Assembly: GCF_013004695.1 (NCBI RefSeq)
Contig: NZ_JABEMG010000040.1
Span: 1-34,309, forward strand
Length of the DNA: 34,309 nt
Reading direction: 5' to 3'
Source of the DNA: Promicromonospora citrea
GTDB lineage: Bacteria > Actinomycetota > Actinomycetes > Actinomycetales > Cellulomonadaceae
Numbering within the stretch: the stretch's first letter is position 1; each line of letters starts with the position of its first letter. A model generated the notes under the pieces. It made no database searches, was not told the DNA's origin, and saw only the letters and a list, made by a program, of their open reading frames with translations. This document shows, piece by piece, positions 1-34,309 of the stretch. Position numbers and translations under genes: made by a program.

Positions 1-958
1 GCGTGCGGCCGCCGGCCACGATCTCGCCCACGGCCCCGGTCACGGCCAGCACCTGCGGCCCGTGGGCCCGGAGCCGCAGGCCGCCGACCGACTCCAGCAC
101 CGCGGCGCCCGGCGGGTTCCCGACCGCGCGGTTGGCGGCCCGCAGGCTCGGCCGGTCCAGCGCCCCGGAGGCCGACACGCCTGCCCCTTCGGCGCCGCCC
201 CGCCCGAGGTCCTCGACGAGCACCGACCCGGCGCCGACGACCTCGAGCCCCGCACGGTCCGCGTCGAGAACGACCTCGGGGACCGCGCGGGCCCCGTCCC
301 CGTCCCGGAGGTCGTTCTCGAGGCGGACCTCGGCCGGGGCGGGCAGGGCGTCCACCGCGACGAAGCGGACCCGGTCGCCCGGGAGCAGGAGGGCCGGACG
401 CTCGCGGGTCACGTCCCACACCGGGGCGTCGGTGCGGCCGACGAGCTGCCAGCCGCCCGGGCTCTCGCGCGGGTAGACGCCGCTGTACGGTCCGGCGAGC
501 GCGACCGACCCGGCCGGCACGCGGGTGCGCGGGCTGGACCGGCGGGGGACGACGAGGTCGGGGTCGTCGCCCGTGAGGTACGCGAAGCCGGGCGCGAAGC
601 CGACGAACCCGACGGTCCACGCCGCCGCGGTGTGCCGGCGGACGAGCTCCTCGGGGCTCCAGCCCAGGAGCGCCGCGGCCTCGGCGAGGTCCTCGCCGTC
701 GTACCGGACGGGGATCTCGACGGTGCGCGCCTCGGCGGCGGCCCGGCGAACCAGCGGCCGGGCCCGCAGCGCGGCGGCCAGCTCGGCCGCGCCGACCGCC
801 GACGGCCGGAACGGCACGAGCAGCGTCCGTGCGCCGGGCACGGGCACGCCGACCCCGGGGAGGGGGTCGGCCTGGAGGGACTCGTACAGGGCGACGGCCT
901 GGTCCAGGTCGTCCAGCTCGACCAGGAGGGCGTCGTCGCGGGCGGTGCGGACCCGCAT
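1..958 (-). CDS. 5-oxoprolinase subunits B and C, fused (PxpB-PxpC), 3' end beyond window
   Basis: This is the 5' part of a gene that runs off the left edge, with about 319 codons visible. Residues 1 to about 220 match the KipI/PxpB family: an acidic start ([17 protein letters not shown]) and a central GFAPGFAYL segment. From about residue 237 the KipA/PxpC (biotin-dependent carboxyltransferase-like) domain begins, with VLVEDLGRGG, then SGALDRPSLRAANRAVGN and a closing AVTGAVGEIVAGG. PxpB and PxpC are separate proteins in E. coli and B. subtilis; here they form one reading frame without a stop. Together with PxpA they cleave 5-oxoproline to glutamate using ATP in the cytoplasm. The start ATG shares one base with the pxpA stop (TGATG), which implies translational coupling. 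Family assignment is firm; the C-terminal half cannot be checked. Confidence 0.9.
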   Translation of the reverse strand, partial: MRVRTARDDALLVELDDLDQAVALYESLQADPLPGVGVPVPGARTLLVPFRPSAVGAAELAAALRARPLVRRAAAEARTVEIPVRYDGEDLAEAAALLGWSPEELVRRHTAAAWTVGFVGFAPGFAYLTGDDPDLVVPRRSSPRTRVPAGSVALAGPYSGVYPRESPGGWQLVGRTDAPVWDVTRERPALLLPGDRVRFVAVDALPAPAEVRLENDLRDGDGARAVPEVVLDADRAGLEVVGAGSVLVEDLGRGGAEGAGVSASGALDRPSLRAANRAVGNPPGAAVLESVGGLRLRAHGPQVLAVTGAVGEIVAGGRT

Positions 959-1740
959 CACGCGGCGGCGCCTCCCGTCACCGGGGCGAAGGCGCGCAGG
1001 GCGATGCCCTCGGCGTCGAACACCTCGCGGATCCGGCGCGCCATCGCGACCGCGCCGGGGGAGTCGCCGTGCACGCACACGGAGTCGGCGCGCACGGCGA
1101 CGTCGGACCCGTCCACCGCGGTCACCACGCCCTCGGTGACCAGGCGGAGCATGCGCCGGGCCACCTCGTCGGCGTCGTGCAGCACGGCGCCCGGCTCGCG
1201 CCGGGAGACGAGGCGGCCCTCGGGCGTGTAGGCACGGTCGGCGAACGCCTCCGTCGCCGTCGCCAGCCCGGCGGCCTTCGCGGCGGCGAGGGCCGCGCTG
1301 CCGGGCAGCCCCAGCAGCACGAGCCCCGGGTCGACGGCGGCGACGGCGCGGGCGACCGCCGCTGCCACGCGCTCGTCGACCGCCGCCGTGTTGTAGAGCG
1401 CGCCGTGCGGCTTGACGTACGTGACGGCGGCGCCCTCGGCGTCGGCGAGGCCGCGGAGCGCGCCGATCTGGTAGGCGACGTCGGCCTCCAGCTCGTCGTC
1501 CGGCACGTCCATGTTCCGCCGGCCGAACCCGGCCAGGTCGCGGTACCCGACGTGCGCGCCCACGGTCACCCCGTGCTCCACGGCGGACCGGACGGTCCGG
1601 CGGATGGACGCGGGGTCGCCCGCGTGGAACCCGCAGGCGACGTTGGCGCTGGAGACGATGCCCAGCATCTGCTCGTCGTCGCCGAGGCTCCAGCGGCCGA
1701 AGCCCTCGCCGAGGTCGCTGTTCAGGTCGACGGCGCTCAT
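958..1740 (-). CDS. pxpA: 5-oxoprolinase subunit A (LamB/YcsF family)
   Basis: This 260-residue protein begins [17 protein letters not shown], the N-terminal signature of the LamB/YcsF family. It continues with [25 protein letters not shown], a [10 protein letters not shown] segment and [13 protein letters not shown] near the end, all in the usual order. PxpA works with PxpB and PxpC as an ATP-dependent 5-oxoprolinase converting pyroglutamate to glutamate. The ATG at 1740 was chosen over upstream in-frame codons because GAAGGAG lies a few bases before it and the family signature starts there. It lies 29 bp after the transporter gene and overlaps pxpBC by one base, so the three genes form one operon. 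The length matches the family (about 245-260 residues). Confidence 0.95.
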
Positions 1741-1769
1741 GGTGCTCTCTCTCCTTCGTGTGCGGGCGG

Positions 1770-3047
1770 TCACGCGGACAGCAGGTCGAAGATCGGGCCC
1801 ACCGCGTTGACCGCCATGTACCAGGTGACCACGGTGGCGAGCGTGCCGACCACCAGGAGCCACCGCGGGTAGCGGACGTCGCCCAGGAGCGTGCCGCGGA
1901 ACCAGCCGATGTACATGAACAGGGTCAGGCCGATCGGCAGGATCAGCCCGTTGACGCCGCCCACGAACACCAGCAGCGTGGCGGGCGCGGTACCGACCAG
2001 CAGGTAGACCGCGAGCGAGACCAGGATGAACCCCACGGTCCACAGGTCGGCGGTGCGGCCCGCGATGCGGGCGGAGAACACGGGCAGGAACGAGACCGAC
2101 GTGTAGGCCGAGCCGATGACGCTGGTGATCGCGGCGATCCAGAACACGGCGCCGAAGATGCGCAGGCCCGCCTCGCCCGCGGCCGCACCGAACGCGTCGC
2201 CCGCGGGGTTGCCCGCGACGTCGAGCACGACGCCGGAGGCCACGACCCCGAGGATGGCCAGGAACAGCACGTACCGCATGATGCCGGTGACGACGATGCC
2301 GCTGACGGCCGCCCGGTCGACCTCGCGGACGTGCTCGGGGCCCGCCGTGCCGGAGTCGAGCAGCTTGTGGGCGCCGGCGTAGGTGATGTACCCGCCGACG
2401 GTGCCGCCCACGATGGTGGTGATGGTCGCGAAGCTGACGGTGTCGGGCAGCACGGTCTGCCGCAGCGCGTCGCCCACCGGCGGACCGGACAGGATCGCGA
2501 CGATCACAGTGAGCACGATCATGACGAGGCCCGCGACGACGACCACCCGGTCGACGACGGCACCCGCCCGCTTGGCGAGGAAGATGGCGATGGCGATGGC
2601 CGCGCTGAGCGCGCCGCCCAGCCGCGGGTCGAGGCCGAACAGCGCGTTGAGGCCGAGGCCCGCGCCCGCGGTGTTGCCGATGTTGAAGATGAGCCCGCCG
2701 AACACGATGAGCACGGCGAGCACGTAGCCGCTGCCGGGCAGGGCCTGGTTGGCCAGCACGCTCGCCCGCTTGCCGGTGAGCGTGATCATGCGCCAGACGT
2801 TGAGCTGGATCGCGAGGTCGAGCAGGATCGAGACGAGGATGCCGAAGGCGAAGGCCGCGCCGAGCTGCTGCGTGAACGTCGCGGTCTGGGTGATGAAGCC
2901 GGGGCCGATGGCGGACGTCGCCATGAGGAACAGCGCGCCCAGCAGGGAGCGCCGCCGGGCGGCGACGAAGCTCGTGGTCCGGTCGGTGGGGCTGCCCGGC
3001 GTGGGGTCGGCCTGCTCCGTCGCAGGCTCGTGGCTCGTGTCGGACAT
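1770..3047 (-). CDS. NRAMP-like carrier linked to 5-oxoprolinase (YcsG type)
   Basis: This 425-residue integral membrane protein has about eleven hydrophobic segments after a short charged N-terminus, and resembles the NRAMP superfamily. The start at 3047 ([12 protein letters not shown]) is preferred because AGGAGG stands 6 nt upstream; an in-frame ATG at 3086 lacks such a site. Segment 1 reads [19 protein letters not shown]. At the place where metal-transporting NRAMPs carry DPGN I read TQQL, and I see no MPH motif in the region corresponding to helix 6 ([20 protein letters not shown]). B. subtilis has an NRAMP-like gene, ycsG, beside ycsF (pxpA), so the linkage is known. I infer that the substrate may be an organic acid such as 5-oxoproline rather than a divalent metal. 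It is the first gene of the operon with pxpA and pxpBC. Confidence 0.85.
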
Positions 3048-3075
3048 GGTGTCCTCCTGGGTGTCGGGATGAGCC

Positions 3076-3087
3076 GGATTGTTCAAC
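3076..3087. promoter_or_regulatory. operator-like site GGATTGTTCAAC
   Basis: This 12-mer contains the small palindrome TGTT-C-AACA. A copy with one change (GGATTGTTGAAC) occurs 129 bp away at 3205-3216. It lies between the pxp operon start codon and a possible minus-strand -10 (TAAGGT, 3135 to 3130), where a bound repressor would block transcription. Two related half-sites, GGTTGTTACCG near 3107 and AGTTGTTTACCG near 3181, lie between the copies. No regulator gene is in view, so the binding protein is unknown. Confidence 0.4.
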
Positions 3088-3204
3088 AGTCAGGATCGTC
3101 CCGCCCGGTTGTTACCGCCGCATTGCGGGACCTTATCGATCATGGCACGGGTCGAGGCCCCGTGAACAGGCCAGGACACGAGTTGTTTACCGACAGACCC
3201 TGTT

Positions 3205-3229
3205 GGATTGTTGAACGAACCCCTACGGT
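3205..3229 (+). promoter_or_regulatory. operator-like copy GGATTGTTGAAC with putative -10 TACGGT
   Basis: The 12-mer at 3205-3216 matches the site at 3076-3087 at 11 of 12 positions. Eight bases downstream, TACGGT (3224-3229) fits an actinobacterial -10, which would give a transcript starting near 3236 and about 30 nt before the ATG of the secreted peptidase-like gene. The 12-mer would then sit between -35 and -10. The position suggests joint control of both divergent units. This is inference from sequence alone. Confidence 0.4.
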
Positions 3230-3265
3230 CGTGGGCGAGTCGATCTCGGAGGGGAGACGAGAGAC

Positions 3266-4840
3266 ATGACGAACGACCGGACGACCGCACGGAGGACGGC
3301 ACGGAGAACGGCACGGACCACGACACGGGTGCGCGCGGGCGCCGTCGCCCTCGCGCTGACCGCGACGGCGGCCCTGGCCGCCCCCGCGACGGCCGCGGCG
3401 CCGCTGCCCGCGGCCCCCACGGCGGCGCAGGGTGGGGGCTGCCTGGACCCGGACCTCCCGCTCTCGGTCGAGGAGCGCCGCCTCACGGCGCGCCTTCCCG
3501 ACGCCGCCGACCCCACCGTCCCTGCCACGGCGACCTACGCCCGCACCGTCATCGAGGGTGGCGGTCTCGGCGGGTTCACGGCCGCCCTCACCGACCGGCT
3601 CTGCCGCACCCGCACCCTGGCGGGTGCCACGGCCCTGGCCGAGCGCCGGGGCGAGGCGCTGTGGGACGCGGCCGTCCGCCGCGCCCAGTCGGACGACGAC
3701 GCCGTGCGCGGCGACCTGCCCGCCACCGACGACCGCCCGCTGTACTGGACCCGCGTCGAGGCCATGGCCGTGCTGCGCCAGTGGGACCCGCGCGGCGGCC
3801 TCACCGACGAGCAGCGCGCCGAGCTCGTCGAGACCTTCGACCGCGCCTCGCGCGGGATGCACGACATCGACCTGCCGGCCGGCCGCGACGTCGTGCGCGT
3901 CATCGTCAGCGGGTTCGACGTCTACACGCTGGACGGTGGCACCACCGGCCCGGCGCCCGGCACGGTGGGCAACAACATCCGGCACGGCAACCCGTCGGGC
4001 GCGACGGCGCTCACCCTGGACGGCACGCGCTACCGCACCGACGACGGCCGCATCGCCCACATCGAGGCCTACACGCTGCCGGTGAGCTACCGCGAGTTCG
4101 CCGACGGCTACCTCGAGGACACCGTGGGGCCGTTCCTGGAGCCCGGACCCCGGCAGGTCGACGCCTCGCTCACCGTGAGCCAGGCCGGCGGCTCGCAGTT
4201 CAACCTCGAGCAGTGGAACGCGCGCTACCACGGCGTCTCGCCCGGCAACGACGGCATCGCCCCGTGCCCGCGCGTCGGCGGGGTCGCGCAGCTCGCGCTC
4301 GACAACCCGGGCTGCAACGTCCAGGTGGTCGACCGCTGGGGCGGCGGCGACGGGCTCACCGACCCGCCGCAGTGGACGACGGCGAGCCTGCCGGTCGCCG
4401 AGATGATCGCCGCCGACACCGGCGCCGACGTGCCCCGCCCGCCCGGCGACACGTGGCCCGACCCGGACGTGGCCTTCGGCGTGGTCTGGAACACCAGCTA
4501 CACGCAGTTCCGCGACTGCACCTCGCCCGCGCTGAGCACCGTCAACAGCCCGCCGGAGGTGACGTACCCGCCGTCGACGCCGCCCGTCCCGCCCGCCGAC
4601 GGGTCCTGCTCCTTCAGCGGCGGCGGCGGCAACTACCTCTCCAACGAGAGCGCCTACCGCAACACGCTGCTGCGCGACCGTGCCGGGCTCGACATCCCGG
4701 CCGGGCACATCCACACGCCGGACATGCAGCACTTCGAGACCGACTTCGGTGTCAGCGACCCGACCTTCGACGCCTGGCGCACCTCGATCGCCGCCCAGGC
4801 GCGCAACCTCGTCCACGCGGTGGCCGACACGGTGGACTGA
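3266..4840 (+). CDS. secreted pyroglutamyl-peptidase-like protein (C15 fold) with Ser at the catalytic Cys position
   Basis: This 524-residue protein has an Arg-rich n-region, a hydrophobic stretch (AGAVALALTATAALAAP) and a likely cleavage site near APATAAA, so it is probably exported. From about residue 210 it follows pyroglutamyl peptidase I: VIVSGFDVY with RHGNPSGATAL (compare GFEPFGG...NPS), then SQAGGSQFNLEQWN (compare GQAGGR...PER), NYLSNESAYRNTL (compare TFVCNHLFY) and AGHIHTPDMQ (compare GGFIHIPY). By this alignment the triad Glu and His are E315 and H483, but the nucleophilic Cys is Ser459; C448 is the nearest cysteine. The family enzyme is about 215 residues, so roughly 200 extra N-terminal residues are unexplained. 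GGAGA lies 8 nt before the ATG. It faces the 5-oxoprolinase operon, which suggests extracellular release of pyroglutamate. Activity is uncertain given the Ser. Confidence 0.75.
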   Translation: MTNDRTTARRTARRTARTTTRVRAGAVALALTATAALAAPATAAAPLPAAPTAAQGGGCLDPDLPLSVEERRLTARLPDAADPTVPATATYARTVIEGGGLGGFTAALTDRLCRTRTLAGATALAERRGEALWDAAVRRAQSDDDAVRGDLPATDDRPLYWTRVEAMAVLRQWDPRGGLTDEQRAELVETFDRASRGMHDIDLPAGRDVVRVIVSGFDVYTLDGGTTGPAPGTVGNNIRHGNPSGATALTLDGTRYRTDDGRIAHIEAYTLPVSYREFADGYLEDTVGPFLEPGPRQVDASLTVSQAGGSQFNLEQWNARYHGVSPGNDGIAPCPRVGGVAQLALDNPGCNVQVVDRWGGGDGLTDPPQWTTASLPVAEMIAADTGADVPRPPGDTWPDPDVAFGVVWNTSYTQFRDCTSPALSTVNSPPEVTYPPSTPPVPPADGSCSFSGGGGNYLSNESAYRNTLLRDRAGLDIPAGHIHTPDMQHFETDFGVSDPTFDAWRTSIAAQARNLVHAVADTVD

Positions 4841-4871
4841 GCCCGCGGACCGGGGCCCGGCGCGGGGCGGT

Positions 4872-4877
4872 TACGGT
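4872..4877 (+). promoter_or_regulatory. putative -10 (TACGGT) for leaderless nadC
   Basis: TACGGT ends 6 nt before the GTG at 4884. The predicted transcription start would coincide with the start codon, as for other leaderless genes in this window. No Shine-Dalgarno sequence is visible before this GTG. Confidence 0.5.
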
Positions 4878-4883
4878 GTGGGC

Positions 4884-5837
4884 GTGAGCTCACCCGTGCA
4901 CGACACACCGTCCCGCGTCAGCCCCGGGCTCGACCCCGCGTGGGTCGCGCGGACCGTCGAGGTCGCCCTCGACGAGGACCTCGGCCCCGCGCCGGGCCGC
5001 GACGTCACCACCCAGGCGACCGTCCCGCCGTCGGCCGAGGGCGTCGCGGACCTCGTGGCGCGCCAGGACGGCGTCGTCGCGGGGCTCGTCGTCGTGCGCG
5101 AGGTGCTGGAGCAGGTGGCCGCCCGCCTCGGCCTGCCGGCACCCGCCGTCACCTTCCACGCGCAGGACGGCGACGCCGTCACGGCGGGCCGGCTCCTCGC
5201 CGCGCTCGCGGGCCGCACACAGGTGCTGCTCGTCGCCGAGCGCACCCTGCTCAACCTCGCCGGCCGTGCCTCGGGCGTCGCCACGGCGACCCGCGCGTTC
5301 GCGCGCGAGCTCGCGGGTACGGGCGCGCAGGTGCTCGACACCCGCAAGACCACGCCGGGCCTGCGCGCCCTGCAGAAGTACGCGGTGCGCGCGGGCGGCG
5401 GCACCAACAAGCGCATGGGCCTGTACGACGTCGCCATGGTGAAGGACAACCACGTGGTGGCCGCCGGGTCCGTCGCGGCGGCGGTCCGCGCCGTGCGCGC
5501 GACGTTCCCCGACGTGCCCGTCCAGGTGGAGGCCGACACCACCGAGCAGGCGCTCGAGGCGGTCGGCGCGGGCGCCGACTTCCTGCTCCTCGACAACATG
5601 CCGCCCGCCGTGCTCGCCGAGGCCGTCGCGGCGGTCCGTGCCCGCGAGGGGCACGACGGCGTGCCGGAGCACGTCGAGCTCGAGGCGACCGGCAACCTGA
5701 CGCTCGGCGTCGCGCGCACGGTCGCGGAGACCGGTGTCGACTACCTCTCCGTCGGCGCCCTCACCCACAGCGCGCCCGTCCTCGACCTGGCCCTGGACCT
5801 CCGGCCCGCCGACCGACTTCCCCTGAGTGCCTCCTGA
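4884..5837 (+). CDS. nadC: nicotinate-nucleotide diphosphorylase (carboxylating)
   Basis: This cytoplasmic enzyme of 317 residues makes nicotinate mononucleotide from quinolinate and phosphoribosyl pyrophosphate in de novo NAD synthesis. The quinolinate phosphoribosyltransferase signatures are clear: [59 protein letters not shown], the barrel acidic residues in [10 protein letters not shown] and LLLDNMPP, and EATGNLTL with [13 protein letters not shown] at the end. The GTG at 4884 was chosen because a -10 lies 6 nt upstream; another GTG at 4878 is possible. nadA and nadB are not in the window. The last residues (PLSAS) are encoded by the first copies of an 11-bp tandem repeat that also supplies the stop codon. 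Confidence 0.95.
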
Positions 5838-5858
5838 GTGCCTCCTGAGTGCCTCAGG
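5823..5858 (+). repeat. three tandem 11-bp units over the nadC stop, with terminal hairpin
   Basis: CTGAGTGCCTC occurs three times head to tail without change (5823-5833, 5834-5844, 5845-5855). The first copy encodes the end of NadC and the second contains its TGA. The last copy plus AGG makes a small hairpin, CCTGAG-TGC-CTCAGG (5844-5858), which could help end transcription before the lysS promoter. Since 11 is not a multiple of three, a change in copy number could alter where NadC ends. Confidence 0.7.
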
Positions 5859-5897
5859 GCACACGGACCGGCGGGGAAAAGAGGTCGGCGGCCTCGA

Positions 5898-5903
5898 TAG
5901 AAT
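5898..5903 (+). promoter_or_regulatory. putative -10 (TAGAAT) for leaderless lysS
   Basis: TAGAAT is a strong actinobacterial -10 match and ends 7 nt before the GTG at 5911. There is no Shine-Dalgarno-like sequence in those 7 nt, so a leaderless transcript is likely. No good -35 is visible. Confidence 0.55.
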
Positions 5904-5910
5904 CGATTCC

Positions 5911-7437
<1,527 letters not shown>

Positions 7438-7477
7438 GGGAAATGAACCACGACGCCGAGCATGTGAGGATCTTGTG

Positions 7478-7660
7478 ATGGATACGACGCTTGCCGTGCT
7501 CGCAGGGCTCACGCCCTCTGTGGGTGTCGGCCTGCTGTTCTGGTTTGCGATGCGCAAGATCTTCCGCGCGGACCGGCACGAGCGCGAGGCGCTCGACCGA
7601 ATGGACCGCGAGGCGGCCAGGGCGGCGGCGGAAAATACGGGGAATTCCCCTTCGCGCTGA
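7478..7660 (+). CDS. small single-pass membrane protein, function unknown
   Basis: This 60-residue protein starts MDTTLAVLAGLTPSVGVG. It has one strongly hydrophobic helix (about residues 5-26, ending LLFWFAMRKIF) followed by a charged, probably cytoplasmic, helical tail rich in Arg, Glu and Ala. GAGGA lies 7 nt before the ATG at 7478; a GTG directly before it (7475) is also possible. It sits 40 bp after lysS and 129 bp before lsr2. The amphipathic tail and good ribosome site make it a credible gene. I do not recognise a family and assign no role. Confidence 0.65.
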   Translation: MDTTLAVLAGLTPSVGVGLLFWFAMRKIFRADRHEREALDRMDREAARAAAENTGNSPSR

Positions 7661-7789
7661 CTTCCCTCCGATCCGTGCGGGTGAAGTTTTGGTGATCGGT
7701 GTCACATACCCTTTATTGACATGCCAATATGGGGTGAGGCATGCTCACGAACTAACCCCGGAATATGTGGCGCGGAAGGAAGTACCCGT
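7661..7789 (+). promoter_or_regulatory. AT-richer leader and candidate promoter of lsr2
   Basis: This 129-bp gap is clearly less GC-rich than its surroundings. TTGACA at 7716-7721 is a perfect -35, but the best -10 at 18-bp spacing is only CATGCT (7740-7745). TACCCT at 7707-7712 is another possible -10. GGAAGGA (7774-7780) is the ribosome site for lsr2. Lsr2 family proteins bind AT-rich DNA, so autoregulation here is plausible but not shown. Confidence 0.45.
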
Positions 7790-8122
7790 ATGGTTCAGAA
7801 GGTTCAGCTCGTTCTCGAAGATGACATCGATGGCGGTGCCGCCGACGAGACCGTGAACTTCGGCCTCGACGGCGTCTCCTACGAGATCGACCTCAATGCC
7901 GAGCACGCCGCGCAGCTGCGGGACGCGCTCGCCTCCTGGGTCGGTCACGCCCGCAAGGTGAAGGCGCCGGCCACCCGGACCGCCACGACGTCGCGTCGGT
8001 CGCGCTCCGGCAACGACACCGCGGCCGTCCGGGAATGGGCCAAGGCGAACGGATACACCGTGAGCGACCGCGGCCGCATCGCGGCAGAGGTCCAGGAGGC
8101 GTACGCGAAGGCCAACGGCTGA
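7790..8122 (+). CDS. lsr2: Lsr2 nucleoid-associated protein
   Basis: This 110-residue protein is the H-NS-like DNA-bridging silencer of Actinobacteria. The N-terminal oligomerisation domain (MVQKVQLVLEDDIDGG, then ADETVNFGLDGVSYEIDL and the following helix) spans about residues 1-60. A basic Thr/Ser/Arg linker (about 62-82) follows. The C-terminal DNA-binding domain contains VREWAKANGYTVSDRGRIA, including the RGR element that inserts into the AT minor groove. GGAAGGA stands 9 nt before the ATG. Length and domain order are normal for the family. It acts genome-wide on AT-rich, often transferred, DNA. A strong inverted repeat follows at 8145-8179. Confidence 0.96.
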   Translation: MVQKVQLVLEDDIDGGAADETVNFGLDGVSYEIDLNAEHAAQLRDALASWVGHARKVKAPATRTATTSRRSRSGNDTAAVREWAKANGYTVSDRGRIAAEVQEAYAKANG

Positions 8123-8144
8123 CGCACCGCCCGCAGGTCGTGCG

Positions 8145-8179
8145 GACGCCCCGGTTCCCCGCGCGGGAGCCGGGGCGTC
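8145..8179 (+). terminator. hairpin terminator after lsr2
   Basis: GACGCCCCGG (8145-8154) and CCGGGGCGTC (8170-8179) form a perfect 10-bp stem. The 15-nt interior can extend it through TTCCC and GGGA. There is no clear T-run, which is usual for GC-rich actinobacterial terminators. Confidence 0.75.
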
Positions 8180-8239
8180 GTGCGTCCGCGAGGCCGGGAC
8201 CCGGCGGCTGCCCGGCCGCGAGCACCGCGTGGGCGGAAC

Positions 8240-8245
8240 TAGGCT
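8240..8245 (+). promoter_or_regulatory. putative -10 (TAGGCT) for the lactonase-mshA pair
   Basis: TAGGCT ends 6 nt before the ATG at 8252, and no Shine-Dalgarno sequence lies in the gap. This fits a leaderless transcript covering the lactonase gene and the overlapping mshA. Confidence 0.5.
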
Positions 8246-8251
8246 GACGCC

Positions 8252-9328
8252 ATGAGCACCCCGAGCGTCGCCCTGTGGATCGGTACCTACCCGGCGACGG
8301 GCGCGGCACCGGGCACCGGTGAGGGTGTCTGGCGCACCGGCGTCGACGCGGACGGGCGGTTCGCCGCCGCCGAGCTGGTCGCGCGCGTGGCCGCACCGTC
8401 CTTCCTGGCGCTCGACCCGTCGCGCCGCACCCTCCTCGCGGTCACCGAGGACGAGCCGGGGGCGGTCACCTCCTTCCGGGTGTCCGACGCCGGCGGACTC
8501 GCGCCCGCGGGCGGCGTCGCCTCGGGCGGGGCGAGCCCGTGCCACGTCGTGGCGACGGAGACCGTCGCCTGGGTCGCCAACTACGGCGACGGCGTCGCCG
8601 CCGTCGCGGACCTGACCGCCGACGGCGAGCTGACCGCGCCGCGCACCTTCCCGCACAGCGGCTCCGGCCCGGTCGACGACCGGCAGGAGGGGCCGCACGC
8701 GCACTTCGTCCACCGGTGGGGCGACCGCGTGCTCGTGTCCGACCTGGGCACCGACGAGCTGCGGACCTACCCGCTGGACGGGTCGGGGCCCGACGACGGG
8801 GGCGTCGTCGCCGCCGTCCTGCCGCCGGGCACCGGGCCGCGGCACCTCGTGGAGCTCGGGGACGGCACGATCCTCGTCGCGGGCGAGCTCGACTGCCGTC
8901 TCCACGTGCTCGTGCCCGCGGGGCCGGGGCGGCTGGAGCACGTGGGCTCGGCCGCGATCACGCCGCGCACCCAGCCCGACGGGTCGGCCGGGTACCCCTC
9001 GCACGTCACCGTGGCGGGCGACCTCGTGCACGTCGGCGTGCGCGGGCCGGACGTCCTGGCCGTGCTCCGGGTGCGGCCGGCCGACGGCGCGGGCGCCGGC
9101 GCGGGGGTCCGTGTCGGGCACCTGGTCGTCGAGCACGCCGCCGACGTCGACCTCGGCGCGGGCGCCTGGCCGCGGCACCACGCGGTGCTGCACGACGGCG
9201 GCACCGTCGTCGTCGCCGCGCAGAACGCCGACGCGCTCCTCGCGGTCCGCCTGGACCGCACCTCCGGGACGGGCGAGGTCACGGACCGGCTGGAGCTGCC
9301 GGTGCCCGCGTGCGTCCTGGTGGCTTGA
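8252..9328 (+). CDS. lactonase family protein (YbhE-type 6-phosphogluconolactonase-like)
   Basis: This 358-residue predicted seven-bladed beta-propeller protein belongs to the lactonase family (PF10282). Visible family features are WIGTYPATG at the start, [65 protein letters not shown] and [12 protein letters not shown] with [14 protein letters not shown] near the end. Some members hydrolyse 6-phosphogluconolactone in the pentose phosphate pathway; others have unknown substrates, so the exact reaction is inferred. No signal peptide is seen, so it should be cytoplasmic. Its TGA overlaps the ATG of mshA by one base, so the two genes are co-translated. Confidence 0.85.
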
Positions 9329-10632
9329 TGCGCGACAGCCTGCCCCCCGACCTCAGGGAGCCCGAGGAACCGCGCCCGCTGCGGATCGCCATGGTCTCCG
9401 TGCACACCTCGCCGCTCGAGCAGCCGGGGTCGGGGGACGCGGGCGGCATGAACGTGTACGTCCTCGAGCTGTCCCGCGCGCTGGCCCGCCGCGGGGCGCA
9501 GGTCGAGATCTACACGCGGGCGACGTCGTCGGCCCAGCCCAAGGTGGCCGACCCCGAGCCGGGGATCCGCGTGATCAACGTGGCGGCGGGCCCGTTCGAG
9601 GGGCTGGACAAGAACGACCTGCCCGGACAGCTCTGCGCGTTCGCCGCGGGGGTGCTGCGTGCCGAGGCGCACCGCCCCCAGGGCTGGTACGACGTGCTGC
9701 ACACGCACTACTGGCTGTCGGGCCAGGTCGGCTGGCTCGCCGCCGAACGGTGGGACGTCCCGCTGGTGCACACGATGCACACCATGGCGCGCGTGAAGAA
9801 CGCCGCGCTCGCGCCCGGCGACACCCCCGAGCCGCAGGTGCGGGTCATCGGGGAAGAGCAGGTCGTCGCCGAGTCGGACGCGCTCGTGGCGAACACCGAC
9901 GAGGAGGCCGCCGACCTGGTGCGCGACTACCACGCCGACCCCGAGCGCGTGCACGTGGTGCAGCCAGGCGTCGACCTCGAGGTGTTCTCGCCCCTGCCCG
10001 GCTCGCCCGAGGAGGTCGCCGCGCGCCGCACGGAGCTGCGCGAGCGTCTCGGCCTGCCGACGGACCGCAAGATCGTGCTGTTCGCGGGGCGCGTCCAGCT
10101 CCTCAAGGGTCCCGACGTGCTCGTCCGCGCGCTCGGGGAGCGGGTCTGGGACTGGCGCCCGCCGCGGCTCGTGGTGCTCGGTGGCGCCTCGGGGCGGCCC
10201 ACCGCGGTCCGCGAGCTCGAGGCGCTCGCCTACCAGGAGGGTGTGGGGCGGCACCTGATGGTCCGGCCGCCCGTGCCGCAGGACGTGCTCGCCGACTGGT
10301 TCCGTGCCGTGGACCTCGTGGCCGTGCCGTCGCACAACGAGTCGTTCGGGCTCGTGGCGGCCGAGGCGCAGGCGACGGGCACCCCGGTGGTGGCCGCCGC
10401 CGTCGGCGGGCTGCGCACCGTGGTGCGGGACGGCGTCTCGGGCGTCCTGGTGCCCGACCACGACCCGGGGCGGTGGGCTGTCGCGCTCAAGACCCTGCTC
10501 GACGACGACGTCGCGCGCGAGCGCCTGGCCGCGGGGGCCCGCGCGTCGGCGGCCCGGTTCGGCTGGGACCGGACGGCCGAGGAGGTGCTCGACGTGTACG
10601 AGCGGGCCCGCAAGCGGCACGCCGGCCGGTAG
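9328..10632 (+). CDS. mshA: D-inositol-3-phosphate N-acetylglucosaminyltransferase, mycothiol synthesis
   Basis: This 434-residue GT-B enzyme of family GT4 is the first committed step of mycothiol synthesis. It transfers GlcNAc from UDP-GlcNAc to 1D-myo-inositol 3-phosphate. The sequence shows the MshA N-terminal block ([20 protein letters not shown]), [28 protein letters not shown], the nucleotide-binding start [18 protein letters not shown] and the EX7E pair at E338 and E346 in [17 protein letters not shown]. Length and motif order match characterised MshA proteins. The start overlaps the lactonase stop (TGATG), and gpmA follows 59 bp later. A gpmA and senX3-regX3 neighbourhood near mshA is also known from mycobacteria. 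Confidence 0.95.
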
Positions 10633-10679
10633 CCGTTCCGCCCGGCGGACCGCCGTCGGGCCCGGCGTGGAAACTGCGG

Positions 10680-10685
10680 CAGGAT
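10680..10685 (+). promoter_or_regulatory. putative -10 (CAGGAT) for gpmA
   Basis: CAGGAT keeps the conserved A and final T of the -10 and ends 6 nt before the ATG at 10692, the same spacing as at several other genes here. AGGA within it could instead act as a ribosome site, so leaderless initiation is only a possibility. Confidence 0.35.
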
Positions 10686-10691
10686 GGGGGT

Positions 10692-11432
10692 ATGACCTAC
10701 ACCCTCGTGCTGCTCCGCCACGGCGAGAGCGAGTGGAACGCGAAGAACCTGTTCACCGGCTGGGTGGACGTCGCCCTGTCCGAGAAGGGCGTCGAGGAGG
10801 CCAAGCGCGGCGGCGCCCTGCTCAAGGAGGCCGGGGTGACCCCGGACATCCTGCACACGTCGCTGCTGCGCCGCGCGATCATGACGGCGAACCTCGCGCT
10901 CGACGTCGCCGACCGGCACTGGATCCCGGTCAAGCGCAGCTGGCGCCTCAACGAGCGCCACTACGGCGCCCTGCAGGGCAAGGACAAGAAGCAGACGCTC
11001 GAGGAGTTCGGCGAGGAGCAGTTCATGCTCTGGCGCCGGTCCTACGACGTGCCGCCGCCCGAGATCGAGCTGGGCTCGGAGTTCAGCCAGGACGCCGACC
11101 CGCGCTACGCCGACGCGCCCGTCGTGCGCACGGAGGCCCTCAAGCTCGTCCTCGAGCGGGCCCTGCCGTACTGGGAGAGCGAGATCGTGCCGGACCTCAA
11201 GGCCGGCAGGACGGTGCTGGTGGCCGCGCACGGCAACTCGCTGCGCGCGCTGGTCAAGCACCTCGACGGCATCTCCGACGAGGCGATCGCCGGGCTGAAC
11301 ATCCCGACCGGCATCCCGCTGGTCTACGAGCTCGACGAGGAGACCCTCGCGCCGGTCACGCCGGGCGGCACGTACCTCGACCCGGAGGCGGCCAAGGACG
11401 CGATCGCCGCGGTCGCCAACCAGGGCCGCTGA
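10692..11432 (+). CDS. gpmA: 2,3-bisphosphoglycerate-dependent phosphoglycerate mutase
   Basis: This 246-residue cytoplasmic glycolytic enzyme interconverts 3- and 2-phosphoglycerate. It begins [19 protein letters not shown], where H10 of the RHGE motif is the phosphorylated histidine. The dPGM signatures [45 protein letters not shown] and [19 protein letters not shown], with the second catalytic His, follow in order. Length is normal for dPGM (about 245-250). The gene is followed by a 20-bp inverted repeat shared with the convergent phoU gene. Confidence 0.96.
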
Positions 11433-11438
11433 AAAGCT

Positions 11439-11493
11439 GAGTGCGGGACCTTCGCCCTGTGCCGTGTGCCAGGAGGGCGAAGATCCCGCACTC
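11439..11493. terminator. bidirectional terminator between gpmA and phoU
   Basis: Two 20-nt arms (11439-11458 and 11474-11493) are complementary with one mismatch. On the minus strand that mismatch becomes a G-U pair, giving an unbroken helix followed by a TTTT run (11436-11433). The element lies between convergent genes and can serve both; the T-run favours phoU. The loop is 15 nt. Confidence 0.85.
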
Positions 11494-11510
11494 GGCGGGG
11501 CGGGGGACGG

Positions 11511-12158
11511 TCAGTCCTCCGGGAAGTCGCCCGTCACCAGGAAGGTGACGCGCCGGGCGACCGAGACGCCGTGGTCGCCGAACCGCTCGTAGTAGCGGCC
11601 CACCAGCGTGACGTCGACGGCCTCCTGGACCGTGCCCGACCACGCGGGCCCGAGCAGGGTCGCGAAGGTCTGCTGGTGCAGCTCGTCGATGATGTCGTCG
11701 TCCCGCTCGATCGCCTCGGCGACCTCGAGGTCGCGCGTGGCGAGCAGCCGCGTGGTGCGCTGGGCCACCCGGACGGCGGCGTCGTGCATCTTCGCGAACG
11801 TGTCGCGGGCCTCGGGGACGATCGCCTGCGCCGGGTAGCGACCGCGCGCCACCTGGGCGACGTGCCGCGCCAGGTCGCCCATCCGCTCGAGCGACGCGCT
11901 CATCCGCAGGGCGCTCACCACCACACGCAGGTCGGTCGCGACGGGCGCCTGCTGCGCCAGGAGGTGCACGCACCGCTCGTCGAGCGAGGACTCGATGGCG
12001 TCGATGGTCTTGTCCGAGGCGATCACCTCCTGCGCCAGCCGCAGGTCGGCCTCGAGGAGCGCCGTCCCGGCACGCGTGATCGCGGACTCGACGAGCCTGC
12101 TCATCTCGGTCAGATCGTCTCCGACCTGCTGGAGCTCGGCTTCGAAGATCTGTCGCAT
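11511..12158 (-). CDS. phoU: phosphate signalling protein PhoU
   Basis: This 215-residue all-helical cytoplasmic protein carries two PhoU repeats (about residues 10-95 and 115-205). Each holds the metal-binding pattern, seen as RMSASLERMGDLARHVAQ and VGRYYERFGDHGVSVARR. PhoU couples the Pst transporter to the phosphate-sensing kinase and keeps the regulon off in high phosphate. GAGAGGAAAC precedes the ATG. The gene diverges from senX3-regX3. A PHO-box-like repeat lies in the shared 174-bp region, in the minus orientation, so phoU may itself be RegX3-controlled. Confidence 0.95.
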   Translation of the reverse strand: MRQIFEAELQQVGDDLTEMSRLVESAITRAGTALLEADLRLAQEVIASDKTIDAIESSLDERCVHLLAQQAPVATDLRVVVSALRMSASLERMGDLARHVAQVARGRYPAQAIVPEARDTFAKMHDAAVRVAQRTTRLLATRDLEVAEAIERDDDIIDELHQQTFATLLGPAWSGTVQEAVDVTLVGRYYERFGDHGVSVARRVTFLVTGDFPED

Positions 12159-12227
12159 CGGTTTCCTCTCGAGTTCAGGGCGCGCGCGACCGCACGCCCC
12201 TGCCCAGCGTCGCCGTCGCGCCGTACC

Positions 12228-12260
12228 GGGAGGTTAACGCGGTTCCACCCGGACATGAAC
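12228..12260 (-). promoter_or_regulatory. PHO-box-like 11-nt repeats between phoU and senX3
   Basis: Read on the minus strand, three consecutive 11-mers occur: GTTCATGTCCG (12260-12250), GGTGGAACCGC (12249-12239, degenerate) and GTTAACCTCCC (12238-12228). The outer two resemble the units before both pstS genes. Sixteen bases after the last unit, GACGCT (12211-12206) could be a weak -10 for phoU; the same 16-nt spacing separates repeat and -10 at the first pstS. The site may also act on senX3. Confidence 0.55.
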
Positions 12261-12320
12261 ATCAGACGACACGACGGTCGGGGCGCCCGTCCCTGGCGAT
12301 CGGCGCCCCGGACGTCGACC

Positions 12321-12326
12321 TACCCT
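12321..12326 (+). promoter_or_regulatory. putative -10 (TACCCT) for leaderless senX3
   Basis: TACCCT ends 6 nt before the GTG at 12333. No ribosome site is present in the gap. This favours a leaderless senX3-regX3 transcript. Confidence 0.5.
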
Positions 12327-12332
12327 GGAGTC

Positions 12333-13565
12333 GTGGACGGAATCATCTCCGGGGTACCGGTGCTGGCCGCCGGGATCTTCGGCGTGATCGTCGGCGTCGT
12401 CGCGACGCTGGCGTTCCGCGTGTCGGAGCGGCAGCAGCGCGCCGTCGACCGGTCCGAGCCCGACGAGCTCGACGCCGGTCTCGTCCGCGTGCTCTCGGTG
12501 CTGCGGTCGGCCGCCGTCGTGCTCGACGGCGACGACGAGGTGGTGCGCGCCTCGCCACCCGCCTACGCGCTCGGGGTGGTGCGCAACGACGCGATCGTGC
12601 ACGCGGCGATCAACGACCTGGTGGCCCTCGTGCGGCGCGACGGCGTCATCCGTGAGCAGGAGCTCGAGCTGCCGCGCGGTCCGGTGGGCCAGGGCACGGT
12701 GCTGCTCCAGGTGCGCGTGGCCCCGCTCGGTCTCGAGCGGGTGCTGGTGCTCGCCGAGGACCGCACGGAGGCCCGGCGCGTCGAGGCGATCCGCCGCGAC
12801 TTCGTCGTCAACGTGTCCCACGAGCTCAAGACGCCGGTGGGCGCGCTGGCCCTGCTCGCCGAGACGGTGGCCGACGCCGCGGACGACCCGGTCGCCGTCC
12901 GGCGGTTCACGGAGCGCATGCAGCGCGAGGCCGTGCGCCTGTCCGCTCTGGTGCAGGAGATCATCGAGCTGTCGCGCCTGCAGGGAGCCGGCGCCGTACC
13001 GAAGCTCACGCCCGTGCCGATCCGCGACGTCGTCGAGGAGGCCGTGGACCGGGCGCGGACGACCGCGCAGTCCAAGAACATCGCCATCACGACGGGCGGC
13101 GCCCTCGACAGCGAGGTCTACGGCGACCACAACCTCCTGGTGACCGCCGTGCGCAACCTCGTGGACAACGCCGTGGCCTACTCGGGGCCGGCCAGCCGTG
13201 TCGGCGTCGGGGTGAGCGAGCGGGCGGGCCTCGTGGAGATCGCCGTGGTGGACCAGGGCATCGGCATAGCGGAGGATGCACAGGAGCGCGTGTTCGAGCG
13301 GTTCTACCGCGTGGACCCCGCGCGCTCGCGCGACACCGGTGGCACGGGCCTCGGCCTGAGCATCGTCAAGCACGTCGCGGCCGACCACGGCGGCGACGTC
13401 ACGATGTGGTCGGAGCCCGGCAGGGGGTCGACCTTCACGCTGCGCATCCCGGCCGCCGACCGGCCGGGCGGTGCGGCCGCGCGCGCGGCCCGTCCCGCGC
13501 GGGCCGCCGCGGCGGAGCCCGACGAGGCGGCGCAGGCCGCGACGAACGAGGAGGTGGGTGCGTGA
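12333..13565 (+). CDS. senX3: phosphate-responsive sensor histidine kinase SenX3
   Basis: This 410-residue membrane histidine kinase has one or two N-terminal membrane segments (VPVLAAGIFGVIVGVVATLAF, about residues 7-28). A PAS-like domain follows (about 50-145, including SVLRSAAVVLDGDDEVV). The dimerisation domain has phospho-acceptor H163 in VNVSHELKTPVGALALLAE. The ATPase domain shows the N box (NLVDNAVAYS, N275), G1 (VVDQGIGIA), F box (ERVFERFYRVD) and G2 (GGTGLGLSIVKH). The C-terminus is Ala/Arg/Glu-rich. The start GTG follows a -10 by 6 nt. It overlaps regX3 by 4 nt and diverges from phoU, the arrangement seen for SenX3/PhoR in other actinobacteria. It should phosphorylate RegX3 under phosphate limitation, with PhoU and Pst giving the signal. 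Confidence 0.93.
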   Translation: MDGIISGVPVLAAGIFGVIVGVVATLAFRVSERQQRAVDRSEPDELDAGLVRVLSVLRSAAVVLDGDDEVVRASPPAYALGVVRNDAIVHAAINDLVALVRRDGVIREQELELPRGPVGQGTVLLQVRVAPLGLERVLVLAEDRTEARRVEAIRRDFVVNVSHELKTPVGALALLAETVADAADDPVAVRRFTERMQREAVRLSALVQEIIELSRLQGAGAVPKLTPVPIRDVVEEAVDRARTTAQSKNIAITTGGALDSEVYGDHNLLVTAVRNLVDNAVAYSGPASRVGVGVSERAGLVEIAVVDQGIGIAEDAQERVFERFYRVDPARSRDTGGTGLGLSIVKHVAADHGGDVTMWSEPGRGSTFTLRIPAADRPGGAAARAARPARAAAAEPDEAAQAATNEEVGA

Positions 13566-14260
13566 CGCGCATCCTGGTGGTGGAGGACGAGGAGTCGTAC
13601 CGGGACCCGCTGACCTACCAGCTCACCCGCGAGGGCTTCGAGGTGGTCGAGGCGGCCGACGGGCACGCGGCCCTCGCCGCGTACGACGCCGAGGGCGCCG
13701 ACCTGGTGCTGCTCGACCTGATGCTGCCGGGCCTGTCCGGCACCGAGGTGTGCCGCGAGCTGCGGGCGCGCGGGGACGTGCCCGTCATCATGCTCACGGC
13801 CAAGGACTCCGAGATCGACAAGGTGGTGGGCCTCGAGCTCGGCGCCGACGACTACGTCACCAAGCCCTACTCGTACCGCGAGCTGCTCGCGCGCGTCCGG
13901 GCCGTGCTGCGCCGCCGCCAGCCCGCCGACACGGCCGACCGCGACGGCGACGGCGTGCTCCAGGTGGGCCCCGTCCGGATGGACGTGGAGCGGCACACCG
14001 TCACGGTCTCCGGCCGGTCGGTCGCCCTGCCGCTCAAGGAGTTCGACCTGCTCGAGCTCCTCCTGCGCAACGCGGGCCGGGTGCTCACGCGCGGCCAGCT
14101 CATCGACCGGGTCTGGGGCGCCGACTACGTGGGCGACACCAAGACGCTCGACGTCCACGTCAAGCGCATCCGGTCGAAGATCGAGCCCGACCCCGGCACG
14201 CCCCGGTACCTGCTCACCGTGCGCGGCCTGGGCTACAAGCTGGCCGACGACGAGGACTGA
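13562..14260 (+). CDS. regX3: OmpR/PhoB-type response regulator RegX3
   Basis: This 232-residue regulator has a receiver domain (1-120) with D9/E10 acidic pocket, phospho-acceptor D52 (LVLLDLMLPG), T80-region MLTAKD and the Lys of DDYVTKPYSYRELLAR. A winged-helix DNA-binding domain (about 135-230) ends with DVHVKRIRSKIE and the wing RYLLTVRGLGYKL. The GTG start overlaps the senX3 stop (GTGA) and has GAGGAGGTGG 4-8 nt upstream. It is the cognate regulator of the adjacent kinase. The 11-nt repeats before both pstS genes and between phoU and senX3 are its likely targets. Confidence 0.95.
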   Translation: MTRILVVEDEESYRDPLTYQLTREGFEVVEAADGHAALAAYDAEGADLVLLDLMLPGLSGTEVCRELRARGDVPVIMLTAKDSEIDKVVGLELGADDYVTKPYSYRELLARVRAVLRRRQPADTADRDGDGVLQVGPVRMDVERHTVTVSGRSVALPLKEFDLLELLLRNAGRVLTRGQLIDRVWGADYVGDTKTLDVHVKRIRSKIEPDPGTPRYLLTVRGLGYKLADDED

Positions 14261-14282
14261 CCGGGCATACCAGGCACCGGGC

Positions 14283-14326
14283 GTTCATCTCGCGTTCGCC
14301 TGCCGGCCTCCGCCCGGCAGTAGGTT
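14283..14326 (+). promoter_or_regulatory. PHO box and -10 of the first pstS gene
   Basis: Two adjacent 11-mers, GTTCATCTCGC (14283-14293) and GTTCGCCTGCC (14294-14304), match the direct-repeat form of the actinobacterial PHO box. They take the place of a -35. TAGGTT (14321-14326) is the -10, and the GTG start at 14335 is 8 nt further, so the mRNA is probably leaderless or nearly so. Confidence 0.75.
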
Positions 14327-14334
14327 CGCGCAGC

Positions 14335-15459
14335 GTGACCACGCCCCGCGCGACCCGCCTCCTCGCCGCCGCGACCGCCGGCGCCCTCGTGCTCCCGCTG
14401 GCCGGGTGCGCCGGGCTCGAGCTGCCCGCCCTCGGCGTCTCGCCCGAGCCGACGGCCTCGGCGGACCCCGCCGTGGTCGGCGCGTTCCACGGCATCGGGG
14501 CCTCGTCGCAGTCCACCGCCATGGAGGCGTGGATCGCCGGGTTCCGGCAGGAGCACCCCGACGCCACCGTGACCTACGACCCGGCGGGGTCCGGCGACGG
14601 CCGCGCGGCGTTCCTCGCCGGCGAGGCCGCCTTCGGCGCGAGCGACGTCCCCCTGAGCGACGAGGAGATGGCCGCCTCCGGCCCGGCGTGCGACGGCGGC
14701 AACGCCATCGACCTGCCCGTCTACATCAGCCCGATCACGGTGGTCTTCAACGTGCCGGGTGTGCGGCGGCTGAACATGTCGTCCGAGCTCCTCGCCGGCA
14801 TCTTCCGCGGTGACGTCACCCGCTGGGACGACCCGGCGATCGCGGAGGCCAACCCGGGTGTGGAGCTGCCCGCCCAGGGGATCACGCCGGTCCACCGCTC
14901 CGACGACTCCGGCACGACCGAGAACTTCACGGACTACCTCCACGCGACGGCGCCCGACGCGTGGCCCTGGGAGCCGGACGGGACGTGGCCGCAGCCCGGC
15001 GGCTTCGGGGCCGACGGCACCGAGGGCGTGACCACGACCGTGCGGTCGACGCCCGGCGGCATCACCTACGCCGACGCGTCGGCCAGCGGCGGCCTGGGGA
15101 CCGTCGCCGTCCGGGTCGGCGACACCTACGTGGAGTACAGCGCCGACGCGGCCGCCGCCGTCGTCGACCTCTCGCCGCGCGTCGAGAACCGGTACGAGCA
15201 CGACCTCGCGTTCCAGGTCGACCGGACCATCGACAAGCCGTTCGCCTACCCGCTGCTGCTCGTGTCCTACCTGATCGTCTGCTCGCGGTACGACGACCGC
15301 GCCGAGGGCCGGTTCGTCAAGGAGTTCGTGCGGTACGTGGCCTCCGCCGAGGGGCAGGAGCGCGCGGCCGGCGCGGCCGGCAGCGCTCCGGTGTCCACCG
15401 ACGTGCAGCAGTGGATCGCGGAGGCCGCCGACGCCGTCTACCTGACCCGGGAACGGTGA
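14335..15459 (+). CDS. pstS: phosphate-binding lipoprotein PstS (first copy)
   Basis: This 374-residue lipoprotein has a signal peptide ending LPLAGC, with C25 the lipidated cysteine. Mature sequence shows the PstS phosphate-binding features GIGASSQSTAMEAW, DPAGSGDGRAAFLAGEAAFGASD and RSDDSGTTENFTDYL, and the C-terminal block VSYLIVC...AEGQERAAGAAGSAPV. It should capture phosphate outside the membrane for PstCAB. It is separated from regX3 by 74 bp holding a PHO box and from the second pstS by 172 bp with its own PHO box, so it has its own promoter. The two PstS proteins share the same framework but differ widely, indicating an old duplication. Confidence 0.93.
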   Translation: MTTPRATRLLAAATAGALVLPLAGCAGLELPALGVSPEPTASADPAVVGAFHGIGASSQSTAMEAWIAGFRQEHPDATVTYDPAGSGDGRAAFLAGEAAFGASDVPLSDEEMAASGPACDGGNAIDLPVYISPITVVFNVPGVRRLNMSSELLAGIFRGDVTRWDDPAIAEANPGVELPAQGITPVHRSDDSGTTENFTDYLHATAPDAWPWEPDGTWPQPGGFGADGTEGVTTTVRSTPGGITYADASASGGLGTVAVRVGDTYVEYSADAAAAVVDLSPRVENRYEHDLAFQVDRTIDKPFAYPLLLVSYLIVCSRYDDRAEGRFVKEFVRYVASAEGQERAAGAAGSAPVSTDVQQWIAEAADAVYLTRER

Positions 15460-15516
15460 GCACAGGGGCCGTCCTCGACCCGGAGGTGGCAGGGATCACC
15501 CCCTGACCGGCGGTGT

Positions 15517-15571
15517 GTTCACCCTCCGTTCATCTCCGCCTGGGGAGCAGGTCACCACCGCTCCCTAGCGT
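15517..15571 (+). promoter_or_regulatory. PHO box and -10 of the second pstS gene
   Basis: GTTCACCCTCC (15517-15527) and GTTCATCTCCG (15528-15538) are adjacent 11-nt direct repeats. The likely -10 is TAGCGT (15566-15571), 27 nt after the last unit. That is exactly 11 nt more than the 16-nt spacing at the first pstS, as if one further degenerate unit (15539-15549) intervened. Confidence 0.7.
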
Positions 15572-15631
15572 CCTGGATGAACGGTGCGGCGCTCGCCGCG
15601 CGCGTACGACGTGAACAGGATGGAACGACAC

Positions 15632-16735
15632 GTGAAGATCAGCCGATTCCCCCGCGTTGGCTCCGCTGTCATGGTGGGCGCGCTCGCGCTGAGCCTCGCA
15701 GCCTGTGGCCAGAACCCGGGTGCGGACGCCGCGGCCGACGGCGCCTCCGCCTCCGCAGGAGACCTGTCCGGCGAGCTCAGCGGCGGCGGCGCCTCGTCGC
15801 AGGAGTCCGCGATGGAGGCGTGGCGCGCCGGCTTCCAGGGCCAGTACCCCGACGTCACCGTGAACTACGACCCGGTCGGCTCGGGCGGTGGCCGCGAGAA
15901 CTTCATCTCCGGCGCGTTCCCGTTCGCGGGCTCCGACGCCGCGCTCGACGACGACGAGCTGGCCGACGCCGAGGCGCAGTGCGGTGAGGGCGGCGTCATC
16001 GAGTACCCCGCCTACATCTCCCCGGTGGCCGTCGCCTTCAACCTCGAGGGCATCGACTCGCTGAACATGACCCCCGAGACGATCGCGGGGATCTTCAAGG
16101 GCGACATCACGACGTGGGACGACGCGGCGATCGCCGACGACAACCCCGACGCCGACCTGCCGTCCACGGACATCACGGTGGTGCACCGCTCGGACGACTC
16201 GGGCACGACCGAGAACTTCCAGGAGTACCTGAGCACGGTGGTCCCGGACGTGTGGACCTACGAGCCGGAGGGCATCTGGCCCGTCGACGGCCAGGAGTCG
16301 GCGCAGGGCACCTCCGGCGTGGTCAGCGCCGCGCAGGCCGGCGAGGGCACCATCACCTACGCCGACGCGTCGCAGATCGCGGACCTCGGCACGGTGGCCG
16401 TCGGCGTCGGCGAGGAGTTCGTCGAGTACAGCCCCGAGGCCGCCGCCGCGGTGATCGAGGGGTCGCCGCGGGTCGAGGGCACGAGCGAGCACGTCTTCGC
16501 CTACGACCTGGCCCGTGACATCGAGGGCACGTACCCGATCGTCCTGGTGTCCTACCACCTGGCCTGCGCCACCTACGAGGACGCCGAGCAGGCCGAGCTC
16601 GTGAAGGGCTTCCTCGGCTACGTGCTCAGCGAGGAGGGCCAGAAGGCGGCCGCCGACTCGGCCGGCTCCGCCCCGCTGCCCACCGCGCTCGCGGAGGAGT
16701 TCGCCGGCGCGGTCGACGCGATCACCGCCGGCTGA
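15632..16735 (+). CDS. pstS: phosphate-binding lipoprotein PstS (second copy, first gene of pstSCAB)
   Basis: This 367-residue lipoprotein starts MKISRFPRVGSAVMVG and has lipobox LSLAAC (C25). Phosphate-binding segments are GGGASSQESAMEAW, DPVGSGGGRENFISGAFPFAGSD and HRSDDSGTTENFQEYL. The mature N-terminus is acidic and low-complexity (GADAAADGASASAGD), typical of an actinobacterial lipoprotein linker. In-frame starts at 15584 and 15620 exist; 15632 gives the normal signal peptide and has GGAA 6-9 nt upstream. It supplies phosphate to the PstCA channel encoded next. A hairpin at 16775-16808 separates it from pstC. Confidence 0.92.
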   Translation: MKISRFPRVGSAVMVGALALSLAACGQNPGADAAADGASASAGDLSGELSGGGASSQESAMEAWRAGFQGQYPDVTVNYDPVGSGGGRENFISGAFPFAGSDAALDDDELADAEAQCGEGGVIEYPAYISPVAVAFNLEGIDSLNMTPETIAGIFKGDITTWDDAAIADDNPDADLPSTDITVVHRSDDSGTTENFQEYLSTVVPDVWTYEPEGIWPVDGQESAQGTSGVVSAAQAGEGTITYADASQIADLGTVAVGVGEEFVEYSPEAAAAVIEGSPRVEGTSEHVFAYDLARDIEGTYPIVLVSYHLACATYEDAEQAELVKGFLGYVLSEEGQKAAADSAGSAPLPTALAEEFAGAVDAITAG

Positions 16736-16774
16736 CCGGCGACCCGAGCAGGACCGAGCACCACCGGCCGGTGG

Positions 16775-16808
16775 CCGGGTCCCGGGGCGGAAGAGCCCCG
16801 GAGCCCGG
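16775..16808 (+). terminator. intercistronic hairpin between pstS and pstC
   Basis: Stem CCGGG (16775-16779) and CCGGGGC (16782-16788) pairs with GCCCCGG (16795-16801) and CCCGG (16804-16808) around the loop GGAAGA, with small internal mismatches. It lies in the 130-bp gap after pstS and no new promoter is obvious before pstC. Partial termination or mRNA protection here would give more PstS than PstCAB, as is common for binding-protein transporters. That role is inferred. Confidence 0.6.
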
Positions 16809-16865
16809 TCACCGGCACGGCCGTGCCAGGCACACGACACCGACCCGACGAGCCGAGGACACCTC

Positions 16866-17870
16866 GTGACCACCACGGACAGCCCACCTGCCGTACCGGC
16901 GCCCGCGCCGGCGCGCCCGCGCCGCCGACGCTCCACCGGAGACACCGAGCGGGGCTTCAGCCGGACCTTCCGCTGGATCACCACCGGTGCGGGAGCCCTC
17001 ATCCTCGCGACCCTCGCCGCGGTCGCGCTCTTCCTCGTCGCGCGGGCGTTCCCCGCCGTCACCGCGAGCCCGACGGAGCTGGCCGACGCCGTCCCGCGCT
17101 ACCCGGACGACACGTCGTTCATCGCGTACGTCGGACCGCTCGTCTTCGGCACGCTGCTCGCCGCCGTCCTGGCGCTCCTGCTCGCGACGCCCGTCGCGAT
17201 GGGCATCGCGCTGTTCATCTCGCACTACGCCCCGCGGCGCCTCGCGCAGGTGCTCGGCTACCTCGTCGACCTGCTCGCCGCCATCCCGTCCGTCGTCTAC
17301 GGGCTGTGGGGCATCGCGGTCCTCGCCCCCGCGGCCGCGCCGGTGTGGGGCTGGCTGAACGACTACCTCGGCTGGTTCCCCCTGTTCGCGGGCGAGGCGT
17401 CGCCGACCGCGCGGACGCTCGCGACCGTCGCCGTCGTGCTGGCCGTGATGATCCTGCCGATCATCACGGCCGTCTCGCGCGAGGTGTTCCTGCAGACGCC
17501 GCGGCTCCACGAGGAGGCGGCGCTCGCGCTGGGCGCGACCCGGTGGGAGATGGTGCGGACCGCGGTGCTGCCCTTCGGCCGCTCCGGCGTCATCTCGGCC
17601 GCGATGCTCGGCCTCGGCCGCGCGCTCGGCGAGACCATGGCCGTGCTGATGATCCTGTCGCCCGGCTTCCTCTACTCGTTCAAGGTGTTCCAGGCCGCGC
17701 AGCACCAGACCATCGCGGCGTACATCGCCCTGGACTTCCCGGAGGCGAGCGGCCTGGCCGTCAACGCGCTCATCGCGACCGGTCTCGCGCTGTTCGTCAT
17801 CACCCTCGCGGTCAACATGGCCGCCCGGGCCGTCGTGGCCCGCCGCAAGGACTTCTCGGGAGCCAACTGA
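16866..17870 (+). CDS. pstC: phosphate ABC transporter permease PstC
   Basis: This 334-residue inner-membrane permease has a Pro/Arg-rich cytoplasmic N-terminus (about 1-35) and six predicted membrane helices. The ABC coupling loop (EAA motif) is seen at LHEEAALALGATRWEMVRTAVLP. The PstC features DLLAAIPSVVYGLWGI and LGLGRALGETMAVLMI are present. GAGGA lies about 6 nt before the GTG start. It forms the channel with PstA. Its stop overlaps the pstA ATG by one base (TGATG), coupling synthesis of the two permeases. Confidence 0.95.
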   Translation: MTTTDSPPAVPAPAPARPRRRRSTGDTERGFSRTFRWITTGAGALILATLAAVALFLVARAFPAVTASPTELADAVPRYPDDTSFIAYVGPLVFGTLLAAVLALLLATPVAMGIALFISHYAPRRLAQVLGYLVDLLAAIPSVVYGLWGIAVLAPAAAPVWGWLNDYLGWFPLFAGEASPTARTLATVAVVLAVMILPIITAVSREVFLQTPRLHEEAALALGATRWEMVRTAVLPFGRSGVISAAMLGLGRALGETMAVLMILSPGFLYSFKVFQAAQHQTIAAYIALDFPEASGLAVNALIATGLALFVITLAVNMAARAVVARRKDFSGAN

Positions 17871-18820
17871 TGAGCACCGACACGACGACGCCGGACGCCA
17901 CCGAGCGGACCCGCGCGCTGCTGACCACGGCGGAGCCGCGCCGCCGCCGCACCGACCGCATCATGACGGTGCTCATCTGGGGAGCCTTCGTGCTCGCCAT
18001 GGTGCCCCTGGTGTCGCTGCTGTGGACCGTGCTGTTCAACGGCGCGGGCCGGATCAGCATCGAGTTCCTCACCTACTCGATGCGCGGCATCTTCGGCGGC
18101 GACCCGAGCGGCGGCATCTACCACGCGGTCGCGGGCACGCTGATCATCACCGGCTGGGCCACGGTCATCTCGGTGCCGGTCGGCCTGCTCGTCGCCATCT
18201 ACCTCGTCGAGTACGGGCGCGGTCCCCTCGCACGGTCCGTGACGTTCTTCGTCGACGTCATGACGGGCATCCCGTCCATCGTCGCGGGCCTCTTCGCCGT
18301 CTCGCTGTTCACGATCTTCTTCGGTCCGGGCGCGCGGTTCGGCCTCATGGGCGCGGTCGCGCTGTCGGTGCTCATGATCCCTGTCGTGGTGCGCTCCTGC
18401 GAGGAGATGCTCAAGCTCGTGCCCAACGAGCTGCGCGAGGCCTCGTACGCGCTCGGTGTGCCGAAGTGGCTCACCATCGTGCGCGTGGTGCTCCGCACGT
18501 CCGTCGCGGGCCTGACGACGGGCGTGCTGCTGGCCGTCGCCCGCGTCATCGGCGAGACGGCGCCGCTCCTCGTCGCCGTCGGTGTCACCGACTCCATCAA
18601 CTTCGACGCCTTCGACGGCCGCATGATGACGCTGCCGGTGTTCATCTACCGGCAGTACAGCCAGGGCCTCGCCACGTGCCGCGACGGCCAGGCGGACTGC
18701 GTCGCCGACATCGCCCTGCAGAACGCGTGGGGCGCCGCCCTGACCCTCATCGCGATCGTCATGCTCCTCAACGTCGTCGGCCGGCTCGTGAACCGCTGGT
18801 TCGCGCCCAAGCTGCGCTGA
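17870..18820 (+). CDS. pstA: phosphate ABC transporter permease PstA
   Basis: This 316-residue permease partner of PstC starts MSTDTTTPDATERT, has six predicted membrane helices and carries the coupling loop at NELREASYALGVPKWLTIVRVVL. VDVMTGIPSIVAGLFA and VARVIGETAPLLVAVG are PstA signatures. A Cys pair in the loop near the C-terminus (CRDGQADC) could form an extracytoplasmic disulfide; that is a guess. It is translated from an overlap with pstC and followed 48 bp later by pstB. Confidence 0.95.
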   Translation: MSTDTTTPDATERTRALLTTAEPRRRRTDRIMTVLIWGAFVLAMVPLVSLLWTVLFNGAGRISIEFLTYSMRGIFGGDPSGGIYHAVAGTLIITGWATVISVPVGLLVAIYLVEYGRGPLARSVTFFVDVMTGIPSIVAGLFAVSLFTIFFGPGARFGLMGAVALSVLMIPVVVRSCEEMLKLVPNELREASYALGVPKWLTIVRVVLRTSVAGLTTGVLLAVARVIGETAPLLVAVGVTDSINFDAFDGRMMTLPVFIYRQYSQGLATCRDGQADCVADIALQNAWGAALTLIAIVMLLNVVGRLVNRWFAPKLR

Positions 18821-18868
18821 CCGGCCCGACCCGACCGACCCGAAGCCACAGCCCGAAGGAACTCAACG

Positions 18869-19648
18869 ATGGCTCAGCGAATCGACGTCAAGGACGTCAA
18901 CATCTACTACGGCGACTTCCTCGCCGTCGAGGGCGTCACCATGACGATCGACCCGCGTTCCGTGACGGCCTTCATCGGCCCGTCCGGCTGCGGCAAGTCG
19001 ACGTTCCTGCGCACCCTCAACCGCATGCACGAGGTGATCCCGGGCGCCCGGGTCGACGGTTCCGTCGAGCTCGAGGGCGTCGACCTCTACGGCGACGACG
19101 TCGACCCGGTGGCCGTGCGCCGCACGGTCGGCATGGTGTTCCAGCGCCCCAACCCGTTCCCCACGATGTCCATCCGGGACAACGTGCTCGCGGGCGTGAA
19201 GCTGAACAACCGCCGCATCTCGAAGTCGGACGCCGACGACCTGGTCGAGTCATCCCTGCGCGGCGCCAACCTGTGGAACGAGGTCAAGGACCGGCTGGAC
19301 CGGCCCGGCTCGGGCCTCTCGGGCGGTCAGCAGCAGCGCCTGTGCATCGCCCGTGCCATCGCGGTGAAGCCGCAGGTGCTCCTCATGGACGAGCCGTGCT
19401 CCGCCCTGGACCCGATCTCCACCCTGGCGATCGAGGACCTCATCCAGGAGCTCAAGAAGGAGTACACGATCGTCATCGTCACGCACAACATGCAGCAGGC
19501 CGCGCGTGTGAGCGACCGGACGGCGTTCTTCAACATCGCGGGCACCGGCAAGCCGGGCCGCCTCATCGAGATGAACGACACCGCGACGATCTTCTCCTCG
19601 CCCGCCGAGAAGGCGACGGAGGACTACGTCTCGGGCCGCTTCGGCTGA
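18869..19648 (+). CDS. pstB: phosphate ABC transporter ATP-binding protein PstB
   Basis: This 259-residue ATPase energises PstCA. It has Walker [10 protein letters not shown], the Q-loop in VFQRPNPFP, signature LSGGQQQR, Walker B VLLMDEP and the switch His in VTHNM. PstB-specific positions such as [17 protein letters not shown] and the final [13 protein letters not shown] are present. AAGGA precedes the ATG by 8 nt. It is the last gene of the pst operon. Only 4 bp after its stop the 16-nt repeat array begins, which probably ends transcription. Confidence 0.96.
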
Positions 19649-19652
19649 CCCC

Positions 19653-19793
19653 TGGCGAGGTAGTCACGTGGCGAGGTAGTCACGTGGCGAGGTAGTCAGC
19701 TGGCGAGGTAGACATGCAGCGAGGTAGTCATCCGGTTCGCGCTGGGTGACTACCTCGCTGCATGACTACCTCGCCAGATGACTACCTCGGCGG
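19653..19793. repeat. palindromic array of 16-nt units (core GCGAGGTAGTCA), locus 1
   Basis: Five direct 16-nt units start at 19653, 19669, 19685, 19701 and 19717; the first two are identical (TGGCGAGGTAGTCACG). After a 13-nt spacer, three inverted units follow (19746-19761, 19762-19777, 19778-19793). Direct units 3-5 can pair with the three inverted units, giving a stem of about 48 bp with a few mismatches. The array fills the whole gap between convergent pstB and the lipoprotein gene. A related palindrome lies at 29516-29603. Terminator activity is likely from position; the family is not one I recognise. Confidence 0.9.
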
Positions 19794-19798
19794 GTTCG

Positions 19799-20323
19799 TC
19801 ACTGGTTGGGGGTGGCCGACGGCGAGGCGGCGGCCGACGGCAGGCGGTCGGCGTACTCCGGCAGCGTGCCGTCGAGGACCGGGAGCTGGAACTCGGCGCT
19901 GTCCGCGCCCACGGAGAGCACCGCGTCGAGGTAGTCGCCCGGGGCCGCGCCGACGGTGTCGAGCGACACGGTCTCGCCGGTCTCGGTGCCCAGGTAGACG
20001 GTCCCGCCGGCGGGCACGTCGAGCGTCACGGGGGCGGCGCCGGGGGCCTCGAGGGTGAACGACGCGTCCTCGCTCGTCTCGTTGGCGAGAGCGCCCAGCA
20101 CGTTGCCCGGCTCGCCCTCCGCGGCCGACACGACCATGAGGTTGATGCCACGCAGGTCCCTGTCGTCCTCGCCGAGGACCGAGACGCCGACACCGTCCGA
20201 CGGGTCGTAGTTCAGGGTCGTGGTGGTGGGCGAGCAGGCCGCCAGGAGGAGGGCCCCCGTGGCGGAGACCGCCGCGAGGGCGATGGTGCGGGCGCCTCGG
20301 GCGGCGGTGGCGCGACGGGACAC
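19799..20323 (-). CDS. predicted lipoprotein, function unknown
   Basis: This 174-residue protein starts with GTG preceded by AGGGAG at 6 nt. Its signal peptide (TIALAAVSATGALLLAAC) ends with lipidation at C30. The mature part is a small beta-rich domain (YDPSDGVGVSVLGEDDRDLRG, then LANETSEDASFTLEAPG and a strand-rich C-terminus), followed by a low-complexity tail (PSAAASPSATPNQ). The pattern resembles small copper-chaperone-like or DUF461 lipoproteins, but I see no His/Met copper motif. In-frame codons upstream (to 20416) would place charged residues before the signal, so they are rejected. It faces pstB across the repeat array and diverges from carD. Confidence 0.8.
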   Translation of the reverse strand: MSRRATAARGARTIALAAVSATGALLLAACSPTTTTLNYDPSDGVGVSVLGEDDRDLRGINLMVVSAAEGEPGNVLGALANETSEDASFTLEAPGAAPVTLDVPAGGTVYLGTETGETVSLDTVGAAPGDYLDAVLSVGADSAEFQLPVLDGTLPEYADRLPSAAASPSATPNQ

Positions 20324-20384
20324 GGTGAACTCCCTGATCTTCGGCTGGTGCTGGTCGGTCTGCACGGGGTCGGATCCCCGCCAC

Positions 20385-20390
20385 ATCCTA
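20385..20390 (-). promoter_or_regulatory. putative -10 (TAGGAT) of the lipoprotein gene
   Basis: On the minus strand TAGGAT lies about 60 nt before the GTG start, giving a leader of roughly 55 nt. The leader can form a short GGGG/CCCC hairpin around 20366-20379 and ends with a clear ribosome site. Confidence 0.45.
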
Positions 20391-20603
20391 GTGCTCCCCG
20401 GGGGGTGCCCGCGCATCGCGCGGACAGTGAAATGCCCGGTCAGGGCGTGGTGACGGTCACGGCTCCGGAACGATCCGACAACGCCCGGCAGGCCCGCACG
20501 GGGTGCGCCCGCGCGGCCGGCAACCCTGCTGACCTGCGTAAACAGAGGCGCGAATCATGCCCTCAGGGGCTCAAGGGCGCAAGTTCTGCAGATCACGCCG
20601 TGG

Positions 20604-20609
20604 TAACCT
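20604..20609 (+). promoter_or_regulatory. putative -10 (TAACCT) of carD
   Basis: TAACCT lies 27 nt before the carD ATG. This predicts a leader of about 20 nt containing AAAGGGG, so unlike many neighbours carD has a ribosome site. The -35 region is poor. Confidence 0.45.
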
Positions 20610-20636
20610 GGTGTCAGGGAAAGGGGACATCTGCAG

Positions 20637-21119
20637 ATGACGTTCACAGTAGGCGAGACGGTTGTCTACCCGCACCACGGCGCGGCGCTGATCGAAGAGA
20701 TCAAGACCCGCAAGATTCGCGGCGAAGAGAAGATGTACCTCAAGCTCAAGGTCGCCCAGGGCGATCTCACCATCGAGGTCCCGGCGGAGAACGTCGACCT
20801 CGTGGGCGTGCGCGACGTCGTCGGCCAGGAGGGCCTCGACCGCGTGTTCGAGGTCCTGCGTGCGCCGTACACCGAAGAGCCCACCAACTGGTCGCGCCGG
20901 TACAAGGCGAACCTCGAGAAGCTCGCCTCCGGCGACGTGATCAAGGTGGCGGAGGTCGTGCGCGACCTGTCCCGCCGCGACGCGGACCGCGGCCTCTCGG
21001 CCGGCGAGAAGCGGATGCTGGCCAAGGCCCGGCAGATCCTCGTCTCGGAGCTCGCGCTGGCGGAGCACACCGAGGAGGAGAAGGCCGAGGCGATCCTCGA
21101 CGAGGTCCTCGCCTCCTGA
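20637..21119 (+). CDS. carD: CarD-family RNA polymerase-binding transcription regulator
   Basis: This 160-residue protein has an N-terminal Tudor-like RNA polymerase-interaction domain (about residues 1-55: [17 protein letters not shown]...[14 protein letters not shown]). A helical DNA-binding domain follows (about 65-160) with [13 protein letters not shown] and [17 protein letters not shown]. CarD binds the polymerase beta subunit and stabilises open promoter complexes, especially at rRNA promoters. The sequence is close to the mycobacterial type in length and motifs. It is followed by hairpins and then ispD, an order common in Actinobacteria. Confidence 0.96.
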
Positions 21120-21143
21120 CCGACCCACAGGGTCCCCGCACGA

Positions 21144-21206
21144 CTGACGTCCTCGTCAGCACCAGGCGCCCCACGGGATCCTTCGCTCAACCAAGATCCT
21201 GTGGGG
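21144..21206 (+). terminator. two hairpins between carD and ispD
   Basis: The first is CTGACG-TCCT-CGTCAG (21144-21159). The second has arms 21169-21183 and 21193-21206 (CCCCAC pairs with GTGGGG, GGATC with GATCC) with about 14 pairs, one G-U and one bulge. They could end carD transcription. The second hairpin's right arm holds the GGGG nearest the ispD start, so it might also mask that site. Confidence 0.6.
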
Positions 21207-21218
21207 ACCTTCGACGAG

Positions 21219-21935
21219 ATGACGACCCTCGCAATCCTGACGGCCGCCGGCTCGGGATCCCGTCTGGGGCGCGACCTGCCCAAGGCGCTGGTGGAGCTCG
21301 ACGGCTTCCCGCTGGTGCTGCACGCCGCCCGACGCCTCGCCGCGTCGGGCGTCGTCGACTCCCTGGTCGTGACGGCGCCGCACGGCCTCGCCGGTGTGAT
21401 GACCGACCTCCTCGCGGGCGACCCGCACGTGCTCGTCCCCGTCGAGGTGACGAGCGGCGGCCCCACGCGGCAGGCCTCCGTGGCTGCCGGGCTCGCACAC
21501 GCCTCGCCGGGTGACGACGTCGTGCTCGTGCACGACGCGGCGCGCCCCCTCGTCCCGGCAGAGCTCGTCCGGCGGGTGGTGACGGCGGTGCGCGCGGGGC
21601 ACGGCGCCGTCGTGCCCGGCCTGCCCGTGACCGACACGGTCAAGCAGGTGAGCCCCGACGGCGACGCCGAGCTGGTCGTCGGTACGCCCGACCGCTCCGC
21701 GCTGCGCGCCGTCCAGACGCCGCAGGGCTTCGCGCGCGACCTCCTGGTGCGTGCGCACCGCACGGGTGCCGCACGGGCCGCGGCCGAGCACCTGGCGGCG
21801 ACCGACGACGCGGGTCTCGTCGAGGCCCTGGGCGAGCCGGTGCACATGGTCGCCGGCGACGCCACCGCCTTCAAGATCACCACCGAACGCGACCTGTGGC
21901 TCGCGTCCCTCGTGCTGCAGGAGACCATCGCATGA
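21219..21935 (+). CDS. ispD: 2-C-methyl-D-erythritol 4-phosphate cytidylyltransferase
   Basis: This 238-residue cytoplasmic enzyme adds CMP from CTP to methylerythritol 4-phosphate in the MEP isoprenoid pathway. The nucleotidyltransferase loop [45 protein letters not shown] and [14 protein letters not shown], and the C-terminal [14 protein letters not shown], are all present. The start is ambiguous: ATG 21219 gives the usual N-terminus, while an in-frame GTG at 21201 lies inside a hairpin. Neither has a good ribosome site. It overlaps ispF by 4 nt (ATGA). Confidence 0.94.
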
Positions 21936-22519
21936 CCGACCCGTCGAGCACGCAGGACCCGGCGCCCGTCCGGACCGGGTTCCCCCTGCCGCGGACCGGC
22001 ATCGGGGTCGATGTGCACGCCTACGCGCCCGAGGGTTCCGACCGCGAGCTCTGGCTCGGCGGCCTGCACTGGCCGGGCGAGCGGGGCCTGGCGGGTCACT
22101 CCGACGCCGACGTCGCCGCGCACGCGGCGGCCGACGCGCTGTTCTCCGCCGCCGGTCTCGGGGACCTCGGCTCGCACTTCGGCACCGGCCGCCCGGAGTG
22201 GGCGGGAGCCTCCGGGACGACCCTGCTCAGCGAGGCCGCGAGGCGCGTCCGGGCTGCGGGGTACATCATCGGTAACGTGGCAGTCCAGGTGATCGGTAAC
22301 CATCCACGGGTCGGGACACGACGCGACGAGGCGCAGGCAGCGCTGTCCGCCGCCGCCGGGGCCCCCGTCTCGCTCACGGCGACGACGACGGACGCGCTCG
22401 GCCTCACGGGCCGCGGCGAGGGCATCGCCGCCGTCGCGACGGCCCTCGTCGCGTACGACGGCGGGCCGGGGGCAGCGCCGGGAGCAGGGCCGGGTGCGGT
22501 CGGCGGGGGCGCGGTATGA
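21932..22519 (+). CDS. ispF: 2-C-methyl-D-erythritol 2,4-cyclodiphosphate synthase
   Basis: This 195-residue enzyme follows IspD and IspE in the MEP pathway and cyclises CDP-methylerythritol phosphate with release of CMP. The metal ligands are in GVDVHAY and the [10 protein letters not shown] motif, and [15 protein letters not shown] is the C-terminal signature. Compared with the usual 155-165 residues there are about 20 extra N-terminal residues ([19 protein letters not shown]) and a Gly/Ala/Pro tail after ALVAYDGG. The tail runs up to the overlapping tetR start, so it may have arisen by loss of an earlier stop. It overlaps ispD and tetR by 4 nt each. Confidence 0.94.
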
Positions 22520-23127
22520 ACAAGCGCAAGCCCCTCGACGAGCGCCGCGCCGAGATCGTCGAGGCGGGCCTGAGCGTCGCGCTGCGCGAGGGCGTCGAGT
22601 CCGTGACCGTGCGGCGCGTGGCGCAGGAGGCCGGCATCTCGCTCGGCACCGTGCACTACTGCTTCGACGACAAGGACGCGATGCTCCGCGCCATGGGCCG
22701 CAGCATCGCGATGCGCGCGTCGGAGCCCGTGATCGCGGCGCTGGAGGCGGGCCCCGACCGGAGGGCGCTCGCCGAGGCGACGGTCGACGCCCTGCTCGTC
22801 GGGCTCAAGGAGCACCAGGAGATGCGGCTGCTCACGTTCGAGTTCGCCGTCTCGGGCGCGCGCACCCCCGTGCTGCGCGAGGTCGCCCAGGCGCACCTCA
22901 CGCAGAGCATCGCGATGACGCGGGAGTACCTGCAGCGGCTCGCCGACGTCGCCCAGGTCACGTGGGCCTCCGACATCGACGACCTGGCGCGCATGACGGC
23001 GCTGCGGATCGACGGCATCGAGCTGGCCTGGATGGTCGACCAGGACGACGCCGCAGCGCGCGAGGGCTTCGCCGTCCTGGCGCGCGACGTGTTCGCCGAC
23101 ATGCGGCCCGAGCTGCCCGCCGGGTAG
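22516..23127 (+). CDS. TetR/AcrR-family transcription regulator
   Basis: This 203-residue one-component repressor has an N-terminal helix-turn-helix (about residues 10-56: [20 protein letters not shown], then [19 protein letters not shown] and DDKDAML). A helical ligand domain follows, with a C-terminal [12 protein letters not shown] segment. ATG overlaps the ispF stop (ATGA), so it is co-translated with the MEP genes. The HYCF in place of the more frequent YYHF/YRYF is a small variation. The next two genes, divergent from each other, encode an oxidase and a PLP enzyme and may be targets; I see no clear operator. Confidence 0.88.
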
Positions 23128-23156
23128 GCCGCCGAGCAGCCCCGGACAGAGCCCGC

Positions 23157-24488
23157 TCAGCCGAACACGCGGTGCGTGTACGCGTTGGCGAACACCCCGT
23201 CCGGGTCCGCCTCCTTGCGCACGCGCTGGAAGTCCGCGAAGCGGGGGTACTGCTCGGCCAGGTAGGCGGCGTCGCGCGTGTGCATCTTGCCCCAGTGCGG
23301 GCGCCCGCCCACGGCCGTGAAGATCTCCTCGGCCGCGTCGAAGTACCGGGCGTACGGCAGGCGCCAGTACTGCTGCACCGCCACGTACGCCGTCTCGCGG
23401 CCGTGCGCGGTGGACAGCCAGAGATCCTCGGCCGGGGCGAACCGGATCTCGAGGGGGAACGGCACGTTCTCGCGCGTGCGGCGCAGCCAGCCGTCGATCT
23501 CCCGCAGCACGTCGACGACGCTCTCGCGCGGCACGGCGTACTCCGTCTCCCGGAACCGGACGCGGCGGGGGTTGCACAGCACCTGGTACGACGGCGCCGT
23601 GTAGGTGCGTGGCCGCAGCGCGCCGGACGCGAAGGCGTTCAGCCGCGGCGTCACGGCAGGGAACGCCGTGGCGGTGCGGTTGACGAGCTCGAGCCCGCCG
23701 TTGGACAGCACCTCCGCGTCGACGAACGTGCGGACCGCCGAGACCGCTCGGCGCACGCCGCGGGCGGGCCCGCCGTGGTCCGGGCGTGCCTCGACCCGCG
23801 TGTTGGTCAGCGTCTGCACCCGGCGGGCGGTCGGGAACCAGAAGAACTCGAAGTGGTCGGCGGAGTCGACGAGGTCGTCGAGCTCGGCGAGCACGCGGTC
23901 GATCGGCTGCACGTCCTCCTCGGCGCGCAGGTCGAAGGCAGGCACCGCCTCGATCGTGACGGTGCTCAGCACGCCGGTGGCGCCCAGACCGAGGCGCGAC
24001 GCCTCGAACAGGTCGGGGTTCTCCGTCGGGCTGCACCGGGTGACCGCGCCGTCGGGGCCCACGACGGTGAGGGCACGTACGCGGGACGCGAGGCCGCCGA
24101 ACCGGGCGCCCGTGCCGTGCGTCCCGGTGGAGACGGCGCCCGCGATCGACTGCCGGTCGATGTCGCCCAGGTTCTGCATCGCCAGCCCGCGCTCCGCCAG
24201 GAGTCGGTTGAGCTGGTGCAGGCGGATCCCCGCGCCGACCGTCACCAGGGCGTTGCCCGTCGCGGGGTCGCGCTCCACGCGGTGCAGCGCGGTCAGCCGG
24301 TCCAGGTCGAGCAGCACGCCGTCGGTGGCGGCCGCGGGGGAGAACGAGTGGCTCGCGCCCACGGCGCGCACGGTGTGACCGTCCCGCACCGCCTGGCGCA
24401 CGGCGTCGGACAGCTCCTCCTGGGTGGCGGGATGCACCTGCCGCACGGGGTGCGCGCTGGCGGAGCGCGCCCAGTTCGTCCAGATCAT
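23157..24488 (-). CDS. FAD-binding sugar-lactone/alditol oxidase (D-arabinono-1,4-lactone oxidase family)
   Basis: This 443-residue oxidoreductase has an FAD-linked oxidase domain (about 15-180: VRQVHPATQEELSDAV, AVGASHSFSP, LVTVGAGIRLHQLN, GAVSTGTHGTG) and a C-terminal ALO domain with the HWGK motif (GGRPHWGKMHT) and ADPDGVFANAY. H47 in the GASHS segment is at the position used for covalent FAD attachment in aldonolactone and alditol oxidases. Relatives oxidise L-gulono-lactone, D-arabinono-lactone or alditols; I cannot choose among these. It lacks a signal peptide. A CATAGT -10 6 nt before ATG suggests a leaderless mRNA. It converges on tetR with a 29-bp gap and diverges from a PLP enzyme gene. 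Confidence 0.88.
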   Translation of the reverse strand: MIWTNWARSASAHPVRQVHPATQEELSDAVRQAVRDGHTVRAVGASHSFSPAAATDGVLLDLDRLTALHRVERDPATGNALVTVGAGIRLHQLNRLLAERGLAMQNLGDIDRQSIAGAVSTGTHGTGARFGGLASRVRALTVVGPDGAVTRCSPTENPDLFEASRLGLGATGVLSTVTIEAVPAFDLRAEEDVQPIDRVLAELDDLVDSADHFEFFWFPTARRVQTLTNTRVEARPDHGGPARGVRRAVSAVRTFVDAEVLSNGGLELVNRTATAFPAVTPRLNAFASGALRPRTYTAPSYQVLCNPRRVRFRETEYAVPRESVVDVLREIDGWLRRTRENVPFPLEIRFAPAEDLWLSTAHGRETAYVAVQQYWRLPYARYFDAAEEIFTAVGGRPHWGKMHTRDAAYLAEQYPRFADFQRVRKEADPDGVFANAYTHRVFG

Positions 24489-24494
24489 CGACGC

Positions 24495-24528
24495 ACTATG
24501 TCACGACTCGGTATGCGGGGAGTAGCGT
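24495..24528. promoter_or_regulatory. divergent -10 pair for the oxidase and PLP-enzyme genes
   Basis: The 46-bp gap contains CATAGT on the minus strand (24500-24495), 6 nt before the oxidase ATG. TAGCGT lies on the plus strand (24523-24528), also 6 nt before the next gene's ATG. Both predict leaderless transcripts. The two promoters overlap, so one bound regulator could control both genes. Confidence 0.5.
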
Positions 24529-24534
24529 TCGGGC

Positions 24535-25737
24535 ATGAGTTCTGCCGCTGGGACCGTTGCCCGGTTGACCGCCGCCACGGCGGACCTGCCCGCCCCGCTG
24601 GCCGTCGTCGACCTGGACGTCTTCGACGCCAACGCGCTCGACCTGCTCAAACGCGCCGACGGCATGCCCGTGCGGGTCGCCTCGAAGTCCGTCCGCGTGC
24701 GCTCGCTCGTGCAGCGGGCGCTGGGTCACGGGTTCACCGGGATCATGGCCTACTCGCTGCGCGAGGCGCTGTGGCTGGTCGGCGAGGGCATGCGGGACGT
24801 GCTCGTCGGCTACCCGACCGTCGACGCCGGGGCGCTCGCGGCGCTCGCGGCCGACCCGGTGGCACGCGCCGAGATCACCCTCATGGTCGACGACGCCGCT
24901 CACCTCGCGTGCATCGCCGTCGCTGACGCCGCGGCCCCTGACGGGGCACCGCCCGTCCGGGTCTGCCTCGACGTCGACTGCTCGCTGCGCGTCGGCGCGG
25001 GCCGGCTGACCGCGCACCTCGGCACGCGCCGCTCGCCGCTGCGGGAGCCCGCCGACGTCGCGGCGCTGGCGACCGCGGCGCTGGCGCAGGGCCTGTCGGT
25101 GCGCGGCCTGATGTTCTACGAGGCCCAGGTCGCCGGCCTGCCCGACACCAACCCCGCCGTGCGGGCGGTCAAGCGGCTGTCGATGCGCGAGGTCAACGCC
25201 CGCAGGGTGCGGGTCGTCGCGGCGGTGCGGGACGTCGTCGGGCACGACGTCGAGCTCGTCAACGCGGGCGGCACGGGCTCGATCGAGGTGAGCGGCACGG
25301 CGCCGGGCGTCACCGAGGTCACGGCGGGATCCGGCCTGTTCGCGCCCGGGCTGTTCGACGGCTACCGGTCCTTCGAGGCGCGGCCGTCGGCGTTCTTCGG
25401 CCTCGACGTCGTCCGCGAGCCCGCGCCCGGCTGGGTGACGGCCTTCTCGGGCGGCTACGCGGCCTCGGGCCAGCCCGGGGCCTCGCGGCTGCCGCGCCTC
25501 TTCACGCCCGGGTACACCCTGAGCGGGACGGAGGGCGCCGGCGAGGTGCAGACGCCGCTGCGGGCCGCGCGCGGCTCCGGGCCTGGCGGGCGCCTGCGCA
25601 CGGGCGACCGGGTCTGGCTCCGCCACGCGAAGGCGGGAGAGATGATGGAGCGGTTCGACGCCGTGCACCTCGTGCGCGGCGCCGAGGTGGTCGAGACGGT
25701 GCCGACGTACCGGGGCGAGGGCAGGAACTTCGGGTGA
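24535..25737 (+). CDS. alanine-racemase-fold PLP enzyme (D-threonine aldolase / amino acid deaminase-like)
   Basis: This 400-residue protein has the N-terminal alanine racemase-type barrel. The PLP Lys is K51 in VRVASKSVRVRSLV, after the PLAVVDLDVFDANA strand. GIMAYSLREALWLV, VCLDVDCSLRVGAGRL, LMFYEAQVAG, VNAGGTGSIE and the phosphate-binding VTAGSGLFAPGLFDGY follow. The C-terminal domain resembles the metal-dependent D-threonine aldolase/D-serine dehydratase type. The likely reaction is cleavage or deamination of a D-amino acid, but the substrate is unknown. An adjacent sugar-lactone oxidase on the other strand suggests shared control. ATG is 6 nt after a TAGCGT -10. Confidence 0.82.
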   Translation: MSSAAGTVARLTAATADLPAPLAVVDLDVFDANALDLLKRADGMPVRVASKSVRVRSLVQRALGHGFTGIMAYSLREALWLVGEGMRDVLVGYPTVDAGALAALAADPVARAEITLMVDDAAHLACIAVADAAAPDGAPPVRVCLDVDCSLRVGAGRLTAHLGTRRSPLREPADVAALATAALAQGLSVRGLMFYEAQVAGLPDTNPAVRAVKRLSMREVNARRVRVVAAVRDVVGHDVELVNAGGTGSIEVSGTAPGVTEVTAGSGLFAPGLFDGYRSFEARPSAFFGLDVVREPAPGWVTAFSGGYAASGQPGASRLPRLFTPGYTLSGTEGAGEVQTPLRAARGSGPGGRLRTGDRVWLRHAKAGEMMERFDAVHLVRGAEVVETVPTYRGEGRNFG

Positions 25738-25781
25738 CGCACGACCCCCGGCACGGCAGGTAAGAGGTGGCGCGGCGCCGG

Positions 25782-25787
25782 TACCCT
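25782..25787 (+). promoter_or_regulatory. putative -10 (TACCCT) for leaderless cysS
   Basis: TACCCT ends 6 nt before the GTG at 25794, with no ribosome site between. The hexamer and the spacing are the same as at senX3. Confidence 0.5.
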
Positions 25788-25793
25788 TGACGG

Positions 25794-27215
25794 GTGACTC
25801 TCCGCCTGTACGACACCGCCACGCGCGAGGTGCGCGACTTCACCCCCCTCACCCCGGGCGAGGTCGGCATCTACCTGTGTGGCGCCACCGTGCAGGCACC
25901 ACCCCATGTCGGCCACCTGCGCCCCGCCGTCGCCTTCGACGTGCTGCGGCGCTGGCTCACGCGCAAGGGGCTGCGGGTCACCCTGATCCGCAACGTCACC
26001 GACATCGACGACAAGGTGCTGACCAAGTCCGCGGCCGCGGGCCGTGAGTGGTGGGCGCACGCCGCGCTCTACGAGCGGGTGTTCACCCGGGCGTACGACG
26101 CCCTCGGCGTCCTGCCGCCCACCTACGAGCCGCGCGCCACCGGCAGCGTGCCCGAGATGGTCGCGCTCATGGAGCGCCTCGTCGAGAAGGGCCACGCGTA
26201 CACCACCGGCGAGGGCAACGTCTGGTTCGACGTGCACTCCTGGCCCGCCTACGGCGAGCTCACGCGGCAGCGGGTCGAGGACCTCAGCCCCGAGGAGGGC
26301 GCCGACACCGCGGGCGCCGCGTCCGACAAGAAGAACCCGCACGACTTCGCGCTGTGGAAGGCCCCCAAGCCCGGCGAGCCGGAGACCGCCTCCTGGGACA
26401 CCCCGTACGGCCGCGGCCGGCCGGGCTGGCACCTCGAGTGCTCCGCCATGTCGCACCGGTACCTGGGCGAGTCGTTCGACATCCACGGCGGCGGGCTCGA
26501 CCTGCGGTTCCCGCACCACGAGAACGAGCAGGCGCAGTCGCGGGCCGCGGGCTACGGGTTCGCGCAGCGCTGGATGCACGTCGCCTGGGTCACGCAGGCC
26601 GGTGTCAAGATGTCGAAGTCGCTCGGCAACGGGCTGCTGGTCGAGGAGCTGCTCACGCAGGCACCCGCGCCCGTCGTGCGCTACGCGCTCGCCTCCGTGC
26701 AGTACCGCTCGATGCTGGAGTGGGCGCCCGACACCCTGGACGAGGCCCGCACCACGTGGGAGCGGCTGTCCGGGTTCGTCACGCGCGCGTCCGAGCGCGT
26801 GGGCGACGTACCGGCGGACGAGGTCGCCAAGGCCGACGTGCCGCAGGCCTTCGCCGACGCGATGGACGACGACCTGAACGTGCCCCAGGCGCTCGCCGTG
26901 GTGCACGAGCACCTGCGGGCGGGCAACACGGCCCTGGCGGCGGGCGACGACGCGGCGGTCCGGACCGAGCTCGTGGCCCTCCGCGCGATGCTCGACGTGC
27001 TGGGCCTTGACCCGGCCGACCCGCAGTGGTCGACGTCGTCGGACGACCGGCACGCGGCCGCCCTGGACGCCCTCGTGACGGCCGAGCTCGCCGCGCGCGC
27101 CCAGGCGCGCGCCGCGAAGGACTGGGCCACCTCCGACGCGATCCGTGACCGCCTGGCGGCGGCGGGCATCGAGGTCCAGGACTCCGCCGACGGCGCCCGC
27201 TGGGCGCTGTCCTGA
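25794..27215 (+). CDS. cysS: cysteinyl-tRNA synthetase
   Basis: This 473-residue class I synthetase charges tRNA-Cys. The start [17 protein letters not shown] is typical. The HIGH-like motif HVGH follows the zinc Cys in [17 protein letters not shown]; further zinc ligands are in [10 protein letters not shown] and [19 protein letters not shown] is the KMSKS loop. A helical anticodon-binding C-terminus contains [17 protein letters not shown]. Lengths and motifs are normal, and it is distinct from MshC. It belongs to the conserved carD-ispD-ispF-cysS-rlmB order, here interrupted by three genes. Confidence 0.96.
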
Positions 27216-27244
27216 TCCGAACCACCGGCTGAGAGAGATACACG

Positions 27245-28237
27245 ATGGCAGGCAACTCCAAGCGCCCGGGTGCGGTGCGCAAGGCCGGCTCCAAGAAGGG
27301 TGCCCAGGTCGGCACCGGCGGGCACAAGCGCAAGGCCCTCCAGGGCAAGGGACCGACGCCCAAGGCGGAGGACCGCACGTACCACCCGGCCCACCAGCGC
27401 AAGCTCGCCGCCGAGCGGCGCGCCGCCGCCGCCCAGCGCCGCCCCGGCACGCCCGGCGGGCGCGGGGCGGGCCGCAAGGGGGCGGGGGCCGCCGAGGTCG
27501 TGGCCGGGCGCAACTCGGTGCTCGAGGCGCTGCGCGCCGAGATGCCGGCCGAGGGCCTGTACATCGCGTCGCGGATCGACGCGGACGACCGCACCCAGGA
27601 GATCCTCGAGATCGCCCACGCGCGCAGCCTGCCGATGTACGAGGCGTCCCGCGTCGACCTGGACCGGATCACCGACGGCGCCGTGCACCAGGGCGTCGCC
27701 ATGAAGGTGCCGCCGTACGACTACCGGGACGCCGACGACCTGCTCGACGCCGCGGCCGAGGCCGGCGTGCCGCCGCTGATCGTGGCGCTCGACAACGTGA
27801 CCGACCCCCGCAACCTCGGCGCCGTCCTGCGCTCGGGCGGCGCGTTCGGGGCGCACGGCGTGCTCGTGCCCGAGCGGCGCTCCGCCGGCGTGACGGCGTC
27901 GGCCTGGAAGGTGTCCGCGGGGGCGGCGGCCCGTGTGCCCGTCGCGCGGACGACCAACCTGGCGCGCGAGCTCACCGCGCTCAAGAAGGCGGGCTGCTTC
28001 GTGGTCGGCCTGGACGCGGGCGGCGACATGCCCGTCGGCGACGTCGCGTACGCGACCGACCCGCTCGTGCTCGTCGTCGGCTCCGAGGGCAAGGGCCTGT
28101 CCCGGCTGGTGCGCGAGGCGTGCGACGCCGTCGTGTCCATCCCGATCGCGGACACCACCGAGTCGCTCAACGCCGCCGTCGCGGCCGGGATCACGCTGTA
28201 CGAGGTGGCGAAGCAGCGCTCCGCGGCCGTCGACTAG
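27245..28237 (+). CDS. rlmB: 23S rRNA (guanosine-2'-O)-methyltransferase RlmB (TrmH/SpoU family)
   Basis: This 330-residue SpoU methyltransferase has a long basic, low-complexity N-terminal extension (about residues 1-80: Lys/Arg/Gly/Pro-rich) typical of actinobacterial RlmB. A substrate-binding domain follows (VVAGRNSVLEALRAEMPAEGLYIAS). The knotted SPOUT domain shows motif 1 LDNVTDPRNLGAVLRSGGAFG, motif 2 VVGSEGKGLSRLVREACD and motif 3 IPIADTTESLNAAVAAGITLYE. It modifies G2251-equivalent rRNA using S-adenosylmethionine. It follows cysS by 29 bp. Its TAG stop lies in CTAG, whose reverse is the stop of the convergent gene. Confidence 0.94.
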   Translation: MAGNSKRPGAVRKAGSKKGAQVGTGGHKRKALQGKGPTPKAEDRTYHPAHQRKLAAERRAAAAQRRPGTPGGRGAGRKGAGAAEVVAGRNSVLEALRAEMPAEGLYIASRIDADDRTQEILEIAHARSLPMYEASRVDLDRITDGAVHQGVAMKVPPYDYRDADDLLDAAAEAGVPPLIVALDNVTDPRNLGAVLRSGGAFGAHGVLVPERRSAGVTASAWKVSAGAAARVPVARTTNLARELTALKKAGCFVVGLDAGGDMPVGDVAYATDPLVLVVGSEGKGLSRLVREACDAVVSIPIADTTESLNAAVAAGITLYEVAKQRSAAVD

Positions 28238-29490
28238 GTCTCCGGGGCGGACTCCAGCTCGGCCTCGTCCGGTGCGAGGCCGAGCACCGCGTCCTCGTCC
28301 GGGCGGTGCCGCAGCACGTTCTCCACGTACGACCGCGCCGCCTCCGGCAGCGGGATGTCCCGCTGCGCCTGCTGGGAGATGAACCAGCGGTGGTCGAGGA
28401 TCTCGTGGAAGAGCTGCGCGGGCTCGAGCTTGCGGCGCAGCTCGCGCGGCACGGCGTCGATCGTCGGGCGGAACACCTGGCGCACCCACGCGTGCGCGAC
28501 GATCTGCTCCGAGTCGTTCTGCCGGTCCGTCGCGGCGCGGTAGCTGTCGAGGTCGTTGAGCAGGCGGCGGGCCTGGTTCTCCTGGACGTCGAGACCCGTG
28601 AGGCGCAGCAGCCGGCGCGAGTGGTGCCCGGCGTCGACGACCTTGGGCTGGATGCGCACCGTGGTGCCGTCGATGTCGGTGGTGATCTCCAGCTCGTCCA
28701 CGTCGAAGCCGAGGTCGTTGAGCCGCTCGATCCGGGCGGCCACGCGCCAGCGCTCGTCCACGTCGAACGCCTCCGACCCCGTCAGCGCGTCCCACAGCTC
28801 GTTGTAGCGCTCCACGAGGGCGTCGCCGATGGCGACCTCGTCCACGTCCTCGTCGAGCAGCTCGCCCGCCGAGAGGTCCATGAGCTCACCGATGATGTTG
28901 GTGCGCGCCAGGTCGACGTCGTAGTTGCGCTGGCCGTCGGTGAGCCGGCGGTGCATGTCGCCCGTCTCGGCGTCGACGAGGTAGGCCGCGAAGGTCTCGG
29001 CGTCGCGCCGGAAGAGCGTGTTGGAGAGCGACACGTCGCCCCAGTAGAAGCCGACCAGGTGCAGGCGCACCAGGAGGACCGCGAGGGCGTCGATGAGGCG
29101 CGTGGCGGTGTCGGGGCGCAGGTCCTGGCTGAACAGGGCGCGGTAGGGCAGCGAGAACGACAGGTGCTCGGTGACGAGCACGGCCTCCAGCCGCTCGCCG
29201 TCGGGCGCCTTCCGGCCGGTGATGACGCCGACGGGGACGACGGACGGCACCTCGATGCGGTGGAGCTGCCGCAGCAGCTCGTACTCGCGGTAGGCGACGG
29301 TCTCGCCGATCTCCTTGATGGCGATGACGCGGCCGCCGTGGTTGACGAAGCGGACCACGTGCCGCGAGATGCCCTGGGGCAGTGCCGCCAGGACGTCCTC
29401 GGGCCAGTCGACCAGCGGCACGTCCCACGGGAGGTCCAGCAGTGCCGGGTCGGGTGCGGCCGCGGTGATCTGAAGGTTCTGCTGGGCCAT
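28234..29490 (-). CDS. DUF4032 protein with kinase-fold catalytic residues
   Basis: This 418-residue soluble protein has an N-terminal region that reads as a protein-kinase-like fold. It has a VAIK-type lysine, K59 in RVIAIKEIG, helix-C acidic residues E69/E71, a catalytic-loop-like GDVSLSN (D152, N157) and a metal-binding Asp, D173 in YLVDAETGD. The C-terminal half (about 240-400) is the DUF4032-specific part, with RIERLNDLGFDVDELEI and LLRLTGLDVQENQARRLLND. The substrate is unknown. ATG 29490 is preferred over 29499 because GAGAAT lies 7 nt before it and no ribosome site is seen. It shares a CTAG stop with rlmB and lies just upstream of the repeat at 29516. Confidence 0.85.
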   Translation of the reverse strand: MAQQNLQITAAAPDPALLDLPWDVPLVDWPEDVLAALPQGISRHVVRFVNHGGRVIAIKEIGETVAYREYELLRQLHRIEVPSVVPVGVITGRKAPDGERLEAVLVTEHLSFSLPYRALFSQDLRPDTATRLIDALAVLLVRLHLVGFYWGDVSLSNTLFRRDAETFAAYLVDAETGDMHRRLTDGQRNYDVDLARTNIIGELMDLSAGELLDEDVDEVAIGDALVERYNELWDALTGSEAFDVDERWRVAARIERLNDLGFDVDELEITTDIDGTTVRIQPKVVDAGHHSRRLLRLTGLDVQENQARRLLNDLDSYRAATDRQNDSEQIVAHAWVRQVFRPTIDAVPRELRRKLEPAQLFHEILDHRWFISQQAQRDIPLPEAARSYVENVLRHRPDEDAVLGLAPDEAELESAPET

Positions 29491-29515
29491 GGGCACCATT
29501 CTCGCTGACGGACTT

Positions 29516-29603
29516 CGCCGAGGTAGTCGTGTGGCGAGGTAGTCACCTGGCGAAGTAGTACTCCTTCGCTGCGTGACTACCTCGCCACACGACTACCTCG
29601 GCG
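29516..29603. repeat. palindromic 16-nt repeat element, locus 2
   Basis: Arms 29516-29546 and 29573-29603 are perfectly complementary over 31 bp. Each arm consists of two 16-nt units of the GCGAGGTAGTCA type. A third, diverged unit (TGGCGAAGTAGTACTC, 29548-29563) and CTTCGC (29564-29569) form an inner hairpin (GCGAAG with CTTCGC). The element fills the gap between the ABC ATPase stop and the DUF4032 start, both on the minus strand. It is the same family as 19653-19793, 10 kb away, and is probably a terminator for the ATPase gene. Confidence 0.9.
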
Positions 29604-29617
29604 AGGGGTGAGAGGTA

Positions 29618-30736
<1,119 letters not shown>

Positions 30737-30753
30737 GAGAAAACATCCCTCCA

Positions 30754-30771
30754 CCGGCAGGTACGTGCCGG
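30754..30771 (-). promoter_or_regulatory. hairpin in the leader of the sugar ATPase gene
   Basis: CCGGCA (30754-30759) and TGCCGG (30766-30771) make a 6-bp stem with a 6-nt loop, ending just before the GGAGGG ribosome site of the ATPase gene. It could affect translation or mRNA stability. The 170-bp region up to 30906 also contains TTGACG and TACGAT on the minus strand, but their spacing is wrong for one promoter. Confidence 0.35.
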
Positions 30772-30906
30772 ACGATCCGTTGTGGTCGGGTGCCGTTGCT
30801 TCCACTGACGTGTCGGCGGTGACACTGTTGCAGCGCGATCGTACCCCGCTTCGTCAAGATCCCGGTATCGGCCAGGTCACGGCGGGGTCAGGCCGCGCTC
30901 AGCGGC

Positions 30907-33243
30907 TCACTGCGGCTCCTCGCCCCGCAGCGTCCGCGCGAGGTCGACGAGCACGCCGGCCAGCGCGTCCGGGTCGTGCACGCGGTGGGACGCCAGGGTG
31001 TCGCCCGTGCCGACCTTGATCGACAGGTCGCCCTGCTCGAGCGAGCCGAAGGCGCTCTCGTCCGTGGTGTCGTCGCCCGCGTACAGCACCCGCACCTTCT
31101 CGACGCCGAGCTCGGCCGCGACGGTGCCGCGCAGCCTGCGCAGCGACTCGCCCTTGCTCGTGCTCACGACGGACACCTCGACGACGTCCTTGCCGTGCAT
31201 GGCCGGCAGGCCGAGGTTGGCGGCCACCTCGTCGGCGGCCACGGTGATCGCCGCGGCGTCGTCCACGCTCGCCAGGCGCGTGTGGACGACGGCGGCCGCG
31301 GGCTTGACCTGCACCCACGCCCCCTCGCGGCCGGAGACGGCGGACTCGAACCCCGCGACGAGCGCGTCGAGCTGGCCCGACTGCGTGGTGCTCAGCTCGA
31401 ACGGCACCTGCTCGACCCCCGAGCTGGTGGAGCGCCCCGCCTCGGCGCCGTGGCTGCCGACGAGGAACGTGCCCTCGGGCGCGTCGGCACGCTCGGCCAG
31501 GTCGGACAGGTCCCGGCCGGAGACGAACGCGAGCCGCACTGGTCCCTCCTGCGTCAGCTCGTGCACCTGCTCGATGGCGGCGCGGGCCGCCGTCGTCATG
31601 GCCGACGCCTTGGGGTCGTCCACGAGCGGGGCGAGCGTGCCGTCGAAGTCGCACGCGACGAGCCAGCCGGTGGTCGGCTTGCGGCGGCGGGTGCTCGTCC
31701 CGTTCCGCCGGGTGAGCCGGCCGGTGCGCCCCGCGGCCTCGGGGACGGCCGTGAACGCCGCCAGCGCGTCGTGCAGGCTGTGGTGCCGCGGCTCGGCGGC
31801 GCGCGGGTCGGCGACCTGCGGCCGGGGCGGCACGGCGGTGAGCACGCCGAGGAAGGACTCCGACCACTTGGCGACGTCGTCGGCCAGGACCTTGCGGCGC
31901 AGGCGGCGCATGCGGCGGCGCTGCTCCTTGGGGTCCATCGTGGCCGCCGCGACGATGATGTCCTTCATGCCGTCGATGTCGTGCGGGTTGACGAGCAGCG
32001 GGCCGGGCGAGAGCTCGTCGGCGGCGCCGGTGAACTCGCTGAGCACGAGCGTCCCGCGGTCGTCGGAGCGCGCCGCGATGTACTCCTTGGCGACGAGGTT
32101 CATGCCGTCGCGCAGGGAGGTCACGAGCAGCACGTCGGCCGCGAGGTAGAGCGCGGCCATCTCCTCGGGCGGGTAGGAGTGGTGCAGGTAGTGGATGGCG
32201 GAGTGGCCGAGCTCTCCGTACTCGCCGTTGATGCGCCCCACCAGCACCTCCACGTGCTCGCGGAGCTCCTGGTAGGCGCCGACGTTCTCGCGGCTCGGGC
32301 TGGCCACCTGCACGAGCGTGTGGTGCTCGACGTCGAGCCGCCCGTCCTCGAGCAGTTCCCCGTAGGCCTTGATGCGGTGCCGGATGCCCTTGGTGTAGTC
32401 GAGCCGGTCGACGCCGAGCATGAGCACGTCGGGGTCGCCGAGGTCGGCACGGATCTCCTTGGCGCGCGCCTGGACCTCCGGCGTGCGGGCCAGGGTGTCG
32501 AACCGGCGCGAGTCGATCGAGATGGGGAACGACGACGCGCGCACGTGCCGCCCGGGTCGTCCGTCGGCGTCGGGGATGGTGATGACGGGGCCGCGCGTCG
32601 TGTAGCCGGTGAGGCGGCGGGCCGAGCGGACGAAGTTCGCGGCGTCGCCGTTGCGCTGGAAGCCGACCAGGTCGGCGCCCAGCAGGCCGTCGATGATCTG
32701 CCGCCGCCACGGGAGCTGGGCGAACAGCTCGACCGGCGGGAACGGGATGTGGTCGAAGAACCCGATGCGCAGGTCGGGGCGCAGGTCGCGCAGCATGCGC
32801 GGGACGAGCTGGAGCTGGTAGTCGTGCACCCACACCACGCCGCCCTCCGCCGCCTGCTCGGCGGCGGCGTCGGCGAAGCGCTGGTTGACGCGGCGGTAGG
32901 CGTCCCACCACTGGCGGTGGTAGGCGGGCGGCGCGATGACGTCGTGGTAGAGCGGCCAGAGGGTGTCGTTCGAGAAGCCCTCGTAGTAGCGCTTGATCTC
33001 GGTGGCGCTCAGCGTCACCGGGACCAGCAGCATCCCGTCGGCCGTGAACGGCTCGTGCGCGAGGTCGGGGGCACCGGACCAGCCGACCCAGGCGCCGTCG
33101 GCGTCCTGCATCACGGGCTCCAGGGCGGTGACCAGACCGCCGGGGGACCTCTGCCAGGTCAGCTCGCCGTCGGGGCCGACCGAGAAGTCGACCGGAAGCC
33201 GGTTCGCGACGACGACCAGATCGTACCCGTCTTTACCCGGCAA
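30907..33243 (-). CDS. fused trehalose-6-phosphate synthase / trehalose-6-phosphate phosphatase (OtsA-OtsB)
   Basis: This 778-residue bifunctional enzyme makes trehalose from UDP-glucose and glucose 6-phosphate in two steps. Residues 1 to about 475 form the GT20 synthase: [57 protein letters not shown] and [15 protein letters not shown] linker (about 480-520) holds a basic stretch ([12 protein letters not shown]). From about residue 525 the HAD phosphatase begins with [11 protein letters not shown] (two catalytic Asp), then [19 protein letters not shown] and [14 protein letters not shown]. The start is TTG at 33243, with AAGGAG 7 nt upstream; in-frame TTG 33288 has no such site. The protein should be cytoplasmic and stress-related. 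In many bacteria these are two genes. Confidence 0.93.
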
Positions 33244-33287
33244 TGTACTGCTCCTTGGAGGTAGAAGAGTCACGCTGTCCAGCGTCA

Positions 33288-33315
33288 AGACTACCGAGGT
33301 CTTGTACCTGGTCAG
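33288..33315 (-). promoter_or_regulatory. candidate promoter of the trehalose gene
   Basis: On the minus strand CTGACC (33315-33310) and TAGTCT (33293-33288) are separated by 16 bp. This would start transcription near 33281 and give a leader of about 38 nt containing AAGGAG. Match quality is moderate. Confidence 0.35.
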
Positions 33316-33417
33316 GGTAACGAGATCTGTTTCACTCGCGTCCCGAGATCCCTCCGGCGCTGGTCAGCGGGTCGGCCGTGCCGGGCGTGGTGGCGCGCAC
33401 CCGCGGTGGGCGGCCGA

Positions 33418-33423
33418 TAGCGT
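33418..33423 (+). promoter_or_regulatory. putative -10 (TAGCGT) for the kinase gene
   Basis: TAGCGT ends 7 nt before the ATG at 33431, with no ribosome site between, which fits leaderless initiation. The same hexamer is used before the PLP-enzyme gene and the second pstS. Confidence 0.5.
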
Positions 33424-33430
33424 GTGCCCC

Positions 33431-34309
33431 ATGGAGGAGGTGGAGACCTCGGTCGTCCCGCTCGGCGGGGGGCCCGCGGCCGGCTCGCAGCTCGGCGGGT
33501 ACACGGTCGTGCGCGAGATCGGGTCGGGCGCCATGGGTGCCGTCTACCGGGCGGTGGACGGCGGCGGCAACGCCGTCGCGCTCAAGGTGCTGCACCGCCA
33601 CCTCGACGACCCGTCGGCCCGCGAACGGCTGCGCCGCGAGGCCGCCGCGCTGCAGGGCCTGCGCCACCCCGCCGTCGCCCGCGTGCTCGACGCGGAGCTC
33701 GAGGGGCCGGACGCCTTCATCGTCACCGAGCTCGTCGAGGGCCCGACGCTCGAGGAGGAGATCGACGAGCGCGGTCCGCTCGACCCCCGCGACCTCTTCG
33801 AGCTCGCCGACCAGCTCGCCGACGCGCTCGAGGCGGTGCACGGCACCGGCGTCGTGCACCGCGACCTCACGCCGTCCAACGTGCTCATCGCGCGCACCGG
33901 GCCCGTGCTCATCGACTTCGGGCTCGCGCAGGGGCCGAACGACCCGCGCGCGACGCGCACCGGCTTCGTCATGGGCACGCCCGGCTACCTCGCGCCCGAG
34001 CTGCTCGACGGCGCCGAGCCCGGCCCCGACACCGACTGGTGGTCGTGGGCCGCCGTGCTCGCGTTCGCCGGCACCGGGCGCGCGCCCTTCGGCGTGCGGC
34101 CCACCGAGCTCGTGCTGCGCCGGTCCCGCCGGGGCGAGGCCGACCTCGACGGTCTCCCGCCGCGCGCCGAGCGCGCCCTCGGCTCCGCGCTGCGCGCCGT
34201 GCCCGCCGAGCGCTGGGGACCCGACGAGGTGGCGCGCGCGCTCAAGGCCGAGTCGGTCGCCTTCCTCGCCGCCGCCCAGGGCGACGACGGCGAGAGCACC
34301 GTCGTGCTC
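33431..34309 (+). CDS. Ser/Thr protein kinase (Hanks type), 3' end beyond window
   Basis: The first 293 codons are present; the frame is open to the edge. After a short N-terminus the kinase domain starts at about residue 24 with the Gly-rich loop REIGSGAMGAVYRA. The ATP-binding Lys is K52 (AVALKVLH), followed by VVHRDLTPSNVLI (H143, catalytic D145, N150), DFG as VLIDFGLAQ (D162) and GTPGYLAPE. T147 replaces the Lys of the usual HRDLKPxN. The C-lobe is shorter and variable after TDWWSWAAVLAFAGTGRAPFG. Membrane or sensor domains, if any, lie beyond the window. It diverges from the trehalose gene; no partner phosphatase is in view. Confidence 0.88.
   Translation, partial: MEEVETSVVPLGGGPAAGSQLGGYTVVREIGSGAMGAVYRAVDGGGNAVALKVLHRHLDDPSARERLRREAAALQGLRHPAVARVLDAELEGPDAFIVTELVEGPTLEEEIDERGPLDPRDLFELADQLADALEAVHGTGVVHRDLTPSNVLIARTGPVLIDFGLAQGPNDPRATRTGFVMGTPGYLAPELLDGAEPGPDTDWWSWAAVLAFAGTGRAPFGVRPTELVLRRSRRGEADLDGLPPRAERALGSALRAVPAERWGPDEVARALKAESVAFLAAAQGDDGESTVVL

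Follow-up and report, generated by a model that had tools for sequence, protein, structure and literature searches.

N-terminal pyroglutamate blocks ordinary aminopeptidases, and bacterial pyroglutamyl peptidases are, to our knowledge, generally treated as intracellular cysteine enzymes. An extracellular pyroglutamyl peptidase is known from mammals, where the TRH-degrading ectoenzyme is a metallopeptidase. A trypanosome pyroglutamyl peptidase is reported to be active in host serum; in the available text of that paper it went undetected in the authors' own secretome, and a title cited there terms it a type I enzyme (PMC9184580). The use of 5-oxoproline by bacteria has rarely been examined so far; according to the accessible parts of a recent study, growth of C. 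glutamicum on this compound requires PxpT and PxpABC, and PxpR binds 5-oxoproline and represses pxpTABC, for which alone a PxpR regulon has been described (PMC13274462). For YcsG of B. subtilis, a relative of PxpT, the excerpted report concludes that the carrier imports Mn2+ (PMC10448178).

We analysed a whole contig of the soil actinobacterium Promicromonospora citrea (NZ_JABEMG010000040.1; 34,309 bases), hereafter the window, which carries the following features:

1 to 958, minus strand: pxpB/C fusion encoding 5-oxoprolinase carboxyltransferase-like subunits, its 3' part lost at the contig end
958 to 1740, minus strand: pxpA (PF03746, 2.1e-105; NCBIfam PxpA NF003814, 3.4e-115, above cut-off)
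1770 to 3047, minus strand: pxpT-like gene for a carrier of the NRAMP/APC fold (PF01566 Nramp, 3.4e-13)
3077 to 3091, plus strand: PxpR-type box 1, on the pxpT side, with one mismatch in 15 to GATTGTTSAACAATC
3206 to 3220, plus strand: PxpR-type box 2, on the side of the secreted gene, GATTGTTGAACGAAC, with two mismatches
3266 to 4840, plus strand: gene for a predicted secreted protein with a C15 fold, 524 aa, divergent from the carrier operon
4841 to 4883, no strand: gap of 43 bp, occupied by pxpR in all eight congeners that have the secreted gene
4884 to 5837, plus strand: nadC, a flanking gene outside the system (PF01729, 6.5e-54; PF02749, 1.7e-16)

The preliminary description had placed a secreted gene opposite genes for an NRAMP-like carrier, PxpA and PxpBC, and every part lies where it was placed, with matches to PF01566, PF03746, PF02682 and PF02626. 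Since the contig coincides exactly with the window, the pxpC part of the fusion is cut, so that a Pfam match to PF02682 (2.4e-62) is followed by a match to the first 53 aa of PF02626 (1e-13); the PxpB part scores just below the NCBIfam PxpB cut-off (136.1 vs 145.55 bits). The locus thus unites pxpT, pxpA, pxpB and an incomplete pxpC, which is whole in the congener L014, where the orthologous fusion is complete with 575 aa and both domains. The genes pxpB/C and pxpA share an ATGA overlap. The carrier passes the Pfam Nramp cut-off (49.8 vs 29.8) and fails that of the NCBIfam divalent-metal Nramp equivalog (30.2 vs 50 bits). By gene similarity and context it is a putative 5-oxoproline importer, the substrate of such carriers, 5-oxoproline or Mn2+, being disputed.

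Two boxes lie between the divergent units, the centre of box 2 being some 53 bp upstream of the start codon (ATG, 3266), and both match the PxpR site that was mapped in C. glutamicum by mutation and testing, as given in the available text (PMC13274462). The operator-like sites that the preliminary description had seen to be shared by the two units are thereby identified as PxpR-type boxes, and they are the only full matches to the degenerate pattern GATTGTTSAACRNNY in the 4.96-Mb genome; with one mismatch allowed, the only additions are one unrelated site and site 1 itself read on the reverse strand. By chance 0.05 sites with up to three mismatches are expected in the window, and none of 100 shuffled sequences held two. 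Box 1 is kept upstream of pxpT in all nine Promicromonospora, inside a 23-base block identical in 9/9, and box 2 is likewise present in 9/9, with two mismatches in eight of them and three in L013.

Within the genus, the secreted gene occurs in the window genome and in 8 of 12 congeners, and the divergent pair with both boxes is kept in each of these eight, with pxpR, an FCD-type GntR gene, directly 3' of the secreted gene. In the two congeners that keep pxpT and pxpR but not the secreted gene there is one box, and a second at two mismatches or fewer was not found in either. While pxpR is present in 10/10 other congeners bearing pxpT, it is absent from the window genome, where nadC marks the boundary of the deletion. 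A 57%-identical GntR paralogue on another contig of this genome (C257) can be ruled out as a displaced pxpR, since its 84-87% orthologue coexists with a separate pxpR in 8 of 12 congeners. With pxpR lost, the system of this strain is predicted to be constitutive unless the paralogue has taken over.

Outside the genus the picture is uneven. Boxes were counted at 34 close and 38 distant homologues, with the partial L061 and with L019 kept outside the count and L020-L024 and L055 dropped as copies of L011, L013-L016 and L018. A box with at most two mismatches lies within 590 bp upstream of 11 of the 34 close homologues, eight of which have no pxp genes in the fetched flanks; apart from these upstream boxes, 453,702 bp yielded only three matches, all of them boxes beside pxpT. 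No upstream box was found at 22 of the 34, even at three mismatches, nor at L019, a secreted gene of another genus in the same family. The distant group showed no box at two mismatches or fewer in 38 loci and one at three (L063), and we therefore make no regulon claim for it. Eight genomes carry a box at a pxp or Pcp unit and none at the secreted gene (L026, L038, L039, L046, L048, L050, L053 and L069). Boxes at L189, L192, L195 and L203 adjoin no pxp gene, no such GntR gene and no carrier of the kinds searched, and are unexplained or due to chance. Streptomyces sp. 150FB has a GntR gene with one such box on either side, and next in line come genes for DUF969, DUF979 and a canonical C15 Pcp. 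The search of 33 genomes that possess the secreted gene found a PxpA homologue in 31 and a PxpT homologue in 11.

Linkage to pxp genes is absent from most homologue loci and recurs, in another gene order, at two Microbacterium loci, one Microbispora locus and one Sciscionella locus, so that it is conserved in four genera and two gene orders. The preliminary description named conservation of the divergent pair across Actinobacteria as a check, and lack of linkage to pxp genes in relatives as a refutation; its proposal survived, with linkage at the loci just named and in 8/8 congeners. Most homologues outside the genus show neither box nor linkage. These data bear on the reading that the pxp genes only recycle intracellular 5-oxoproline, or that PxpT imports Mn2+, and that the secreted gene stands beside them without any connection. 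Such a reading could draw on the conclusion that YcsG is an Mn2+ importer, as reported in the available text (PMC10448178), on the unlinked state of most homologues outside the genus, and on the several homologues without a box in genomes whose pxp unit has one. We nevertheless regard it as highly improbable, given the linkage in four genera, the boxes upstream of eight unlinked copies and the lack of a second box where the secreted gene is missing. Linkage in two gene orders and the boxes at eight unlinked copies likewise rule out chance neighbours.

The product of the divergent gene was described beforehand as a secreted homologue of pyroglutamyl peptidase. Alone, its sequence (P0001) matched no Pfam or NCBIfam family and no PDB sequence, and sequence comparison ties it to C15 only weakly: the profile gives an E-value of 0.59 and hhalign one of 8e-4 with a probability of only 24%, while 22 of 51 homologues match PF01470 at E≤1 (best 2.4e-5) and two distant relatives (G143 and G164) just exceed the curated cut-off. 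The AlphaFold model (pLDDT 88.4, pTM 0.86) comprises an N-terminus that by eye looks like an export signal to about residue 56, a helical domain (58-200) and a C15 domain (204-524) bearing E315, S459 and H483. All eight Foldseek matches at E≤0.001 are C15 pyrrolidone carboxyl peptidases, and in a VIA structure comparison 23 C15 entries reached Z 17.4-21.3, against 11.3 for the best other entry; the top match, 5z47, aligned over 203 residues (Z 21.3, rmsd 3.3). Residues 204-524 are thus confidently modelled as a pyroglutamyl peptidase I (C15) fold.

Alignment by hhalign with three C15 proteins pairs the motifs GFD/GFE, NPS/NPS and SQAGG/GQAGG and the catalytic positions E315/E79, S459/C142 and H483/H166. 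Of the triad, Glu and His are conserved (E315 in 83/83 homologues, H483 in the 82/82 that reach it), whereas the C15 nucleophile Cys is absent, its position being Ser459 and Ser in 82/82 homologues reaching there. Positions aligned with Phe, Asn and Gln, which we take to be the pyroglutamate-pocket residues of C15, are also kept by alignment, as distinct from geometry (F217 and N242 in 83/83, Q306 in 82/83), and position 220 is Tyr in 57 and Phe in 26 of the 83 rows. The 83 rows include the partial L061, which was left out of the tree.

Two features set the protein apart. The C15 domain, with about 320 residues against about 205 in C15 proteins, contains insertions, and the protein has an added helical domain near its N-terminus, which goes with a nearly invariant DDRPLYW motif and was predicted alone at pLDDT 92.4. 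This domain could not be assigned to a known module, as no PDB entry matched at E≤0.001 and the best Z, 6.5, was to a designed helical protein; a missing PDB match is no proof of a new fold. The protein might be a C15-fold relative that has lost catalysis and instead binds pyroglutamate or its peptides extracellularly, scavenging them or presenting them to the carrier, as the replacement of the defining Cys and an added domain and motif without known function would allow. We think this unlikely, since the triad Glu and His are invariant in a family whose remotest members share 31-42% identity with the window protein, Cys always gives way to Ser, which can itself serve as a nucleophile, and retention of all three triad positions would be unexpected in a protein that only binds. 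An active hydrolase or cyclotransferase of other specificity, still feeding the PxpABC route, appears quite unlikely as well; it might, for example, act on gamma-glutamyl or glutaminyl compounds to set 5-oxoproline free, or on another lactam or amide. The insertions and the extra domain could reshape the pocket, and H481, which adjoins the catalytic His, is invariant where the aligned C15 proteins have Phe; yet the residues that line up with GFEPF, NPS and GQAGG of C15 are conserved, and in Streptomyces sp. 150FB a canonical Pcp stands under the same kind of box. A role as replacement for a missing canonical Pcp is ruled out by the C15 Pcp on contig C4 of the window genome.

We consider it probable that this protein is a secreted serine-type C15 variant with a putative activity that releases extracellular pyroglutamate within the PxpR regulon. 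The product would be exported and probably disulfide-stabilised, with the C15 fold and active-site layout and a triad in which Ser459 acts as nucleophile with Glu315 and His483, and outside the cytoplasm it would cleave pyroglutamate off the N-terminus of peptides. PxpT could then import the released 5-oxoproline, which PxpABC would hydrolyse to glutamate. PxpR bound at its boxes would repress both transcription units and 5-oxoproline would induce both, which suggests a feed-forward loop in which a basal amount of enzyme tests for pyroglutamyl peptides and 5-oxoproline, once imported, jointly raises the expression of enzyme, carrier and oxoprolinase. With an inferred activity, a Ser nucleophile, a disputed carrier and gaps in boxes and linkage, the complete pathway put forward in the preliminary description is a well-supported proposal rather than a demonstrated one; that description did not include the Cys-to-Ser change, the loss of the regulator gene or the agreement of the boxes with a proven PxpR site. 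More broadly, we lean towards regarding exported serine-nucleophile pyroglutamyl peptidases of the C15 fold, with a helical domain at the N-terminus, as an unrecognised family of Actinomycetota and some Bacillota, which in several actinobacterial families would belong to the PxpR regulon in a secrete-cleave-import-sense loop. If true, a serine enzyme that is secreted under the control of a 5-oxoproline sensor would account for one external source of this compound and constitute a new enzyme type on the C15 fold; it would also provide a thiol-independent means of de-blocking peptides. Predicted new members of the PxpR regulon are the secreted enzyme, an MFS carrier and the DUF969-DUF979-Pcp cluster.

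Among the literature matches listed, none concerned a secreted or serine C15 homologue. The protein shares with known C15 enzymes (PF01470; 1aug, 1z8t, 5z48) the fold, the catalytic Glu and His and motifs of the GFE/NPS/GQAGG type, but differs in having Ser for the nucleophilic Cys and in its length (524 aa against 192-220 residues in the C15 chains listed), and it adds an export-like N-terminus, the helical domain and conserved Cys pairs. The window genome, moreover, carries a separate canonical C15 enzyme beside this secreted relative. Like the activity proposed here, the mammalian ectoenzyme and the trypanosome enzyme (PMC9184580) remove pyroglutamate outside the cell, but in the available text we found no tie of either to an operon for its import and catabolism. 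The ycsG-containing pxpABC operon of B. subtilis likewise links a carrier of the NRAMP family to pxpABC, and the accessible text makes no mention of a secreted C15-like gene (PMC10448178). The pxpR-pxpTABC system of C. glutamicum, as far as it is described in the text available, has in common with the Promicromonospora locus pxpT, pxpA, pxpB and pxpC in one direction, an upstream PxpR box and, as seen in the congeners, a neighbouring GntR-type gene. Unlike the C. glutamicum system, Promicromonospora congeners have pxpR behind the secreted gene and the window strain is without it, while the genus adds the secreted gene with a box of its own and has pxpB and pxpC fused (PMC13274462).

Domain matches and coordinates bear out the preliminary description of this region, both its gene layout and its operator-like sites, in every part. 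The window is one complete contig (C226, 34,309 bases) of a 4.96-Mb Promicromonospora draft genome in 290 contigs, and the features concerned are as follows.

Left contig end, truncated there, - strand: pxpB/C fusion (domain searches)
Right of pxpB/C, - strand: pxpA, overlapping pxpB at ATGA
Right of pxpA, - strand: gene for an NRAMP-fold carrier, pxpT-like (domain searches)
3077, between carrier gene and secreted gene: near-palindrome GATTGTTCAACAGTC, pxpT side
3206, between carrier gene and secreted gene: near-palindrome GATTGTTGAACGAAC, secreted-gene side
3266-4840, + strand: gene for the putatively secreted 524-residue protein P0001, starting 218 bp from the carrier gene
43 bp after the secreted gene, + strand: nadC (domain match)

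Dinucleotide shuffles give a mean expectation of 0.05 such sites per window, and two sites occurred in none of 100 shuffles. Genome-wide, the degenerate pattern GATTGTTSAACRNNY is matched in full only twice, both times in this intergenic region. In Corynebacterium glutamicum, PxpR is reported to be a GntR-type repressor, to bind 5-oxoproline at a KD of 726 nM (Sundermeyer et al. 2026, PMC13274462) and to control pxpTABC via agattgttcaacaatct, whose alteration or deletion raised reporter expression 6.5-fold. The pxpT-side box shares 14 positions of the 15-base core with that site. The same study names pyroglutamyl peptidases as a 5-oxoproline source, and its available text describes no peptidase gene in the PxpR regulon (PMC13274462).

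Besides the window genome, 8 of the 12 Promicromonospora congeners carry the secreted gene, and in all eight it lies opposite pxpTABC with both boxes. The pxpT-side box falls inside a 23-base block identical in 9/9 Promicromonospora, and the secreted-gene-side box is likewise found in all nine, with two mismatches in eight and three in L013. A GntR-type gene directly follows the secreted gene in 8/8 congeners (88-94% identity to the L011 copy, which has GntR and FCD domains), and nadC was observed next in L011, L012, L014, L015 and L017. Two congeners without the secreted gene (G003, G005) carry the same GntR gene directly opposite pxpT, as in C. glutamicum, with one box, so that the second box is present or absent together with the secreted gene. 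Two others (G007, and G009, which is 83% complete) have no match to the secreted protein and none to PxpT at E<=1e-30. In L011 (about 9020-9080) and L015 (about 8730-8790) an inverted repeat, GAGTGCTGG ... CCAGCACTC, separates the secreted gene from pxpR and is a candidate terminator or second operator. Directly behind pxpB/C, a domain search identified a fusion of biotin carboxylase and biotin carrier in L014 (12909-14714), seen by eye also in L011, L012, L017, L220 and L221; its position would fall beyond the window's contig end, and the oxoprolinase here may use biotin.

The window strain itself is a natural case of regulator loss, with pxpR missing and the boxes remaining. The 43 bp that separate the secreted gene from nadC (4841-4883) hold no GntR gene, and they lie inside a single contig though the genome is a draft. 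In all ten other pxpT-bearing congeners pxpR stands beside the pxp genes. At only 57% identity, the genome's nearest counterpart of the congeners' PxpR is a GntR paralogue, whose own orthologues (84-87%) occur in 8/12 congeners in addition to pxpR. Both boxes are still intact despite the loss; either the system has become constitutive or control has passed to the paralogue.

By sequence alone, P0001 matched no listed family in Pfam, NCBIfam or PDB sequences. Its model with 51 homologues is confident (pLDDT 88.4, pTM 0.86), and Foldseek against the PDB returned eight matches at E<=0.001, C15 enzymes only; VIA-align gave Z 17.4-21.3 to 23 C15 entries and 11.3 or lower to the others listed. The C15 part comprises residues 204-524. 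Profile alignment, weak as sequence evidence alone (E 0.59; E 8e-4 with probability 24%), pairs GFD with GFE, NPS with NPS and SQAGG with GQAGG of C15, and E315, S459 and H483 with Glu, Cys and His. E315 is invariant in 83/83 rows, and S459 and H483 in all 82 rows reaching them; F217 (83/83), N242 (83/83) and Q306 (82/83) are kept as well. This pattern points to a change of nucleophile from cysteine to serine throughout the sampled family, with the rest of the site retained. An export-like hydrophobic stretch precedes the mature part in 81/83 rows (crude test), and three co-varying Cys pairs (59/113 in 77/78 rows; 334/350 and 418/448 in 44/44) show the pattern that disulfides would give in an exported protein. 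The stretch from residue 58 to 200 is a helical domain that carries an almost invariant DDRPLYW motif and has no convincing counterpart in the PDB by structure comparison. A lipobox pattern occurs in 17 rows, six of which look real by eye; in this subclade (L019, L042-L046) the lipobox replaces the plain signal peptide, and neither PxpR box nor pxp genes are nearby.

A scan of genome contigs yielded 124 relatives of the secreted protein, of which 79 loci were kept. The family is sparse, since only 8/396 genomes of an even phylum sample match, window genome counted. Within 590 bp upstream of the mature start, a box (<=2 mismatches) precedes 11 of 34 closer homologues outside Promicromonospora (12/34 at <=3). 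Elsewhere in these loci, 453,702 bp contain three matches at <=2 mismatches, all beside pxpT, in Microbacterium and Microbispora. Two Microbacterium loci, Microbispora and Sciscionella have the order pxpT, GntR gene, secreted gene, which differs from Promicromonospora. Eight of the 11 box-bearing loci (Streptosporangium, Microtetraspora, four Nonomuraea, Actinoallomurus L033 and Planosporangium) have no pxp genes in the fetched flanks; co-regulation therefore does not rest on adjacency alone. On a 54-row tree, the labels box-with-pxp, box-only and pxp-only require three changes, as low in 0/200 shuffles, counting 22 labelled rows and not the 32 unlabelled ones, with near-copies making labels cluster. 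The box is absent even at three mismatches from 22/34 close and 37/38 distant homologues, and L019, from a different genus of the taxonomic family of Promicromonospora, has neither box nor pxp genes nearby. Eight genomes have the box at a pxp or Pcp unit and a secreted gene without one (Micromonospora L026, Actinomadura L038 and L050, Streptomyces L039 and L048, Cryobacterium L046, Saccharopolyspora L053, Tsukamurella L069). Given these box-less homologues and split genomes, we claim PxpR regulon membership for part of the secreted family only. One record labelled Betaproteobacteria (L061), perhaps mislabelled or contaminated, carries a truncated relative (42% identical) near pxpA and pxpB.

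Of 33 genomes that carry the secreted gene, representing 33 of the 79 loci, 23 contain GATTGTTSAACRATY at <=1 mismatch; the reversed-pattern control gave six matches in three genomes, five of them in the two Bacillota. PxpA homologues are found in 31/33 (E<=1e-20) and PxpT homologues in 11/33 (E<=1e-30). Six genomes without a PxpT match have a GntR gene and an MFS carrier with a box between them (domains verified in L185, L190 and L194), and in Tsukamurella L197 a carrier of this kind precedes a pxpB/C fusion. The positions given for the boxes beside MFS carriers are as follows.

L185: 6096
L186: 6082
L187: 6051
L188: 6212
L190: 5983
L194: 6147
L197: 6207

The MFS carrier is a candidate alternative 5-oxoproline importer. 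L191 has a box ahead of a pxpB match. Streptomyces sp. 150FB has a GntR gene flanked by two boxes, with DUF969, DUF979 and a canonical C15 Pcp next in line (L193, 6022-9421); DUF969/DUF979 may transport pyroglutamate or pGlu peptides. A third box in this genome separates another GntR gene from pxpA (L202). Thus, independently of the window case, PxpR-type boxes precede genes for pyroglutamyl peptidase and 5-oxoprolinase. Neighbouring genes, inspected for part of the GATTGTTSAACRATY matches, offer no explanation for the boxes in L189, L192, L195 and L203.

Among the known parts of the pathway proposal, the carrier is the least secure. The window's carrier scores below the NCBIfam metal-transporter cut-off, and DPGN, the metal-binding motif of NRAMP, is not present in it by eye. 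PxpT is reported as needed for growth of C. glutamicum on 5-oxoproline (PMC13274462); Mn2+ import is reported for YcsG, its Bacillus subtilis relative, by authors who consider polar effects possible in earlier work (PMC10448178).

The most likely mechanism combines an exported enzyme, PxpT, PxpABC and PxpR control of both arms. As modelled, the exported enzyme would strip pyroglutamate from blocked peptides; by analogy with C. glutamicum, PxpT would take up the freed pyroglutamate, PxpABC would convert it to glutamate, and 5-oxoproline inside the cell would lead PxpR to derepress both arms. For the secreted protein we infer export, serine catalysis and pGlu specificity. No secreted or serine C15 homologue is among the literature matches listed, though one may already have been published. 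The protein resembles C15 pyroglutamyl peptidases in anatomy, but the defining cysteine, for which we tested, is absent, and we therefore do not class it as a C15 cysteine peptidase. The pathway itself is known, with the requirements for import and oxoprolinase, repression and sensing reported as demonstrated in C. glutamicum (PMC13274462); the secreted protein is a variant that extends its regulon.
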